Assembly: GCA_002691205.1 (NCBI GenBank)
Contig: NZHD01000008.1
Coordinates: 1-64,000, forward strand
Origin: Deltaproteobacteria bacterium
GTDB taxonomy: Bacteria; Myxococcota_A; UBA9160; UBA4427
DNA length: 64,000 nucleotides
Reading direction: 5' to 3'
Shown here: one piece after another, positions 1-64,000 of the stretch
How the letters are laid out: the number at the start of each line of letters is the position of its first letter
How positions within the stretch are numbered: the first letter of the stretch is position 1
Notes under the pieces: model-generated
The model's input: the letters and a program-made list of their open reading frames with translations, nothing else
Databases searched by the model: none
What the model was told of the DNA's origin: nothing
Position numbers and translations under genes: made by a program

Positions 1-59
1 TCCCCCATAAAAGCCCCTGCTTACCCTGCCGTATGCGAGGGCTCCCATGGAAGGCCACG

Positions 60-1400
60 ATGCGGGTCAAATCGATAGGGAGCATGAGTTCCCCTGTACG
101 CAAAATTGCCTACGCGATGGGCGATCACTCCATCAATATATCTCTCTCGGCCCTCTCACTGGTCTACTTCACATTTCTGGTCACGGTCGCGGGACTCGAC
201 CCATGGCTTGCAGGAGTGATTGCATGGATTGCCCGCCTCGTTGATGCCATCACTGACCCCCTCATGGGCCAAGTTTCTGATCGAACTCGATGGAAATGGG
301 GGCGGCGTCGACCCTTTTTTCTAATCGGCATGCTTCCGTTGGGCCTCTTCTTTTCGCTGATTTGGTCGACGCCTTTTACTTCGCAGATTGGAATGTTCTT
401 TTGGTACCTTTCAGTCTACATGGGACTCTCTCTTTCCATGACGCTTCTCTCTGTCCCCTACCTCGCTCTAATCCCTGAAATGTTTCAAGACTACGATGAG
501 CGTACTTCGATCAACAGTTATCGCTCCGCGGCCGCCATAACCGGAACTATGGTGGCCGCCGCATTTTTTGGAATCGCGCAAGCGCTGGGGGGCAGAAGTG
601 ACGACTTTGCACTCACAGGACTCATGATCGGCGCGTGGATGATTCTGCCTTGGCCCATCGTTTACTTCGTCAGTTTCGAAAGACGGCAACCCCAAAAGGA
701 ACCTCAGCAAAGGAGCAATCTGCTCAGCAGCATTCGGGAACTCCTTAAAAATCGAACATATCTAAGGCTTTGTGGACTCTACATCGGCGGCCGTATTTCA
801 ATGGACCTCTTGGGCCTCGCTGTTCCACTCTACATTACCGTTTGGCTCGCTCGACCTGAGTATGTGCACTGGACTCTCCTTTCCATGCTCGCAACAGCTG
901 TCATCGCAATGCCTGCATGGTTTGCTCTTTCCAAAAGGTTTGAGAAGCATCACATGTTCGTTGCGGGTTCGATTTGGTTTGCAGGCTGCCTTATTTTGAT
1001 CGCCACCGCGGGGCCAGACTGGTCGCTCTGGAGAATTCTTTTCGTGGCCTCATTTCTCGGAATCGGATACGCCGCTATCGACCTTATGCCTTGGGCCATG
1101 ATTGGTGAAATTATCGACGAAGACACATTCACTCAAGGCTCTCGTCGGGAAGGCCTCTTTAACAGCGTCCTCACGTTCATTCGGAAGGTTGCAGGAGCCA
1201 CCGCCTATCTGATCGCAGGCATCGGCTTAACTCTCTCTGGCTTCGATCAAAACCTCACAGAGCAGCCTCCGGCCGCACTGTGGACGATTCGCGGACTAGC
1301 CTCGCTGGCCCCGGCGACCTTCGTCCTGTTGGGAACATTAGCGGCCTTCAGATATCCCCTAACACGCGCGAAACATGCAGCCATGCTTGCCCGAAAATAA
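60..1400 (+). CDS. GPH-family (MelB-like) MFS cation:sugar-type symporter
   Basis: Inner-membrane secondary transporter of the glycoside-pentoside-hexuronide:cation symporter family, about 446 aa with about 12 hydrophobic segments. The family signature follows TM2: DAITDPLMG, then SDRT and GRRRP, near residues 62-85. The two aspartates of that segment (D62 and D66 from this start) match the cation-site Asp pair of MelB. ATG at 60 is chosen because GGAAGG lies 5 nt upstream; an ATG at 84 (MSSPVRK) is also possible and would still keep the whole first membrane segment. The gene runs convergent into the NSS transporter with only 5 bases between stops. The substrate cannot be told from sequence; in many GPH proteins outside enteric bacteria it is unknown. 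Confidence 0.88.
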   Translation: MRVKSIGSMSSPVRKIAYAMGDHSINISLSALSLVYFTFLVTVAGLDPWLAGVIAWIARLVDAITDPLMGQVSDRTRWKWGRRRPFFLIGMLPLGLFFSLIWSTPFTSQIGMFFWYLSVYMGLSLSMTLLSVPYLALIPEMFQDYDERTSINSYRSAAAITGTMVAAAFFGIAQALGGRSDDFALTGLMIGAWMILPWPIVYFVSFERRQPQKEPQQRSNLLSSIRELLKNRTYLRLCGLYIGGRISMDLLGLAVPLYITVWLARPEYVHWTLLSMLATAVIAMPAWFALSKRFEKHHMFVAGSIWFAGCLILIATAGPDWSLWRILFVASFLGIGYAAIDLMPWAMIGEIIDEDTFTQGSRREGLFNSVLTFIRKVAGATAYLIAGIGLTLSGFDQNLTEQPPAALWTIRGLASLAPATFVLLGTLAAFRYPLTRAKHAAMLARK

Positions 1401-1405
1401 ATACT

Positions 1406-2740
1406 TCAAGGATCTGAAAGAAAATTCCACACATTCACGAGAGTGCTTGGCACGGAGTGCCAGAGAACAAAAAGCAGAACAACAGGAACAGCCCAACGCA
1501 GCAACTGATGCCATACCACCATGGCTGGACGCGAGATCTGACTCCCGATCTGCACTTCCGAGACGGGGTCTCTCATGGACCACCCGACAAAAATTGAGAG
1601 AGCTAAACCGCCCACGAGAAGCAACAAATTGTTGGCTACTTGGTCCATGAGGTCTAGAACTTCAATATTCCACGCGGCAAAACTCCCCAAAAAAGCAATT
1701 GAGGTTCCGGCCACCCAAACCGAACGCTTACGAGACCAGTTTAGGCCATCCACAGCCGCCGACACGACCACCTCCAGCAGTGAGATCGCTGAAGTCAAAG
1801 CTCCCACAACAAGAGCTGAAAAGAAAAAAATCGCGACCACTCGACCTGCACCGCCCATAGCGGCGAAAGCCTTGGGGAGCGCTACAAAAAGAGCGCCTAA
1901 GGTACTCTCGCCCACATCGGCCTGAATTCCTAAGGCAAAGATGATGGGGAAGACCATTAACCCAGCCAGAAAGGCGATCCCAAAGTCAAGACCGCCGATC
2001 ATCACGGTCTCTCTCGGGAGATCGGACTTGGGAGGCAAGTAACTTGCGAACGTCATAATAGCCCCCATGCCGAGGCTCAAGCTAAAGAAAGCTTGCCCAG
2101 CAGCACTCACAACCACATCAATCGCAAAGGCATTCGCAAAATCTGCGTTGAGGTAATACAAATACCCTGCACCCGCTCCTTCTAATGTCGCCGCATAAAT
2201 CGCAATACTGCAGACGAATAGAAACAGAAGTGGCATGGCGACAATGGATACACGCTCAATTCCACGACTGACTCCTCGAACAACAATTCCCATTACAATC
2301 GCCATAAAGAAGACGTGATAGATGAAGGCATCCGAGCCTTGACTGATTTCAGAGAACTTCGAACCCGGATTGAGCGGAACACCCAGAAAAATCGCCTCAG
2401 CGGCATATCGAATCGTCCAGCCTGCGATGACCGAGTAGTATGAAAGAATCACAAAGCCAGTCAAAACAAAGAGCCAGCCCAGACTTCTCCAACGCTCTCC
2501 GCCAAAATGAGTCAGCGCCAGAATAGGACTCTTCTTGGCCCCCCGACCTAGGGTGAGTTCCGCCAGCATGACAGGCAGACCAATCGCCAATGTGAAAAAC
2601 AGATAAAGGGCCACAAAAGCAGCTCCTCCCTTTTCCGCAGTCAGATAAGAAAAGCGCCACATATTTCCCAAACCCACAGCTGAACCCACGGCAGCTGCAA
2701 GAAAGCCAAGATTGCTCGACCATTGTTCTCGATTAGTCAC
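1406..2740 (-). CDS. NSS-family sodium-dependent amino-acid/neurotransmitter-type transporter
   Basis: LeuT-fold Na+:solute symporter of the inner membrane, about 444 aa, 11-12 predicted TM segments. TM1 carries the family motif GLGNMWRFSY (residues about 23-32), where the backbone and Asn help form Na+ and substrate sites; it is followed by the usual EKGGAAF and LTLGRG stretches. The start is read as GTG at 2740 because a strong GGGGAGG sits 6 nt upstream and translation then begins TNREQWSSNLG, as in family members. A longer reading from 2812 has no comparable ribosome site. Substrate probably an amino acid or small amine, unproven. Divergent from the ABC-class ATPase across about 160 bases. 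Confidence 0.9.
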   Translation of the reverse strand: MTNREQWSSNLGFLAAAVGSAVGLGNMWRFSYLTAEKGGAAFVALYLFFTLAIGLPVMLAELTLGRGAKKSPILALTHFGGERWRSLGWLFVLTGFVILSYYSVIAGWTIRYAAEAIFLGVPLNPGSKFSEISQGSDAFIYHVFFMAIVMGIVVRGVSRGIERVSIVAMPLLFLFVCSIAIYAATLEGAGAGYLYYLNADFANAFAIDVVVSAAGQAFFSLSLGMGAIMTFASYLPPKSDLPRETVMIGGLDFGIAFLAGLMVFPIIFALGIQADVGESTLGALFVALPKAFAAMGGAGRVVAIFFFSALVVGALTSAISLLEVVVSAAVDGLNWSRKRSVWVAGTSIAFLGSFAAWNIEVLDLMDQVANNLLLLVGGLALSIFVGWSMRDPVSEVQIGSQISRPAMVVWHQLLRWAVPVVLLFVLWHSVPSTLVNVWNFLSDP

Positions 2741-2904
2741 TGCCAACCTCCCCTCAGTACGTATGTCGTGGAGCCCAATCACAGGAAAGAACAGATTGGC
2801 TTCTTTTCTCATGACTCACGTTTAGTACGCTCAGCCATGGAGCTTCCTATGGACTTAAAAGGTTCTGCGCGCGAACCTCTCAGTGCCCCCCAATCTCCAG
2901 AATT

Positions 2905-4824
2905 ATGAACGCGAATATCCCGAATAGCAACCAGAGCCCGGAGCTTAAAGTGTCTGACGTACAGAGTCTCATCACATTACTGAAGAGAATTGACCGCCGA
3001 GGTTACAAAGCCTACATCGATCTAAAGGGAAAGCATACATTTCCGTCTTTCACCCTCTTCATTGACCATGTTCAAGGTGATCCATTCGCAGCACCTTCAC
3101 GCATACGGGTCCGCATGGATCGTGAGATTATAAAATGCCCTGAGCTTTTTACATCCAATCGAGTCCGCCTAATGGCCACAGCCGACTGGTTGGCTCGACA
3201 AATACGAGAGGCCATCCATAGCCAATCAGCCCCAAGCATGACGGATTCACGAAACAAACGAACAGGGTCCAGACGTCATTCACAATCCCAAGGAAGCGGA
3301 AAAAGCGGTCTTATATCAATTGATGCTGGAGGCCAAGAAGTCCTTGAGCGCACGGCCATTAAAATTCATGCCGATTGGATAGAAGCCCGTATGGAGATAG
3401 GCCTCCCCGCAGCGGGTCGAAAAATTCTAGCCACTGAAGCCATCCACTTACTCACTCAAAAGCTGCCAAAGATTATCGAGAGGGGCTTAATGTGGGATGA
3501 GTCAAAAGCTGCGGAAGCAAAGGCCTTTATCGAATGCATCGAAAACCAAGAGGCGATTCGAAAGCAACTTTCGAATCATGGATTGATCGCCTTCGTCGCT
3601 GACGGTGCCGTGCTTCCTCGCCGGACAGGCGTCAACCATACGCCTATGCCAACAGAACAAGCCATTCCCTTTTATTCACCGGACTCCCTCGCGATTGAGA
3701 TAAACCTTCCAAATGCGATCCCTTTAAAGGGTCAAAAAACGATTCGAGGTATGGGCGTTCGAACAGGCATCACACTCATTGTGGGAGGCGGCTACCATGG
3801 AAAATCCACACTCCTCAGCGCTCTTGAAAATGGTGTCTATCCGCATATCCCTGGCGATGGACGAGAATACGTCGTGAGCTCTCGTGATCTAGTAAAGGTC
3901 CGCTCTGAAGATGGGCGGTCGATCAGCGGTGTAGACATCCATGCCTTCATCGGCCAACTCCCCTCTGGCATTGAGGGGGATAGCTCAAGCGCAGGCTTCA
4001 AAACTCACGCTTTCTCCACCCAAGATGCTAGTGGCTCGACGAGCCAAGCGGCCGCAATTGCAGAAGCCGTCGAAGCCGGTGCCCACGGACTCCTGCTTGA
4101 CGAAGACACTTCGGCTACGAATTTCATGTTGCGGGACAGTCGTATGCAAAAACTTGTCCATACTGAGAATGAACCTATTACTCCATTCCTAGATCGAGTC
4201 CGCGAGCTCTACAATGAATTTGGAGTGTCTACAGTACTCGTCATGGGAGGGTCGGGAGATTACTTCGATGTCGCGGACTCGGTCATCATGATGAAAAACT
4301 ATCGAGCGCAAGATGTCACCCTGGAAGCCCATCAAATTGCTTCCGAAAACGAAACAGGGAGAAGGCCTGAGTCGAAAAGTACTCTAGAGGCTTTTAAGGA
4401 TCGATACCCCATGGCTGGAAGTATCGAAGCCTCGCGAGGAAAGAGATCCGTCAACATATCGACAAAGAGTCGCGAACTGATCCTTTACGGCGAAGAGGCC
4501 ATCGACCTTCGATATCTGACCCAGATTGCCGATACCAGTCAAACCCATGCGATTGCTTGGTCGATTCACCTCGCGAGCACGCGCCTCATGACTCAAGCCG
4601 ACGCACTCCAAACAAGCCAAAGAGCGCAACCACTCACGTCTGTGCTCGATCAGATTGAAAAAATCTTTGATGAGGATGGGCTCGATGTCTTAGGGAGTAC
4701 ATCTTCACTGTCAATCAGCGAAAAGCACCCTGGGCGTCTTGCACGACCCCGGAGACATGAAATCTCCGGGGCACTGAGTCGATTGAGATGCCTAAGAACC
4801 CAATCTAAACCCACGAGAGACTGA
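2905..4824 (+). CDS. Predicted ATPase of the ABC class (PF09818-type)
   Basis: A 639-aa soluble ABC-class ATPase resembling the PF09818 family, whose cellular role is not established. A Walker A loop GGGYHGKST lies near residues 294-302, a signature-like SGSTSQA near 377-383, and a Walker B/D-loop region LLLDEDTSATNFM near 397-409. Farther on is the family-typical MGGSGDYFDVADSV. There are no membrane segments and no transporter partner next door, so it is not a classical importer or exporter ATPase. No Shine-Dalgarno is evident before the ATG. It is longer than the roughly 560-600 aa usual for the family as I recall it; the extra length is partly a basic linker around residues 115-150. Confidence 0.8.
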   Translation: MNANIPNSNQSPELKVSDVQSLITLLKRIDRRGYKAYIDLKGKHTFPSFTLFIDHVQGDPFAAPSRIRVRMDREIIKCPELFTSNRVRLMATADWLARQIREAIHSQSAPSMTDSRNKRTGSRRHSQSQGSGKSGLISIDAGGQEVLERTAIKIHADWIEARMEIGLPAAGRKILATEAIHLLTQKLPKIIERGLMWDESKAAEAKAFIECIENQEAIRKQLSNHGLIAFVADGAVLPRRTGVNHTPMPTEQAIPFYSPDSLAIEINLPNAIPLKGQKTIRGMGVRTGITLIVGGGYHGKSTLLSALENGVYPHIPGDGREYVVSSRDLVKVRSEDGRSISGVDIHAFIGQLPSGIEGDSSSAGFKTHAFSTQDASGSTSQAAAIAEAVEAGAHGLLLDEDTSATNFMLRDSRMQKLVHTENEPITPFLDRVRELYNEFGVSTVLVMGGSGDYFDVADSVIMMKNYRAQDVTLEAHQIASENETGRRPESKSTLEAFKDRYPMAGSIEASRGKRSVNISTKSRELILYGEEAIDLRYLTQIADTSQTHAIAWSIHLASTRLMTQADALQTSQRAQPLTSVLDQIEKIFDEDGLDVLGSTSSLSISEKHPGRLARPRRHEISGALSRLRCLRTQSKPTRD

Positions 4825-4829
4825 ACCGT

Positions 4830-5906
4830 TTACCAGCTTGCAAGGTCCGCGGATCGGCTTCGATGTTGAGATGGAGTTCCCAAAAAGGCGCGGTCAAACA
4901 TGGCTCGCTTGAACCACATCTGAACATCACACTCCCATGTAAAACCCAACCCACCGTGGGCTTCCACCGCATCGCGTGCCACCTGCATGAAACGATCTGT
5001 AATGTGAGCCTTCGCAATCGACGCGACCCGATCCGCTTCGCCGGGCTCATGGTCTTGGGCGTATGCGGAGAACCAGTAAAGTCCGCGATTCGGCTCCACA
5101 TCCAGAGCCATATTGGCAAGCTGATGCTTCATGGCCTGAAAGTGTCCAATCGTTACCCCAAACTGCTCTCGGGTTTTCGCATACTCCACGCTCATCTCGA
5201 GCAGCCTCTGCGACCCCCCGAATGCATCGGCAGCGCAAAGCACGAGTCCAACGTTACGAAGGCGGAGCGCAGCTTCTTTACCGTTGGCCAGCAACTCACA
5301 AGGCGCATCCGCAAAGGTGACAAGGTCCATCCGACGGCTTCGATCTGCTCCATCCACCTCTTCAAGCGTCACTCCATCGGATCGCGTCTCAACGACACCC
5401 AATTGCCCATCCTCAAGCCCGACGACCATTAGGGTTGATAAACGACCGCTGGGCACAAAATCTTTGACGCCAGAAATCGTATTGGAGGCAGCTAGTTTCC
5501 ATTCTTCGGGTTGCCAACGACCTTCCGCTTCAGCCAGCGCGATGGTTCCAATTTGATCCCCTGTAGCCAGGCCCGGCAACCATTTCTTTTTTTGCTCTTC
5601 ACTTCCACCCGCTTCGATGGCCACCGCGGCTAAAACATGGCCAAGAAATGGACTTGGAGCACAGTGATACCCCAAAGTCTCAGCCGCTACGGCGAGGTCG
5701 AGGATCTCAAGCCCAGCTCCTCCATAGGTGTCTCCAATCGCGAGACCGGCAACGCCTAATTCAGCCAAAGATTTCCAAAGATCTGGATCATCGCCCGTAT
5801 CGCCATCAAAAACTTCGCGAAGTCGATTAATCGGCATCTCATTTTCGAGCAGGCTTCCGAGACTTTGCTGAAGCATCTCCTGTTCTTCGGTTAAATCAAA
5901 ATTCAC
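4830..5906 (-). CDS. Acyl-CoA dehydrogenase, probable second subunit of a heteromeric enzyme
   Basis: 358-aa acyl-CoA dehydrogenase fold protein. The N-terminal helical domain begins NFDLTEEQEMLQQS and the C-terminal helix carries EAHGGLGFTWECD. The usual FAD-contact stretch in the beta domain (T-E-P-x-x-G-S-D type) is replaced by LAEAEGRWQPEE, so FAD and substrate contacts are degenerate. It starts with GTG and overlaps the stop of the upstream dehydrogenase by four bases (GTGA), with AGGAG 9 nt upstream, so the two are translationally coupled. In actinobacterial steroid degradation such pairs form alpha2beta2 dehydrogenases with one active site per dimer; that this pair does so is inferred. 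Likely role: alpha,beta-dehydrogenation of a bulky acyl-CoA. Confidence 0.88.
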   Translation of the reverse strand: MNFDLTEEQEMLQQSLGSLLENEMPINRLREVFDGDTGDDPDLWKSLAELGVAGLAIGDTYGGAGLEILDLAVAAETLGYHCAPSPFLGHVLAAVAIEAGGSEEQKKKWLPGLATGDQIGTIALAEAEGRWQPEEWKLAASNTISGVKDFVPSGRLSTLMVVGLEDGQLGVVETRSDGVTLEEVDGADRSRRMDLVTFADAPCELLANGKEAALRLRNVGLVLCAADAFGGSQRLLEMSVEYAKTREQFGVTIGHFQAMKHQLANMALDVEPNRGLYWFSAYAQDHEPGEADRVASIAKAHITDRFMQVARDAVEAHGGLGFTWECDVQMWFKRAMFDRAFLGTPSQHRSRSADLASW

Positions 5907-7120
5907 TTTCCAGGACTCCTGTTAGCCGCAGCATCCCGAGGCAAACCTAAGCCGCGCTCTGCAATCACATTTCTCTGAACGTTGGCCGTACCCCCGGCAA
6001 TCGCGATCCCCAGAGAGTACATGTACTGAGCGATCCACCCCTGGCTTGAACTAGAACGCGAACCGAGTTCTGAGTTTCCAGCCGAAAGCAAACCCTCCTC
6101 TTCAAGAAGGTCCATCGCAATTCCTGAGACTTGGTGACCTATCTCAGTCGAGAAAAGCTTCATCATCATATTAATGATGCCGGCATCACCGCCCTTGGCA
6201 TCCTGAGTCAACTGCCGATAGCCCGAATATTGATGGGCTTTAACATATCCCTCTAGGACGGAAAGGCGCTGCCGTATTTCCGCGTTCTCAATCGCCGGGC
6301 GACCGTTCAGTTCGGACTCTTGCGCGAGCTTCACGAGACCCGCTAGGGCCGAGCGAGTCTGCTGCGCTCCGCCGATTGAGTTTCTCTCGTGTTTAAGAGT
6401 AGTCCGTGAAACCGTCCAACCCTCGCCGCGCTTGCCGACAATCCAGTCCTTGGGTGTTCGTGCATCATTAAGGAAGACTTCGTTAAAGTCGGAACTGCCC
6501 GTCATCATCCGAAGAGGTCGAACATCAATTCCCGGCTGCTTCATATCCAACAAAAGGTATGAAATGCCAGCATGCTTGCTCGCTTCGGGTTCAGTGCGAA
6601 CCAAGCAGAACATATAGTCGGCCATATGCGCACCACTTGTCCAAATCTTTTGACCATTAATGACCCACTCATCGCCCTGAAGCTCTCCGCGAGTCTTCAG
6701 CGAAGCTAAGTCACTCCCTGAGCCTGGCTCACTGTAGCCTTGGCACCAAGTCAATTCGCCCGTAATCGTTGGACGAACGAATCGATCCTTCTGCCACTCC
6801 TCACCTTTCTCAAGCAAGGTCGGAACCAGCATCATCGTCCCTATGCCGCGCGCCTCGGCTGGAGCCCATTTGCGACTGAACTCTTCTCTAATAATCTGCG
6901 CCTTGATTACATCCGCGTCTTGCTCGGATCCACCGTATTTTTGGGGGATGCTCCGGTAGAGATAGCCCTTCTCAATCGCTCTCTCTCTAAACATTGAAGC
7001 CTGGCGCTCAAAGGAGATTTCCTCTTCTCCCTCAACCGACTTAATGGGCCAATTGGACTCCACGAAGCTGCTCACTTCATCGCGAAAGTCTTCCATCTCA
7101 CTTCCATAACTGAGATCCAT
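5903..7120 (-). CDS. Acyl-CoA dehydrogenase, probable FAD-binding partner subunit
   Basis: About 405 aa, flavin-dependent oxidation of an acyl-CoA to the 2-enoyl-CoA. The beta-domain motif YSEPGSGSDLASL is intact, as is TSGAHMADY, and the C-terminal GGTANVQRNVIAERGLG is the standard FAD/tetramer segment. The start is ATG at 7120 (MDLSYGSEM) with GAGGAG just upstream; longer in-frame readings add an untypical leader. The gene is first in a two-gene unit with the shorter dehydrogenase and lies 89 bases downstream of sucA on the same strand. The intact motif here and the degenerate one in its partner suggest complementary subunits. The electron acceptor would be ETF, not encoded in the window. 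Confidence 0.92.
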   Translation of the reverse strand: MDLSYGSEMEDFRDEVSSFVESNWPIKSVEGEEEISFERQASMFRERAIEKGYLYRSIPQKYGGSEQDADVIKAQIIREEFSRKWAPAEARGIGTMMLVPTLLEKGEEWQKDRFVRPTITGELTWCQGYSEPGSGSDLASLKTRGELQGDEWVINGQKIWTSGAHMADYMFCLVRTEPEASKHAGISYLLLDMKQPGIDVRPLRMMTGSSDFNEVFLNDARTPKDWIVGKRGEGWTVSRTTLKHERNSIGGAQQTRSALAGLVKLAQESELNGRPAIENAEIRQRLSVLEGYVKAHQYSGYRQLTQDAKGGDAGIINMMMKLFSTEIGHQVSGIAMDLLEEEGLLSAGNSELGSRSSSSQGWIAQYMYSLGIAIAGGTANVQRNVIAERGLGLPRDAAANRSPGK

Positions 7121-7209
7121 GGTGCACTCCTCAAGATACAGAGCCCGACGCGTCAGCCAGACCCGATCTGGTAAAAATAGCGCTCGGCCTTTTTTTTTGC
7201 TCACCTAAC

Positions 7210-10164
7210 TCAAGGCTTCACCTGCAGGGAGTCCCAGGGGTCACTTTCACCTTCACCCAGACCGGAAAAAGCATCGGCCAACAACCCTTTCTGCTCGGCA
7301 CGATGAACTCGCGAGGACCCCGTTGCGACGCTTGAGGAGGCTTTTCGGCCCGCATATTGGAGAGTTATACCCGTGGGCAGTTCTTCGGGCAGCCTCTCTT
7401 GAACAAATGTCCATCCTCCCATATTCCGGGGTTCTTCTTGGGCCCAAACCACACTCTGAACATTGCGATATTTTCCGATGACCGACTGCAATTCAGATTT
7501 TGGCCAGGGGTAGAGCTCTTCAATCCGAATAAGAGCAACGCGATCAAGCTCTTTCGGAAAGAGGCTGACCCTCTCTTCGCACAAGTCGTAATGAACTTTT
7601 CCAAAACTAAAGATCAGTCGTTCCACTGAATCCGGCGAAGCCCCTGCGATAGCATCATCGATGACAGACTCAAAGCTGCCGCTGATAAAGTTCTCAATAG
7701 GAGAAGCGGCTAACGGAGAGCGCAAAAGACTTTTCGGAGTGAAAATCACCATGGGCGCTCGATAGGGTCTACAAATTTGCCGCCTTAAGACGTGAAAATA
7801 TTGAGAGGCCGTCGTGCAATTCACGACCTGCAAGCAATCCTCTGCACAACTCTGCAAAAATCGCTCGACTCGAGCACTTGAGTGTTCGGGCCCCTGGCCT
7901 TCGTACCCATGCGGCAACAACATTACCAATCCGCTCATTCGGCCCCACTTAGTAGGTGCCGATGTAATGAACTGATCGATAATGACCTGAGCCCCATTCG
8001 CAAAGTCACCAAATTGAGCCTCCCACAAGGTCAAGGTACTCGGGTCCACGAGGCTGTAGCCATATTCAAAACCGAGAACCGCCGCCTCGGAAAGCAAACT
8101 GTCGTAGACCTCAAAACGGGCTTGTGTATTGGAGAGGTGATCCAAAGAAACATATTCTTCGCCGTTCTTCTGGTCGACAAAGGTCGCGTGGCGCTGGCTG
8201 AAGGTTCCTCTAGAGCTGTCTTGCCCCGATAGACGCACTGGAGCCCCCTCCAGCACAAGGGTTCCGAAGGCCAGGGCTTCCGCCATGGCCCAGTCCACCG
8301 GTTGAGAATCACGAATGATGCGACCCCGCTGCTCGATTAAAGAAGCCAACTTTGGATGGACGTGGAAATAGCCCGGCACAGCTCCTAAACCGGCCACGAC
8401 TTCGGCAAGCCTTTCCTCCGAGACACCCGTCACGCAAGGACCTTCAGGACGTTCGCGCTGATACCCCTGCCACGGCCCCCGCGGTTCATAAGGCTCGTCT
8501 GGACCAGGCGGGTTGAAGGCGATCGACTCATAGGCCTCGCTCAGTGCTTCTTGAACTTCTTGATCCATCTTCTCAATTTCGGCTGTAGAGAACACGCCCT
8601 GCTCCACCAAGCGCTGGCCATACAACTTGCGGACAGAAGGCCGACTTCGAATCTTCTCATACAGTCGAGGTTGAGTGAAGGCTGGTTCATCGGCTTCATT
8701 ATGTCCGTGGCGGCGATAACAAATCAGGTCAATGACGACATCTTCTCCAAACCTCTGCCGATACTCCAGAGCTAGTTTCAAGCAATGGACAGCCGCCTCT
8801 GGATCTTCGCCGTTCACATGAAAGATCGGAACTTGAATCATCTGGGCTACATCGCTGCAATAAAGCGTTGACCTTGCCTCGGCGGGCGTCGTCGTAAAGC
8901 CGATCTGATTGTTAATAATGAGATGAATGGTCCCGCCCGTCGAGTAGCCCTCTAAGCGAGAAAGGTTGAGAGTCTCAGCAACAATGCCCTGCCCCGCAAA
9001 CGCCGCATCACCGTGCAGTAAGACCGGCAAGATCGTTTGACCCTCCGTGTCCTTTGCCACCGTTTGCTTTGCCTTGGCTCGACCAAGAGCAACGGGGTCA
9101 ACAGCTTCAAGATGGGAAGGGTTCGATGTCAGTGTCATATGAACTCGAGTGCCGTCTTTGGCATATCGGTCAGCCGAAAATCCCTTATGATATTTCACAT
9201 CCCCTGAACCAAAAGGTGTCTGAAACAGTGGATTGTCTTGAAACTCACTAAAGATCGCCGCGTACGGCTTGCCCATTACGTTACCAAGGACATTAAGACG
9301 ACCTCGATGAGACATTCCAAGAACAACTTCACGAACACCTAACTTCGGGCACTGCTCAACAATTGCGTCCAACATGGGAACAGCCAACTCTGCTCCCTCA
9401 AGAGAAAACCGCTTCTGCCCTATAAATTTAGTATGCAGAAAACGTTCAAAAAGCTCTGCACGGGTTAAATCAGCATAGATTCGACCCCGCTCTTCTCTCC
9501 CGATTTCAAATCGATGTTGCTCTTCTTCAAAATTCTCACGAAGCCATGCCTTCCGACCTGGATCTTGAACATGGCTGTACTCGAACCCCACACTTCCACA
9601 ATATATTTGCTGAAGTCTGTCTAAAATTTCCTGTAGCGTCTGAACGGCCTCACCCGGAAGGTCGCCACTGATAAAGTTGTGTTCCATATCCGCATGGCCC
9701 AATCCGTAGTGAGCCGGATCGAGTTCTGGAAAATAGTCAGAGGCTTCACCCAACGGGTCACTCTTCGCAATTCGATGGCCCCGGGCGCGATAAAAATCAA
9801 TTAAGCGCAAAACGCGTGCGTAGCGATCTGCCATTTGAATTTCAACTACCGAGCCCTCCTCGGACGAAATCAACTCGGACCGAGCCGACTCAACGGGAGG
9901 TGCCGCCGAATTCACAAGAACCGTTTCAGGCGGCTTAGGAGCCGAGTGCTCAAACCTTCCCTTAAATTGATCCTCCCAACTCGCGTCGACAGAGTCAGGA
10001 TCAATCTGGTACCGACTCTGGAGCTCTTCAACAAACCCTGCATTAATTCCAAAGGAGGGATAAAAGGGCGACTCTGGCTCAGAGGGCTCGTCAAGTCCAT
10101 TCGGCCCCGAAGCCGGTGAGCCTAGCCCCGACTTACGATCTCTGTCTTCACTCCGATCACCCAT
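7210..10164 (-). CDS. sucA: 2-oxoglutarate dehydrogenase E1 component
   Basis: Thiamine-diphosphate-dependent decarboxylase of the 2-oxoglutarate dehydrogenase complex (TCA cycle, cytoplasm). About 984 aa against 933 in E. coli. The N-terminal segment FYPSFGINAGFVEELQ is the E2-docking region type. The ThDP region GDAAFAGQGIVAET followed by IINNQIGFTT lies near residues 380-425, and HRGRLNVLGNV precedes it. ATG at 10164 is chosen because AGGAG lies 8 nt upstream; an in-frame reading to 10332 has no supporting site. No sucB or lpd follows, so E2/E3 are encoded elsewhere. The 190-base leader holds two inverted repeats (listed separately). Confidence 0.96.
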   Translation of the reverse strand: MGDRSEDRDRKSGLGSPASGPNGLDEPSEPESPFYPSFGINAGFVEELQSRYQIDPDSVDASWEDQFKGRFEHSAPKPPETVLVNSAAPPVESARSELISSEEGSVVEIQMADRYARVLRLIDFYRARGHRIAKSDPLGEASDYFPELDPAHYGLGHADMEHNFISGDLPGEAVQTLQEILDRLQQIYCGSVGFEYSHVQDPGRKAWLRENFEEEQHRFEIGREERGRIYADLTRAELFERFLHTKFIGQKRFSLEGAELAVPMLDAIVEQCPKLGVREVVLGMSHRGRLNVLGNVMGKPYAAIFSEFQDNPLFQTPFGSGDVKYHKGFSADRYAKDGTRVHMTLTSNPSHLEAVDPVALGRAKAKQTVAKDTEGQTILPVLLHGDAAFAGQGIVAETLNLSRLEGYSTGGTIHLIINNQIGFTTTPAEARSTLYCSDVAQMIQVPIFHVNGEDPEAAVHCLKLALEYRQRFGEDVVIDLICYRRHGHNEADEPAFTQPRLYEKIRSRPSVRKLYGQRLVEQGVFSTAEIEKMDQEVQEALSEAYESIAFNPPGPDEPYEPRGPWQGYQRERPEGPCVTGVSEERLAEVVAGLGAVPGYFHVHPKLASLIEQRGRIIRDSQPVDWAMAEALAFGTLVLEGAPVRLSGQDSSRGTFSQRHATFVDQKNGEEYVSLDHLSNTQARFEVYDSLLSEAAVLGFEYGYSLVDPSTLTLWEAQFGDFANGAQVIIDQFITSAPTKWGRMSGLVMLLPHGYEGQGPEHSSARVERFLQSCAEDCLQVVNCTTASQYFHVLRRQICRPYRAPMVIFTPKSLLRSPLAASPIENFISGSFESVIDDAIAGASPDSVERLIFSFGKVHYDLCEERVSLFPKELDRVALIRIEELYPWPKSELQSVIGKYRNVQSVVWAQEEPRNMGGWTFVQERLPEELPTGITLQYAGRKASSSVATGSSRVHRAEQKGLLADAFSGLGEGESDPWDSLQVKP

Positions 10165-10199
10165 GGAACGCTCTCCTAGCTGCTCTCTCACGATGCTCT

Positions 10200-10262
10200 G
10201 AGTGGCTGACGAATCCGCCACTCGTCTCTCACCTCTAGACTCCCTTCGTATAATACCTACGA
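10200..10262 (-). promoter_or_regulatory. Inverted repeats in the sucA leader
   Basis: Two repeats lie upstream of sucA. One is a 7-base-arm hairpin: GAGTGGC at 10200-10206 and GCCACTC at 10217-10223, 36 bases from the start codon. The other is a 17-base interrupted palindrome at 10246-10262 with arms TCGTA and TACGA around an AT-rich centre that resembles a -10 box when read on the minus strand. An operator or leader structure is possible; no convincing -35 box was found. Function is inference only. Confidence 0.3.
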
Positions 10263-10356
10263 GGGAATCAAGGGCGAGGCCTGATCGCAAAGAACACGAC
10301 TCGAGAATGAGCGCCATGGCGACCCCGGGCAAAGGCTTTTCGCTCAGGTCTCTCTT

Positions 10357-11265
10357 TTATGCCAAAGAGCAGAAGTCCAATACGTTCTCAACCACCCAGT
10401 CGGGCTTTTCCATGGGAATCAGGTGCCCCGCATCCGCTTCTACCAATTGGGCACCTGGAAGCACGGCACAAACCCGCTCAAAAACCTCTCGAGGAAAGAT
10501 CCCATGCCTCGCCCACAAGAGTCGGGCGGGCGTTCTGACACCCGCCAAGACCTCATCGAGATTCAAAGACAGCGAATTTCCAAAAATCTGGGCTTCGACT
10601 TCTCCGGGACACTTCAGCGCAACTTCGCCGTTTTCGCCCTCCAAGAGGCCTTCCTGGATATAAAGATCAAACGCCGAGGGGGTCCAATTCGCGAAAAGCG
10701 ATTTTGTGGACAGCTGATCATGGGCCTCAGCATGACTTGCCCACCGGCTACGACGCCTTCGGGCTCGTTCCACCATCCCCGACTGTGACTCGATGCGCTC
10801 GGGAGTCGCCCAGGCCGTCGATGGGATCACGGGGTCCACCAGCACGAGCCTCTCATACAGACCAGGGTGCTGACTCTCCGCAGCCAAAGTCAAAGTCCCC
10901 CCAAAAGAATGTCCGAGTCCCAAAGCGATCTGAGATTCACCTGTTTCCTCGAGCAATACGTGTGCGACTTGGCCCAAATCATCGGCCATCAGCGCCCAGC
11001 TGAAAGACTCGGGAGTGGCTCCCTCCTGGGGCATCCCTGAGTCTCCGTGCCCACGCGCATCCATCGCCACCACGTGAAACTGGCTACGGAGTTGCTCAGC
11101 CACAGGAGCCCAAAGCGCCGCACAAAAGCCATTGGCATGGTGGAGCAGAGCCAAGGGCCCCTCACCTCCCCAATCCTGCAACGCAATCTCGATTTCTTTT
11201 CCAGGCAAGATCACTTTTCGACGTTTTACATCAGCCGGAATCCCAAGATTTTCAGACGCACCCAA
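10357..11265 (-). CDS. Alpha/beta hydrolase
   Basis: 302-aa cytoplasmic alpha/beta-fold hydrolase. The oxyanion segment HHANGF is at residues 42-47, the nucleophile elbow GHSFGG has Ser120, and the C-terminal catalytic His is in DAGHLIPMEKPD. The start is TTG at 11265 with GGAGGGG 8 nt upstream; no ATG exists upstream of the conserved beta strands. It lies upstream of sucA on the same strand, about 190 bases apart, so co-transcription is possible but not shown. Substrate unknown: esterase, thioesterase or C-C hydrolase activities all occur in this fold. Confidence 0.85.
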   Translation of the reverse strand: MGASENLGIPADVKRRKVILPGKEIEIALQDWGGEGPLALLHHANGFCAALWAPVAEQLRSQFHVVAMDARGHGDSGMPQEGATPESFSWALMADDLGQVAHVLLEETGESQIALGLGHSFGGTLTLAAESQHPGLYERLVLVDPVIPSTAWATPERIESQSGMVERARRRRSRWASHAEAHDQLSTKSLFANWTPSAFDLYIQEGLLEGENGEVALKCPGEVEAQIFGNSLSLNLDEVLAGVRTPARLLWARHGIFPREVFERVCAVLPGAQLVEADAGHLIPMEKPDWVVENVLDFCSLA

Positions 11266-11380
11266 TTCGAATTCCCCTCCCTGCGAAGTCTGCGCCCCCG
11301 AACATCAAGGCTGTTCCTGAAATAAAAAGGTCCAAAAAATCAGCCACACTCTCAAAATTGAATCGGGGTATGCTTTGTCT

Positions 11381-12019
11381 ATGACGAATCAGACTATAGC
11401 CCTCAACAGTGCTCTTAAAAATCGCTTATTCGCCAATCTAGAGCGCTTCGACCGTCGCGTTCATCCAGGCCAAAATTTAAAGCCAGCCGCTGTCGCTATT
11501 CTCGTTACCTCAGATTCGGAAAAAAATGCCTGTTTCGTCATCACGCGTCGTACATCTCGGCTTAAAAAGCACCCAGGGCAATGGGCTCTCCCAGGCGGTC
11601 GATTAGATGCCGGTGAGACTTTGATTGACGCTGCCCTGCGTGAAACCCAGGAAGAAGTGGGCCTCTCGATCCCAAGGGATCAAGTCCTTGGTGTGCTCGA
11701 TGATTACCCCACTCGTTCGGGTTTTCTGATTTCCCCCGTTGTTATCTGGGCAGGACCAGAGGCTGAGCTCAGACCCAATGAAGATGAAGTGGCCGCGGCG
11801 TATTTCGTGCCCCTCAGTACCCTCGACGCGCCGGATGTTCCCACCCTACGACGTATTCCCGAAAGCGACCGGGCGGTCATTTCCATCCCGATCCCAAAAC
11901 TCAGTGACCGTATCAATGCACCCACAGCGGCGCTTCTATATCAGTTTCGCGAGGTCGCCATCCGTGGACTCGAAACTCGCGTAGACCACTACGACCAGCC
12001 AGTGTTCGCCTGGCGCTAA
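11381..12019 (+). CDS. NUDIX hydrolase, probable CoA pyrophosphatase type
   Basis: About 212 aa. The complete Nudix box runs GRLDAGE then seven residues then RETQEEVGL. The preceding stretch (ITRRTSRLKKHPGQWALPGG) resembles the NudL/NUDT7 subgroup that cleaves CoA and acyl-CoA to phosphopantetheine derivatives and 3',5'-ADP. ATG at 11381 is taken as start; a TTG six bases upstream is in frame and no strong ribosome site decides it. A CoA role would fit the acyl-CoA enzymes around it, but the exact substrate is inferred. The MATE exporter follows on the same strand after about 115 bases. Confidence 0.82.
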   Translation: MTNQTIALNSALKNRLFANLERFDRRVHPGQNLKPAAVAILVTSDSEKNACFVITRRTSRLKKHPGQWALPGGRLDAGETLIDAALRETQEEVGLSIPRDQVLGVLDDYPTRSGFLISPVVIWAGPEAELRPNEDEVAAAYFVPLSTLDAPDVPTLRRIPESDRAVISIPIPKLSDRINAPTAALLYQFREVAIRGLETRVDHYDQPVFAWR

Positions 12020-12133
12020 AGGCCCGCTATGATGGAAGGTTGAGGTCTAGCATTTGGCTTTGCTTCTGAAGCCACCCGCGAGAGGAGTGCGCGCAACAGT
12101 TCGGCCTTCGTCGAGACTCTGCGCCAAAAAACT

Positions 12134-13564
12134 GTGAATCAATCTGGCCCTCAAGAGGCAAACAAAAAGCCTCAGGGCTTTTTGTCACGACTCCAAAACC
12201 GCGACCACACTCAAGGGAGTCTCTTCTCTTCCCTTCTGACACTGGCCCTCCCCTTGGTGGCTACAAGTTTATGCGGGGGCGTCATCTTTCAATTAGTTGA
12301 CTTGAAACTCATTAGCGGACTTGGGGATCAGTCCGTCACGGCTGTTGTCGTCACAAACCAGTCTCTCCGCCAACTTTTTTTCATGTTTGTCATGGGGGGA
12401 AGCTTCGGCGCCCAGAGCCTTATCGCCCGCGCCTCGGGTGAAGCCGACTCCGAGGCGGCCGATCACGTCGCAGGTCAAACATTTCTTCTCGGTTTTTGGT
12501 TTTCCATTTTCGTCGGGCTGCTCGGACTGTTCTTCGCTCAAGAGATGCTGGGCATGATGAACGTCTCTGCCCAGGTCCTCGAAATAGGCGTGCCCTATGT
12601 ACGGCTCGTCTTCGCCCTGAGCTTCGGCTTTATCTTCATGAATCTCTTCAATGCTGTGCTTAACGGCGCCGGAGACACCACGACCCCTCTCCTGATTACC
12701 ATCGTGTCTACGGTGACATCCCTGCTAGCCGAATGGGCCTTGATCTATGGCCACCTGGGCCTGCCCGAACTGGGGATCCAGGGAGTCGCTCTGGGGGTCA
12801 GCGTCGGGCAACTTGGATCAATCGGACTCATGGCCTACGTACTGTTTGGCGGAAACGGTCGTATCCACATACGGCGACGACACATGCACGCCGATTGGGC
12901 CCTCCTCCGCCAGCTCAGCAAACTGGCTTGGCCTCCCAGTGTGCAGCTCATCGGCGGTTTTGTCGTCACCGTTTTCTTCATTCGATTCATGGGTGACTTT
13001 GGGGAGAAGGCTCAAGCCGCTTACTCGATCGGCCTGCGCCTCTCGATGTTGGCGCCCATGATTTGCTTCCCACTGGCTGGCGCAGTCGCGACACTGGTAG
13101 GTCAAGCGCTAGGAGCCGGCAACGTACCTCGTGCGTGGAGAGCGATTGGCATCGGGCTGATCGTCCACGTCACGATTATGTGGAGTCTAGCCCTGCTACT
13201 TTTCTGGTTTCGGTTGCCCCTTCTTCAGATGTTCACCAACGACCCTCAGGTCATTGAAATCGGCGAAAGCATGCTCGGTTGGCAATCCGCGTCATTCGTA
13301 ATCTTAGCCTTTTCTTTCGTTTTCTTCCGAGCTCTCCAAGGGGCGGGCGACATGCTCGTGCCCATGATCATGTCCTTGTTCGCCTCTGTGATCCTCACGA
13401 TCCCACTTGGGCTCTATCTCACTTACGAGCTTGAAATGGGTCCACAGGGCCTGTTTCTGGCCCAATTTATTTCAGCCCTTGCAAGTGCCCTGATGACAGG
13501 AAGCTGGCTCGCCACGGGGCGATGGACTCGAATCCGACTCCAAACCCATGGGTCTTCAGCCTGA
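12134..13564 (+). CDS. MATE-family efflux transporter
   Basis: 476-aa inner-membrane protein with about 12 TM segments and two internally similar halves, as in NorM/DinF proteins that export cationic compounds in exchange for Na+ or H+. Conserved stretches include FNAVLNGAGDTTTPL in the first half and the matching FRALQGAGDMLVPM in the second half. The start is GTG; a hydrophilic leader of about 35 residues precedes TM1. Its stop is 38 bases from the convergent prohibitin-like gene and no clear terminator is seen between them. The exported substrate cannot be predicted. Confidence 0.92.
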   Translation: MNQSGPQEANKKPQGFLSRLQNRDHTQGSLFSSLLTLALPLVATSLCGGVIFQLVDLKLISGLGDQSVTAVVVTNQSLRQLFFMFVMGGSFGAQSLIARASGEADSEAADHVAGQTFLLGFWFSIFVGLLGLFFAQEMLGMMNVSAQVLEIGVPYVRLVFALSFGFIFMNLFNAVLNGAGDTTTPLLITIVSTVTSLLAEWALIYGHLGLPELGIQGVALGVSVGQLGSIGLMAYVLFGGNGRIHIRRRHMHADWALLRQLSKLAWPPSVQLIGGFVVTVFFIRFMGDFGEKAQAAYSIGLRLSMLAPMICFPLAGAVATLVGQALGAGNVPRAWRAIGIGLIVHVTIMWSLALLLFWFRLPLLQMFTNDPQVIEIGESMLGWQSASFVILAFSFVFFRALQGAGDMLVPMIMSLFASVILTIPLGLYLTYELEMGPQGLFLAQFISALASALMTGSWLATGRWTRIRLQTHGSSA

Positions 13565-13602
13565 AAGGATCCTTCGGGGTCAGACTCAACCGCTATAAAG
13601 CG

Positions 13603-14484
13603 CTACTGCTGATCGCCCATGTGCAACAAGGGCAGTGGGTTGGGGCTGTTTGAATCAAGGAAGTAGATCTTCGCCGCAGGGTCTTCGGACATCTTCTTTA
13701 GGGCCTCCAGCGATTGAAGCTGGACGTAAGAAGGATTGCTCGACACCGCTTCGTTAATCGCCCGAATTTCATAGGCTTGGGCATCCGCCAGAATACGCTG
13801 ACGCTTCGACTGTTCTTCGGCCGCTTCTCGACCCGCGGCCGCAGCGGCGACCTGCTGAGCTTGCTCTGTGCGAAACCGTTCGAGTTCAGCCTTCTGACGT
13901 TCAACGGCCTGCTCTCTCTCCTTCTTTTGTTCAATAGCATTGGCGAGCACTGGAGGAAGGTTAATTCCTCTCACAAGCACCTCTTCGATCAGGATCCCTT
14001 TCGAAGCGACATACTCCGATAAGCCTGTCTGAACCTCGTTGGCGAGAAGATCGCGAGTATCTTCCTGGAAGAAATCCTCTGCTCGGTCGATTCGCGTGCC
14101 CACCTGCCGAACGAGTGAGCGAACCTTAGGAATCAAGTGCACTTGAATGACTTGGCTCTCGTCACCCGTCTCACGATACATGAGAGGAGCCTGAGAGCCG
14201 TCCAATCTGTATTGAATACTCAGATCAACTTTAGTGAGAAGCTGATCTCGTGTGGGGACCTCAACGCTGGTTAACTTCGTGGATTTCTCTCGAACATCCA
14301 TGTCGTACCACGTCAAAAGCGGATTCACCGGAAAATGAGGGCCTTCGGGATAGGCCTTTTCTTGAACTTCTCCGAAGAACGTCGCCACGCCCACGTGACC
14401 CGCCGGAACCTGATGAAAAAACTGGCGGCCAAAGACCAAGAAGAATAGGACGACAACCAGCAAAGCAGTCAATTTCGGATTCAC
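13603..14484 (-). CDS. Prohibitin-like SPFH/band-7 membrane protein
   Basis: 293 aa. One N-terminal membrane anchor (residues about 5-22) is followed by an SPFH domain (about 25-190) and an Ala/Glu/Lys-rich coiled coil (about 190-245). The order and length match prohibitin/HflC-type proteins that form large ring or cage assemblies in the membrane and often hold the FtsH protease; that partner is not in the window. The N-terminal FFHQVPAGHVGVATFFGEV is typical of the prohibitin subgroup rather than stomatins. The gene stands alone, convergent with the MATE gene. Confidence 0.9.
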   Translation of the reverse strand: MNPKLTALLVVVLFFLVFGRQFFHQVPAGHVGVATFFGEVQEKAYPEGPHFPVNPLLTWYDMDVREKSTKLTSVEVPTRDQLLTKVDLSIQYRLDGSQAPLMYRETGDESQVIQVHLIPKVRSLVRQVGTRIDRAEDFFQEDTRDLLANEVQTGLSEYVASKGILIEEVLVRGINLPPVLANAIEQKKEREQAVERQKAELERFRTEQAQQVAAAAAGREAAEEQSKRQRILADAQAYEIRAINEAVSSNPSYVQLQSLEALKKMSEDPAAKIYFLDSNSPNPLPLLHMGDQQ

Positions 14485-14624
14485 GATTTCCCCTCAAAAA
14501 TAAGTGTCTAATCACTCAAATAACGAGCAGCACGATCACTAAGGACTGTACATCCCGAGACCTCATCTCGCCCGGATCAAAGCAAACCCCGCCCTTATAA
14601 TCTCCAGGTAAAGCCGCCTGTCCC

Positions 14625-15770
14625 CTATACGATCGCGTTTCGGCTCCGCAGAGCCCCGATTTCGTCGTCGCTGAGGCCAAAACTCTCTAGAACCTCATCC
14701 GTATGCTGCCCCGCGAAAGCCGGCGGCCGAATCACTTCCGCCTCCGTTCGGCTAAAACGAGGAGCCGGAGCAGGCTGTGTCACGCCCTCGAGGTCTACAA
14801 AAGTAGACCGATGGCGCATGTGAGGGTGGTCGGGGGCCTCATCCATGGTGAGGACGGGCGCAAAGCAAATATCGGTCCCTTCCATAATTTCGGACCACTC
14901 CTCTCGTGTCTTCGTCTTGAAAATCTCCGCCAAACGATTCTTCATGTCAGGCCATTTCTCTCGATCCATCTGATGCGGCAGTTCTTCTTCCTCACCGAGA
15001 CCCGAATGCTGCAGCAAGAGCGCGTAGAACTGAGGTTCGATGGACCCAATTGAAATGTACTTCCCGTCGCTCGTCTCGTAGGCGTCGTAAAAGGGCGCGC
15101 CTGTGTCTAAAAGGTTCACCCCTCTCTCCGAATCCCACGCTCCCATCGCTTTAAAGCCGAAAAACATGGCCATAAGCGATGACGCCCCGTCAACCATCGC
15201 AGCGTCTACGACCTGGCCACGGCCCGAAAGACCTCTTTCGACGAGAGCACAAACAACCCCGTACGCTAGGAGCATGCCCCCTCCGCCGAAGTCTCCCACG
15301 AGGTTGAGGGGCGGAATCGGACCTTCGCCCTTTCGACCAATCGCATCCAGAGCCCCTGTCAAAGCGATATAATTGATGTCGTGACCGGCCGTTTGCGCCA
15401 GGGGGCCCTCTTGCCCCCAACCCGTCATCCGACCGAAAATGATTCCTGGGTTTCGCTCTAAACAGGCCTCGGGACTGAGCCCCAAGCGTTCCATCACGCC
15501 TGGCCTAAATCCTTCGATAATGACATCTGCCTTTTCCACCATCTGCAAAACCAACTCGACCCCCTCTGGCTTTTTGAGGTCAATGGCCACACTTCGCCGC
15601 CCTCGGCCGAGTACATCTTTGGGGGGAGCCGCCGGATCTCCGCCTTTCGCCCGATCGGCGCGATCAACGCGAACCACATCGGCTCCCATATCGGACAGCA
15701 TCATTCCAGCAAAGGGTCCTGGACCAATGCTCGCAATCTCTAAAACCTTAATTCCTTTAAGTGGTCCCAT
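14625..15770 (-). CDS. Alpha-methylacyl-CoA racemase (CaiB/BaiF CoA-transferase family)
   Basis: 381 aa, family III CoA-transferase fold. Within this family the stretch GWGQEGPLAQTAGHDINY followed by PPLNLVGDFGGG is characteristic of alpha-methylacyl-CoA racemases, including the catalytic His (in AGHDINY) and Asp (in VGDFGG). The enzyme interconverts R- and S-2-methylacyl-CoA, needed for beta-oxidation of branched chains and isoprenoid or sterol side chains. AAGGAG sits 6 nt before the ATG. The length fits the family (about 360-380). With the acyl-CoA dehydrogenase pair and crotonase nearby it suggests branched acyl-CoA catabolism; the genes are not in one operon. Confidence 0.9.
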   Translation of the reverse strand: MGPLKGIKVLEIASIGPGPFAGMMLSDMGADVVRVDRADRAKGGDPAAPPKDVLGRGRRSVAIDLKKPEGVELVLQMVEKADVIIEGFRPGVMERLGLSPEACLERNPGIIFGRMTGWGQEGPLAQTAGHDINYIALTGALDAIGRKGEGPIPPLNLVGDFGGGGMLLAYGVVCALVERGLSGRGQVVDAAMVDGASSLMAMFFGFKAMGAWDSERGVNLLDTGAPFYDAYETSDGKYISIGSIEPQFYALLLQHSGLGEEEELPHQMDREKWPDMKNRLAEIFKTKTREEWSEIMEGTDICFAPVLTMDEAPDHPHMRHRSTFVDLEGVTQPAPAPRFSRTEAEVIRPPAFAGQHTDEVLESFGLSDDEIGALRSRNAIV

Positions 15771-15868
15771 TCCGTACTCCTTGGTTCACAAAATAAAATG
15801 AAAGCAGTGCACCCGACCGACGAAAACATACACCAACGTCAAAGGCAAAACCGAGGCGGCTCTCGACC

Positions 15869-17923
15869 CTAATATAAGCTTTCGTACGCATTCAGACTTC
15901 GCAGAACTCGTTTTACGTAATGACGAGTCTGAGAATACGAAATTTCTTCAACCCATTCATCATCTTCCTGGGTCGCGGCCTCTCCTTCGAGCCAACGAGC
16001 CACGGCCGTAGGGCCTGCATTGTAGCTCGCAATAACGGCTGACATCCGGTCAGGAAAACGCTCCGAAAGATACGATAAATACGCCACACCCAACTCGATA
16101 TTGACCTCGGCGACCTGCAACGCCTCGACATCCGCAGCCACCTTCAGATCAAAACGCTCAGCCGTACTTTCAGCCGTCTCAGGCATCAGTTGGAGTAAAC
16201 CCACGGCGCCGGCTGAAGACATCACTGCAGGTCTAAACCCGGACTCCTCGCGCATGATGGCCCAAACCAGCTCGGGCTCAACGTTCCCGTAAGAGAGCAA
16301 GCTTTTGATCACCGCCTCACGGTAAGCCGGAGGCCAAGCCAACCAGAAGAGTGCTTGATGCGTGGGCTCAAACCCGCCCCCGAGCCGCTCGGCGTCAACC
16401 TGCGCCATGAGGCGATAGCCTGTGTGATAATCTCCAAGCTCGATGGCGAGATGTCCCGCAAGCAGCCTCTCGTCAAGGCTCGCGGCCTCACGAGAAAGTG
16501 AGTCCAACTCAGTCCGAGCACTCTTGTTAAAACCCGAAAGAGTCAAGAGCGCGATCCTTCGGTGGGCTTCGCTCGTGATTGGCTTTGGACTCTGCAAAAA
16601 AGCGGGCTCTCTGTCTGCCCGAGCCAGAGGAGTGCTCCGACTCAGTCTTTGTTGGGCTCGCCAGCCGTAATAAGAGAGAGGCCAATCCATCGCCAAAGAG
16701 AGCATCTCGGCCTGACCGGTTCTCCGGAGGGGAGCGGATCGTGAACGCAAAGCCGCACGAGCCGCCCAATACCGAGGCCTCAAAGCAGCCACCTGAGAGG
16801 GCTCAGCCACGATCATTTCGGCGAACCTAGATCGGGCGGCTTCGTTATCACCGGCCTTAAACTCCATCCAACCCAGGTTCCACAATGATGCATTCTTTCG
16901 GTCTTCGGACTCCGACTTTTTCGTCACACGAAGGTAGTGAGCCCGGGCAGCCTCATAATCGCCTCGATCTTCGTGGAGAGTGGCGACGAGATAGGCCGCA
17001 TGGTCGGCCGACTCCGAATGGGGACCAGAAGCCAGAGCCTCAAACTTCTCGATGGAACGATCCATCTCACCCATCCGTGCTAAAGAGCGAGCCCAATAAA
17101 GGGTCGCTCGCGGTTCCGGGTCCAACGACCGAAAGATAGCGCGGGCCGCGTCATACTCCCGAACTCTAAAAAAAATTCGACCAAGTTCGAACTGAGCTTC
17201 TGCTTGATCGTCCTCTGAGAGTTCACCCTCAAGCGCCCGGGTGTAAGCCTCAATCGCCTCCTTGCTGCGTCCCTGAGCGACCCAAGCCTCAGCCACCTCC
17301 AACTCTTGTGCAGCACTTCTTTCCTCGATGGGCCTTTCTGTGGGCAGAACAACCACGTTCAGACTTTCAGCCGACGGACTCATCTCGCCCGAACTTTCAC
17401 CCGACCGGCGTGTACGCTCCAGAGACTGAGACAGTGCGAGCAGCCACTCTCGCCGCTCACTAAGGTCATCGCTCCCCTGCAGCGCCCATTCCCAAGCGAC
17501 TTGAGCCTCTGCTTCTTCGCCTAATAGAACTAAAGACCGCGCGCGTAGAGCGGCAAGCCTCGATTGAAGAGACGTCTCCGGAAAGCGATCGAGGGCATCC
17601 AGAACTTTTTGATTCACAGCTTCGTGTTGCCCACGGGCCGCGAGAAGGCGCGCTTGCTGAAACATCAAGTGATCCGAAAGAATCGGAGCCTCCTGACTCT
17701 GCGCAAGCCACTTTTCAGCCAAATCAAGCTCTCCTCGGTCGAGAGCGGAATTCGCCCGGGCCATGAATCGAGCTGAGTCGATCTCTTGGGGCGTCAAAGC
17801 AATCACTTCGTCGAAAGAAAGAGCCTTCGGGAGAAGACTTTTAACCGCTTCGGCTTTCGCGGAAAACGCGAAGAGACACGTAAAGGCGAAAGCCAAATGA
17901 CTCAGAAAGTGGGAGTTTCTCAT
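15869..17923 (-). CDS. Soluble lytic murein transglycosylase (Slt70-like) with helical repeat domain
   Basis: About 684 aa, periplasmic. An N-terminal signal peptide (HLAFAFTCLFAFSAKAEA) is followed by a long TPR-like alpha-superhelix (about residues 40-520) and a C-terminal lysozyme-like SLT domain. The catalytic glutamate is E560 in MREESGF, followed by GLLQLMPE and ASYNAGP. It cleaves the MurNAc-GlcNAc bond of peptidoglycan to 1,6-anhydro products. ATG at 17923 is chosen because GAGGTG lies upstream and it places the signal peptide correctly; an in-frame start at 17950 adds nine residues. Longer than E. coli Slt70 (about 645 aa). Confidence 0.93.
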   Translation of the reverse strand: MRNSHFLSHLAFAFTCLFAFSAKAEAVKSLLPKALSFDEVIALTPQEIDSARFMARANSALDRGELDLAEKWLAQSQEAPILSDHLMFQQARLLAARGQHEAVNQKVLDALDRFPETSLQSRLAALRARSLVLLGEEAEAQVAWEWALQGSDDLSERREWLLALSQSLERTRRSGESSGEMSPSAESLNVVVLPTERPIEERSAAQELEVAEAWVAQGRSKEAIEAYTRALEGELSEDDQAEAQFELGRIFFRVREYDAARAIFRSLDPEPRATLYWARSLARMGEMDRSIEKFEALASGPHSESADHAAYLVATLHEDRGDYEAARAHYLRVTKKSESEDRKNASLWNLGWMEFKAGDNEAARSRFAEMIVAEPSQVAALRPRYWAARAALRSRSAPLRRTGQAEMLSLAMDWPLSYYGWRAQQRLSRSTPLARADREPAFLQSPKPITSEAHRRIALLTLSGFNKSARTELDSLSREAASLDERLLAGHLAIELGDYHTGYRLMAQVDAERLGGGFEPTHQALFWLAWPPAYREAVIKSLLSYGNVEPELVWAIMREESGFRPAVMSSAGAVGLLQLMPETAESTAERFDLKVAADVEALQVAEVNIELGVAYLSYLSERFPDRMSAVIASYNAGPTAVARWLEGEAATQEDDEWVEEISYSQTRHYVKRVLRSLNAYESLY

Positions 17924-18277
17924 GCCCCTCACCTCTGCCTTCCTAAACATTAAACATGGACTGTCGAGAGAGTAGCGAACTCAAAGGTCAACCACTCTTA
18001 TGGGCCCCTTCGCCTGGGAGATTTTAGACACCGCAAAAAGACGAAAAAAATCCCAGTCCAGAAGACCCCAAGGGCTCACACCCAAGGAGGCAAAGTCTAC
18101 GCTGGACCCTACCGCGAATTCGGCGTGAGCAAGAGCATTCCAAGGATTATGATTGGAACGTGGTCGGTTGAACATGCTCTTCGGGCACACCTGTATGCTG
18201 AAGATCATCCAGTGGGCTTGGTTTATCGGGGACAAAGTCAGACAGATTTTTGCGACCCAACCCGCGGACAGTCTAGA
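17924..18277. other. Intergenic region, no gene supported
   Basis: About 350 bases between the start of the lytic transglycosylase and the end of the crotonase gene, both on the minus strand. It should hold the transglycosylase promoter; a TTGACC hexamer is visible on the minus strand but no well spaced -10 box was found. Short open frames here have no ribosome site or recognisable similarity. Confidence 0.5.
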
Positions 18278-19060
18278 TCATCGCCCCTTGAAGACCGGCG
18301 GACGTTTCTCAAGAAAGGCGCGCACCCCCTCCTCGTAGTCTTCGCTTTCGTAGCAATCCGCAATCGAAGCTTCGATTTCCCTAGCTCCCGACTCGGATTT
18401 CGACTGAGAGATATGACCCAATGCCAGCTTGGCGCTCTTAAGAGTCAAAGGTGCATTCTGACTGATCTGATGGGCCACTTCGGCCACGTACTGATCCAGT
18501 TCGGCTTTGGGGAGAACACGATTCACCAGGCCAACTCCCAGCGCTTCCTCGGCTGAAAAACGCCGAGCCGTAAAGAAAATTTCCTTCGCCGCCGCAAGTC
18601 CCACCACCCCAACTAACTTTTCTAAACCATCGGCCCCGTACCCCAAGCCAAGTCGTGCCGCCGGAATCGCAAAAACAGCGTCTTCGGCTGAAAAACGTAA
18701 ATCGGCGGTGAGAGCGATGGCACAACCGCCTCCCACGCAGAATCCATGCACCAGAGCGATCAGTGGTTTTTGAATTCGGGCCAGAGCCGAAAAGGCGTGT
18801 GCATTGCGAACATCATATTCACGTGCCGTGGAGCCATTTCGATTGGACTCAAACTCTGAGATGTCGGCTCCGGACACGAAAGCCACCTCCCCGGCGCCCC
18901 GCATCACAACCACTCGGACCTCTGAATCGGCCTCGAGTTCCGCGACTGCCTCGGGGATTAACTCCCACATCTTCGCCGTAATGGCATTTCGACGCTCAGG
19001 GTGATCGAATACGATCTGACCTATCTGATTTTCTTTGCTGACGCGCACTGTTCCTGACAT
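18278..19060 (-). CDS. Crotonase / enoyl-CoA hydratase family protein
   Basis: 260-aa crotonase fold. CoA and oxyanion contacts are visible: AFVSGADISEFE (first oxyanion residues) and GFCVGGGCAIAL (second). The segment that in classical enoyl-CoA hydratases reads P-E-x-x-x-G and holds the catalytic Glu144 is here IPAARLGLGYGADG, so that glutamate is not evident. The protein may be a hydratase subfamily with altered chemistry, an isomerase or another crotonase. Ten bases separate it from the ChaC-like gene upstream, and pabB overlaps that one, so three genes could share a transcript. The name reflects the fold, not a proven reaction. Confidence 0.85.
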   Translation of the reverse strand: MSGTVRVSKENQIGQIVFDHPERRNAITAKMWELIPEAVAELEADSEVRVVVMRGAGEVAFVSGADISEFESNRNGSTAREYDVRNAHAFSALARIQKPLIALVHGFCVGGGCAIALTADLRFSAEDAVFAIPAARLGLGYGADGLEKLVGVVGLAAAKEIFFTARRFSAEEALGVGLVNRVLPKAELDQYVAEVAHQISQNAPLTLKSAKLALGHISQSKSESGAREIEASIADCYESEDYEEGVRAFLEKRPPVFKGR

Positions 19061-19069
19061 ACGCGCAGC

Positions 19070-19678
19070 TTAGCGCTGAACCTTCGACCCGCCCGCCCCA
19101 TTAGGCCTTTCTCTGATTTGACTGACCCTGGCTTTGACTCGACTCTCTAGAGCGAAAAGGTGTTCGTCCTGTGCGCCCATGGCACGAATCGCCCGCGCCA
19201 ACTCCAACACATATTCAACATTGGAACCCGAAGGCCCCTGGGAAGAACACACCTGATCCGCAATTTCCGCCATCGAGGCCCTGCCCAAGTACTCGGGATT
19301 TTCCGGTTGAGCCAGATAGAGCTGGGCCGAGACAGCACAAGAGGCCTCTTCTTCTTTTCCGAGATGGACGGTCACCGTCGTCCGCTCAAACCCACCCCGC
19401 TCTCGATCATCTAAGCGAGTGAGAACCGCGTCTTCGTCTGCAGAGGAAACTCGATATACGGTTCCCCAACAAATCGCCCCTGGCTGAGAAATTAAAGTCA
19501 CTACACGGCCCGGGCGACCGGGAACGCCGCGATGATCGGTTGAGCCCTGCCAAAATTTTCTTTCGTAATCCCGTATAAAGCCATTCCACTTTTCTTCGAA
19601 AGAAAAATCGGGACGCCAAATCAGTGATCCGTATCCAAAGATCCAAAGTTCATCAGCGGCCAGGGGAGACTCACTCAT
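19070..19678 (-). CDS. ChaC-like gamma-glutamylcyclotransferase
   Basis: 202 aa. The N-terminus WIFGYGSLIWRPDF is the ChaC substrate-loop signature and LDDRERGGFERTTV contains the conserved acidic residue region. ChaC enzymes release 5-oxoproline and Cys-Gly from glutathione in the cytoplasm. The ATG overlaps the pabB stop by four bases (ATGA), so the two are coupled. A link between folate precursor synthesis and glutathione turnover is not known; the coupling may be only positional. Confidence 0.88.
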   Translation of the reverse strand: MSESPLAADELWIFGYGSLIWRPDFSFEEKWNGFIRDYERKFWQGSTDHRGVPGRPGRVVTLISQPGAICWGTVYRVSSADEDAVLTRLDDRERGGFERTTVTVHLGKEEEASCAVSAQLYLAQPENPEYLGRASMAEIADQVCSSQGPSGSNVEYVLELARAIRAMGAQDEHLFALESRVKARVSQIRERPNGAGGSKVQR

Positions 19679-21195
19679 TCGTCCTTAGACTCATTATCGA
19701 ACTCTCGATCCGACTCTAGAAGCGCAGCCCATAAAGCACGCGCCTTGTCGAGTGTCTCGGCGTACTCCGCGGCCGGATCTGAGTCGGCCACAATCGCACC
19801 ACCGACCTGAATCCACGCGCGCTCTTTCTGGATCAGAATCGTCCGAATCACAACACATAAGTCCAAACCGCCGCGCAAATCAAAGTACCCAAGTGCACCC
19901 GAATAGACTCCACGACGACTCGGCTCCAACGTCTTCAGTAAAGAAACCGCCGCAATTTTCGGCGCACCGGTCATTGAGCCAGGAGGAAACGCGGCCTCTA
20001 TGAGATCCACTGAATCCATATCCTCGCGAATACGCCCGGTCACCGTCGAAACCAGCTGAAAGACCGACGCATACTTTTCAACGCCCATCAGATTTGGGAC
20101 TCGAATGCTGCCTATCTTGCACACTCGACCTAAGTCATTGCGCACAAGGTCAACGATCATCAAATTTTCAGCCCGATCCTTTTCCGATGAAACCAAATCT
20201 TGCTTCAGTAAGTCATCCTGTTCTGCCGTCAAACCCCGGGAACGAGTCCCTTTGATTGGCCGACTTTCAACCTCACCCTGAGCGGAAAGTCTCAAAAAAC
20301 GCTCGGGCGAACTTCCAACAATGACTCCATCGGGCACCTCCATGAAGCAAGCGAAAGGTGCCGGGGAGAGGCGACGCAGAGAACCATAGAGCGCCCATGG
20401 ATCCCCTTCGAAAGGCATCGTCATCCTGTTTGTGAGGTTCGCCTCATAGACGTTGCCTGCGAGGATCTCTTCCTTAATCGTGATCACACGCCGTCTATAC
20501 TCTCTCTCATCCAACTGAAGATCAAGTCGAGAGGGCGCTTGAGTTGATAGAACGTCGACTCGATCTTTCGACGTCAATTCATCACAAGAAGCAGGAGGAA
20601 CTTGCGCGGTTATCCAACCCTCCAGCAGAGCGAACATCTCATCAACCGCATGTTCCGCTCTTCTCTGCGCTGTAGAAAGAATGGAGTCAAATCCAATGCC
20701 GAGAACAAAAGCCCGACTCGCCTGGTGATCAAAAGCCAATACTCGATCTACGAACAACAGCGTGGCCTCTGCAAAATCGGCCGGTCCGCTTTCCGCACCG
20801 TGATCACCAGTGCGGCCCGGCCTTGAGTCCTCACAAAATTCGTACCCCAAATACCCCACCGCGCCGCCCAAAAAGGGGAACTCAACCGGAAGGTCTGTTC
20901 CCAGATCCGGAAAAGGTCGGATTCGGTCTCGAATCCAGTCCATAGGATCCGAATTAAAAACACGATGGCCCACCTTAGAACCCACACGGGCCTCACGACG
21001 ACAGTGTTCTTCAATCGTCTGGTCTGTGATTCGAACAACCGCATAGGGGTCGGAACCCGCGAACGAAAATCGCCCCAAGCCGTGCTCGTTGAGGGCACTG
21101 TCCAATAGCCAAGGAAAAGCTTGCTTCCGAAGGTGCACAAAGGCCTGCAGAATATCGCCATGGGCGAGAGAAATTTCTCTCCATTCGAGAGACAC
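19675..21195 (-). CDS. pabB: Aminodeoxychorismate synthase component I
   Basis: About 506 aa chorismate-binding enzyme making 4-amino-4-deoxychorismate for p-aminobenzoate and folate. The decisive motif is PIKGTRSRG: the Lys is the nucleophile of PabB, where anthranilate synthase has Ala. DLVRNDLGRV, AAFPPGSMTGAPK and the C-terminal AGGAIVADSDP-type segment complete the fold. The GTG at 21195 (SLEWREISL) is preferred: reading farther upstream adds over 130 atypical residues that run antisense into the epoxide hydrolase. The ribosome site is weak. No PabC lyase domain is fused. The glutaminase subunit is not in the window. Confidence 0.9.
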   Translation of the reverse strand: MSLEWREISLAHGDILQAFVHLRKQAFPWLLDSALNEHGLGRFSFAGSDPYAVVRITDQTIEEHCRREARVGSKVGHRVFNSDPMDWIRDRIRPFPDLGTDLPVEFPFLGGAVGYLGYEFCEDSRPGRTGDHGAESGPADFAEATLLFVDRVLAFDHQASRAFVLGIGFDSILSTAQRRAEHAVDEMFALLEGWITAQVPPASCDELTSKDRVDVLSTQAPSRLDLQLDEREYRRRVITIKEEILAGNVYEANLTNRMTMPFEGDPWALYGSLRRLSPAPFACFMEVPDGVIVGSSPERFLRLSAQGEVESRPIKGTRSRGLTAEQDDLLKQDLVSSEKDRAENLMIVDLVRNDLGRVCKIGSIRVPNLMGVEKYASVFQLVSTVTGRIREDMDSVDLIEAAFPPGSMTGAPKIAAVSLLKTLEPSRRGVYSGALGYFDLRGGLDLCVVIRTILIQKERAWIQVGGAIVADSDPAAEYAETLDKARALWAALLESDREFDNESKDE

Positions 21196-21324
21196 GGCTT
21201 CAACTACATTATCCTGGACGGGTCGCACGATTGGGGATCTCCGCTGGAAGGACCTATCGTACCGCACAGCCAGATCCCATGCCTTTCCTGGCCTTGAACT
21301 CGCATCGACCTTAAAGGAGCCCCC

Positions 21325-22323
21325 ATGTCGAATCTTCCCTCCCCTCGCCGAATTAAGCTTCCGCCCCTCAAGCTGGGCGAAGCCGACCCTGAAAAGGCCA
21401 TCGAACTCTCCGTTCACGAAGGAGGAGAAGGACCCGCCATCGTGCTGTGTCATGGCTTTCCCGAACTCGCCTACTCTTGGCGACATCAATTCGAACCGCT
21501 CCGGGAGGCCGGCTTTCGAGTCGTCGTGCCAGACCAACGTGGATACGGCGCCAGCGATTGCCCCGATGGCATCACCGCCTATGACATTGAGCACCTTACG
21601 GGAGATATGGTGGGGCTTTTAGATGCTCTGGAGATCGAAAAAGCCATTTTTGTCGGTCACGACTGGGGGGGCTTTGTCGCTTGGGCGATGCCCGTCTTAC
21701 ACCCGGAACGAACAGCCGGAGTCATCGGCGTCAATACGCCCTACCTCCCCCGAACCCCCATGCCTCCGACTCAACTGCTTGGATTGGCCTCTGGAGGAGA
21801 TCCCGAAAAAATATATATCCTGTGGTTTCAAGAACCCGGAGTCGCTGAAGCTGTCCTCGATGACGAACCGCGCCTGGTTTTCGACCGTCTCATGCGAAAA
21901 GCTCTCCCTCTTGAGGAAGTCGCAGCTCAAGTAGCGGCCTCTGGAGGCGACATGAACCCATTCCGACGGCTCGCCGAAATGCCTGCCACGGCCGAGCCCA
22001 TGCTGAGTGAAGAGGAACTGGAATTCTACACCCGAAGCTTTCAGCAAAGTGGCTTTCGAGGAGGAATCTCGTGGTATCGGAACTTTGACCGGAATTGGGA
22101 ACGCCATCCTAACATCGGAACGCAGAAGATCGCGCATCCGGCTCTCATGATTACAGCTGAATGGGACCTCGCTCTCCGCCCCGAGATGGCGGCGGATATG
22201 CCTTCTCGTTGCGACGATCTTGAAACCATCATGATCAAAGAGTGCGGCCATTGGACCCAGCAAGAAAAGCCCGAAGAGTTCAATCAAATTATGCTCGATT
22301 GGTTGCACAAAAGATTCAAATAG
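21325..22323 (+). CDS. Epoxide hydrolase (alpha/beta hydrolase fold)
   Basis: 332 aa. The oxyanion motif HGFPELAYSW (HGxP) lies at residues 43-52, the nucleophile is an aspartate (D113 in GHDWGG), and the general-base His309 is in ECGHWTQQEKPEEF. An Asp nucleophile plus HGxP is the soluble epoxide hydrolase pattern, hydrolysing epoxides to vicinal diols; haloalkane dehalogenases share the fold but lack this HGxP/Tyr arrangement. Divergent from pabB with about 130 bases between. Substrate unknown; lipid epoxides are reasonable in this setting. Confidence 0.88.
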   Translation: MSNLPSPRRIKLPPLKLGEADPEKAIELSVHEGGEGPAIVLCHGFPELAYSWRHQFEPLREAGFRVVVPDQRGYGASDCPDGITAYDIEHLTGDMVGLLDALEIEKAIFVGHDWGGFVAWAMPVLHPERTAGVIGVNTPYLPRTPMPPTQLLGLASGGDPEKIYILWFQEPGVAEAVLDDEPRLVFDRLMRKALPLEEVAAQVAASGGDMNPFRRLAEMPATAEPMLSEEELEFYTRSFQQSGFRGGISWYRNFDRNWERHPNIGTQKIAHPALMITAEWDLALRPEMAADMPSRCDDLETIMIKECGHWTQQEKPEEFNQIMLDWLHKRFK

Positions 22324-22365
22324 AAAAGGCTCGGACCTCCGCGTCGACTGCGGTAGTATTAGACG

Positions 22366-23220
22366 ATGAAGCAAGTTTGCGTCTATCACGCGGGATGTCC
22401 GGATGGCTTTGGAGCCGCATGGGCCACCCGAAAGGCTTGGCAGGGAGAGGGTCAGTTTATCCCACGTGGGCACGATGACCGACTTGACCCTCGTATCGCT
22501 GAAGGCGCTCTGCTCGCCTTCGTAGATATCGCGCCATCCATTCAAGAACTGGAAGAATTAGCCGATTCGGCGGCTCATCTTATTATTCTGGACCACCATG
22601 TCACCAATCAGAAACGTATTCTGGGCGACTCTGAACTCATGGATGCACTGGCCGAAAGAGGCCATCTCGTCCACTTCGATATGAGAAAGTCGGGCGCCAT
22701 GCTGGCCTGGGATTTTTTCATGCCTCACCAAGAGGCGCCTAAACTGCTCCAATACGTCGAGGATCAGGACCTCTGGAATTGGAAGTTACCGGATTCAGAA
22801 GCGGTCAATTCCGCCATCGGATCCTACGCCTACGACTTTGAGACATGGGATGAACTTGCCGATCGAGATATCTCATCTTTGGTGGCCGAGGGAGCCTCAA
22901 TCGTTCGCACTCATCGTGTGGAGGTGAAGCGCGCCGTCCGCCACCGCAGTCCTCTCAACGTCGCGGGCCGACGAGTTGAGGGTGTCAACTCGCGAACGCA
23001 GCGAAGTGCCATCGGTCATGCGTTAGCGGAGAGACAGGAGTTCAATGAGCCGTGGGGATGCGTCTATCGCATCGAGGGAACCGAGGTGCATGCCACCCTC
23101 TACTCCATCGGGGATTTTGACGTAGGCAGCATCGCAAGTGAACTCGGCGGCGGCGGCCACCGAAATGCAGCCGGATTTACAGTGAACCTCGAAAGCTGGT
23201 TCAGAGACTTTCTTTCCTAA
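22366..23220 (+). CDS. DHH/DHHA1 phosphoesterase family protein
   Basis: 284 aa. The N-terminal half shows DHH-family metal motifs: CPDGFGAAW (residues about 11-19), VDIAPS and ILDHHVTNQ. The C-terminal GGGGHRNAAGF is the DHHA1 nucleotide-binding glycine loop. The family contains Mn2+-dependent NrnB-like oligoribonucleases and cyclic nucleotide phosphodiesterases acting in the cytoplasm; which of these applies cannot be told. It begins 43 bases after the epoxide hydrolase on the same strand and may be co-transcribed. No strong ribosome site is seen. Confidence 0.85.
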   Translation: MKQVCVYHAGCPDGFGAAWATRKAWQGEGQFIPRGHDDRLDPRIAEGALLAFVDIAPSIQELEELADSAAHLIILDHHVTNQKRILGDSELMDALAERGHLVHFDMRKSGAMLAWDFFMPHQEAPKLLQYVEDQDLWNWKLPDSEAVNSAIGSYAYDFETWDELADRDISSLVAEGASIVRTHRVEVKRAVRHRSPLNVAGRRVEGVNSRTQRSAIGHALAERQEFNEPWGCVYRIEGTEVHATLYSIGDFDVGSIASELGGGGHRNAAGFTVNLESWFRDFLS

Positions 23221-23225
23221 CCGAT

Positions 23226-23513
23226 TCAGCCGGGATCTGATGGCCCGGGCCAATTTGCTTCCGTCAAGGTGGTCATGGACAACGCGTGAATGTCTCCTTG
23301 CATCTCCTCGTGGAGAACTTGGTAGACCAAGCGCTGCGCCTTTACGCGACTCAGGCCCTCGAATCGATTGGAAACGATGGTGGCTCGGAAGTGTCCTCCT
23401 CCGGATCGCGCACCTGGATGGCCGGCATGCAAATGACTCTCATCAACGACCTCAACATGAAGAGCATCAAGGTCCGCTCTGAGCTTCTCTTCGATCCGTT
23501 CTCGTCTGTCCAT
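23226..23513 (-). CDS. bolA: BolA-family protein
   Basis: About 95 aa. The BolA core is clear: RRERIEEKLRADL, then VVDESHLHAGHPG and GGGHFRATIVSNRFEGLSR, ending MQGDIHALSM. BolA proteins bind monothiol glutaredoxins and Fe-S clusters, and some bind DNA; no glutaredoxin gene is next to it here. ATG at 23513 (MDRRERI) is chosen because it gives the usual family N-terminus; an in-frame reading to 23585 adds an untypical tail. The stop lies five bases from the end of the convergent DHH gene. Confidence 0.9.
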   Translation of the reverse strand: MDRRERIEEKLRADLDALHVEVVDESHLHAGHPGARSGGGHFRATIVSNRFEGLSRVKAQRLVYQVLHEEMQGDIHALSMTTLTEANWPGPSDPG

Positions 23514-23644
23514 CAATCTCGATCTATCCCTTTGCTTGATCAGTGGCCCCAGGGCCGTCTGATTGTTTCTAAGACTCCCTCGCAAGAGGATACTGAAAGA
23601 TTAAGCGGACTGGTAAACCAACAAGAAGCCCACAAAGATAAAAG

Positions 23645-23688
23645 CTCTAAAAAAGAAAGAGCGGCAGAATCTCTGTTCTGCCGCTCTT
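23645..23688 (-). terminator. Rho-independent terminator of hsp20
   Basis: A perfect 13-bp stem (arms 23657-23669 and 23676-23688, GC-rich core GCGGCAG) with a 6-nt loop is followed, reading the minus strand, by a T-rich tract (TCTTTTTTAG) at 23656-23647. It lies 38 bases past the Hsp20 stop codon. An opposing A/T-rich flank would let it work weakly in the other direction. Confidence 0.9.
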
Positions 23689-23725
23689 CTTTTGTTGGCC
23701 TTCGTTTTCGCCGTCACTCAAAGGA

Positions 23726-24196
23726 CTATCCCGCCTGTACGGCGATGGTTCGGACCTCCGGCGTTGGCTCCACGGCCTTCGGGACAACGACTTCCAAAAG
23801 GCCATTCTTACATTTCGCTGTCACCTTCTCCTCGTCAATGTCCGTATTGAATCGAATGCGCCGTTCGAAGTGATCTGTTTTCGCATCCTTTTCTTCCTCG
23901 GTCAACTCATCCGACCAGTCGGCTGCGTAACGGACGCCCTTCAGGCTCAGCACTCCATCCTCGACGTAGACTTCTACATCTTCCGGTGCATACCCTGGAA
24001 GCTCGGCGGTGACCTTAAATTCACCTTCATTTTCTACCGCCTGAACCAAAGGCGCCGGGTGCCCCCACGCTCCCACTCGAAGCCGGTTCGTCCCTGCTTG
24101 GTTGCGGTTAAAGGTACGAAGCGCTCTCTCCGCGTCGAGCATCGCCGCGGTCGCGCCTCGCATGGGTTGACGCTGAATCAATGTCTGAAATGTCAT
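23726..24196 (-). CDS. Small heat-shock protein, Hsp20/alpha-crystallin family
   Basis: About 156 aa ATP-independent holdase chaperone. The alpha-crystallin domain spans about residues 45-150: AELPGYAPEDVEVYVEDGVL then FERRIRFNTDIDEEKVTA, with the C-terminal NGLLEVVVPKA. A C-terminal I-x-I-like motif is weak. ATG at 24196 (MTFQTLIQRQ) has AAGGAGA 7 nt upstream; the upstream in-frame extension is rejected. A good terminator follows. It is probably monocistronic; a heat-shock-specific promoter or CIRCE element was not found. Confidence 0.94.
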   Translation of the reverse strand: MTFQTLIQRQPMRGATAAMLDAERALRTFNRNQAGTNRLRVGAWGHPAPLVQAVENEGEFKVTAELPGYAPEDVEVYVEDGVLSLKGVRYAADWSDELTEEEKDAKTDHFERRIRFNTDIDEEKVTAKCKNGLLEVVVPKAVEPTPEVRTIAVQAG

Positions 24197-24545
24197 CTGA
24201 TAATCTCCTTTTTGTGTTCCCTCCATGTCTAGACACGGCCATACGGAGGTCAACAAATAGGACGAAAATCCTTTAAAAATATGTCTGTAAAAAAAAGAGG
24301 GGGAGGGGGTTGAAAACAGCTCCACGGGGAGAAGTCTCGCCTTCTCTATCAACTGAATGTGAGCCTAAAAGCCGAAGGCTGTTCGAACCAACAACTCAGT
24401 TTGCGTGCCCCTAGAGTGAGACCCACTCCTGAGACAATCCACGTGCGCATGGATTGCCGGAGGTCTCTTGAACATGGACTCCGAAAGGGCTTCTGACTCA
24501 TCGCCTACACCGCGAGCCCGCTCTGACTCAAGGCCTCTGCCCTTA
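24197..24545. other. Intergenic region between frdD and hsp20
   Basis: About 350 bases with no supported gene. Next to hsp20 it contains the promoter candidate at 24226-24253. A hairpin with 7-base arms (24435-24441 and 24450-24456) lies about 90 bases past frdD but has no T tract, so it is not called a terminator. Confidence 0.5.
24226..24253 (-). promoter_or_regulatory. Candidate hsp20 promoter
   Basis: On the minus strand TTGACC and TAGACA are separated by 16 bases, ending about 30 bases before the Hsp20 start codon. The -35 box matches 5 of 6 sigma-70 positions and the -10 only 3 of 6, so this is a candidate only. Confidence 0.3.
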
Positions 24546-24905
24546 TTAGAGCCCAACCACTGCGATGATTCCCAAGACGCTCACGCCCGCGGCCGCTAAG
24601 TACAACAGGCTCCCCACTGCTCCATCCCGTTCGGCTCCGCCGAAATCAAGGGCGAGGGAACGAACGTGATGGGCGCCCTTCCAAAGTGGCAAAGCAATCA
24701 GAGCAAGAAGAATGACCCGACCGATAAAACTCGAGGCCAGCCCATACGCCCGTTCGTAATTCAAAGCTTCGGGAGGAACGATGCCCATGGGAATCGCCAA
24801 GCCCACAACTAAAACAAACCCGGTCAGAAGCATTGTACCCAGAGCCAATCCGGCGCCGAAAAGCAGCCAGATGACAGGTTCCAAAATCAAGAGAAGATGT
24901 TTCAT
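24546..24905 (-). CDS. frdD: Fumarate reductase membrane anchor subunit D
   Basis: 119 aa, the same length as E. coli FrdD, three TM segments. Shared features include EPVIWLLFGAG near the N-terminus and ALNYERAYGLASSFIGRV (E. coli has ALSYERV then FAQSFIGRV). With FrdC it anchors FrdAB and forms the menaquinol site; anchors of this class carry no haem. The ATG overlaps the frdC stop by one base (TGATG). Last gene of the frdABCD unit. Confidence 0.9.
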   Translation of the reverse strand: MKHLLLILEPVIWLLFGAGLALGTMLLTGFVLVVGLAIPMGIVPPEALNYERAYGLASSFIGRVILLALIALPLWKGAHHVRSLALDFGGAERDGAVGSLLYLAAAGVSVLGIIAVVGL

Positions 24906-25345
24906 CAGAAGAGCACTCCTGCCAGGATCAGACAAATCACAAGCGTCATCAGACTCCAGACTCCATAGATCAGGGCCTTTACGGTTCCGGCCGGAAGAAC
25001 TGGAATTGGACCCGTACGCGGCTGCATCTTGGGCATCATTCCCCCAAACGCGCGTACACCGACGAAGATTACGGAGACGAGAGTTAAAGCATTAAATGCG
25101 ATGTAGGCTGGATGCGAAAGACTCGAAAGTGCCGTCTCCCAGGCTTCGGGGCCCTTCCCGAGTTGCCAGACTAAGTGCAGAAACACCGTACCCGCGATGA
25201 AGTAAACGATCCCGGTGGCCCCAAAGAGCAAGTAGGTCCGAATTCGCGGAGCCCCCCACCACGTTCCGGGCATTTGGGGAGGAGCCGTCCGCGTGGGACC
25301 TTTTTGCGGCGGAGCCATCGCTTCAGGATGAGCAGTACCGGCCAT
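24905..25345 (-). CDS. frdC: Fumarate reductase membrane anchor subunit C
   Basis: 146 aa, three TM segments, with a hydrophilic Pro-rich N-terminal extension of about 25 residues before the family start TWWGAPRIRTYLL (E. coli FrdC has TWWKKLPFYRFYM). The loop GKGPEAWE and the MGPEPI-like TGPIPV segment also match. It starts two bases after the frdB stop and joins frdD by a TGATG overlap. Together with FrdD it binds menaquinone or menaquinol in the inner membrane. Confidence 0.88.
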   Translation of the reverse strand: MAGTAHPEAMAPPQKGPTRTAPPQMPGTWWGAPRIRTYLLFGATGIVYFIAGTVFLHLVWQLGKGPEAWETALSSLSHPAYIAFNALTLVSVIFVGVRAFGGMMPKMQPRTGPIPVLPAGTVKALIYGVWSLMTLVICLILAGVLF

Positions 25346-25347
25346 CT

Positions 25348-26115
25348 TTAGGCTCCTTCTCTCGGAAGCACTAGACCCTTCGCCCAGTCTATCACGGCTC
25401 CCAATTTCGCTTGATTAACGGCAGCCGCAGGGTCCACATTCTTAGGACAAACTTGGCTGCATTCGTTGGCAAAGGAACACGAGAAAACGGTTCCTTCCCC
25501 TCTAAAGGTCTCGTTGCGCTCCCTTGCTCCCTCATCTCGACTATCGAGGTTGTACCGATGACCCAGAGCAATGGCAGCCGGACCAATAAATTCAGGCTCG
25601 TTGGCCACCACCGGACAAGCCGAGTAGCAGAGCAGACAGTTGATACACATGCTGAATTGCTTGAAGGCACCCAACTCAGCCGGGCTTTGCGAAAAGGTTC
25701 CCTTTTCGTTCAAGGCCTCCATATCTTCGGCCCGTTCCTTCGCCCGCAAAATCCACGGTTTGACTTGCCGAAACTTGTCCATGAAGCCATCGATGTCCAC
25801 AACAAGGTCTCGAACAATCGGGAAATTGGCGAGAGGCTCAATCTTGATTGACCCCGAGTAGTCAGCGAGCGAAGTCTTGCACGTCAACTTAGGCTCGCCG
25901 TTCACCATCATCCCGCAGCTGCCGCAAACGGCCATCCGGCAGGACCAACGGTGGGACAGGCTCGAATCAACCTCATCCTTGATGTAGTTAATCGCGTCCA
26001 ACACTTTCCAATCCGACTGGATTGGAATGTCATACTCCTGAACTTTTGGAACTTCATCCTGATCAGGGTCGAATCGCGTCACTTCGACGTGCATCATCTC
26101 CGCCGCTTCAGTCAT
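25348..26115 (-). CDS. frdB: Fumarate reductase iron-sulfur subunit
   Basis: 255 aa. The N-terminal ferredoxin domain binds the 2Fe-2S cluster (SCRMAVCGSCGMM plus a later Cys in KLTCKTSL). The C-terminal domain holds the 4Fe-4S and 3Fe-4S ligands (CINCLLCYSACPV and SQVCPKNVDP). The cluster motifs and linker EPLANFPIVRDLVVD follow E. coli FrdB closely. It carries electrons between quinone and the flavoprotein on the cytoplasmic face. The ATG overlaps the frdA stop by one base (TGATG). Confidence 0.95.
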   Translation of the reverse strand: MTEAAEMMHVEVTRFDPDQDEVPKVQEYDIPIQSDWKVLDAINYIKDEVDSSLSHRWSCRMAVCGSCGMMVNGEPKLTCKTSLADYSGSIKIEPLANFPIVRDLVVDIDGFMDKFRQVKPWILRAKERAEDMEALNEKGTFSQSPAELGAFKQFSMCINCLLCYSACPVVANEPEFIGPAAIALGHRYNLDSRDEGARERNETFRGEGTVFSCSFANECSQVCPKNVDPAAAVNQAKLGAVIDWAKGLVLPREGA

Positions 26116-27833
26116 CAGTACTTTCGCTCCTGAGGCTCCCAATGGCCAAGTTTCACATCCTTCTTGTCAAGCCGGGGCCCATCCTCTGTCTGATAGGCCA
26201 TGGTGTGGTAGAGAAAGTTCGTATCGTCTCGCTTCGGAAAGTCTCGACAAGTGTGAGCACCACGTGACTCTTTTCGAGCCGCTGCACTCACAGCCAGCAC
26301 TTCGGCCAACTCAACCATGTTAACCAGTTCCATAGCACCAATAATTTCGGTGTTGAAAACTTTGCTCTTGTCTGTGAGATGGAGATCACTGGCCCTCTGT
26401 CGGATTTCACGGGCCTTCTCGGCCGCTACAGCCATGCTCGGGTGATCGCGATAGACCCCACAACCCTCTTCCATCGTCGAATTCATTTCTTGACGAAGTC
26501 CCGAAATTTGTTCGCTCCCCTTCGCACTGCCCCTCAGCGCATCAACTCTCGCAGATTCACATTCAGCCTGGCCCCGCAGACGCTCTACGTTGCCCTCCGA
26601 AGATCCCCGTGCGAAGTCCATGGCATTTTGACCCGCCACAGCTCCCGCGACGAGGCACTCCGTCAAGGAATTTGAGCCCAGGCGATTAGCTCCATTCAAG
26701 GAAGCACACGCGACTTCTCCCGCAGCGTAAAGCCCTGGCATGGACGTCGCCGAGTTCACATCTGTATCGACACCCCCCATCATATAATGAACGACGGGAC
26801 GAATCGGGATATGCTCGTAGACGGGGTCCACACCGATGTACGTTTTCGCAAGCTCCCTCACAAAGGGAAGCTTTTCATTAATATGGGCCTCGCCCAAATG
26901 AGTCAGATCAAGAGCGGCATGAAGACCGACCTTCGAATCGATGCCCCGCCCCGCTTCGAACTCTTGAATGATGGCTCGAGAAACCATATCTCGAGGACCA
27001 AGCTCAGCTTTATTGCCTACCCCGTAGTCGTAGTCCACTAGGAAACGGTCACCGTCCGCATTTCGGAGATATCCCCCCTCTCCTCGCGCGGCTTCCGTAA
27101 TCAAAATACCGGTGCCCGGAAGACCGGTGGGATGGTACTGAACGAATTCCATGTCCTTGAGCGCGACTCCCGCCCGGTAAGCCAGAGCCATCCCGTCGCC
27201 GGTCTTGATGGTCCCGTTGGTGGTAAACGGAAAAATCTTGCCTGCCCCGCCCGTGGCCAAAATAACAGCACGGCCCAAGATCGCATGAAATTCACCTGTC
27301 CGGATTTCAAGCGCTGCCACTCCTTTACATTCACCGTTCTCAGTCAAAAGCTCGGTCACGAAAAACTCGTCGTACCGGACGATATTTTCGAAGCGCATGG
27401 AGTGCTGGAAAAGAGCATGGAGCATGTGGAAGCCCACTTTATCGGTGGCGTACCACGTTCTCTTCGTCGTCATTCCACCGAAAGCGCGCGTTGAAACCGT
27501 CCCGTCGTCGTTGCGACTCCACGGACAGCCCCAGTTTTCAAGCAAGGCCAATTCACGAGGGGCCTGCTCTACAAAGTATTCGATGACATCTTGGTCGCCG
27601 AGAAAGTCAGAGCCCTTCACCGTGTCAAAGCCGTGCAGTTCTTCGCTGTCATCATCCCGGGCCACGGCCGCAGCACCACCCTCGGCCGAGACCGTGTGAC
27701 TGCGCATGGGGTAGACCTTGGAAACCAGAGCAATGGAAGCGTCTGGGTGGGCCTCTGCAGCGGCGATGGCGGCCCTAAGACCGGCCCCACCTCCACCAAC
27801 GATGACAATGTCGTGCCGGGATACCTGTATCAA
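26115..27833 (-). CDS. frdA: Fumarate reductase flavoprotein subunit
   Basis: About 572 aa, covalent-FAD subunit interconverting fumarate and succinate. The dinucleotide fold IVIVGGGGAGLRAA opens the protein, His46 in MRSHTVS is the FAD-linking residue, and YHPTGLPGTGILITE and ARKESRGAH are active-site segments. E51 in HTVSAEGG matches E. coli FrdA Glu49, where SdhA has Gln, so the protein is of quinol:fumarate reductase type. TTG at 27833 is preferred (GAGGTG 4 nt upstream); another TTG at 27860 is possible and no ATG fits. First gene of frdABCD. In vivo direction is unknown; it may serve as the TCA succinate dehydrogenase. Confidence 0.94.
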   Translation of the reverse strand: MIQVSRHDIVIVGGGGAGLRAAIAAAEAHPDASIALVSKVYPMRSHTVSAEGGAAAVARDDDSEELHGFDTVKGSDFLGDQDVIEYFVEQAPRELALLENWGCPWSRNDDGTVSTRAFGGMTTKRTWYATDKVGFHMLHALFQHSMRFENIVRYDEFFVTELLTENGECKGVAALEIRTGEFHAILGRAVILATGGAGKIFPFTTNGTIKTGDGMALAYRAGVALKDMEFVQYHPTGLPGTGILITEAARGEGGYLRNADGDRFLVDYDYGVGNKAELGPRDMVSRAIIQEFEAGRGIDSKVGLHAALDLTHLGEAHINEKLPFVRELAKTYIGVDPVYEHIPIRPVVHYMMGGVDTDVNSATSMPGLYAAGEVACASLNGANRLGSNSLTECLVAGAVAGQNAMDFARGSSEGNVERLRGQAECESARVDALRGSAKGSEQISGLRQEMNSTMEEGCGVYRDHPSMAVAAEKAREIRQRASDLHLTDKSKVFNTEIIGAMELVNMVELAEVLAVSAAARKESRGAHTCRDFPKRDDTNFLYHTMAYQTEDGPRLDKKDVKLGHWEPQERKY

Positions 27834-28409
27834 TGAACACCTCGGGAATAACGAATTCAAAACCGCCGTGAAACGGACGGAGAGATTTACCTAATTGCAA
27901 CGGGGTGTGAAAGATGACCCGAGCAGCCTGCCCCGATCTTTTCGTCTCACTCTTCACCCTCAAGTCGAGCGTAACCGTCTCACCGAAGTCTTCCAGTTCA
28001 AAATCGGCCTAGACCATCACTCATAAACACTTCAACAAGACACCGCCCCCCTAGGGGAACGGAAATATATGCTGGTTCCCAGACACCCTGTGACCGGAAC
28101 AGACACAGTTTTACCTGACAATGCCTCTGGCCGCGAGAGGAGATTCGGTAAATGCCATTTAGAGCGCCCACGAAAAGACCCATGCCGATCTCACTCAAGG
28201 AAGGGTCTAATCCTCATCCACCTCTTCATAGGTGCATCAAGGTGATGGGTCGGCCTCAGATCATCCCCTCACAAACCGGAAATATGGGAGCCACGAGCAA
28301 GCCAACGATGACGAAGCCCTTAAATCACACGTTCTGACATCCACCCGAAGGATAAACCGCCCCAGACACAACCCACCGGCAAAAAGCATGAGCGCAAGGA
28401 GACGAGACA
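27834..28409. other. Long intergenic region upstream of frdA
   Basis: About 575 bases. No gene is confidently assigned. It must hold the frd promoter on the minus strand and probably the promoter of the small gene at 28410. A perfect 10-base palindrome CCCCTAGGGG lies at 28048-28057. On the minus strand a hydrophobic reading starting just inside the neighbouring gene (about 28413 downward) continues hydrophobic only after a frame change near 28335, which may be a decayed small membrane gene or chance. Confidence 0.45.
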
Positions 28410-28847
28410 TTGACAGACCGTATACAGACGGGCGCCGCCCAACTAGAGACTTCCGCCAGATCTGGACAAACGCCATCCGAACTGTCCTCCCCCACCCGGG
28501 ATGCCCGGCCTTGGATGGATTTAAACTCGCGCGATCCATATGAAGGTGTGTCCACCGCCTTCAGCTTCCGGACTTATCCCAGAAGCCAGCCAGCCCCTCA
28601 TGTCGTTCATCCCCTCACCCGTCGCTCATGCTCAGCCGAACGTCCCCGCTCCCCCCAAGCCCACAAAGAGGCCAACAGAACTCGCTCACAGCCGATCACG
28701 CCTTCAGCTCCAACTCGCGCGGCGAGCCTGGAGACAGGGGCCGCTACGAAGGTCGAAGAATGGTTTTCAAAAAACCTTGGACCCGGGATAGGGGGCGTAC
28801 TGATCTTCGTCATCGGGCTATCTTCGGCGGCCCTGAAAGCTCTTTGA
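28410..28847 (+). CDS. Hypothetical protein with one C-terminal membrane segment
   Basis: 145 aa, not recognised. The first 110 residues are low-complexity, rich in Pro, Ser, Thr and Arg, and probably disordered. The last 25 (GPGIGGVLIFVIGLSSAALKA) form one hydrophobic segment, as in a tail-anchored protein. The start is TTG, supported by a strong AAGGAG 8 nt upstream, and third codon positions favour C/G as in neighbours. It lies 57 bases before the NYN-domain gene on the same strand, so they may form a unit. It could still be a chance frame; a shorter reading from ATG 28515 is possible. Confidence 0.5.
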   Translation: MTDRIQTGAAQLETSARSGQTPSELSSPTRDARPWMDLNSRDPYEGVSTAFSFRTYPRSQPAPHVVHPLTRRSCSAERPRSPQAHKEANRTRSQPITPSAPTRAASLETGAATKVEEWFSKNLGPGIGGVLIFVIGLSSAALKAL

Positions 28848-28903
28848 CACTGGTTTCAGGAGCGGCGAGCGGATCGGCCCCACGGCCCCTAAAATGGACC
28901 TCT

Positions 28904-29500
28904 ATGGACGATATCCCCAGCCGCCCGCCCTCCTGGCCACCCCCCGCGTCTTTGAAGGAATCGTCGCAACGGCCCCTCGACGAGCCTTCTGGCTCACATT
29001 GGCTCCTCGATGGTTACAACGTCCTGCACGCGGCCTTATTGCCCGGTGAAATGCGCTCTCAGACGCGCTGGTGGGGATCGGAAGGACGCGAACGTCTAAT
29101 CCAATGCGTTCAGCATTTCGATGAAATACGAGCCGAAAAAAAATCAGAGAGCCCCAAAACCGCCCTCGAACACAATCCGACCCGAGACCTGCAGAACCAA
29201 ACACAGATCTGGATCGTCTTCGATGGCGAAGACCCCCATCCAGAGAGCGAGCAACCCTCCGATCAGATCCAGGTTCTTTTTCGCCCCTCGGCCGACGACT
29301 ACCTCGTCTCAAGAGCCCGGCGATCTGCCTGCCCCGACTCTCTCTTTATTGTTTCGAGCGACAAGCAAGTGGCGGGGCGCTGCGCGCACGCGGGCGCCCA
29401 AATCGTAAAACCGAGAGATTTTGTGGCCCGCTGCTCTCCAGGGTTCAACCTTGAAACGGTGACCTCTCGGTGTTCCCCAAAAAACTCAGAGTCGGCTTAA
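28904..29500 (+). CDS. NYN (YacP-like) domain protein, putative ribonuclease
   Basis: About 198 aa. The PIN-like NYN/YacP fold is shown by WLLDGYNVLHA (first acidic residue), IWIVFDGED, FRPSADDYLV (paired Asp) and FIVSSDKQVAG. YacP/Rae1-type proteins are metal-dependent RNA endonucleases, some acting at the ribosome; activity here is inferred from conserved acidic residues. A Pro-rich leader of about 30 residues precedes the domain. ATG at 28904 has no clear ribosome site, so the start is uncertain. The end is ten bases from the convergent hydroxyacid dehydrogenase. Confidence 0.8.
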   Translation: MDDIPSRPPSWPPPASLKESSQRPLDEPSGSHWLLDGYNVLHAALLPGEMRSQTRWWGSEGRERLIQCVQHFDEIRAEKKSESPKTALEHNPTRDLQNQTQIWIVFDGEDPHPESEQPSDQIQVLFRPSADDYLVSRARRSACPDSLFIVSSDKQVAGRCAHAGAQIVKPRDFVARCSPGFNLETVTSRCSPKNSESA

Positions 29501-29509
29501 GCAAGACCC

Positions 29510-30508
29510 TCAGCCCAAATCTGCTTGATTGGCACAACGGAGAAGCGGACGCCCTTCGAGTCCCGCCATGCAGTTCTCCACCGAAAGCTCCGCCATTCGC
29601 ATACGCGTTTTCAGACTCGCGCTTCCAATGTGCGGGGTCATCACAACATTATCGAGCGCGGCCAAGGGATGCTCCGGCCCGATCGGCTCACCCGCAAATA
29701 CATCCAAACCGGCCGCCGCCAACCTCCCCTCGGCCAATGCTTGAGCCAGGGCCTGATCGTCCACAATCCCTCCCCGAGCGGTATTCACCAAGACCGAACC
29801 GGGCTTCATTCGAGAGATCGCCTCTCGATCTATGAGCCCACGGGTTTCAGAAGCCAGAGCAATATTGATGGAAACAAAGTCAGATTGATTGAGAAGTTCG
29901 GGCAATTCCACTCTTTCGACGCCGGCTACGGGACCCGGTGTACGCGACCAACCCATCACCCGCATGCCAAAGCCCGCTGCGCGACGCGCCACCGCGCGAC
30001 CAATCCCCCCCAGCCCAATGATGCCCAGGGTGGATCCGAAAACATCGACGCCCACAAAAGAGGCCAATCCCCAATTAGGATCAGATTTCCAACCTCCCGA
30101 GCGAACAAAAGTATCTCCCTCGGCGACCCGACGAGCAGCCGCCAACATAAGAGCAAAAGTGAGGTCGGCCGTGGTTTCCGTAAGCACCCCGGGGGTATGA
30201 CCGATGGGGATGCCTCTCGTTGACGCGGCTTCTCGATCGATGTGATCCACCCCCACAGAGCAGCTTGAAATGACTCGTAATTCTGAGCAGCTCTGAATCA
30301 GATCGGAATCAATTCGGTCTGTAATCAGACACAGCAAACCATGGCAACCTTCCAAAGCCGACTGCAATTCCGCTTTTCCTGGCCGTTCCGGCTTCGACCA
30401 AATCTGACAATCATAATTCGCCTTCAAAGGCTTCAACGGATCCTGTCCGGATCGCGAAGAGAGATCTTCCATCGTGTCGGTCACAAGCACGCGCAGCTGA
30501 GAACTCAT
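29510..30508 (-). CDS. D-isomer-specific 2-hydroxyacid dehydrogenase (glyoxylate/hydroxypyruvate reductase-like)
   Basis: About 332 aa NAD(P)H-dependent oxidoreductase. The Rossmann motif GLGGIGRAVARR is followed by GWSRTPG. The catalytic triad is in NTARGGIVD (Arg), LDVFAGEP (Glu) and MTPHIGSAS (His). The WSR sequence, with Arg after the second strand, suggests NADPH use. ATG at 30508 has AAGGA 7 nt upstream. The likely reaction is reduction of glyoxylate or hydroxypyruvate, but D-lactate and phosphoglycerate enzymes share the fold; the sequence resembles GhrB most. Divergent from the RND exporter. Confidence 0.88.
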   Translation of the reverse strand: MSSQLRVLVTDTMEDLSSRSGQDPLKPLKANYDCQIWSKPERPGKAELQSALEGCHGLLCLITDRIDSDLIQSCSELRVISSCSVGVDHIDREAASTRGIPIGHTPGVLTETTADLTFALMLAAARRVAEGDTFVRSGGWKSDPNWGLASFVGVDVFGSTLGIIGLGGIGRAVARRAAGFGMRVMGWSRTPGPVAGVERVELPELLNQSDFVSINIALASETRGLIDREAISRMKPGSVLVNTARGGIVDDQALAQALAEGRLAAAGLDVFAGEPIGPEHPLAALDNVVMTPHIGSASLKTRMRMAELSVENCMAGLEGRPLLRCANQADLG

Positions 30509-30813
30509 CGTGATCCTTTTCCTTTGGTTTTCTCTGAGTCGCTCAGGATACACCCTCAAAGGATCATCCCGCAGGGGGAACTCACTCGAAATCTTAACGC
30601 GCTTGACTTGACCTATAGGGTCAGCCGATTACCGTTTCCCTGCCGAGCAATTGCCCAAAAAGTCAATCGGTGCGGCCGTGACCGGTACTCAAATTTCGAA
30701 GGCCGATGGGTCAAGGGTGTTTTCTGCCCGACTTCCCCTTCGCTTCGTTCAATGATCCAACTTCTCGGCCAGCCACTCGACTGGAACGAGCAAAGAATGC
30801 AGACCAGAATCTT
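30509..30813. other. Divergent intergenic region before the RND exporter
   Basis: About 305 bases. The left edge holds the ribosome site of the hydroxyacid dehydrogenase. The exporter promoter candidate at 30603-30632 is listed separately. The 170 bases after it hold no gene or clear structure. Confidence 0.45.
30603..30632 (+). promoter_or_regulatory. Candidate promoter with embedded palindrome, RND exporter
   Basis: TTGACT at 30603-30608 is followed after 18 bases by GATTAC (30627-30632), a weak -10 box. The spacer contains TGACC at 30609-30613 and GGTCA at 30619-30623, a 5-base-arm inverted repeat around TATAG. A repressor site between -35 and -10 would fit an exporter gene, but no regulator gene is adjacent. 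Candidate only. Confidence 0.3.
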
Positions 30814-33800
30814 ATGACGGATACACCGAGAAAATCAGGAACACTTATCTTTGCCGAAGCGGTTGTGCGTTGGAAATTTCCGATTCTCTTAACGTTGATA
30901 GCACTCACCCTTTTCTTCCTTTTCCCAATCGTCAACGCCGGATTAATCGTTTTTGACTCTGGCTGGAAACAACTTCCCGCAGTCAATATCGACACGAATG
31001 CGCGAGCTCAATGGCCCGATCACCCGTTCATTAACGCACAAGATAAATTTAAAGATACTTTTGGAGGATCTTCGACAGTCGCCATTGCAGTCGTCGTCGA
31101 AGAGGGCACGATTTTTACCCCAGAGGTTCTCGGCAAAATAAGCCGCATCACTCAAAGACTTGATGGACAGGGCTACAACAGCCAGAGCGATGAACGCGAC
31201 GAACTCTACGATGAACTCGATGAATCGGGCGCCTCACCCGAGACCATTCGTCGTATTCTCGACTCAACTTATCCACCGTACCCGGTGAACCACTATCAGA
31301 TCAACTCTGTCACCGCAGGCAACACTCGGGTGATACAGGTGGAAGCGGATGGAGACATCGAGACCAGCGTCTTGATGAAAAAGCTTCCTAAAACCCAAGA
31401 TGAAGCAAACGAAGTGGCCAGTCTCGTTCGCCAGAACCCGCCCTTCATTTACGGCCGACTCGTCTCCCTCGACGAAAAAGGGGCTTTGATCACCGCAGGT
31501 TTTGTGAATGAAAGACTCAGCGGTCGCGAGGTTTACCGAGCTGTCTTCGACCATGTCCAACAAATCAAAGCCGACGAGGAAACCGAAAACGTCAAGATTT
31601 ACATCTCGGGCGCCCCGGTCCTTGTCGGATGGATTTTGGTTCACGCATTTGAGATCACACTCTTTCTCTTTCTCACAGTCGTCATGATCTTCGTGCTCTT
31701 GTGGGCGTACTTCCGAAGATGGCACGGCGTCTTAATTCCAGCGGTCGCTGCGCTCGCCACATCGATCTGGGGGTTGGGATTCACCGGCTGGGTAGGCATC
31801 ACTTTTGACCCCCTCATTCTCGTGATCCCGACAATCATCACAGCCAGAGCCGTCTCTCATACCGTGCAAATGGCTGAACGCTTCTTTGAAGATTATGAAG
31901 TGCTCCTCCCGGAGTTGGGCGACCCCGACAAAGCCAAAACCGAAGCCGCGACGGTGGCTATGAGTGAGCTGATCGTTCCCGGCACGCTCGGCATCGTCAC
32001 AGATGTCGCTGGACTGCTAGTGATTCTGGTGACATCCATTCCGCAGATGCGTGACCTCGGCGTTTTTGGGGCTTTCTGGGTGAGTTCCATCATTATCACC
32101 GTAGAGATTCTTCACCCAGTTCTCATCTGCTACCTGCCCGCGCCTAAAGAACATGAGCACTTCTTGCCCGCTTTTATGGTGAGCTTCACTCGGTTCCTTG
32201 GAAACATTACAACTCATCCCCAATGGAAGTATGTCATTGGCGTGGGTACGGTCTTCTTGCTGGTCGTTTCCACCTACATCACTCTCTACCATTCCCAAAT
32301 CGGAGAAGCCAAGCCAGGAACACCTCTCCTCTTTCCAGACCACGAATGGAATGTCGCCACCGCTCAGATTGCAGAGCGATTCGGAGGGGTAGACTCGATT
32401 ATGATTTACCTTGAGGGCGATAGGGAAAAGGCCAGCGGAGACGCCCTCCCGATTCTCAGAATGTCAGAGTTTGAACGATGGATGTCTAAGCACACAGACC
32501 TCGGAGCCACCATTTCCATTGTGCCCCTTCTTCGCATGGCATGGGGCATGAATCACTATGGTGACCCCAAATGGTCCTTTATTTCCGACGATCAAGCGAC
32601 GATTCGTCAGCAGATTTATCAGATGAGAACAAATGGTGCGCCCGGCGCCATGGACCCTTTCCTTTCCCCGGAAGGCAAAGACGCGAACATCCAATTTTTC
32701 TATCGCGACCACAAAGGCGAAACGATTCGAAGAACGGTGATCGCCGCTGAAGAATTCATCAAGCGAAACCCAATCGGACAAGTCATCGTCCGACTGGACA
32801 AAGACCAAGCCGCGCCTGAAGACGGGTTTTTCGCGTGGAACAGCTTGATGGACAAGTGGTATTACATGCTCGGCCCGCTGCTCCCTCCTCGGCACCAAAC
32901 GCTCACGGTTCAGATCCGGAGTGACGACGGTTCGTACTCTCCGGTCGAAGTCAATTCATTTAGCAACATCGAGAGCCTTCCTGACTGGATGGATGACTTC
33001 AGACTGAGTTCGATCGAAAATTACGAAGACAATCTTGACGATCTGGATGAGGGAGAAGTCTTTACGTGGCCGGACACTCTGAGTGATTGGCAATTGGAAG
33101 ACATCGACTACTGGTGGGAAAGTGAAGATTTTGGAATCCGTGCCGTGGCTACCAACACGACCAATCTCATCGTCGAAGACATCAAATCTGTCGACAGCAT
33201 CCCTGCGTACCAGCAGACGAATTCCTGGACTCGAGGTGTCCAATTCGTCATGTCGGGTGGGCTTATGGGCATCCTCGCCGCCATCGACGATGAGGTCGAG
33301 CGAAGTCATGTCGCGAACATCATCTTGATCTTCCTTGTCATTTTCCTTCTTCACTCCATCACTTACAAGTCGATTCCAAGTGGCTTTATTATCTTGTTGC
33401 AAATCGCCACCGCCACCATGCTTTCCCTCGCCTATATGGCCATCGCCGGGATGGGTCTCAACATCAACACCCTTCCTGTTCAGTCAGTCGGTGTCGGAAT
33501 CGGTGTCGATTATGCGATCTATATCGTGGACCGAATCCGACAAGAGGTCGCGGACACAGCAGACATCGACGAAGCCGTTCGACGTGCCATCCGCACAACG
33601 GGAATGGCCGTCTCTTTCACGGCCAGCACCATTGTCGGAGGCATTGTTCTCTGGACATTCTCCAGCCTGCGCTTTCAGGCCGATATGGCGCTCATGCTTT
33701 GCATCCTGATGGTGATTAACATGTTCGGCGCTTTAACTGTAGTCCCTGCCTTCTACAGTATCTTCAGGCCGAAGGTCGCCACGGCACTCCTCACCCAAGA

Positions 33801-33861
33801 TCAAATGGATGCTATTCAACGACAGAAAGAGCTCGAAGCCAAAAGAGGCCTTGAAGGCTAA
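30814..33861 (+). CDS. RND-superfamily (MMPL-type) exporter
   Basis: About 1015 aa inner-membrane protein of the RND superfamily. One TM near the N-terminus (residues about 19-42) is followed by a large periplasmic loop and five TMs; the second half repeats this pattern. The second membrane cluster contains SVGVGIGVDYAIYIVDRIRQE, with a membrane-embedded Asp likely used in proton transfer. Two periplasmic loops of similar size place it with MMPL or hopanoid/lipid exporters, not with tripartite drug pumps; no membrane-fusion protein or outer-membrane channel gene is near. ATG at 30814 gives a normal N-terminus although no ribosome site is clear. The cargo is probably lipidic, inferred. Confidence 0.88.
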   Translation: MTDTPRKSGTLIFAEAVVRWKFPILLTLIALTLFFLFPIVNAGLIVFDSGWKQLPAVNIDTNARAQWPDHPFINAQDKFKDTFGGSSTVAIAVVVEEGTIFTPEVLGKISRITQRLDGQGYNSQSDERDELYDELDESGASPETIRRILDSTYPPYPVNHYQINSVTAGNTRVIQVEADGDIETSVLMKKLPKTQDEANEVASLVRQNPPFIYGRLVSLDEKGALITAGFVNERLSGREVYRAVFDHVQQIKADEETENVKIYISGAPVLVGWILVHAFEITLFLFLTVVMIFVLLWAYFRRWHGVLIPAVAALATSIWGLGFTGWVGITFDPLILVIPTIITARAVSHTVQMAERFFEDYEVLLPELGDPDKAKTEAATVAMSELIVPGTLGIVTDVAGLLVILVTSIPQMRDLGVFGAFWVSSIIITVEILHPVLICYLPAPKEHEHFLPAFMVSFTRFLGNITTHPQWKYVIGVGTVFLLVVSTYITLYHSQIGEAKPGTPLLFPDHEWNVATAQIAERFGGVDSIMIYLEGDREKASGDALPILRMSEFERWMSKHTDLGATISIVPLLRMAWGMNHYGDPKWSFISDDQATIRQQIYQMRTNGAPGAMDPFLSPEGKDANIQFFYRDHKGETIRRTVIAAEEFIKRNPIGQVIVRLDKDQAAPEDGFFAWNSLMDKWYYMLGPLLPPRHQTLTVQIRSDDGSYSPVEVNSFSNIESLPDWMDDFRLSSIENYEDNLDDLDEGEVFTWPDTLSDWQLEDIDYWWESEDFGIRAVATNTTNLIVEDIKSVDSIPAYQQTNSWTRGVQFVMSGGLMGILAAIDDEVERSHVANIILIFLVIFLLHSITYKSIPSGFIILLQIATATMLSLAYMAIAGMGLNINTLPVQSVGVGIGVDYAIYIVDRIRQEVADTADIDEAVRRAIRTTGMAVSFTASTIVGGIVLWTFSSLRFQADMALMLCILMVINMFGALTVVPAFYSIFRPKVATALLTQDQMDAIQRQKELEAKRGLEG

Positions 33862-33929
33862 TCACCACCGTTTCAAAAGCGGTCGTGGGCCAAGCTTCTG
33901 AGTCTGGCTCTCGCCGATTATGAGAAACA

Positions 33930-34751
33930 CTACGAGCGACGTCGCTCATAATGCTCAATGATGCGGGCCGCATTTTCCTCTACGGCCTTGCCTGTCACAT
34001 CAATGATTTGCCATCCCTTACGACGGCAAAAGAGCTTCGCTCTTTCAATCTCCTCGTGGACCGATTCAATATCCGTGTAGTCTGTGGTCGGCAGAACATT
34101 CATCGCTCGCAATCGAGCTTGCCGAATGATCGTTAACTCGGCGGGGTCAATCACCAAACCGAAAACCTTCTTCTGGTCAAGCTCCACCAATTCTTGGGGT
34201 GGATCAATCGAGGGAACCAAAGGAACGTTTCCCGCCTTATAGCCTCGCTGGGCCAAATACATGCAAAGAGGGGTCTTTGAGGTCCTGGAGACTCCCGTCA
34301 GGACGATGTCCGCGTCATACAGAGTCCGCACATTTGCGCCATCATCATGATGTACGGCAAACTCGATGGCATCAATACGTGCGAAATACTCCTCTGTCAT
34401 TCCGTGCAACAGCCCAGGCTTGTGGCGTGGTTCAACATGAAGGCGTTGGGCCACTTTCGCAATTAGAGGCCCGAGCAGGTCAATGGTCATAATGCCCTGT
34501 TTTTGCGCCTCCCCCTGCAAAGCTGCGACGACCTCGGCCTCTACAAGGCTAAAGACCACCAAAGCCTGTGAGGCCGCCGCCCGGGCGATGACCTTCCGTG
34601 CATCGGAGGGCTGTCGAACGTCTCCAAAAACCTTCAGCGTCCAAGGACTCTGGAATTGGAGCATCGCTGCACGAACCGCCGCCATGCCGGTCTCGCCCGT
34701 TCCATCGGAAACTACGAAAACTTCCACTAAGGGTTTTTCTGTCTCAGCCAC
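33930..34751 (-). CDS. PEP synthase / PPDK regulatory protein (bifunctional kinase-phosphorylase, DUF299 family)
   Basis: 273 aa. VSDGTGETG (residues 14-22) and the P-loop-like GVSRTSKT (153-160), followed by YLAQRGYKAGNVPLVP, define the PPSR/PDRP family. These cytoplasmic enzymes switch PEP synthase or pyruvate phosphate dikinase off by ADP-dependent threonine phosphorylation and on again by phosphate-dependent dephosphorylation. Which of the two targets applies cannot be told because neither gene is in the window. Divergent from leuS across 76 bases. A 14-base palindrome lies in its last codons but has no T tract. Confidence 0.9.
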   Translation of the reverse strand: MAETEKPLVEVFVVSDGTGETGMAAVRAAMLQFQSPWTLKVFGDVRQPSDARKVIARAAASQALVVFSLVEAEVVAALQGEAQKQGIMTIDLLGPLIAKVAQRLHVEPRHKPGLLHGMTEEYFARIDAIEFAVHHDDGANVRTLYDADIVLTGVSRTSKTPLCMYLAQRGYKAGNVPLVPSIDPPQELVELDQKKVFGLVIDPAELTIIRQARLRAMNVLPTTDYTDIESVHEEIERAKLFCRRKGWQIIDVTGKAVEENAARIIEHYERRRS

Positions 34752-34827
34752 CGCTGGAGTCTAACTGAGACAAGTTTCCCCTTCATCTGTTGACGATCGG
34801 CACTCCTGCCGGCACTTTCCTTCCCTT

Positions 34828-37473
34828 ATGACCTATTCACCCTCTGAGATCGAGCCCAAGTGGCAAGCCTACTGGCAGGAAAAGCAGACATTTCGAACCG
34901 AAATCGACCACAATCGGCCGAAATACTATGTCCTCGACATGTTCCCCTACCCTTCCGGCGATGGTTTGCATGTGGGACACCCAGAGGGCTACACCGCGAC
35001 GGACATTCTCGCGCGGTATAAGCGAATGCGTGGCTTCAATGTCCTGCACCCTATGGGCTGGGATGCCTTCGGCCTCCCCGCTGAGCAGTACGCAATTAAG
35101 ACAGGCACTCACCCACGAATCACGACGCGTAAAAACATCGACAATTTCAAGCGGCAAATTCAGTCTCTCGGCTTCAGCTATGACTGGTCGCGCGAAATCG
35201 ATACAACCGATCCTCATTACACTCGATGGACGCAATGGATTTTCAGAAAACTTCACGAACGCGGCTTAGCCTATCAGGCCGAAGTCCCCGTCAACTGGTG
35301 CCCCGAACTGGGCACTGTCCTCGCAAATGAGGAGGTCATTGATGGCAAAAGCGAGGTAGGAGGCCACCCTGTTACTCGGCTTCCACTCAAGCAATGGATG
35401 CTCCGTATCACTCACTATGCGGACAGGCTGCTTGAAGATCTAGAAGGTCTCGACTGGCCCGAACCAATCAAAAAAATGCAGCGAGACTGGATTGGGCGAT
35501 CCGAGGGGGCACGGGTTCAATTTAAAGTCGAAGGCTCATCCGAGATCGAAATCGAAGTCTTTACAACACGCGCAGATACGCTTTTTGGCGCAACCTATAT
35601 GGTTCTCGCACCCGAGCACCCTCTCGTCGAAAGAATAACAACTGAGGCCTCTCGCACAGAAGTAGACCGCTATGTTGAACGAACTCGTCGCCGGAGCGAA
35701 CGAGAACGAATTGCTGATCAAGCTGAAAAATCAGGCGTCTTCACTGGGGCCTACGCCGTAAACCCAACTACCAATGAGAAGGTCCCTGTATGGATTGCGG
35801 ACTATGTGCTGGCGGGTTACGGAACCGGGGCCATCATGGCGGTGCCGGGTCATGATGAAAGAGACCACGCTTTTGCGAAGAAATTCAACCTCCCCATCAT
35901 CGAAGTGATGCAAGGCGGCGACGTCCAGGAAGAGGCTTTCCTAGGCGAAGGGACTGCCATCAATTCGGGCTTTCTAAATGGCCTCAGTACGACAGCCGCC
36001 AAGAAGAAAATCCACCAATGGCTCGAAGAAAACGGCACCGGCGAAGCCACCGTCACCTATAAACTCAGAGATTGGCTATTTAGTCGACAGCGCTACTGGG
36101 GTGAACCCTTCCCCGTCATGCATTCACCGGATGGAAAAACTAGACTGGTCCCCGAAGAAGACTTGCCCATTACTCTTCCGGAACTTGACGACTTTAAGCC
36201 AACCGGAGAGGATTTTGAAGCACCCCTCGCTCGCGTTCCAGAATGGCTCGCCGTTCGAGACCCGGAGACCGGAGAGATGGCCCAAAGGGACCCCAACACC
36301 ATGCCCCAATGGGCGGGGAGTTGTTGGTACTTCCTCCGATTCACTGACCCAAGTAATTCCGAAGCACCTTGGTCGAAAGAAGCTGAGAACTATTGGATGC
36401 CCGTCGATCTTTACGTCGGAGGCGCCGAACACGCAGTTCTCCACCTTCTCTATGCACGCTTCTGGCACAAGGTTTTCTATGACATCGGATTAGTGCACAC
36501 CCCTGAGCCTTTTCAAAAACTCGTCAACCAGGGAATGATTCTCGGAGAAAGTTTTCGATACTACGACGACAACACCGAAGATGACCCCCATCAAGATGTT
36601 TCGGTCTACTCTTTTCAAGAGGTCGAAATTAAAGATGAAGGGCCGGTCACGATCGCAAGTAAGATTCCGGTCAAGGCACGCTGGCTTAATCTAAAAGATC
36701 TTGCTCACAGCGGGGCAACAGGAGAACCTTGCCACCCTGAATTTCCCGATCTCGTTCTCGAGCGAGTGCTTGAAAAGATGTCAAAAAGCCGAGGAAATGT
36801 CGTTAACCCTGACGATGTCGTTTCGAAATTTGGGGCGGATTCTATGCGCCTCTACGAAATGTTTATCGGTCCGCTCGAAAAGGCGGCGCCTTGGTCGACC
36901 GATGGCATCCAAGGAATTTACAGATTTCTCCAACGCTGCTGGCGTCTGGTCGTCAAGGAAGAAGGAGAAGAAGGGGTCGAGACTCTTCACGATTTTTCCG
37001 AAAAGCCGACCCCCGATCAAGCACGCATTCTCATGCAAACAATAAAGGGTGTGACCGAAGATATTGAAGCCATGCGCTTCAATACTGCAATCTCAAAGCT
37101 GATGGTTCTGGTGCGCGACATCACTTCTGATGGACCGCTCCCCAGAGAAGCCGCTGAAAAACTCTGTCTCATGCTGGCTCCCATGGCTCCTCATATCGCC
37201 GAGGAACTCTGGCAAAAACTAGGCCACGAGGAGTCCCTCGCCTATGAGACCTGGCCAGAGGTAGACGAGAAACTCCTTAGCGAAGAAGAACTCAACCTCG
37301 TCGTCCAAGTAAATGGAAAAAAACGCGGCGAAATCCAAGTATCTGCAAACGCAACGAAAGAAGAAATTGAGGCACTCGCTGTCGGGTTGGAGAAAGTGCA
37401 GGCAATTCTGGACGGAAAATCTCCTAAAAAAGTCATCGTCGTACCCGGCCGACTCGTCAATGTGGTCGGGTAG
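34828..37473 (+). CDS. leuS: Leucyl-tRNA synthetase
   Basis: 881 aa class I aminoacyl-tRNA synthetase charging tRNA-Leu. The HIGH-type motif HVGH is at residues 48-51 and KMSKS at about 650-654. The CP1 editing domain between them is full length, and the zinc-domain-like segment with [15 protein letters not shown] is present. The C-terminal anticodon-binding and extension domains end LVNVVG. No T-box or leader peptide is visible in the short 76-base upstream region; CTGAGA there is not part of a riboswitch. The next gene starts 19 bases later. Confidence 0.97.
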
Positions 37474-37491
37474 GCCAAGGGAGGTCGGATC

Positions 37492-39144
37492 GTGCGGCTG
37501 ATCTGCGCCCTTCTGACATTGCTTGTCATTTTAGGAGCAGGACTCGCTATGGCTGAGTCCGTAGACCTACCCCTGCCTAGCGTTCAGGCCGAAAACTCTT
37601 TCAACGAGTTCGACCCTCCATCAACGAACAAAAATGCACGCAACCTCGTTGACTACCAGATGAACGTTATTCGAGCAGGCATCGTGATACTCGGACTTGT
37701 GATCTTCCTCTGGGTTTGGAGCGCACCCGGACGACCCTCTTCTGGCGCCCGAAAAATGCAAACAACAATCCTCCTCCTACTGGCCATGGCCAGTTTCGCT
37801 TCTTACTACCAGTTCTTTCAGTACAGCCACGTCCGCGGCTTCGCGACCAGCGACAACTTCCACTACTACCTAGGCTCAAAATACTTTCCTGAGCTCGGGT
37901 ATTTTGGGATCTATGAGTGCAGTCTTTATGCTCTCACGGAACGAGGATTATCGACGACGGGAAGTGCAGAGACTCCGGTTAGAAATCTACGAACCATGGA
38001 GCCACTAACGACTTCAGAGGTTGTCACCTTGGGGACAGATTGCCCCTCCCGCTTCAGCCATGAACGGTGGCAAGCCTTTGGAGATGAAGTCCAATATTTT
38101 TCGCACAAATGGCCGCTCCATATCCGAAAAGCGACCTGGCTAGACCATGGCTATCACCCGCCACCAGCATGGACATTAGTCGGTGGAGCGCTCGGCCAGA
38201 AACTGAACGTCAACCACTCACACAACTGGCTTGCTCGAATCGATCGTATTCTCATTCTCTTCACTCTGCTGGGCATACTCTGGGCTTTCGGGCTTAAGAC
38301 GGCCTGTCTAGTCGCTCTGATTTGGGGGACAGGAACCCTGTGGCGTTACACCTGGGTGGGCGACGCCTTCTTGCGCCACCTTTGGTGGATTTCCGCGATC
38401 TGGGGGGTCATCGCTCTACGAAGAGGTAGAAACACTCTAGCGGGATCTGCTTTGACCCTATCCGCCCTCTTTCGAATTTTCCCGGGCGCTCTCGGCCTTG
38501 GCTATCTCCTTCATGCCACTCGAGAAGGTTTCCAAAAGAAGAACATCCCGCCCCGCTCTATCCTGTTTATGACCGGTGCGATGGCGACTCTTCTCATTGT
38601 CACGCTTGGAGCTGCTTGGTTCTCCGGACACGGCTTCTCAGTTTATCAAGAATTCGCAATGAAGTTGAGCCGCTTCACTGATGCCCCCATCAGCAATGAC
38701 ATTGGCCTATCGACCTTGGCTGAATGGCTATTCCCGTCATCCGAGACACTTTCAAATCTGACCCAGGGAGTACTCATTGGCCTATTCATCGCTCTCTTCT
38801 GGCGAGCGATGGCACGAATCGCAGACTGGGAAGCTGCCGCAGCCGGCGTATTGCTGATTCCCATCCTAGTGAGTCCGGCCAACTACTACTTTTCGTTCTT
38901 CGCCATCGCGGCTCTCGTCGCTACACAGAGACCTCGGATGGGTGTGATCTTGATCGTGACGGCCGTGCTTTGGAATATCAATGGGCTTCTGCTCTATCAG
39001 CAGTACTCGGAATTTAACTGGGCGTCCGTCATCTCTGTCATCAGCTGCTTCGCCTTGATTCTTGAATTAGGGCAGCCCCTTAAAGCGCTCAAAAAATCCG
39101 AGAGCGATACCGAGGCCACCGCTATGACTCAAGCGCGTCCCTAA
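37492..39144 (+). CDS. Polytopic membrane protein, GT87/GT-C-like
   Basis: 550 aa. A cleavable-looking signal (LLTLLVILGAGLAMAES) is followed by about ten TM segments and a large extracytoplasmic loop (residues about 115-235) containing DNFHYYLGSKYF. The TM2-loop Asp-Asn and the overall layout resemble GT-C glycosyltransferases of the GT87 mannosyltransferase type, but I cannot confirm the family. GTG start with GGGAGG 7 nt upstream. It starts 19 bases after leuS and may be read with it, and its end overlaps the end of ptsP by 23 bases tail to tail. A role in envelope glycan or glycolipid synthesis is a guess from the fold. Confidence 0.7.
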   Translation: MRLICALLTLLVILGAGLAMAESVDLPLPSVQAENSFNEFDPPSTNKNARNLVDYQMNVIRAGIVILGLVIFLWVWSAPGRPSSGARKMQTTILLLLAMASFASYYQFFQYSHVRGFATSDNFHYYLGSKYFPELGYFGIYECSLYALTERGLSTTGSAETPVRNLRTMEPLTTSEVVTLGTDCPSRFSHERWQAFGDEVQYFSHKWPLHIRKATWLDHGYHPPPAWTLVGGALGQKLNVNHSHNWLARIDRILILFTLLGILWAFGLKTACLVALIWGTGTLWRYTWVGDAFLRHLWWISAIWGVIALRRGRNTLAGSALTLSALFRIFPGALGLGYLLHATREGFQKKNIPPRSILFMTGAMATLLIVTLGAAWFSGHGFSVYQEFAMKLSRFTDAPISNDIGLSTLAEWLFPSSETLSNLTQGVLIGLFIALFWRAMARIADWEAAAAGVLLIPILVSPANYYFSFFAIAALVATQRPRMGVILIVTAVLWNINGLLLYQQYSEFNWASVISVISCFALILELGQPLKALKKSESDTEATAMTQARP

Positions 39145-41488
39145 GCCAATCTCCTATGTCGGGATGATCGAGAAGCCCACTGGCCAGAAGTCGACTGGAC
39201 GCAATCTGGCGCACCTCGCGAGCTGAAGCCACCGTTAAAGCTCGGTGTGCATCCAGCGCCACCTCGCGAGTATCCAACGCTCGAACAATCTCCTTCACCA
39301 AGGGAACAGCTGCAGGCACGACGGAGAACTCTCCAATTCCAAGCCCCACCAAGATCGGCACCGCCAACGGACTACTGGCCAGCTCACCGCAAATCGAGAT
39401 TGGAATGCCGGCCCGGTTGGCTGCCTTCACACTCGCATCAATCAAAGAGATCACCGCTGGATGTAAACCGTCGTACAAATGCGCGACTCGCTCATTACCC
39501 CGATCCACCGCGAGCGTGTACTGCGTAAGATCATTCGTACCGATGCTAAAAAAGTCACTCTCGGAAGCCAGCACGTCGGCTGAAATCGCTGCAGCCGGAA
39601 CCTCGATCATGATACCCACTGGGATATCCGGGTCGAAGGCCTCTCCCTTTCGATTCATATCCTCTTGAACCTCAGCGAGCAAAGCTCGAGCCTCTCTCAA
39701 TTCATCGATATTTGAGATCATCGGCAAAAGCAGCTTGACTTGACCACTTGTACTCGCGCGCAAAATTGCACGGAGTTGGATCGCAAAAGCCCGGCGATTC
39801 TCAAGTGTCAGGCGAATCGAGCGAAGCCCCAACTGTGGATTCTCCTCGTTAGACAAACCTATGTTAGGAATGCCCTTATCCCCTCCGAGGTCAAGCGTCC
39901 GAATTGTGACGGGACGAGACCCCATCTGAGTCACAACTCGTAAATAAAGTTCTTCCTGCTCTTCTTGACTAGGAAAGCCTCGATGAGCCAAAGCAAGCAA
40001 CTCTGTCCGAAATAATCCGATCCCCTGAGCGCCATGCTTCTCCGCATATCGCAAATCATTAATCAAACCCACATTCGCAGACAGCGTGATGCTTTTGCCA
40101 TCCTGGGTTTCGGAGGGACGTCCTCGCATTGCATCAAGATGCTCGACAGCGACCTCATACTTGTGCTGAGCATGCTGATAAAATCGAGTCAATGTCTCAT
40201 CGGGAGCGAGGTAAACGCGCCCGGTGGAACCATCTACGATGCAAGGCTCACCCTGCGTGACCTTCGACATCACCCCAGCGACACCTGTCACTGCTGGAAT
40301 TTCGAGGGTGCGAGCAAAAATCGCCCCATGCGAAGTTGAACCGCCATGCTCTGCAACAATGGCCACAACCTTGTCCATCTCAAGCCGTGCGAAGAGGCCC
40401 GCCAACATCTGATCGACAATCACGACCGAGCCCGGCTCCATGGTCGCTTTTTCAGAACGACCACCAACGAGTTTCTCCATCAACCGCTGACCCACATCGA
40501 TAATGTCTGCCCCGCGCTCGCGAAAGTATTCATTTTCGATACGTTCGAAGGTCTGACGATAGGTATCCAAAACGGACCGAATCGCGAGAAATGCGTTCCG
40601 ATAACGCTCAAGCGCCTGCTCGAGATTCTGAACAAAGCCCTTGTCTTCGAGAATTTGGATTTGAGCATGAAAAACGGCGGCAAACTCTGGACCAAAGCGA
40701 ATTCGGACGGTGTCGCGAGTCTCTTCCGTCTCATTCAAGGTCGCCTCTAATGCGGCAAGCAGGTCGATTTTCTCCTCCACCATCGAAGGATTTGGCTCGT
40801 ACTGAACGTGATCCAAGTCAACGGGGGTACCGAACCGGTAGGCGGGCCCAATCGCGACTCCTCGGGACGTGGCTATCCCCGCGAGTTCTACATTTTGATC
40901 GATCGCATCCGGAGTGACTGAGATTCCGGCGGCACGGGCGAGTTCGTCTCCTGGTGAAAAATCAGTGGGGCGATCGTCTTCGCCCAAACTCATCAAAGCC
41001 AATAATTGTGCGTTAATCACCACAGGAGCGAGCAGTTGAGCGCAAGTTTGCATCAACTCAACATCCGCCTGATAAAAGGTTCGTGGCTCCACCGTCTGAA
41101 TGACAAGAACGCCGGTGGTCCCGCCCTGAACCACTAACGGTGCAGCCAAGAGGGATGCATATCGTTCTTCGCCTGTTTCAGGGAAGTATCTAAAACGGGC
41201 GTCCTCGCGAGCTTGCTCCAAAGCAATCGGCTCGCCTTCGCTGGCTACCCAACCCACCAAGCCATCGCCGACTTTAAGTCGGACTTGACTGACGGCCGCA
41301 GGATCCAAACCGATGGTGGCGCTGAGGATGAGCGACTCGGTTTGAGCCTCTCTCAGATAGATTGAACAGACGTCCGCATCTAGGCGTTTGGCCACAAGGT
41401 CAGCGACATTCGCGAGAGTCTCCTTTAAGTCATGGGACCGGGAGATGATCTCAGCGACATCGGCAAGAATTGATATTCGATCCGGAAT
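39122..41488 (-). CDS. ptsP: PEP-protein phosphotransferase of the nitrogen PTS (EI-Ntr), GAF domain at N-terminus
   Basis: About 788 aa. A GAF sensor domain (residues about 1-165) is followed by enzyme I domains: the phospho-His in GGSTSHGAIFAR (about His387), TIM-barrel motifs GLFRTELL and SIGTNDLTQY, and the active Cys in ISICGELASSP. It moves phosphate from PEP to NPr. The first usual start codon in frame (GTG 41395) cuts off the first GAF helix, yet upstream codons encode ISILADVAEIISRSHDL and on, which matches PtsP proteins. The frame stays open to TAG at 41555 without ATG, GTG, TTG or CTG. ATT at 41488, with GGAG 6 nt upstream, is therefore proposed as start; ATC at 41536 after GGGGAGG is the alternative. 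A sequence error is also possible. Confidence 0.85.
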   Translation of the reverse strand: MPDRISILADVAEIISRSHDLKETLANVADLVAKRLDADVCSIYLREAQTESLILSATIGLDPAAVSQVRLKVGDGLVGWVASEGEPIALEQAREDARFRYFPETGEERYASLLAAPLVVQGGTTGVLVIQTVEPRTFYQADVELMQTCAQLLAPVVINAQLLALMSLGEDDRPTDFSPGDELARAAGISVTPDAIDQNVELAGIATSRGVAIGPAYRFGTPVDLDHVQYEPNPSMVEEKIDLLAALEATLNETEETRDTVRIRFGPEFAAVFHAQIQILEDKGFVQNLEQALERYRNAFLAIRSVLDTYRQTFERIENEYFRERGADIIDVGQRLMEKLVGGRSEKATMEPGSVVIVDQMLAGLFARLEMDKVVAIVAEHGGSTSHGAIFARTLEIPAVTGVAGVMSKVTQGEPCIVDGSTGRVYLAPDETLTRFYQHAQHKYEVAVEHLDAMRGRPSETQDGKSITLSANVGLINDLRYAEKHGAQGIGLFRTELLALAHRGFPSQEEQEELYLRVVTQMGSRPVTIRTLDLGGDKGIPNIGLSNEENPQLGLRSIRLTLENRRAFAIQLRAILRASTSGQVKLLLPMISNIDELREARALLAEVQEDMNRKGEAFDPDIPVGIMIEVPAAAISADVLASESDFFSIGTNDLTQYTLAVDRGNERVAHLYDGLHPAVISLIDASVKAANRAGIPISICGELASSPLAVPILVGLGIGEFSVVPAAVPLVKEIVRALDTREVALDAHRALTVASAREVRQIASSRLLASGLLDHPDIGDWLRDALES

Positions 41489-41551
41489 GTTGCTCTCCGC
41501 AAAGGGGTCTGTTGATGAGATTTCAACATAACAGATCGTAGCAGCCCTCCC

Positions 41552-41806
41552 CTAGTGGGGGAGCATGAAACTCAGCGGCTTCCGTGGGGGAAAGACCAGG
41601 TCTCGATCCTCAAAGCGAAGGCCCAGAGCCAGCAAAATCTTGCGTTTTGTGTCCATTCGACAGTTCAAACCCTTCTCGACGCTATGAATGGTCCTTAGAG
41701 CAACCTGAGCCTTACGGGCCAGCTGTGACTGTGTCATAAGCTTATGCTCCCGAAGCTCTCGAACCCGGTTGCCGGGCTCTCCGTCTACAACTTCCGTATC
41801 ATCCAT
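41552..41806 (-). CDS. XRE-family helix-turn-helix regulator
   Basis: 84 aa, essentially one Cro/C1-type HTH: VRELREHKLMTQSQLARKA (helices 1-2), then VALRTIHSVEKG (recognition helix) and helix 4-5. There is no ligand or protease domain. GGGAGA precedes the ATG. Its stop codon overlaps the strong GGGGAGG that lies before the extended ptsP frame, so the two genes are probably one transcript and possibly translationally linked. It may control the ptsP unit itself; no operator is known. Confidence 0.85.
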   Translation of the reverse strand: MDDTEVVDGEPGNRVRELREHKLMTQSQLARKAQVALRTIHSVEKGLNCRMDTKRKILLALGLRFEDRDLVFPPRKPLSFMLPH

Positions 41807-41994
41807 CTTTCTTTCTCCCTACTGTGTCAGAACCTGCAATCCGAGGCGAACCCCGGCGAAAATGTACGCTCTTACTAACTTCGGAATAACAGGCCTCGAT
41901 TCTTTAGTAAAAATGCAATCTTGTTAAATCGACTGTCACCCGACTTTCGAAGAGGCTCAAATATCAGGTGAAAGCTGTAGGTGAGCTCGAATAT
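41807..41994. other. Divergent intergenic region
   Basis: About 190 bases between the XRE regulator (minus) and the small frame before the AsmA-like gene (plus). AT-rich stretches around 41890-41930 are likely promoter DNA. No clear -35/-10 pair or repeat was found. Confidence 0.4.
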
Positions 41995-42150
41995 ATGGAG
42001 GGGCACAAGCCCGTGAGGCCCTGGGCCGATGAGAGGCATGCAGGGTTTCCGCAATCGAAATCCACTGACTTCCTTCGAATACGAAGGGCCCTCAAAAGCC
42101 ATGGAAAGGCTCGACTCGTAAAGGCCTCCGTCCAGAAAAAAACCCTATGA
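41995..42150 (+). CDS. Possible small basic protein coupled to the AsmA-like gene
   Basis: 51 aa from ATG 41995, not recognised. AGGTGAG lies 9 nt upstream. Its stop overlaps the start of the AsmA-like gene by four bases (ATGA), and that gene has no ribosome site of its own, so the small frame could feed ribosomes to it. The product is basic with no membrane segment or motif. It may be a leader ORF, not a functional protein, or chance. Confidence 0.35.
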   Translation: MEGHKPVRPWADERHAGFPQSKSTDFLRIRRALKSHGKARLVKASVQKKTL

Positions 42151-45140
42151 TCCGAAGTCTCCTAAAGACGCTGCTCACGCTCACGCTTTTTCTGAGTGCC
42201 ATTTTCCTGGGCTACTTCATTTCCTCTCTTCTCGAACACAGGTTCTTAAAAGAGGAGACCGAAAAGCAGCTTGCGCTTCTGCTCCAAGGCCCTGTCCAAA
42301 TTGGCGAGGTTCATCTCGCCTTGCGTGGCGGCCTGTTCATAGAAGGCGAAAATGTCGGCGCCTACCCGAGCCAATCATCCTCCAGTACTCATTATCTCTT
42401 CTCAGAGTGGGTTTCGGCAGAGATTGACGTTACCGCCCTTCTCGCTGGAAAATTCAGGCTTTCGGGTTTGCTTCTGCGCGATGTCACTTTTCAAATTTGG
42501 CGAAACTCAGAGGGTCGATGGGAGCCTCCCCCCATCGAAGCATTGGCACAGAAAAATCGAGTCGATGTGTCAAATCCGATGGATAAGAATCTTGACTTCT
42601 TGGCCGCCTTCGAAGATGTGAGTCGAACATTGCTCTCGGACGTTATTCTCGCTGACCGTTTCGAGGTCCAGAATGGAACCATCACCGTTGTCGATGAACT
42701 CACCCCAATCTCCAAAGGAGAAGATCAACTCCTCCAGATCTCTGTCAGCCAGCTCAATGGACGCATCGTTCACCATTGGCTCTCGGGTGTGGTTGACCTC
42801 CGGCTGTCGACTTTCCTACAAGGCTCCGAATCTAAACGAATTCCAATCAGAGCGGAAGGAACACACAATGGAGCGGGAGATTTCAGCCTGAAGCTCGCCG
42901 CAACCGACCTCCCTCTGAAGCTCATTGAACCCTATCTCGGATCACAAGAAAGCAGACCTAAAATCGCTGGAAGTTGGACCGGTCAGCTGGACTATGAAAC
43001 ACATAGACTCGGACACGGCGCGCTCACTGCCGATAGCCAATTTAGGGATCTCGCCTTTAAGATCCCCGATCAAAGCCATGACATCAAATTCGCTCAAGAT
43101 GAATTGTCTGTCTTTACACACATGGAAATCGATCCCACGAAATTCTCGATCGATCCAATCCTCATTCGAAATGAGGGTGTCGTCATGACCATCGGAACTC
43201 AAATCGAACGTCCCTTTTCAGAACAAGCCCAGATGACTCTCTCTGCAGAACTCACCGGACTCGATCTAAATGGACTCAAGAATACGATCCAAAACTTTCC
43301 ACCGGAGACGTCGAAGGGACTTTCAAATTTCCTTCGACGAGTCGACACGGGCAAGCTGCAAAGAGCCAACGGCTCAGGAGCGGCGACTCTGAAAATCTGG
43401 ACTCAACTTCTCAGCAGGGAGTTGGACCTCCTTCCTCCTGGATTTAAAGTTTCCGCCAACTTGTTCGACATTCAGATACGAACAGGAAATGACGGCCTTA
43501 TCGATGAATTGTCGGGGACAGTCGAGTTAAACGAGAACGAATTCTCGCTCCTCAACGTAACAGGACTGCTGAACAAAAATCCTCTACCCACTTTTAATGT
43601 TCAGATTCACGATTTCAAAAACCTCTTGGCCACACCGGAGGAGGATAGAACTATGCACTCGCAGCCTCCTGGACTTTCTGGAATCCCGGCCTTTCTCGCA
43701 CTTTTTAACTTCGACTCCCGCGATCCCACCCGAGACGATTCGATTCGTCCAGAGCTCATCTTAAACATAGAGCGTCTAGAGTACCCTCTCTTCCGCTGGC
43801 CTATTCGCGACGCACTGGTCCGAATTAAACAGATTCCTGGCGGATCTATCTTTGAAATCAACACAGGCACCTGGGCCGGCGCGCCCTTCTGGGGAGAGGC
43901 CCGATGGACGCACGCCACGTCCAACATCCTCAACTTCGAGATTTGGACAGCTGCCTATCAGCCTACAGTTCCTCCAGGGACTCAAGAGCCCGAAGAGGTC
44001 GTACCGGTATCGCCGCGGTCGCCTAACGAAGACCTTGCAAATCATCTCCCCACACGTGAAAAGTGGGCATCGGGCCGTTTTCGAATTCCGGAGGTCAATA
44101 TGTCCGGACTGGTATTCAGAGACATTCGTGGGTTTTTCCTTCTTCAAGGCCAAACCTTAGAACTCCACCAGATTCGGTCAGATCTCAAACCCTCTGGCAA
44201 GCTTCTCGGAAGTGCAGACTTCAACTTAGGATACCCAGAGCATGTCCCAACTGAGTCTAGGTTTTCGATCGTTTCGGGAGACGTCGAAAGTATTGGCCCC
44301 ACTATTGGATTCTCACCCGGCTATGCGACAGGCCGACTGCACCTCTCGGCTGAGCTCAAAGGTGCTCTGCGACCGCAAACTCCGTTACTCGCAGATCTTG
44401 CCGGTCAGTTCCGCGTTGATGCTCGAGATGGAGAACTTCAAACGAATGAACTTCCACTCTTAATTGAAATTGCACATGCAAGTGAGGGATACAACGAGTA
44501 TGCGCAGCGTGGTTCGATTGCTTTTGAGTCAATCAAAAGCACGCTCAAAGTAGAAGATGGTCGGATTTCGACAGATGACTTCAAACTCGAGGGACCTGTG
44601 CGAATCTATGTCTCAGGAACCATTGATGCGACACGTCCCCCTAACGAAATCATTGGGGTTCTTGGTCTTTTCTTTTTCCGGGGCGCCGGCCAAATTATGG
44701 AAAGAATCCCACTCGTCAAAGCGATTCTCCCCGGATCAGAAAAAGGGCTCGTGGGCGCTTACTACCAAGTCGACGGAACCTTCGACCGTCCTCATGTTGA
44801 ATTACTGCGCGGCAAAAGTTTTGCAGAAGATCTTCCGGATGTACTGCTGGCTCCTTATGCCTTACTTAACACAGTACTCACTGGCGGCAGTCTCAATCAG
44901 GGGCAAACAAAACCAGATCCGATAGCTTCACCTCAAGAAGGACTCTCCCTTCCCTCGGCTCCGGAAAAAACACCGACCGTGGAGAACCAACCGGAAAAGA
45001 CAAAGGTCGCACCCCAAGACCTGCCACCCTCTGAAAACGAATCAGCCCCAGAGAAACCTAAAGTAGAGACACAGTTAGACCCCAAACCCATCCTCAAAGC
45101 GCTCCCTGAAGCCTCAAACATCACCAAAGAAGATTCATGA
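42147..45140 (+). CDS. AsmA-like large envelope protein
   Basis: 997 aa. One N-terminal membrane anchor (residues about 5-27) is followed by a long beta-rich periplasmic region and an AsmA-type C-terminal part: VSGTIDATRPPNE, then the FFFRGAGQIMERIP segment and VDGTFDRPHVELLRG. A Pro/Glu/Lys-rich tail of about 80 residues ends the protein. AsmA-like proteins (YhdP, TamB, YdbH groups) bridge inner and outer membranes and are linked to phospholipid transport. The length is nearest YhdP-type members. Its stop overlaps the rfaE2 start by four bases, tying it to LPS core synthesis. Confidence 0.82.
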   Translation: MIRSLLKTLLTLTLFLSAIFLGYFISSLLEHRFLKEETEKQLALLLQGPVQIGEVHLALRGGLFIEGENVGAYPSQSSSSTHYLFSEWVSAEIDVTALLAGKFRLSGLLLRDVTFQIWRNSEGRWEPPPIEALAQKNRVDVSNPMDKNLDFLAAFEDVSRTLLSDVILADRFEVQNGTITVVDELTPISKGEDQLLQISVSQLNGRIVHHWLSGVVDLRLSTFLQGSESKRIPIRAEGTHNGAGDFSLKLAATDLPLKLIEPYLGSQESRPKIAGSWTGQLDYETHRLGHGALTADSQFRDLAFKIPDQSHDIKFAQDELSVFTHMEIDPTKFSIDPILIRNEGVVMTIGTQIERPFSEQAQMTLSAELTGLDLNGLKNTIQNFPPETSKGLSNFLRRVDTGKLQRANGSGAATLKIWTQLLSRELDLLPPGFKVSANLFDIQIRTGNDGLIDELSGTVELNENEFSLLNVTGLLNKNPLPTFNVQIHDFKNLLATPEEDRTMHSQPPGLSGIPAFLALFNFDSRDPTRDDSIRPELILNIERLEYPLFRWPIRDALVRIKQIPGGSIFEINTGTWAGAPFWGEARWTHATSNILNFEIWTAAYQPTVPPGTQEPEEVVPVSPRSPNEDLANHLPTREKWASGRFRIPEVNMSGLVFRDIRGFFLLQGQTLELHQIRSDLKPSGKLLGSADFNLGYPEHVPTESRFSIVSGDVESIGPTIGFSPGYATGRLHLSAELKGALRPQTPLLADLAGQFRVDARDGELQTNELPLLIEIAHASEGYNEYAQRGSIAFESIKSTLKVEDGRISTDDFKLEGPVRIYVSGTIDATRPPNEIIGVLGLFFFRGAGQIMERIPLVKAILPGSEKGLVGAYYQVDGTFDRPHVELLRGKSFAEDLPDVLLAPYALLNTVLTGGSLNQGQTKPDPIASPQEGLSLPSAPEKTPTVENQPEKTKVAPQDLPPSENESAPEKPKVETQLDPKPILKALPEASNITKEDS

Positions 45141-45625
45141 AATTCTCCAACTCTGAAAAAAAAGTCTTAAATCGTGCTCGAGCGATCGAGATCACTCGAG
45201 CGGCTCGGAAGCGCGGCGAATCCATCGTCTTCACAAACGGATGCTTTGATCTACTGCATGTAGGGCACGTTCATTCTCTTGAACAAGCATGTCGTCTAGG
45301 AGATCGACTCGTTGTTGCACTCAATAGCGATGCAAGCGTTCAAAAAATAAAAGGGCCAAATCGGCCGGTCATACCTCTTTCAGAGCGCATGAGAATGATT
45401 GCCAGTCTGGCTTGCGTCGATTGGGTCATCTCATTCCGAGCGACTACACCTCTGTCTCTTATTCGAGACCTCAAGCCCGATGTTTTAGCTAAGGGGGGCG
45501 ACTGGAACATCGATGAGATTGTTGGCAAGGACGAAGTTGAGAGCTGGGGAGGGACAGTCAAGCGCCTAAGCGAAATCCGAAACATCAGAACAAGCCAGCT
45601 TATCGATCGAATTCGAGGTCAATGA
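45137..45625 (+). CDS. rfaE2: D-glycero-beta-D-manno-heptose 1-phosphate adenylyltransferase
   Basis: 162-aa nucleotidyltransferase, equivalent to the C-terminal domain of HldE. FTNGCFDLLHVGHVHSL contains the HxGH nucleotide motif, SERMRMIASLACVDWV is conserved, and KGGDWNIDEIVGKDEVE is typical. It makes ADP-heptose for the LPS inner core. The kinase domain (rfaE1) is absent here and must be encoded elsewhere. It begins within the stop of the AsmA-like gene (ATGA), so envelope lipid transport and heptose supply are co-expressed. Confidence 0.93.
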   Translation: MKFSNSEKKVLNRARAIEITRAARKRGESIVFTNGCFDLLHVGHVHSLEQACRLGDRLVVALNSDASVQKIKGPNRPVIPLSERMRMIASLACVDWVISFRATTPLSLIRDLKPDVLAKGGDWNIDEIVGKDEVESWGGTVKRLSEIRNIRTSQLIDRIRGQ

Positions 45626-45645
45626 AGGAGAGCAAACGGGAGCGG

Positions 45646-46653
45646 CTATAGGAATCGTTTGGCTTCTCGATCATCGGGCAATTTTAATTCATCGTCCATT
45701 TGATAAGCCTCGTCAAGCAACGGGTTAATTCGCCTGGTCACCGCCTCGGCAAAACTCTCAAAGTGTGAACCGAACTTGATCTCTGCTTCCTTTGTAAAGG
45801 GATCAAACTCTTCATCGAGTTTGTACTCCGGGATTGAGCCGTACTGAATAGCTTCTCCGATTCGATAAATACATTCGCCCTTTTTTCCGAAAGGACTTGA
45901 GCCTGGATAGACTTGGTCTGAACCGTTGCAGCCGATGGGTACGACCGGGCACTTCAGGTAAAAAGCCAACTCCGCGATCCCTGTATGAGAAGGCAGAAGT
46001 CGTTTCGATCGAGTTCCTTGTGGGAAAATAAGGATGTCGAGGCCCACATCATGTGCTTGCTGGTTCAGTCCAACAAATAACTTCATCATCAGCTGGAAAG
46101 TCCCATTGACGTAGTCGGGGTAAGTTTCTTTCTCAGGTTGGAATTCACGACCTAAAACATTTCGATTCTCATCGAACAATGCTCTAGGCAAACCCTCCCA
46201 AAAAGACTCTTCTCGATGTGCCGTGGCGCCAATTTCATAGCTCTCATCGACCCAGTCACGCAATCTTGAATATTCCTCCGATGTCGGAGCACGCTTTAAG
46301 ACTTCAAGAAAGTCTCGAGTGATAAGGTAGCCCCGAGAGATCGTGGGAAGCTGGTTCATCTTCTCCATAAACGTAGCCACGGCCGCATTTTCATAATACT
46401 TCCCTTTAACCCATGTGGCCGTGAAACGATTTTTTATCCGCCAGAGCTTGTACTGAAATGGGAAGTAGTTGTATCTATCCGTATGATTCATCGCGAAAAT
46501 ACACGGCTCATCAGGGATATTTTCGGTGCCTTCAAAACGAATCTTGACACCTGGGACGGACTCGTAGTTTAAACAAAGAAAGCGACCCATAATGCGTTGC
46601 GAAACTGGATAGCGAGATAAGCGGATTCTTTTTAGACGCGGAATATCCAGCAT
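45646..46653 (-). CDS. PlsC-like acyltransferase with variant catalytic boxes
   Basis: 335 aa glycerolipid acyltransferase fold. Box I reads NHTDRYNYF with His57, where the canonical H-x4-D would place Asp at 62; here it is Asn, with Asp59 two residues after the His. Box III reads FPQGTRS (210-216) instead of FPEGTRS. The two boxes are about 150 residues apart, roughly twice the usual gap, with an inserted helical stretch at about 115-190. The protein probably transfers an acyl group to a lysophospholipid or an unusual acceptor, but activity cannot be assumed. No membrane segment is obvious. Convergent with rfaE2, 20 bases apart. Confidence 0.8.
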   Translation of the reverse strand: MLDIPRLKRIRLSRYPVSQRIMGRFLCLNYESVPGVKIRFEGTENIPDEPCIFAMNHTDRYNYFPFQYKLWRIKNRFTATWVKGKYYENAAVATFMEKMNQLPTISRGYLITRDFLEVLKRAPTSEEYSRLRDWVDESYEIGATAHREESFWEGLPRALFDENRNVLGREFQPEKETYPDYVNGTFQLMMKLFVGLNQQAHDVGLDILIFPQGTRSKRLLPSHTGIAELAFYLKCPVVPIGCNGSDQVYPGSSPFGKKGECIYRIGEAIQYGSIPEYKLDEEFDPFTKEAEIKFGSHFESFAEAVTRRINPLLDEAYQMDDELKLPDDREAKRFL

Positions 46654-46718
46654 TTAGCTTCCCCAGAAATAACTTGATGAACGTAAAGACCTGCGATTTC
46701 CCAATCGGGACTACAGAG

Positions 46719-48059
46719 CTAAAACCCCAAACCCTTTTCTGAATATGGATCATCGTTCAAGAGCTGAACTAAAGCCTCTGCCCCTGCACTCATTTCCGTC
46801 GCCTCTTCAGGAAACACGAGAAGTGCATCAGCTCGAGTCATCGAACTCAAAACACCCGAGCTCTGATTTCCGGTGCTCTTCGCCTCGATGATGCCACTGC
46901 TTTCGCTCAACTTCACTCGAACAAAGTGCATTCTTCCGGCTTTTTTCCGAAAGGTCTCGGCCAAACGGACTCGAAGAGTGCGCCGAAAGCAACGTGTCCG
47001 ACCCATCATCCTCAAGAGTGCAGGCCGGACGAAAATCTCAAATGAAACAAAAGCAGAAACCGGATTCCCAGGGAGACCGAAAACAAGTGGGCCTGCATCG
47101 TTCAAAGAATCTCTCTCCGATTGAAAGCGACCGAACGCAAGCGGATATCCAGGCTTCATTCGAACGCCCCAAAAATCTAGCCGACATCCCAATTTCTCAA
47201 GCACAGGTCGAACGTGATCGTGATCGCCAACGGACACACCCGCAGAACTCACGATACAATCAGCTTGAAGGGCCTGCCTAAACTGATCCTCAACGCTTTC
47301 AGGATCATCTGACGATATCCCCAAATAAAATGGATCTGCGCCCAGCATTTTACAGGCCGCCATCAGAGTGTATGAATTCGAAGCGACGATTCGACCCCCT
47401 TTGACCTCACCATCTACTTCAACCAACTCGTCGCCACCCGATAGAATCGCAACGCGTGGTCGCTTGTGAACTCTCACCATGGATCGCCCAAGAGACGCCA
47501 TCATTCCCACTTCAGCTGCACCTACGTATTGCCCCGAGTCCATCACGCAGTCCCCCAACCGAACATCCTCACCTGCTTCTCGGACGTTCTCTTGTGGTGG
47601 AACCGCCACCCTAATCATGACGCGACCCTCTTGCCCAACGTGAGCATCCTCTTGCCGGACGACTGCGTCGGCTCCCTTTGGAACTGGAGCACCTGTAAAA
47701 ATGCGAGCCGAAGTCCCAGGCTGAAGCCTTTGCTCTGAAGTCCCCCCAGCCGGAATTTCCTCGACCACGGACAAATCGACGGGCTCCGCGTCCGTCGCAT
47801 CTACGAGGTCAGCACTGTGTACCGCGTACCCATCCATGGCAGAACAATCGGCCGGAGGAAGCTCGCGAGTCGAAATCATCGACTCCGCTACGACTCGACC
47901 CAGAGCATCACCGAGCGCCACCGTCTCCCAACCCAAGACGGGCGTGGCGGCCTGAATGTGCCCACTCGCTTCCTCGACGCTGATTCCTTGTTTCAACTCC
48001 ACGGCCCAGACCATACACCCGAAATTAGTCATTTGAGAAGTCGCAATCTTCATTCTCAT
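46719..48059 (-). CDS. moeA: Molybdopterin molybdenumtransferase
   Basis: Up to 446 aa enzyme inserting molybdenum into adenylylated molybdopterin. Motifs: PPADCSAMDGYAVHSADL, ILSGGDELVEVDGEVKGG, SSAGVSVGDHDHVRPVL, MKPGYPLAFGRF and GLPGNPVSAFVSFE, all characteristic of MoeA. The start is uncertain: ATG 48059 is the longest, while ATG 48014 (MVWAVELKQG) gives the usual short N-terminus; neither has a good ribosome site. No other molybdenum cofactor gene or molybdoenzyme is in the window. Divergent from ntrB across 82 bases. Confidence 0.94.
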   Translation of the reverse strand: MRMKIATSQMTNFGCMVWAVELKQGISVEEASGHIQAATPVLGWETVALGDALGRVVAESMISTRELPPADCSAMDGYAVHSADLVDATDAEPVDLSVVEEIPAGGTSEQRLQPGTSARIFTGAPVPKGADAVVRQEDAHVGQEGRVMIRVAVPPQENVREAGEDVRLGDCVMDSGQYVGAAEVGMMASLGRSMVRVHKRPRVAILSGGDELVEVDGEVKGGRIVASNSYTLMAACKMLGADPFYLGISSDDPESVEDQFRQALQADCIVSSAGVSVGDHDHVRPVLEKLGCRLDFWGVRMKPGYPLAFGRFQSERDSLNDAGPLVFGLPGNPVSAFVSFEIFVRPALLRMMGRTRCFRRTLRVRLAETFRKKAGRMHFVRVKLSESSGIIEAKSTGNQSSGVLSSMTRADALLVFPEEATEMSAGAEALVQLLNDDPYSEKGLGF

Positions 48060-48097
48060 GACTGACAGAGCCCCCCCAGGACGCTAGACTGCCTATA

Positions 48098-48109
48098 TAT
48101 TGTGCAATA
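48098..48109. promoter_or_regulatory. Small inverted repeat between moeA and ntrB
   Basis: TATTG and CAATA form a 12-base repeat with a TG centre inside an AT-rich stretch 33 bases before the NtrB start. It could be an operator or part of a promoter for the ntrB series. No sigma-54 box was found next to it. Confidence 0.25.
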
Positions 48110-48141
48110 CTTAGCAAAAATTCACGTATCGAAAATCCCAC

Positions 48142-49266
48142 ATGGCACCCCCCAAAAAAACTAAAAACAAGTCGATTCAGCCCATTCTGGACGCGATGGT
48201 TGAGGGTGTCCTGATTCTCTCTAAGAGCGGCCGGGTCAAACTGATCAATCACGAGGCCTGCCGAATCCTCGAAGCCAGACCCGACACGGATTCAGAGCAA
48301 ACACTCGCTTCACTGATTCCCGCGAATCATCCTCTTCTGAATGCCTTTGAGAACGTGGTCAGGACTCAAAGAGCGAGAGTCGAAGGCGAAGTTGTTCTCG
48401 AACGCCGATCGGGACCTGAGTTTGTCTTGGACCTCACGCTTTCGCCCATCTACAAAGATGAACTTGGAGAACCGGATGTCCTGCTGGTACTCCGAGACCG
48501 AACAACATTCCGGGAAATGAGCGAGGATGCCTCTCAAAAGAAAAAACTGAGTTCGTACGGCCATATTGCAGCAGGAATCGCTCACGAAGTAAAAAACCCT
48601 CTCGGTGGGATCAGGGGAGCGGCCGAGCTTCTTCAAAAAAGAGTTTCCGACGAACGGAGCAAGCGCACATCGCTCCTCATTATACAAGAGGTAGACAGGA
48701 TCAGCTCTCTCGTCGACGAACTTATGGTCTTCGCAAAAGACGAGGCGCTGTCGATTGAATCCGTGAACTTGCACCGATTGCTCAACCAAATGATGGAACT
48801 GATCTGCACAGAACCGCTTGCATCCAACGTAGAATTTGAATGTGTTTTTGACCCCTCCATTCCAGAGATCGCGGGAGACCCCTCTCGACTAACTCAGGTA
48901 TTTCTAAATCTCGCCCGCAATGCCATCCAAGCCATGGGCGAAGCGGGAGGCCGACTCACGCTCAGAACGGGAATGTCTTTACAGAACCGACTGACGGGAG
49001 CCGATGGAAAAGCCGTCCCAACCGTGAATATTTTCTTTGAGGACCAGGGGCCCGGTATCGAAGAGTCGGTTTTGGAGCGGTTGGCCACACCTTTCTTCAC
49101 AACCAAGGCAGAGGGCACAGGGCTCGGGCTAGCCGTCTCCCAGCATTGGGTATCGCGTCATCGAGGTCGACTGATTATCGACGGGCACGGACCCACAGGA
49201 GGGGCCAGCGTCTGCATTAAGTTGCCTCTGAAAAGCAATCCTATTCAAAAAACACTGGAGAAATAG
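48142..49266 (+). CDS. ntrB: Two-component sensor histidine kinase, NtrB type
   Basis: 374 aa, soluble. A PAS domain (residues about 12-125) precedes HisKA with phospho-acceptor His148 in IAHEVKNPLGG, and HATPase_c with N-box FLNLARNAIQAM, G1 box DQGPGI and TGLGLAVSQHW. The lack of membrane segments and the domain order match NtrB/GlnL, which phosphorylates NtrC under nitrogen limitation, with PII as partner; glnB is not in the window. No clear ribosome site. Five bases separate it from ntrC. Confidence 0.9.
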   Translation: MAPPKKTKNKSIQPILDAMVEGVLILSKSGRVKLINHEACRILEARPDTDSEQTLASLIPANHPLLNAFENVVRTQRARVEGEVVLERRSGPEFVLDLTLSPIYKDELGEPDVLLVLRDRTTFREMSEDASQKKKLSSYGHIAAGIAHEVKNPLGGIRGAAELLQKRVSDERSKRTSLLIIQEVDRISSLVDELMVFAKDEALSIESVNLHRLLNQMMELICTEPLASNVEFECVFDPSIPEIAGDPSRLTQVFLNLARNAIQAMGEAGGRLTLRTGMSLQNRLTGADGKAVPTVNIFFEDQGPGIEESVLERLATPFFTTKAEGTGLGLAVSQHWVSRHRGRLIIDGHGPTGGASVCIKLPLKSNPIQKTLEK

Positions 49267-49271
49267 TGTAA

Positions 49272-50729
49272 ATGCAAGATTCCATGTCCCATAAAATGTC
49301 AATTCTCGTCGCAGACGATGAAAATTCAATTCGATTCGTCCTGAGAGAAGTTCTTGAAGCCGACGGACATTTAGTCACCGAAACGAGCGACGGAGAAGGG
49401 GCGACACAACTCCTGTTAACCACCCATTTTGACCTCGCGTTCATAGACATCAGGATGCCAGGCAAAACCGGCCTTGAAGTTCTCGAACAACTCAGAGCGA
49501 CAGGATCGGATACCGCCGTAGTGATCATCACGGCACAGAACACGATGGAAAATGCCGTCGAAGCCATGAAAATGGGGGCCCTCGACTACCTCATTAAACC
49601 GTTCTCCCTGGCTCAAGTCTCTGCCCTTGCTGAAAGAATTCAAAAAGTACGATCACTCCAAAATGAAATTTCAGAACTCCGGCGAGGATCGGGCAACGAG
49701 CTTTACCCAAATGGACAACAGTTAGTGGGAACCAGCCCTGCCCTTCTCGAAATATTCAAAGTCGTGGGAAAAGTCGCGGTGCGCAATGTTCCCGTGCTGA
49801 TCGTCGGGGAAAGTGGCACTGGAAAAGAACTGGTCGCTCGGGCGATTCACAAGGCAAGCCCTCGGTCAGACCGCCCCTTCGTCGCCGTCAATGCCGCCGC
49901 TATTCCGGGAGAGCTCCTGGAGAGCGAACTCTTTGGACATGAGCGTGGCGCATTCACAGGTGCTGTCTCACCGCGTCTCGGTCGATTTCGAGAAGCCTCG
50001 GGTGGAACATTGTTTCTCGATGAGATCGGAGATATGCCCATCACACTCCAAGCCAAGCTTTTACGTGCCCTCCAAAGTGGAGAAGTCGTCCCTGTTGGAG
50101 GACGAGACCCGATTCATGTGGACGTGAGGGTCGTCACCGCGACCCATCGCGACCTAGACCACGCCGTTAAAACGGGGCATTTCAGAGAAGATTTGCTCTA
50201 TCGACTCAGAGTGGTCCCCATTCAAATCCCCTCGCTCCGTGAAAGACGCGACGATATCAGCACCCTCGCCAAATACTTCGTCACTCGATACGCAGCCGAA
50301 CTCACAGACACTGAGACAACCATAGAGGAAGAGGCGATTCAAGCACTCGAAGAACATGAATGGCCAGGGAACGTCAGGGAACTAGAAAACGCCGTAAAGA
50401 GAGCTCTCGTTCTTGCATCGACTCCCATCCTCTCCCCTTCCGACTTTAGTTTTCTCCATCCTAAAAAAGATGTGAGCTCAGAAGAAGGGAACAACTTGAA
50501 CGCTCTCGTCGCAGAGCAGGTTAAGCAAGCCCTCAATGAGAGCGAGACACCCGAGCTTCATTCGCGTATTTTAGAGAGCATTGAAAAACCTATGATCACA
50601 ACCGTGCTCAGCCATACGGATGGCAATCAAATTCGAGCAGCCGCTCTTTTGGGGATCAACCGAAATACCTTGCGTAAAAAAATCTCTGAACTTGAAATCG
50701 AAATTCCATCACGTCATTCCCAATCATGA
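49272..50729 (+). CDS. ntrC: Sigma-54-dependent response regulator, NtrC type
   Basis: 485 aa. The receiver domain has acidic pocket ADDENS and phospho-Asp59 (FIDIRMPG). The AAA+ domain has Walker A GESGTGKE (179-186), the sigma-54 contact loop GAFTGA (226-231) and Walker B GGTLFLDEIGD. The C-terminal Fis-type HTH (GNQIRAAALLGINRNTLRKK) matches NtrC. It activates nitrogen-assimilation promoters with RpoN. The stop overlaps the thiE start by four bases (ATGA). No target promoter was found in the window. Confidence 0.93.
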   Translation: MQDSMSHKMSILVADDENSIRFVLREVLEADGHLVTETSDGEGATQLLLTTHFDLAFIDIRMPGKTGLEVLEQLRATGSDTAVVIITAQNTMENAVEAMKMGALDYLIKPFSLAQVSALAERIQKVRSLQNEISELRRGSGNELYPNGQQLVGTSPALLEIFKVVGKVAVRNVPVLIVGESGTGKELVARAIHKASPRSDRPFVAVNAAAIPGELLESELFGHERGAFTGAVSPRLGRFREASGGTLFLDEIGDMPITLQAKLLRALQSGEVVPVGGRDPIHVDVRVVTATHRDLDHAVKTGHFREDLLYRLRVVPIQIPSLRERRDDISTLAKYFVTRYAAELTDTETTIEEEAIQALEEHEWPGNVRELENAVKRALVLASTPILSPSDFSFLHPKKDVSSEEGNNLNALVAEQVKQALNESETPELHSRILESIEKPMITTVLSHTDGNQIRAAALLGINRNTLRKKISELEIEIPSRHSQS

Positions 50730-51388
50730 AAAAAACGTGGAGTGATCAAAGGAAGCCATCCCTAGAAGGTCTGCATGTACTTGTGGACGATAATCCCATC
50801 TGGCCCTGTACTCTGGCGGAACAAGCCCGGGCCGCTTGCGCGGGAGGGGCTGCCGTGGTGCAACTCAGAACGAAGCACACGACAGACAAAGAGACGCTCA
50901 AAATGGCTCTAAACATTCGTCAATGGACACGCGACACTGGCATCTCTTTTATCATTAACGATCGATTTGACCTAGCGCTCGCGTGTGAGGCCGACGGTGT
51001 ACATCTCGGCCAAACAGATCTGCCGCCGGCGTCCATCCCATCCCATCTTCGAAACCAGCTCCAAGTGGGCCGCTCAACACATACGATCGATCAGGCTCGA
51101 ATAGCACTTGAGGAAGGCGTAGACTACGTCGCCTTTGGCCCTGTTTTCTCAACGGAGTCAAAAGATTCGAGCTACCTACAAAGAGGTCTCCCTCTGCTCG
51201 AAGAGATTGTTCAACTGTCCGGAATCAAGCCAGTGGTCGCTATCGGGGGAATCACGCTAAAAAACCTGAACGAAATACTCTCGACAGGAGCAAGGGGAGC
51301 GGCGGTGATCTCGGCGATGACCCAGGCCGCATCCCCTCAGCAAGCCGTTCAAGACCTCTCCGCGGTATTTCAATCACATCTAGGCTAG
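50726..51388 (+). CDS. thiE: Thiamine-phosphate synthase
   Basis: 220-aa TIM barrel joining HMP-pyrophosphate with thiazole phosphate to give thiamine phosphate. Motifs: VVQLRTKH (substrate lysine), FIINDRFDLALACEADGVHLGQTD, VDYVAFGPVFST and VAIGGITLKN. The ATG lies inside the ntrC stop, so it is coupled to ntrBC. No TPP riboswitch lies before it, as expected for an internal gene. thiD is 10 kb downstream on the same strand. The OGDH E1 in this window is one TPP user. Confidence 0.93.
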   Translation: MKKTWSDQRKPSLEGLHVLVDDNPIWPCTLAEQARAACAGGAAVVQLRTKHTTDKETLKMALNIRQWTRDTGISFIINDRFDLALACEADGVHLGQTDLPPASIPSHLRNQLQVGRSTHTIDQARIALEEGVDYVAFGPVFSTESKDSSYLQRGLPLLEEIVQLSGIKPVVAIGGITLKNLNEILSTGARGAAVISAMTQAASPQQAVQDLSAVFQSHLG

Positions 51389-51400
51389 GAGGAAGGTCCT

Positions 51401-52633
51401 TTGGAGGAATCGGTGCCGAGAGTCATCTCCGCGATTGGATTCGTCTTGATGATGTTCATCGCATGGCTCGCCTCAGTCAATCGAAAGAAATTCCCCTGGC
51501 GAACAGTCCTATGGGGCGTCTCGATTCAACTGGGACTTGGACTCGCGTTGCTCAAAACCTCTGCCGGAGACGTATTCTTCAGCCTAGTCTCCGAAGTCGT
51601 TGAGCGCCTACTCGAATACACGAACGCGGGAACCCGTCAGGTTTTCGGCGACCTCATGGACACAGGGTTCTCGTTCGCACTTGGCGTACTCCCCATCGTT
51701 GTTTTCATGGGAAGCCTCTTTGGCATTCTCTACCACCTGGGCGTTGTTCAGGTTTTCGTAAGTACCTTGTCTACACTTTTGACTCGCAGCATGAAAACAT
51801 CACCCGCTGAGAGTCTTGCCGCGGTGAGCAATGTGTTTGTCGGTATGATCGAATCGTGCTTAGTCATAAAGCCCTACATGCCAAACCTCACACGATCTGA
51901 ACTCTTTGCCACAATGTCCGTCGGAATGGCTACGGTGGCCGGCTCTGTCCTGCTCGCCTATGTCAATATCTTAGGCGGCGGCGCATTCGCTGGGCACCTG
52001 CTCACCGCCAGCATACTTTCTGCGCCCGCCGGTCTTTTGCTCGCTAAAATCATCGTTCCCGAAACTGAAATTCCAAAAACGGCCACTCCCTCAGGCGTGG
52101 CCGTCGAAAAAGCGCATACAAACCTCATCGATGCGGCAGCCGAAGGGGCTCTAAACGGACTGCGTATGGCCGCCTATATCGGAGCCATGCTTGTTGCTTT
52201 CGTGGCCTTAATCCACATGGCCAACGATATTCTCGGAGCAATGGGCCTTTGGCTCGGCATCCCTGACCTCAGCTTTCAAGGCATCCTTGGATTCCTCCTC
52301 TCTCCCCTGGCCTTCATGATGGGCGTCCCGTGGGAAGATGCACCCGCTGTAGGTTCGCTCATCGGCGTCAAAATCGTCCTTAATGAATTCATCGCCTACC
52401 AAGAACTCGGAGCCCAGATGGCCAACGGCGAATTGACCGAAAGGAGCCGCATCATCGCCTCCTACGCTCTCTGCGGTTTTGCCAATTTCGGATCGCTCGC
52501 CATCCTCCTTGGAGGCATCGGAGGAATGGCTCCTGGGCGTCGTCCAGAGGTTGCTCGACTCGGTCTCCGATCCATTCTTGCGGGATCGCTCGCCACTTTC
52601 ATGACAGCTTGCGTCGCAGGGATCCTACTCTGA
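51401..52633 (+). CDS. NupC-type concentrative nucleoside transporter
   Basis: 410 aa inner-membrane CNT-family symporter with about ten hydrophobic segments. Family motifs: GVPWEDAPAVGSLIGVKIVL, NEFIAYQEL and CGFANFGSLAILLGG. CNT proteins import nucleosides with H+ or Na+. Start is TTG 51401 with AGGAGG 8 nt upstream; a GTG at 51413 with GGAGG 5 nt upstream is an equally good inner start. It follows thiE by 12 bases, so it closes the ntrB-ntrC-thiE series. Whether it carries nucleosides or a thiamine precursor is unknown. Confidence 0.9.
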   Translation: MEESVPRVISAIGFVLMMFIAWLASVNRKKFPWRTVLWGVSIQLGLGLALLKTSAGDVFFSLVSEVVERLLEYTNAGTRQVFGDLMDTGFSFALGVLPIVVFMGSLFGILYHLGVVQVFVSTLSTLLTRSMKTSPAESLAAVSNVFVGMIESCLVIKPYMPNLTRSELFATMSVGMATVAGSVLLAYVNILGGGAFAGHLLTASILSAPAGLLLAKIIVPETEIPKTATPSGVAVEKAHTNLIDAAAEGALNGLRMAAYIGAMLVAFVALIHMANDILGAMGLWLGIPDLSFQGILGFLLSPLAFMMGVPWEDAPAVGSLIGVKIVLNEFIAYQELGAQMANGELTERSRIIASYALCGFANFGSLAILLGGIGGMAPGRRPEVARLGLRSILAGSLATFMTACVAGILL

Positions 52634-52748
52634 TTCTGCTACGAAAAGCCTATCTCCCGACCCCTCGCCTCCTTAAAATCGAATTCAACATCGTGTACTC
52701 TCAACCTGTATTTCAGCGTTGACTCGAAACAAACAGGGGATGAATCTA

Positions 52749-53573
52749 ATGAAGCAACTCACCGATCGAGTCGCTGTAATTACAGGAGCCGGAAGTGGCA
52801 TTGGCCGTGCAACCGCTCTGGCTCTCGCCAAAGAGGGTTGCGAACTCGCGCTTTCGGATGTCAATGAATCGGGTCTCCTTCAAACGGTTGCGTTAATCGG
52901 CGGTGACTCAACAAAAGTGACGACCTATCTGGTCGATGCGGCGAGCCCCACCGAAATGAAAAAATTCGCCGACGCCGTTGCCAGTGCTCACGGTCACGTC
53001 CATATCGTGATCAACAACGCCGGAGTTGCACTTGCAGGCAACATTGAAGAAAACAGCCTTGAAGATCTTGAATGGATGGTAGGAATCAACTTCTGGGGAG
53101 TCGTCTACGGATGCAAATTTTTCCTTCCCTACATCCGGAAGGAAGAGGAAGGTCACATCATCAACATTTCAAGCCTTGCGGGACTCATGGGCATCCCGAG
53201 TCTTGGAGGATATTCCGCTACTAAGGCCGCTGTTCGCTCCTGGACAGAAACACTTTCAAACGAACTCAGAGACACACCCATCAAAGTTTCATCAATTCAT
53301 CCGGGTGGAATCGCAACGTCTATCGTCGACCAAGCGCGTGTCGCTGAAAGCCTAAATCAAGAAGAAATGGCAACGAATTTTTCACAGCGCGGAGTGAGCC
53401 CCGATCGCGTCGCTCAGAAAATCGTCTCTGTATTGAAGTCAGGAAAACTCCGAGGCCTTATTTGCACAGAAACCTATGTGCTAGCAGCTCTGCTTCGAGT
53501 CATGCCCCGAACCACTCACCGACTGCTGGGTTGGGGGTGGCAGCGCGCCCAAAGCCAGGTCACTCGCCGCTAA
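52749..53573 (+). CDS. Short-chain dehydrogenase/reductase
   Basis: About 274 aa classical SDR. The NAD(P) motif TGAGSGIG (residues 12-19), NNAGVAL, and catalytic Ser...YSATK in ISSLAGLMGIPSLGGYSATKA are all present. The acidic residue after beta-2 (LSDVNESG) points to NAD. ATG 52749 is chosen over ATG 52740 because AGGGG then has normal spacing. Substrate unknown; hydroxysteroid or 3-hydroxyacyl type substrates are common in this group. A 107-base gap separates it from the transporter; convergent with lspA. Confidence 0.88.
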   Translation: MKQLTDRVAVITGAGSGIGRATALALAKEGCELALSDVNESGLLQTVALIGGDSTKVTTYLVDAASPTEMKKFADAVASAHGHVHIVINNAGVALAGNIEENSLEDLEWMVGINFWGVVYGCKFFLPYIRKEEEGHIINISSLAGLMGIPSLGGYSATKAAVRSWTETLSNELRDTPIKVSSIHPGGIATSIVDQARVAESLNQEEMATNFSQRGVSPDRVAQKIVSVLKSGKLRGLICTETYVLAALLRVMPRTTHRLLGWGWQRAQSQVTRR

Positions 53574-53651
53574 GGCTTCCGCGCTCCCGAAAAACGAGGA
53601 TGCCAGCTGAACGTATCCGACCTTTCTGACATGCCGCGGAAGCAACTGGCC

Positions 53652-54173
53652 CTAGACTGAATCTCGCCGAGAGTCCTCGGAATCAGAATCCTCGGGCTCT
53701 TCGGCCAGAAACATCTCGATCATCAAAATCCCTGTCCCGACGACGATCAGGCTATCGGCCACATTGAAGGTTGGCCAAACGTATCCCCCGAAAAGGTGAA
53801 CATTCAAGAAGTCAATTACTTCCCCATGAATCAATCGATCAGCTAGGTTTCCAACCGCGCCCGCCAAGATCATACCGAGAGCCATGGGGAGGAGTCGTTC
53901 TTCGGGAGCGTGTCGAAAAAGAAAAAGCAAGAGCAACACGATGGCCAAAAGCGCTGCCCCCACGAAGAGGGTCATCCTGAGTTCAACGGAACCATCGGCG
54001 AGAAAGCTAAAGATGCCTCCCGGATTTCTTACATGCGTAAGTTCGAAGAACCCAGGGATCACCCACTCACGCTCTCCGTAACGCAATCGATCAATGATCC
54101 AGTACTTACTGACTTGGTCTGCAATGAGACCAATGATGAAGGCGGCGCCAAACCACGCGTACTTGGGAGTCAT
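53652..54173 (-). CDS. lspA: Signal peptidase II (prolipoprotein signal peptidase)
   Basis: About 173 aa, four TM segments. The catalytic aspartates are in GAVGNLADRLIHGEVIDF and FNVADSLIVVG, and LIADQVSKYW near the N-terminus is conserved. It cleaves the signal of lipid-modified prolipoproteins in the inner membrane. ATG 54173 (MTPKYAW) gives the normal family length; the frame upstream is open but atypical. At least two candidate lipoprotein substrates (amidohydrolase at 55 kb, phosphodiesterase at 60 kb) are encoded nearby. An acidic C-terminal tail follows the last TM. Confidence 0.93.
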   Translation of the reverse strand: MTPKYAWFGAAFIIGLIADQVSKYWIIDRLRYGEREWVIPGFFELTHVRNPGGIFSFLADGSVELRMTLFVGAALLAIVLLLLFLFRHAPEERLLPMALGMILAGAVGNLADRLIHGEVIDFLNVHLFGGYVWPTFNVADSLIVVGTGILMIEMFLAEEPEDSDSEDSRRDSV

Positions 54174-54262
54174 TGAGCAAACCCTAGCATGCGCCTCTTG
54201 AAGCTGCTCACAACTCAAATCGAAAGCCGTCTGAGAGTGCGAATTGAGAGTGAGGCCGCTGA

Positions 54263-55282
54263 ATGGTAGGCTGGTCATGGAGCGGCCTTCTGCCGTGCGG
54301 AGACGAATTGGGAATAAGGCCGATCGCCGTAGCTCTCGTTTTCTTGATCGGCTTTGCCGTATTCGCTTTCCTATCATGGGATCCGTCTCCAAAGACCAAC
54401 ACGTCTTTCGATCTTAAAAAAAACGGTCTCTGGCTTGGCCATAAATGGTATACCGGCTTAGGAGTCCGCTCAGGAGATCCCGTTACCACCGAGGATTCAA
54501 GAGAACTTATCGAAGACCTTGAGAAACACGGCATCTCTCATGTCTTTATCCATGTCGGCCCAGCCGGCCCCGATGGAACTCTCCCCCACCCTGCCGGCGC
54601 TAGCCTGGAGACGCTGAGAAAAAGTCAACCTCAACTTCAAATGCTGGCTTGGCTAGGGGCCCGCGTCGACAAACTCGACCTGACTGATCCAACTTTTTTG
54701 ATCAACCTCGAAAACTCGATTGAACAGCTTCGCAACGAAGGTTTCGATGGCGTTCATTTTGACTTTGAGCCTATGCGCGACTTTGAAGACGGATATCTCG
54801 AGCTTCTCGAGCGAGTTCGGCAACGGATGGGAAAAAACTTCACCATCAGCCAAGCCACACCCCGTGCGGGTCCATTCGGAATCTCTGTCGGCCCACTCAA
54901 AAGCAGCTTCTGGTCGGAGGAGTATTACCGCGAAACTATGTTACGAAGTGATCAAACCGTGGTCATGGCCTACGACACAAACCTCAGCTTCAAAAAGGGA
55001 TACATCACTTTCGTCCGCCACCAAACTCATCTCATGGCTGATTGGGCCTGCAGCACGCCCGGCCATGAGGCCCTCATTGGCATCCCTGCTTACGAAGATG
55101 TGCCGCTCTACTCCGATCCAGAGATCGAAAATATCCGCACAGCCAGCCTAGGGGTTCGGTCTGCCCTTGAATCAAGAGACGGTGATGCAGGATGCATCCG
55201 AGGGGTCGCCGTATATGCAAACTGGGTTACTGACGACGACGAATGGAAAGACTATCAAAACTACTGGGTAAAACCTGAATGA
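54263..55282 (+). CDS. Membrane-anchored GH18-like glycosidase
   Basis: 339 aa. One N-terminal membrane segment (residues about 20-38) leads to an extracytoplasmic TIM-barrel-like domain. DGVHFDFEP (162-170) matches the GH18 catalytic motif D-x-x-D-x-D-x-E except that the second Asp is His165; the general acid E169 and neighbouring D167 are kept. MAYD near residue 238 fits the barrel strand that usually carries a substrate Asp. The activity could be on chitin-like or peptidoglycan N-acetylglucosamine, inferred only. The start has GTGAGG 7 nt upstream. The stop overlaps the amidohydrolase start (ATGATG), so the two are coupled. Confidence 0.72.
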   Translation: MVGWSWSGLLPCGDELGIRPIAVALVFLIGFAVFAFLSWDPSPKTNTSFDLKKNGLWLGHKWYTGLGVRSGDPVTTEDSRELIEDLEKHGISHVFIHVGPAGPDGTLPHPAGASLETLRKSQPQLQMLAWLGARVDKLDLTDPTFLINLENSIEQLRNEGFDGVHFDFEPMRDFEDGYLELLERVRQRMGKNFTISQATPRAGPFGISVGPLKSSFWSEEYYRETMLRSDQTVVMAYDTNLSFKKGYITFVRHQTHLMADWACSTPGHEALIGIPAYEDVPLYSDPEIENIRTASLGVRSALESRDGDAGCIRGVAVYANWVTDDDEWKDYQNYWVKPE

Positions 55283-56520
55283 TGAACCTACAAATGAAAT
55301 CGAATCTAGGTCGTCGAACTTTCCTAAAACGGCTCGGACTGGTCGCCGCCTCAAGTCTGAGCCTTCCTCTCTCGGGATGCTATGACACAGATCGCTACAC
55401 CGAGGAGGATGCCTTCAAACTCAAAGAGCAGATGCGTGAAGAAAAAGAACGTTCGGGGAAAAGTCGTTTCGGGCCTCATCGCTATCGCGGATATCGCGGC
55501 TTATCCAAGCTCCCCTACTTTGAGATGAACAACCAAGGAGAGCTAAAATGTGTGGTCGAAAATCTCCCGCCAATTATTGACTGCCACACGCACCTTGGAA
55601 TCTCTGCCCTGCTCGCACCTTCTATAGATCTGCTCGCGCGAACTCAACGAGTCCATCATTTCCTCGACTGCGACGCCACCCAACCGGGCTGCGTGCTGGA
55701 TTTAGACGTTTATATCAATGCCAATTTCGATGCAGACCAGCTCAAAGAACTCGAGTGGGAGTCCATCGGCCAATTGACCTGGGGAAGCAAATACGCTGAA
55801 ACGCATACAATTCCGAATCTCCTAAACGAAATGGATGCGAGTTGTATTCAAAAAGCCCTTGTTTTACCCATCGCGCTTGGCTTGCCTTTCGGAGACCACT
55901 TAGCGGACGAGTGGATGGCCGCAATTGAGAGTTCCAATTCAGGAGACCGCCTGCTGCCCGGTGCCTCCATCCATCCTCGCGACACCGACGCGCTGCTTGA
56001 GTTGAGAAGGCAAGCTTCACTTGGCGCCCGCGCTGTAAAGCTACATCCCGCCGTCCAACGCTTTTTCCCAGATGATCCCGAGATGAATCTCATCTACCAG
56101 GAATGCGGACGCCTCGGACTCCCCGTATTTTTCCATGGAGGTCGTGCAGGAATTGAACCGGGCTATACGCACCGCTTCACGCTCATCCGCAACTACGAAG
56201 CCGCTGTGGCCGAACATCCCGATGTCAACTTCATCCTGGGACATGCAGGAGCCAGAGACGTAGCCGATGCGATTCCCTTTGCTCTTCGAAACCCGAACGT
56301 CTTTCTTGATATCCACGGTCAAGGCATTCGACAGATTGACGAACTCATCGAGACTCTGGGTGCCGATCGCTTGCTCTTCGGTTCCGATTGGCCCTTCTAC
56401 CATGAAGCTGCCACCCTGGCTAAAATTTTAATCGTCACCGAGGGTCAGCCCGAAAAGCGCGATGCGATTCTCTCAGGAACAGCCCAGAGATTGCTCAGGC
56501 CTCCTCAAAATAGCGGCTGA
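55279..56520 (+). CDS. Tat-exported lipoprotein, amidohydrolase-2 family
   Basis: 413 aa. A twin-arginine signal (RRTFLKR, residues 12-18) with a lipobox LSGC (Cys34) marks a folded lipoprotein exported by Tat. A charged linker (40-95) precedes an amidohydrolase TIM barrel: IIDCHTHLG (His103, His105), VKLHPA, FILGHAGARD and LLFGSDWPF supply the metal and catalytic residues seen in TatD/ACMSD-like enzymes. It hydrolyses or decarboxylates an unknown small substrate outside the cytoplasm. Coupled to the GH18-like gene by a four-base overlap. Amidohydrolases of this kind are normally cytoplasmic, so export is unusual. Confidence 0.85.
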   Translation: MMNLQMKSNLGRRTFLKRLGLVAASSLSLPLSGCYDTDRYTEEDAFKLKEQMREEKERSGKSRFGPHRYRGYRGLSKLPYFEMNNQGELKCVVENLPPIIDCHTHLGISALLAPSIDLLARTQRVHHFLDCDATQPGCVLDLDVYINANFDADQLKELEWESIGQLTWGSKYAETHTIPNLLNEMDASCIQKALVLPIALGLPFGDHLADEWMAAIESSNSGDRLLPGASIHPRDTDALLELRRQASLGARAVKLHPAVQRFFPDDPEMNLIYQECGRLGLPVFFHGGRAGIEPGYTHRFTLIRNYEAAVAEHPDVNFILGHAGARDVADAIPFALRNPNVFLDIHGQGIRQIDELIETLGADRLLFGSDWPFYHEAATLAKILIVTEGQPEKRDAILSGTAQRLLRPPQNSG

Positions 56521-56527
56521 AAAAAAG

Positions 56528-57583
56528 TCACCCCCCTCGACCTCCATGAGAAAAGCCTAACTCCAGGATCGCGTCCGCAGCGACCCACCGGAAAACATCT
56601 TCCGAGCAAATCTGATCTTCACGCCAGCAAACTTCCGCCAAACGAATGACATGCTCCTGCGCCGAACAAGCTGCGCGGTAGCGCATCTCATCCCAGGACT
56701 CCGAGAGCTTCAGAAGATCTGCGGATGGACGAAATGCTTGACTGGACTCACCATACGTGCAGTGAACCGCAAGCACCCCTTGCAATGCATATCCTAACCC
56801 CCGCTCCACCGTCTCCTCATTCAGGTACGGAAGGAAAGAACGTAGGGCCGATGCTCCGGTGAGACCGAACAAATAAGGGAGGCGATGCGCCGGATGTTTG
56901 AGATAAAGATGGGCGGCTTCCGAACAAAGCCGACTGACGAAAACAGAAGGCTCGAACTCCCGCAGGTCGGCACGTTCAATTGTGGGCACGAAAAGGGTGT
57001 GATTCTCTAGTGCATTCACAGCCTGGGAGACCAGCACCGGATGAGGCTCCGAAAGAGAAGCCGGCTGTAAATTCTTAAAAATCTGTTCAAGTCCGTAGCC
57101 CGGCTCGCTTTCACAACCTGGAACCCCAGGGAGTTCCTGATAGCGAGAAGCCCAGTAGGCAAGGCCGCGGACCATCTCTTCTCGCCGATGGGCTGATTCT
57201 AGGCCTTCAAGAGCCCGAATAGCGTGAGCTAAACGAACTGGACCATGAAAGGCCGCTGCAAAATAACCAGCCAAAAAAACAGGCAGCTTCTCTCTCAACA
57301 ACTCCCATTCGGCCCCCGCTTCGTGCTCAGGGGCGAACGTGACGACCCAATCCTCAGGAAGCCCGTTCCCCAGTGCCTCCTTTTGCCCAGCCTCCGGTAT
57401 GGGCTGGCCCACCTCCAGGAACTGCAATCGGGGCAGGTAGACGTCTAGGAAGGCCTCTGTGAGGACGTCGTGCCCCAGCGCGTGTAGCGCCTCAGACACC
57501 ATAGGCCCGTTATTGCAAAGACCCGCCCCATATTCAAAGGAGCACTCACGCATTCGAGCTAATCCATGATCAAGTTCGTTCAA
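56528..57583 (-). CDS. Questin-oxidase-like protein (DUF4243)
   Basis: 351 aa all-alpha protein. NNGPMVSEALHALGHDV near residues 24-40, ending with a repeated helical C-terminal half (HCTYG, HVIRLAEVCWRE), resembles the questin oxidase/DUF4243 family. The fungal founding member performs oxidative ring opening of an anthraquinone; bacterial members have no known role. No cofactor motif is seen. Start is TTG 57583 with GGAG 6 nt upstream; the Met at 57553 is an alternative. Convergent with the amidohydrolase (8 bases) and divergent from mrp. Confidence 0.72.
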   Translation of the reverse strand: MNELDHGLARMRECSFEYGAGLCNNGPMVSEALHALGHDVLTEAFLDVYLPRLQFLEVGQPIPEAGQKEALGNGLPEDWVVTFAPEHEAGAEWELLREKLPVFLAGYFAAAFHGPVRLAHAIRALEGLESAHRREEMVRGLAYWASRYQELPGVPGCESEPGYGLEQIFKNLQPASLSEPHPVLVSQAVNALENHTLFVPTIERADLREFEPSVFVSRLCSEAAHLYLKHPAHRLPYLFGLTGASALRSFLPYLNEETVERGLGYALQGVLAVHCTYGESSQAFRPSADLLKLSESWDEMRYRAACSAQEHVIRLAEVCWREDQICSEDVFRWVAADAILELGFSHGGRGG

Positions 57584-57673
57584 ACCCTTCTCCCGGTCAT
57601 TTTTCCATACGCTACATTCATTGTTCGTTTGACGCCCCAGATGGAGCGGAATACCCCAACTTCAAGGAATCCG

Positions 57674-58780
57674 ATGACGAATCCCGTAACCCAATCCCAG
57701 ATCCTCGACGCTTTGCGCCCCATTATGGACCCCGACTTTAATAAGAGTATTGTGGATCTTGACTTCATCAAGAACATAAAAATCGATGGGGCCCGCGTTT
57801 CCTTCGAAATCGAGCTGACCACGCCGGCTTGTCCTGTAAAAGCCGAATTTGAAAGAGAAGGCCGAGAGCGAGTCGAAGCCCTTGAGGGCGTTTCCGTGGC
57901 TGAAGTCAGCATGACGTCTCAGACTCGACAAGCGTCCCCGACGGGCGTCAAGGAAAAGGTGATCCTACCGGGTGTTCGAAACTTAGTAGCGGTGGCTTCT
58001 GGAAAAGGCGGAGTGGGGAAAAGCACGGTGGCCCTCAATCTGGCTCTTTCACTGAAGCAAAGCGGAGCCAAGGTCGGACTCATGGATGCCGACGTATACG
58101 GACCTTCGCTTCCCTTGCTCACAGGTGTGACAGGTCAACCTGCCACCACATCGAATCAACGCATTATTCCGCTTGAATCCTTCGGCATTCGACTCATGTC
58201 CATGGGCTTTTTCTTAGACGACAACTCACCGGTGATCTGGCGTGGCCCCATGGTCCATGGATTGATCAAGCAGTTCCTCACAGATGTCGCCTGGGGCGAA
58301 CTTGATTATCTGATCATCGATTTGCCTCCCGGTACAGGAGATGCGGCGCTCACCTTAACTCAGCTCGCCCCCCTTGCTGGCGCCGTGATCGTGACCACCG
58401 CCAACGACCTTTCTCTCATTGATGCGCGTAAGGGCCTGCAGATGTTTAACAAAGTCAATGTGCCCATCCTGGGTATCGTTGAAAACATGTCCTACTTCAC
58501 GCCTCCCGAACTGCCCGACAATAAGTACTACCTGTTTGGCCGGGACGGCGGAAAACGTGTGGCCGAGGAGCTTGGAATTCCCTTTCTTGGCGAAGTGCCC
58601 ATCGACCCTCGAATGGCGGGTTACAGCGATCGAGGAGAACCGGTCACGATTGTCTCACCGGAATCGGACAGCGCTCGGGCCTTCAAAGAAATTAGTGGCC
58701 AGGTGGCTCGACGACTTTCCACGATTGCAATGAAAGAACCCTCCATCCTGGAAGCGGACATCGCCTGGTCAAACTCCTAA
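57674..58780 (+). CDS. mrp: Mrp/NBP35-type P-loop Fe-S carrier ATPase
   Basis: About 368 aa. An N-terminal MIP18/DUF59 domain (residues 5-80) is followed by the deviant Walker A GKGGVGKS (110-117), and by IIDLPPGTGDAALT and VPIDPRM. Mrp proteins carry or insert Fe-S clusters in the cytoplasm. The usual C-terminal CxxC after ENMSYF is missing (here TPPELPDNKYY), as in some Mrp variants known from other phyla. ATG 57674 is chosen with AAGGA 6 nt upstream. Neighbouring Fe-S clients could include FrdB. Confidence 0.93.
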   Translation: MTNPVTQSQILDALRPIMDPDFNKSIVDLDFIKNIKIDGARVSFEIELTTPACPVKAEFEREGRERVEALEGVSVAEVSMTSQTRQASPTGVKEKVILPGVRNLVAVASGKGGVGKSTVALNLALSLKQSGAKVGLMDADVYGPSLPLLTGVTGQPATTSNQRIIPLESFGIRLMSMGFFLDDNSPVIWRGPMVHGLIKQFLTDVAWGELDYLIIDLPPGTGDAALTLTQLAPLAGAVIVTTANDLSLIDARKGLQMFNKVNVPILGIVENMSYFTPPELPDNKYYLFGRDGGKRVAEELGIPFLGEVPIDPRMAGYSDRGEPVTIVSPESDSARAFKEISGQVARRLSTIAMKEPSILEADIAWSNS

Positions 58781-58900
58781 AAGAAAATCATCTTCCCACA
58801 GAGCGGAAAGCAAAAGCTGTCTCGGGGAAACCTAAGCCTTTAGACCAGGCAACCCAAGATTAAACAGCCGAAGGAGAGATGGAAGCTTGATCTCGATTCC

Positions 58901-59647
58901 TTACTCGGATTGATGCAGCAGGTAGTAAAATAAGGGCGGAGCAGGCTCCACAGGAGACGATTTAAGTGCTTCAGCAAAGTCCGCGTAGCTGTCAAACCGC
59001 TTTAAATCCAAGTTCCCCGGCGGCTCAAAGAACTCTTCTTCGACGGACAGATCCGGAATCCATTGAACCCAGTCCAATTCGGACTTTCGGTTTGTGCCGC
59101 GACTGTAAGTCTCCAACCTAAGCGGGAATTTGAGAGAATTTTGAGTCACCCATAAGGTGCGCTTTCCCTGATTGTCCGTCACGCGGTACACCTCAGCGCG
59201 AACCCCATTCAGACTCTCCTCACGGATTTTCTCACCGCCAGCGGCCCACAATTCGTAAAGATCCAAAGCAAAAGGTCGAATGCGTTCTTTATCCTTTGCT
59301 ACGGAAGAAGAGGAACGCTTGATCCGGTAGCCCTTCCGAGTGAGAGCGTCGTAGGTGTAGTAGTACTTTTTGTCCACCAGTGTGACGATCGGGTGCCCCG
59401 CCACCACCGTCTCCGATCGAAAAAGAGACCCGAGAGACCAATACTGCGCCATGACCCGATCGAAATCAGAATGTCCAAAAGTCATGGCGTAGTACGCGTT
59501 TGGAGTGTTAGCCGTAGGCTGGGTGGCCTTCTCTTGGGCCACTGCGCCAAAGGCCGCGAAGATGAAACTCACTGCTCCCACCAAGAGAAAAAGCGCCCTG
59601 GATGTAGCGACTCTACGCTGATTCAGTAAAAGAGTTTTTTGAAACAT
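58901..59647 (-). CDS. LolA-like periplasmic protein
   Basis: 248 aa. A signal peptide (LFLLVGAVSFIFAAFGAVA, cleavage near AQE) is followed by a beta-rich domain of LolA/LolB type: long strands such as RAEVYRVTDNQGKRTLWVTQ and LRLETYSRG that would form the half-barrel holding a lipid. Similar proteins are annotated as outer-membrane lipoprotein-sorting proteins and often travel with MMPL exporters; here the exporter is 25 kb away. It starts 14 bases after the phosphodiesterase gene, so both are one unit. Family assignment is moderate. Confidence 0.65.
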   Translation of the reverse strand: MFQKTLLLNQRRVATSRALFLLVGAVSFIFAAFGAVAQEKATQPTANTPNAYYAMTFGHSDFDRVMAQYWSLGSLFRSETVVAGHPIVTLVDKKYYYTYDALTRKGYRIKRSSSSVAKDKERIRPFALDLYELWAAGGEKIREESLNGVRAEVYRVTDNQGKRTLWVTQNSLKFPLRLETYSRGTNRKSELDWVQWIPDLSVEEEFFEPPGNLDLKRFDSYADFAEALKSSPVEPAPPLFYYLLHQSE

Positions 59648-59661
59648 GGCTGCACCTAACT

Positions 59662-60948
59662 TTAGTCCGGGTCCACAATAGAGAGGGGAGAAGAAGGAAC
59701 GATCAGTGTGCCAGAAAACTGATTTTTAGTCAGAAAGGCCTCTATGGGCTGTCCCAGCATTGAGCTCGGGGGTTTAACTCCCAAAAGTGCAAGTACAGTG
59801 GGGGCCACATCGATGGACCGGACCTCTCCGACTTGGGAGTTCGCCATGACGCCCCGCCCGAAGGCAATCAAAATGGCGGACATGCTGGGCTCCTCCGGAG
59901 CATAGCCATGAAATCCCTTCAGGCTGAGTTCGGTCCTTGCAATCGCCATCCCCATCGGTGCCCGCACAATCACTTGGCCAAACCGAGGGTGCGCAAAGAC
60001 ACCTCCTTCAAGGAAGTCGGTCCGAACGTGCGCCTTCAAGCCGGCACCGGACGCGACCTTCACGATGGTATCGAGATCCTCTTCATTGAGAGGCTCAGAC
60101 CCCCAGGAGGTCACCGAGGCAAACCCCCCTGACCCTATGACTCGAGCCTCCACGCCAGATTCCCTTAGCTTTTCCCCGAGATCCACCCGCGTATCGGCCG
60201 ACGCCATCCCGTGGTCGGAGACAAAAATGAGGGTGGTGGTCTCGAACAGATTGCGCTCCTCGAGCCCCTGGATTAACCGATGAATGGCCTGGTCCTGGGC
60301 CAAAAGAGCGCGCACCACCGCTTCGCTATCCGGACCGGCCACATGACCTGCATGATCCGCACCGTGAAACCAGGCCGTCACGAACCGTGGGCGAGAAGCC
60401 GAGTCCTCTCGATCCAACCAGCGGAGGATCTGATCCACTTTCTCCATCTCAGAGGTCCGGCCCGAAAAAGGTTTCCAATCAGATGCACCCCGGCCCGTCT
60501 TTGGCCAGGGGCCTTCGGACCCCACCCAATGATACGAGGCCGATGGAATCTTATAACCCGCCAGAATCGACCAAAGGGGCTCCGCCTCAATCCAGTTCTC
60601 CGCATTCTTTTTATTAAAAAAGCCCCGCTCAGAGTCGTAAAAAGCATTGTTGACGAGGCCATGCTGTGCGGGCGGAACACCGGTCACGAGAGTCACGTGA
60701 TTTGGAAAGGTGTTCGTGGGCCACTCCGCCTGAAGCCTCTCCGCTTGAAGCCCGCGCTCCGCGAGAGAAACCAAGCTCGGCAGCCTCTCCTTCACCACAT
60801 CGTCTGGCCGGGTGCCATCCAGTGAGATCAGAATCACTGTAGAATTGGCCAACGACTTTGAACAAGACGCCATGGGGGCCACGCCGGCAAATAAAATGGC
60901 CAAAAAGGCAGCGCTCAATCGCGTTGGTCCAAATTCGTTCAAACTCAA
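59662..60948 (-). CDS. Type I phosphodiesterase / nucleotide pyrophosphatase lipoprotein
   Basis: 428 aa alkaline-phosphatase superfamily enzyme. ISLDGTRPDD supplies the first metal Asp, EWPTNTFPNHVTL contains the nucleophilic Thr, and FHGADHAGHV and VSDHGMA supply the remaining zinc ligands. A hydrophobic signal ends in a lipobox-like MASC (Cys29), so it is probably a lipoprotein acting outside the inner membrane on phosphodiesters or nucleotides. The start is a TTG at 60948 with a weak ribosome site; alternatives inside the signal exist. First gene of a pair with the LolA-like gene; divergent from thiD. Confidence 0.87.
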   Translation of the reverse strand: MSLNEFGPTRLSAAFLAILFAGVAPMASCSKSLANSTVILISLDGTRPDDVVKERLPSLVSLAERGLQAERLQAEWPTNTFPNHVTLVTGVPPAQHGLVNNAFYDSERGFFNKKNAENWIEAEPLWSILAGYKIPSASYHWVGSEGPWPKTGRGASDWKPFSGRTSEMEKVDQILRWLDREDSASRPRFVTAWFHGADHAGHVAGPDSEAVVRALLAQDQAIHRLIQGLEERNLFETTTLIFVSDHGMASADTRVDLGEKLRESGVEARVIGSGGFASVTSWGSEPLNEEDLDTIVKVASGAGLKAHVRTDFLEGGVFAHPRFGQVIVRAPMGMAIARTELSLKGFHGYAPEEPSMSAILIAFGRGVMANSQVGEVRSIDVAPTVLALLGVKPPSSMLGQPIEAFLTKNQFSGTLIVPSSPLSIVDPD

Positions 60949-61008
60949 TGTGTCTTCGGCTCCCGATTTAGGATGCGGGCGAGGCCTGTGAATCTTACCA
61001 TCCCTATT

Positions 61009-61809
61009 ATGAAAAGTGCTCTCAGTATCGCGGGCTCAGACCCGACCGGTGGCGCCGGCATGCAGGCCGACGTCCAGACATTTGCTTTAGCCGGCGTCCG
61101 TGGAGCCGGAATCATTACCGCCCTCACCGTCCAAGACAGCTCGAAAGTACACAGCGTGCTCCCCGTCTTTCCTTCGGTGGTTCTTGAGCAGATTCGAAGG
61201 CTTCTGGCGGACTGGACACCCCATGCCATCAAAATAGGCATGCTGGCCACCGATGATGTGGCCCGAAGCGTTGTTCTCGGTCTCAAGTCATTGCAGCGTG
61301 ATGTTCCCATTGTCATTGATCCGGTTCTCGAAGCCAGTGACGGAACGCTCCTCCTTGAGCGTCGAGCATGGCCGGCCCTTCATGAATTGATCCATGGGTG
61401 TCGGCTAGTCACACCTAATCTTATGGAGGCCGAACGCCTCACTGGTATCGATTGCAGCCGAAAAAAAGATTCGGAAGAGGCCGCACGCTTCTTCATCGAA
61501 AAGCTAGGGGCCCAAGCTGTCCTTCTAAAGGGAGGGCACCGAAGCGGATCGCCCGATGATCTCTTGGCTCAAAAACGAGAGGCTCATCTCCAGTTCGATT
61601 GGCTGCCCGGGGAGCGGCTCGATACGGGCCCCGTGCATGGAACCGGGTGCGCACTTTCTTCCGCCATCGCCGCCGAGCTCGCTCAGGGGCACCCGCTGGA
61701 AGACGCTGTCAAAACGGCTCGCGACTATGTCCATGCAGGGATTCACCAATCCTCAGCTCTGGGCCAGGGTGCTCGCCTTTTGGGCCTCGGCGGTGGACAT
61801 CATGAGTAA
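61009..61809 (+). CDS. thiD: Hydroxymethylpyrimidine/phosphomethylpyrimidine kinase
   Basis: About 266 aa ribokinase-fold enzyme making HMP-pyrophosphate for thiamine. SIAGSDPTGGAGMQADVQTF at the N-terminus and VLLKGGH and GTGCALSSAIAAELA near the C-terminus are the substrate and anion-hole motifs. ATG 61009 (MKSALSIAG) matches family starts; ATG 60973 is in frame but adds 12 untypical residues. No TPP riboswitch is visible in the 60-base upstream gap. It overlaps the MutS-like gene by eight bases. Confidence 0.93.
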   Translation: MKSALSIAGSDPTGGAGMQADVQTFALAGVRGAGIITALTVQDSSKVHSVLPVFPSVVLEQIRRLLADWTPHAIKIGMLATDDVARSVVLGLKSLQRDVPIVIDPVLEASDGTLLLERRAWPALHELIHGCRLVTPNLMEAERLTGIDCSRKKDSEEAARFFIEKLGAQAVLLKGGHRSGSPDDLLAQKREAHLQFDWLPGERLDTGPVHGTGCALSSAIAAELAQGHPLEDAVKTARDYVHAGIHQSSALGQGARLLGLGGGHHE

Positions 61810-63607
61810 GCCCATCCCTGCCAAGGAGACACCTCAAGCGGTTTACAAAAGCGAGGCTGAGGCCGCACGTGAGGAATCTGCTCAATGGAGGAAGAAAGAA
61901 CGCCTGATCTCTCATGCACGACTGGCCACGTTCATTTTAGCTCTGGGTCTAGGCTGGCTGATTTTTGGAAGTCATCAAATAAGAACCTTCTGGATCGTGC
62001 CGCCAGTCATCTTCTTCATTGCCCTTCTCGTCATCCACGATCGGAGTATTCGAAAACGGACTCGTGCCGAGATGATCACGGATTTCTACGAACGAGGACT
62101 AGACCGTTTAAATCACACTTGGCAGGGCAAAGGAAATTCAGGCGCAGCCCACCTCGATCCAACCCATCCCTATGCGAACGATCTCGACCTCTTCGGACAC
62201 GGATCGCTTTTTGAACTCCTCTGCACCACACGAACACGTGCAGGCGAAACCGTTCTCGCTGGCTGGCTCCAAACTCCATGTCCCGCAATCGAAAGTCAGC
62301 AACGCCAAGAAGCCGTACGGGAACTCACCGATCGTGTTCATTTACGAAAAGACCTCTGGCTCTTAGGCCCCGGCACTCAAACCTCAGCCACGGATGCCAA
62401 CCTCGCAGAATGGGCCCTTGGGCCCATTGCGTTAAAAAACAAGGCCCTGAGGTGGGTTGGGCTTGCCTTAACGGGACTGACCTTAGCGACGGCCGCAGGT
62501 TGGATTTGGACCAGCGTGGGCCTCATTCCAGTGGTCGCCGCCGCTCTGCTCCAGAGCGCTTTTGCGCTGGCTCTCCGCCCCCAGGTCTCCTCCATCCTCT
62601 CGGCTTCTCAAGCACCGGGACATGAGCTCACCGTCCTATCTCGCCTTCTCTCCCTCATTGAGAATGAGCCCGTCCATTCCGAGCGTCTCACTTTTTTGCG
62701 CTCTCGACTGGAAGTCAATGGAGCACCACCCTCGACGCGCATCGCGGAATTAAGGCGCTTACTCGACCTCCTTGACGCCAGAAGCAATCAATTTTTTTCT
62801 CCCATCGGAGCCATCCTCTTGTGGGGGACTCAAGTCGCGATCTCTCTTGAAGCGTGGCGAGCTCAGTCGGGTCCAGTCCTTGAGGAATGGATTGCGGCCG
62901 CGGCTGAAATCGAAGCGCTCTGCGCCCTGGCGGGGTACGCCTATGAAAATCCAGCCGCCGTCTATCCAGAATGGGCCCAGGAGGGCCCTTGCTTTCACGG
63001 GACCGAACTGGAGCACCCTCTAATTCCGCCGGATCAATGCGTAGCGAACAGCGTTTCACTGGAAAGTTCGAGGCAAGTCCTCATGATGAGTGGTTCGAAC
63101 ATGTCCGGAAAGAGCACTCTGCTGAGAACCGTAGGCTGCAGCGCCATACTGGCCATGGCGGGTGCGCCCGTGCGCGCGGGCCATCTGCGTCTCTCAAGCC
63201 TTCAAGTCGCGGCCTCCATTCGAATCAGTGACTCCCTCCAGCAGGGCATCTCTCACTTTCTCGCTGAAGTTCAACGACTTGGCCAGGTCATCCAATTGAC
63301 CGATGGCGATTGGCCCGTACTTTTTCTTCTCGACGAGGTTCTCCACGGGACAAATTCACATGACCGCCGTATCGGAGCAGGTGCTCTGGTTCGAGGACTT
63401 CTCCAACGAGAGGCCATCGGCATCATCACAACACATGACCTCGCCCTGGCTGAGCTCGCCACCGAGGAACCTGGCCGCGTCGAAAACGTCCACTTCGCGG
63501 ATCACATGGTCGATGGAAAGATGATCTTTGATTACCGACTCCAGCCAGGAGTCGTCACCCACAGCAACGCACTCGAACTGATGCGAACCGTAGGCCTGGA
63601 CGTCTGA
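61802..63607 (+). CDS. MutS-like ATPase with N-terminal membrane segments
   Basis: About 601 aa. Two TM segments near residues 38-80 and a further hydrophobic pair near 215-255 precede a MutS domain V ATPase: Walker A SGSNMSGKSTLLRTVG (about 429-444), Walker B LFLLDEVLHGTNS and ITTHDLALAELA. The mismatch-recognition and connector domains of MutS and the Smr domain of MutS2 are absent. Such membrane MutS homologues are widespread but have no known function. ATG 61802 has GGTGG upstream and overlaps the end of thiD. A short 5-bp hairpin follows the stop without a T tract. Confidence 0.87.
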   Translation: MSKPIPAKETPQAVYKSEAEAAREESAQWRKKERLISHARLATFILALGLGWLIFGSHQIRTFWIVPPVIFFIALLVIHDRSIRKRTRAEMITDFYERGLDRLNHTWQGKGNSGAAHLDPTHPYANDLDLFGHGSLFELLCTTRTRAGETVLAGWLQTPCPAIESQQRQEAVRELTDRVHLRKDLWLLGPGTQTSATDANLAEWALGPIALKNKALRWVGLALTGLTLATAAGWIWTSVGLIPVVAAALLQSAFALALRPQVSSILSASQAPGHELTVLSRLLSLIENEPVHSERLTFLRSRLEVNGAPPSTRIAELRRLLDLLDARSNQFFSPIGAILLWGTQVAISLEAWRAQSGPVLEEWIAAAAEIEALCALAGYAYENPAAVYPEWAQEGPCFHGTELEHPLIPPDQCVANSVSLESSRQVLMMSGSNMSGKSTLLRTVGCSAILAMAGAPVRAGHLRLSSLQVAASIRISDSLQQGISHFLAEVQRLGQVIQLTDGDWPVLFLLDEVLHGTNSHDRRIGAGALVRGLLQREAIGIITTHDLALAELATEEPGRVENVHFADHMVDGKMIFDYRLQPGVVTHSNALELMRTVGLDV

Positions 63608-63787
63608 AGCAACGGGCAAAGGCCCGAAGCCATGGAACGCACTCCTGTGCAGCCGGCTTTGACCCACTGTCCGGTGGGGATATGGCCGTGTCTTTGACGG
63701 TGCCTCCCCAACCCAGTCAGCAGCCTACGTGAGATTTCACCCAGGGGGTAAATAAGTGGCAAAAAAGCTACGTTTCTATATTTTTCA

Positions 63788-63840
63788 TTGACGCAAATAG
63801 TGTTGCTAATGTTAGAATTCATAGGTGTCGTTCGACATAT
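63788..63840 (+). promoter_or_regulatory. Candidate promoter and operator of the PadR gene
   Basis: TTGACG (63788-63793) and TAGAAT (63813-63818) are 19 bases apart, a wide but usable spacing, in an AT-rich stretch. Just downstream TGTCG (63826-63830) and CGACA (63833-63837) form an inverted repeat around the expected transcription start, where an autorepressor could bind. Candidate only. Confidence 0.35.
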
Positions 63841-63894
63841 CTCTATAAAGTCATATTCACACTCCCCGGAATTAAATATCTAAGGCGACCCCCA

Positions 63895-64000
63895 ATGCCC
63901 CTCAAACACACGCTTCTCGGACTTCTTCAATGGGAACCCATGCATGGGTACAAATTGCGTCGATACACTGCGGAATACGCGTGGATTTACCCCATGGCCA
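63895..64000 (+). CDS. PadR-family transcriptional regulator (partial, cut by window end)
   Basis: The first 35 codons read KHTLLGLLQWEPMHGYKL and then AWIYPMA, the start of the PadR winged-helix domain (LLGLL...GYeL...W...yP). The gene continues past the window. No ribosome site is clear. PadR proteins are mostly repressors of exporter or stress genes, so its targets probably lie beyond 64 kb. Confidence rests on the short N-terminal pattern only. Confidence 0.75.
   Translation, partial: MPLKHTLLGLLQWEPMHGYKLRRYTAEYAWIYPMA

Follow-up and report, generated by a model that had tools for sequence, protein, structure and literature searches.

Genes A and B, which lie side by side in the window (the whole 64,000-nucleotide stretch of DNA that was analysed), are best explained as encoding two separately evolving periplasmic hydrolases that are now neighbours, probably on one transcript, in one Myxococcota lineage, an explanation that we consider fairly likely. 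The pairing probably reflects how the genes are arranged locally and not a new pathway, because most related carriers of one gene have the other gene missing or elsewhere. Overlapping genes in a conserved block resembled a new pathway, and the gene content of 90 genomes shows no association between them.

Gene locus and start sites

Both genes were found where the first-pass annotation had placed them, and the features of the locus are collected in Table 1. The true start of A is probably the TTG codon rather than the annotated ATG, giving a predicted protein of 324 residues; the TTG is favoured because GGAG lies 5 nt before it and because three relatives (G018, G015 and G017) have a TTG at, or close to, the corresponding position. 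No in-frame ATG, GTG or TTG was found upstream of the aligned A region in G018 and G015. In the case of B, several orthologues start at window residue 6, so the ATG at 55294 could serve as an alternative start, leaving a gap of 11 nt between A and B and no overlap. The four-base overlap first described for the pair thus stands as far as the shared ATGA is concerned, but would disappear with the later start of B. PADLOC gave no defence-system match for A or B, NCBIfam left A unmatched and gave only sub-threshold matches for B, and no relative of A was found on viral contigs.

Table 1. Positions in the window of genes A and B, their neighbours and the principal sequence features.
Feature	Position	Strand	Remark
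lspA, divergent neighbour of A	53652-54392	minus	
ORF A, N-terminally membrane-anchored GH18-fold protein (predicted)	54263..55282	+	annotated from ATG 54263, 339 aa
Probable start region of ORF A: ribosome site GGAG (54299-54302), TTG codon (54308-54310)	54299..54310	+	
Predicted N-terminal transmembrane anchor of A, residues 15-38	54305..54376	+	helix in model
Putative catalytic-site motif of A, D162-G-V-H165-F-D167-F-E169-P170, strand beta-4	54746..54772	+	
M235-A-Y237-D238 of A, GH18 MxYD position, beta-6	54965..54976	+	strand 231-235 in model
ATGA, stop of A and first possible start of B, shared	55279..55282	+	
ORF B, predicted Tat-exported lipoprotein, Amidohydro_2 metal-dependent hydrolase	55279..56520	+	413 aa
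Leader of B: R12-R13 (55312-55317), hydrophobic stretch, lipobox Cys34 (55378-55380)	55279..55380	+	
Metal motif H103-T-H105 of B	55585..55593	+	both His in 58/58 homologues
H286 of B, expected metal ligand	56134..56136	+	58/58 homologues
H322 of B, expected active-site histidine	56242..56244	+	58/58 homologues
D370 of B in GSDWP, expected metal ligand and general base	56386..56388	+	58/58 homologues
Convergent neighbour of B, no Pfam family	56528..57583	-	synteny control

Conservation of the gene block

A and B are adjacent in eight of the 30 genomes of the window's family (G000, G018, G013-G017 and G009), spread over three genera, and the pair is therefore conserved beyond the genome in which it was noticed. 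When the ATG close to the leader is counted, the two genes overlap in seven of these eight genomes by 4, 8 or 17 nt, the overlap being 4 nt in G013, G014 and G015, 17 nt in G018, and 8 nt in G016 and G017 (counted from one leader-proximal ATG). In G009, the B starts nearest the leader fall downstream of the A stop. A and B are probably co-transcribed in the paired lineage. The retention of the overlap in seven of the eight paired genomes could also mean selection for joint translation, which would count against reading the two genes as independent.

All eight adjacent pairs are situated in one syntenic block, of which the 5 kb contig of G014 shows the nearest neighbours only. The block runs in the order two-component pair, ThiE-like gene, nucleoside transporter, lspA, A, B, a gene of unknown function and Mrp-like ATPase, the names ThiE, two-component and Mrp being read from the sequences only. 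Since the whole neighbourhood is syntenic, the adjacency of A and B says little about function. Furthermore, the no-Pfam gene follows B in seven of the eight paired genomes, so the A-B adjacency is no more conserved than the other side of B; the same gene follows A in G005, which carries A only. In G005, G019 and G020, A is retained within the same syntenic block and B is absent, and in three further genomes (G070, G288 and G351) both genes are present on separate contigs. Among the genomes with both genes, no adjacency of A and B in differing genomic contexts was found.

Outside the block, the genes beside or near B belong to the xylose-isomerase-like, beta-lactamase-like, cation efflux, TetR, DUF455, Metal_hydrol and tRNA methyltransferase families, according to a family check of 10 proteins, eight of them from B neighbourhoods, with one of the eight remaining without a match. 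No gene beside B is common to more than a few related genomes. In other lineages, A is accompanied by M16 peptidases, citrate synthase, patatin, a WYL regulator, NUDIX, EF-P and others. A pathway built from recurring neighbours of A or B was rejected, as neither set has a common theme. Two recurrent clusters at the place of B (c14 and c3) were discarded as well, being judged opposite-strand shadow ORFs of B in G+C-rich genomes; the gene calling was crude, so A or B was hidden under such ORFs in some rows and was placed by homology.

History of the B genes

The tree of B provides a view of the pairing over time. The B gene of G060 is 72% identical to that of the window and falls inside the paired clade (support 100/99), and no match to A was found in G060, an assembly that is 89% complete; B of the paired lineage therefore exists without detectable A. 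Topology tests reject a clade of the eight paired B genes that leaves out G060 (p-AU 4.8e-40) and do not reject one that includes it (p-AU 0.22). These p-values are weakened because gene content defined the test groups and because G060 was included only once the tree had been seen.

These results bear on an alternative that is possible though rather unlikely, namely that B genes were replaced in, or moved into, a fixed block, so that the pairing arose more than once. The best tree agrees with such a history in that the B gene of G009 groups with the unpaired B genes of G048 and G066, apart from the other seven paired ones, and G009 is also the genome whose leader-proximal B starts lie clear of A. 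However, the single clade that survives the topology test, with all paired B genes and G060 together, argues against repeated pairing.

Predicted fold and putative catalytic site of protein A

Protein A matches PF00704 (Glyco_hydro_18) with an E value of 9.6e-8 and a score of 32.5 bits, against a Pfam cut-off of 29.6. An AlphaFold model based on 14 aligned sequences (mean pLDDT 83.3, pTM 0.81) predicts an N-terminal helix followed by an eight-stranded barrel of the GH18 type, in which E169 follows strand beta-4. The initial description of A as membrane-anchored and GH18-like is borne out by this helix, the above-threshold PF00704 match and the barrel. A hydrophobic stretch occupies the position of the anchor in the aligned homologues also, the actinobacterial ones included.

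GH18 enzymes head both lists of structural matches for the model, and chitinase-like proteins are among the matches. The first match in Foldseek is SleL (4s3k, E 1.3e-9). In a second structural aligner, SleL 4s3j reaches Z 19.6 (rmsd 3.8, 249 aligned), with which the Pf-5 chitinase (Z 19.1) and a Bacteroides chitinase (Z 19.0) are tied, lying within 1. Searching with a sequence profile of A, the best solved relative is again SleL 4s3k (E 1.4e-7), followed by 4s3j and ChiB near 1e-5. The SleL/YaaH subgroup is thus the closest by profile, yet tied with chitinases in structural Z within 1. Members of this subgroup possess LysM cell-wall-binding domains and play a role at the spore cortex. No second domain, LysM or other, was detected in A by Pfam up to E 1, and A is therefore not filed as a SleL.

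The GH18 motif is DxxDxDxE. In A, the catalytic Glu is present (E169), whereas the set of three Asp is incomplete, the second being His165. The family was aligned as 32 homologues from Myxococcota and Actinobacteria, window included; a Verrucomicrobia locus with 24% identity to A (L022, E 4e-10) was left out, and the actinobacterial homologue L016 has no GH18 match at 1e-3. Eight residues (E169, Y237, G163, S196, W217, W130, E289 and W328) are invariant in all 32 sequences, and M235 and D238 are kept in 31 and 30 of them, respectively. Residue 165 is His in 29 and Gln in three homologues, residue 167 is Asp in 23, including the window, and Asn in nine, and the first Asp (D162) is kept in 22. 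The first-pass annotation had singled out the His at the second Asp position; the substitution is real, but its occurrence in 29 of the 32 homologues makes it a family trait instead of a local loss. Both solved SleL structures carry the same His in the sequence HFDFE, so the His alone gives no ground for excluding A from GH18. Based on sequence and model, A is filed as a GH18-fold variant, and its family, with the signature GxHx[DN]xEP, is an uncharacterised, N-terminally anchored variant of GH18.

In the proposed mode of action, the uncleaved N-terminal helix would hold the barrel at the inner membrane on the periplasmic side. E169 would serve as the acid, D167 (or the Asn that replaces it in relatives) would partner the substrate's acetamido group, and Y237 would also take part. 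A beta-linked N-acetylhexosamine glycan would thereby be cut in the periplasm, with peptidoglycan as the likeliest substrate. Against peptidoglycan as the substrate of A, chitinases score as well as SleL structurally, and the scanned loci showed no recognisable cell-wall gene next to A.

Since Asn occurs at residue 167 in nine homologues, the catalytic activity of A is not certain. A could instead be a non-catalytic GH18-like protein that binds glycan or acts as a scaffold at the inner membrane, comparable with the chitinase-like lectins, which we consider unlikely. The motif departs from GH18 at all three Asp positions (His at the second, Asn at the third in 9/32, and the first kept in 22/32), chitinase-like proteins appear among the structural matches, and the Pfam score is barely above the cut-off. 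However, E169 and Y237 are each retained in every homologue, and the same His is present in both solved SleL proteins, which are named cortex-lytic enzymes. Moreover, active GH85 enzymes use an Asn-x-Glu pair, so Asn at residue 167 need not imply an inactive A.

An equally doubtful alternative is that A acts on chitin or on another imported or exported polymer of N-acetylglucosamine, not on peptidoglycan. Chitinases tie with SleL in structural score, ChiB sequences match the A profile at about 1e-5, and the same genome encodes another, strong GH18 protein (E 4.5e-79). Against this substrate, extracellular chitin would be out of reach of a barrel anchored in the inner membrane, SleL is the best match by sequence profile, and the scanned loci showed no recognisable gene for chitin use next to A.

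Leader and metal residues of protein B

Protein B contains an Amidohydro_2 domain (PF04909, E 7e-32, 111.8 bits against a cut-off of 26.4), and its nearest solved relative is BB4693 (3irs, profile E 2.5e-14). Together with the twin arginine and the lipobox Cys of the leader, this domain matches the original reading of B. The genome encodes TatC. With export or anchor signals on both proteins, A and B are both predicted to face the periplasm, as had been supposed.

The family of B was examined in 58 rows, comprising the window, the other 46 of the 47 class matches, G039, and 10 of 50 matches from outside the class. In addition to the residues in Table 1, K254 and H256 are invariant in all 58. 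The roles given to H103, H105, H286, H322 and D370 follow those of the Amidohydro_2 family. The structure model of B is poor (mean pLDDT 49.5), and the metal pocket is accordingly predicted from sequence alone.

In the tree of the 58 sequences, 46 form one clade (support 100/100). A leader with twin Arg, hydrophobic stretch and Cys is present in 45 of these 46, and the row of the remaining one, G028, ends at a contig edge. Among the 45 rows of the clade other than the window, 14 escaped the leader pattern, 13 of them being positive by eye and the fourteenth being G028; in the leaders of G001, G083, G087 and G088, the RR is present and the F of RRxF is absent. The other 12 of the 58 rows have no leader. 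One match to the leader pattern within this leaderless group (G322) was set aside as spurious, as it lies upstream of the probable start. By sequence, B is a member of a widespread Tat-lipoprotein clade that is sister to leaderless relatives. A predicted export leader on an Amidohydro_2 protein, initially regarded as unusual, is therefore the rule in the clade, and an exported member of the superfamily is known elsewhere (see below).

In the proposed mode of action, B would fold in the cytoplasm, leave via Tat and then be lipid-anchored. Its putative metal site (H103, H105, H286, H322 and D370) would hydrolyse or decarboxylate a small molecule, and this activity would be independent of A.

Distribution of A and B across genomes

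Of the 90 genomes surveyed in the class, 17 carry A, 47 carry B and nine carry both, against 8.9 expected (odds ratio 1.04, Fisher p 1.0), with thresholds of E <= 1e-90 for A, at which two weaker matches of 19 were dropped (G038 and G046), and E <= 1e-60 for B. A is found without B in eight of its 17 genomes (G005, G011, G019, G020 and G061-G064), and B without A in 38 of its 47. The ninth class genome with both genes is G070, where they lie on different contigs. In a sample of 377 genomes of the phylum, which includes the class and is therefore not independent of the class test, A is present in 34, B in 98 and both in 11 against 8.8 expected (p 0.41), at E <= 1e-10 by profile for A and E <= 1e-40 for B. 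These counts ignore kinship, and drafts can hide genes, with errors that could go either way; since many assemblies are drafts with a completeness under 90%, a gene scored as absent may in some cases lie in an assembly gap. A and B are independent in gene content.

The first-pass annotation had suggested that the glycosidase hands its product to the amidohydrolase. In such a two-step extracytoplasmic pathway, A would free, at the membrane, a small sugar product with an amide or lactone group, the adjoining lipid-anchored B would hydrolyse it, and the gene overlap would match the amounts of the two proteins. The overlap in seven of the eight paired genomes, the adjacency in three genera, the predicted export and anchoring of both proteins, the full set of expected catalytic residues in B, and the Glu and Tyr of A are all compatible with it. 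Nevertheless, co-occurrence is at the chance level, each gene is often found alone (A persists without B in 8/17 genomes, and B without A in 38/47, with the G060 gene from the paired clade among them), and the adjacency is not special within a wholly syntenic block in which the other neighbour of B is equally conserved (7/8). The hand-over is not supported by these observations, and such a pathway is very unlikely. Still less credence is given to a combined proposal in which the uncharacterised membrane-anchored GH18-type family (GxHx[DN]xEP) of Myxococcota and Actinobacteria would use an Asp- or Asn-assisted mechanism to cut periplasmic glycan at the inner membrane and, in one lineage, would have been joined with an exported amidohydrolase acting on the released product.

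Comparison with known systems

B shares its domain and metal residues with other PF04909 proteins, such as BB4693 (3irs) and the gamma-resorcylate and ACMS decarboxylases. Unlike these, B has a predicted leader for Tat export and lipidation. A precedent for export is PA2699 of Pseudomonas aeruginosa, described as a Tat-dependent amidohydrolase_3 exoprotein (PMC4899797). PA2699 resembles B in superfamily and in Tat dependence, but belongs to a different amidohydrolase subfamily, and the passage that describes it makes no mention of a lipobox (PMC4899797). Passages of PMC4959651 gave nothing relevant on exported amidohydrolases. A search of titles and the beginnings of abstracts, with most subscription journals outside its reach, found no published work on the A-B gene pair.

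Compared with the SleL/YaaH spore cortex-lytic enzymes (4s3j and 4s3k), A has the same GH18 barrel and the same His for the second Asp in HFDFE; SleL/YaaH also leads both the sequence-profile and the structural comparison, the latter in a tie with two chitinases. Unlike SleL, A has an N-terminal membrane anchor and no detected extra domain, shares 15-17% identity over the barrel, and is found in Myxococcota and Actinobacteria, with no spore role proposed; this comparison is drawn from PDB titles and alignments. With the GH18 chitinases (Serratia ChiB and the Pf-5 class V chitinase 4q6t), A shares the fold, the position of the Glu and the beta-6 MxYD, but differs in having His as the second Asp, Asn as the third in 9/32 homologues, and the membrane anchor.

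The barrel of A also resembles that of Cwp19, the GHL10 lytic transglycosylase on the cell surface of Clostridioides difficile (5oq2 and 5oq3, Z 18.4). A barrel similar to that of A is reported there to cut peptidoglycan (PMC6016235). Cwp19 belongs to a different family, given there as Pfam02638, and carries cell-wall-binding repeats (PMC6016235); no Pfam match of A to Pfam02638 was obtained at E up to 1. Both the Tat export of a protein of the amidohydrolase superfamily and the cutting of peptidoglycan by an A-like barrel of another family are thus already in print. The new elements are modest: a GH18-type family that is membrane-anchored and consistently altered in its motif, and, within Amidohydro_2, a branch of Tat lipoproteins. 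Meanwhile, the natural shift from Asp to Asn beside an invariant Glu would allow the acetamido-assisted mechanism to be compared within one family.

Homologues of A and variation of the GH18 motif

The actinobacterial homologues of A, the membrane-anchored GH18-fold protein, derive from Catenulispora, Actinomadura, Nocardia, and Streptomyces (L015–L021) and, at approximately 30% identity, retain both the HxDxEP motif and the hydrophobic N-terminus. The A family may be under-annotated, since L016, the sole actinobacterial homologue scanned with Pfam, gave no GH18 match at 1e-3. In all six distant homologues sampled outside the class (L166–L171), the Asp two positions before the catalytic Glu is replaced by Asn, accompanied in three of them by a His-to-Gln replacement. 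The window's genome (G000) encodes a second, strong GH18 protein besides A; therefore, chitin-type activity may exist there independently of A.

Conserved neighbours and relatives of B

Two further proteins recur in the syntenic blocks. The first retains its convergent position next to B, the Amidohydro_2 protein, across the window's family, and lies next to A where B is absent; the second occupies the same position in most blocks. Pfam searches returned no match for the first, nor for the second at 1e-3.

Features of the second GH18 protein and the conserved neighbours
Feature	Location	Strand	Description
L172	G000 contig C8, 121451–122533		GH18 protein, E 4.5e-79; open frame of 933 aa
First neighbour	window 56528–57583	(-)	351 aa, no Pfam family; convergent neighbour of B
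Second neighbour	window 58901–59647	(-)	conserved; signal-peptide-like N-terminus

Relatives of B at 36–41% identity (L152–L160 and L163–L165) are presumably cytoplasmic because the Tat-lipobox leader is absent, and one enzyme type would thus presumably serve two compartments, with B exported. In G060 (locus L110), from a different family of the same order, a B with 72% identity to that of the window is situated in another gene context without a detected A, possibly through horizontal transfer.
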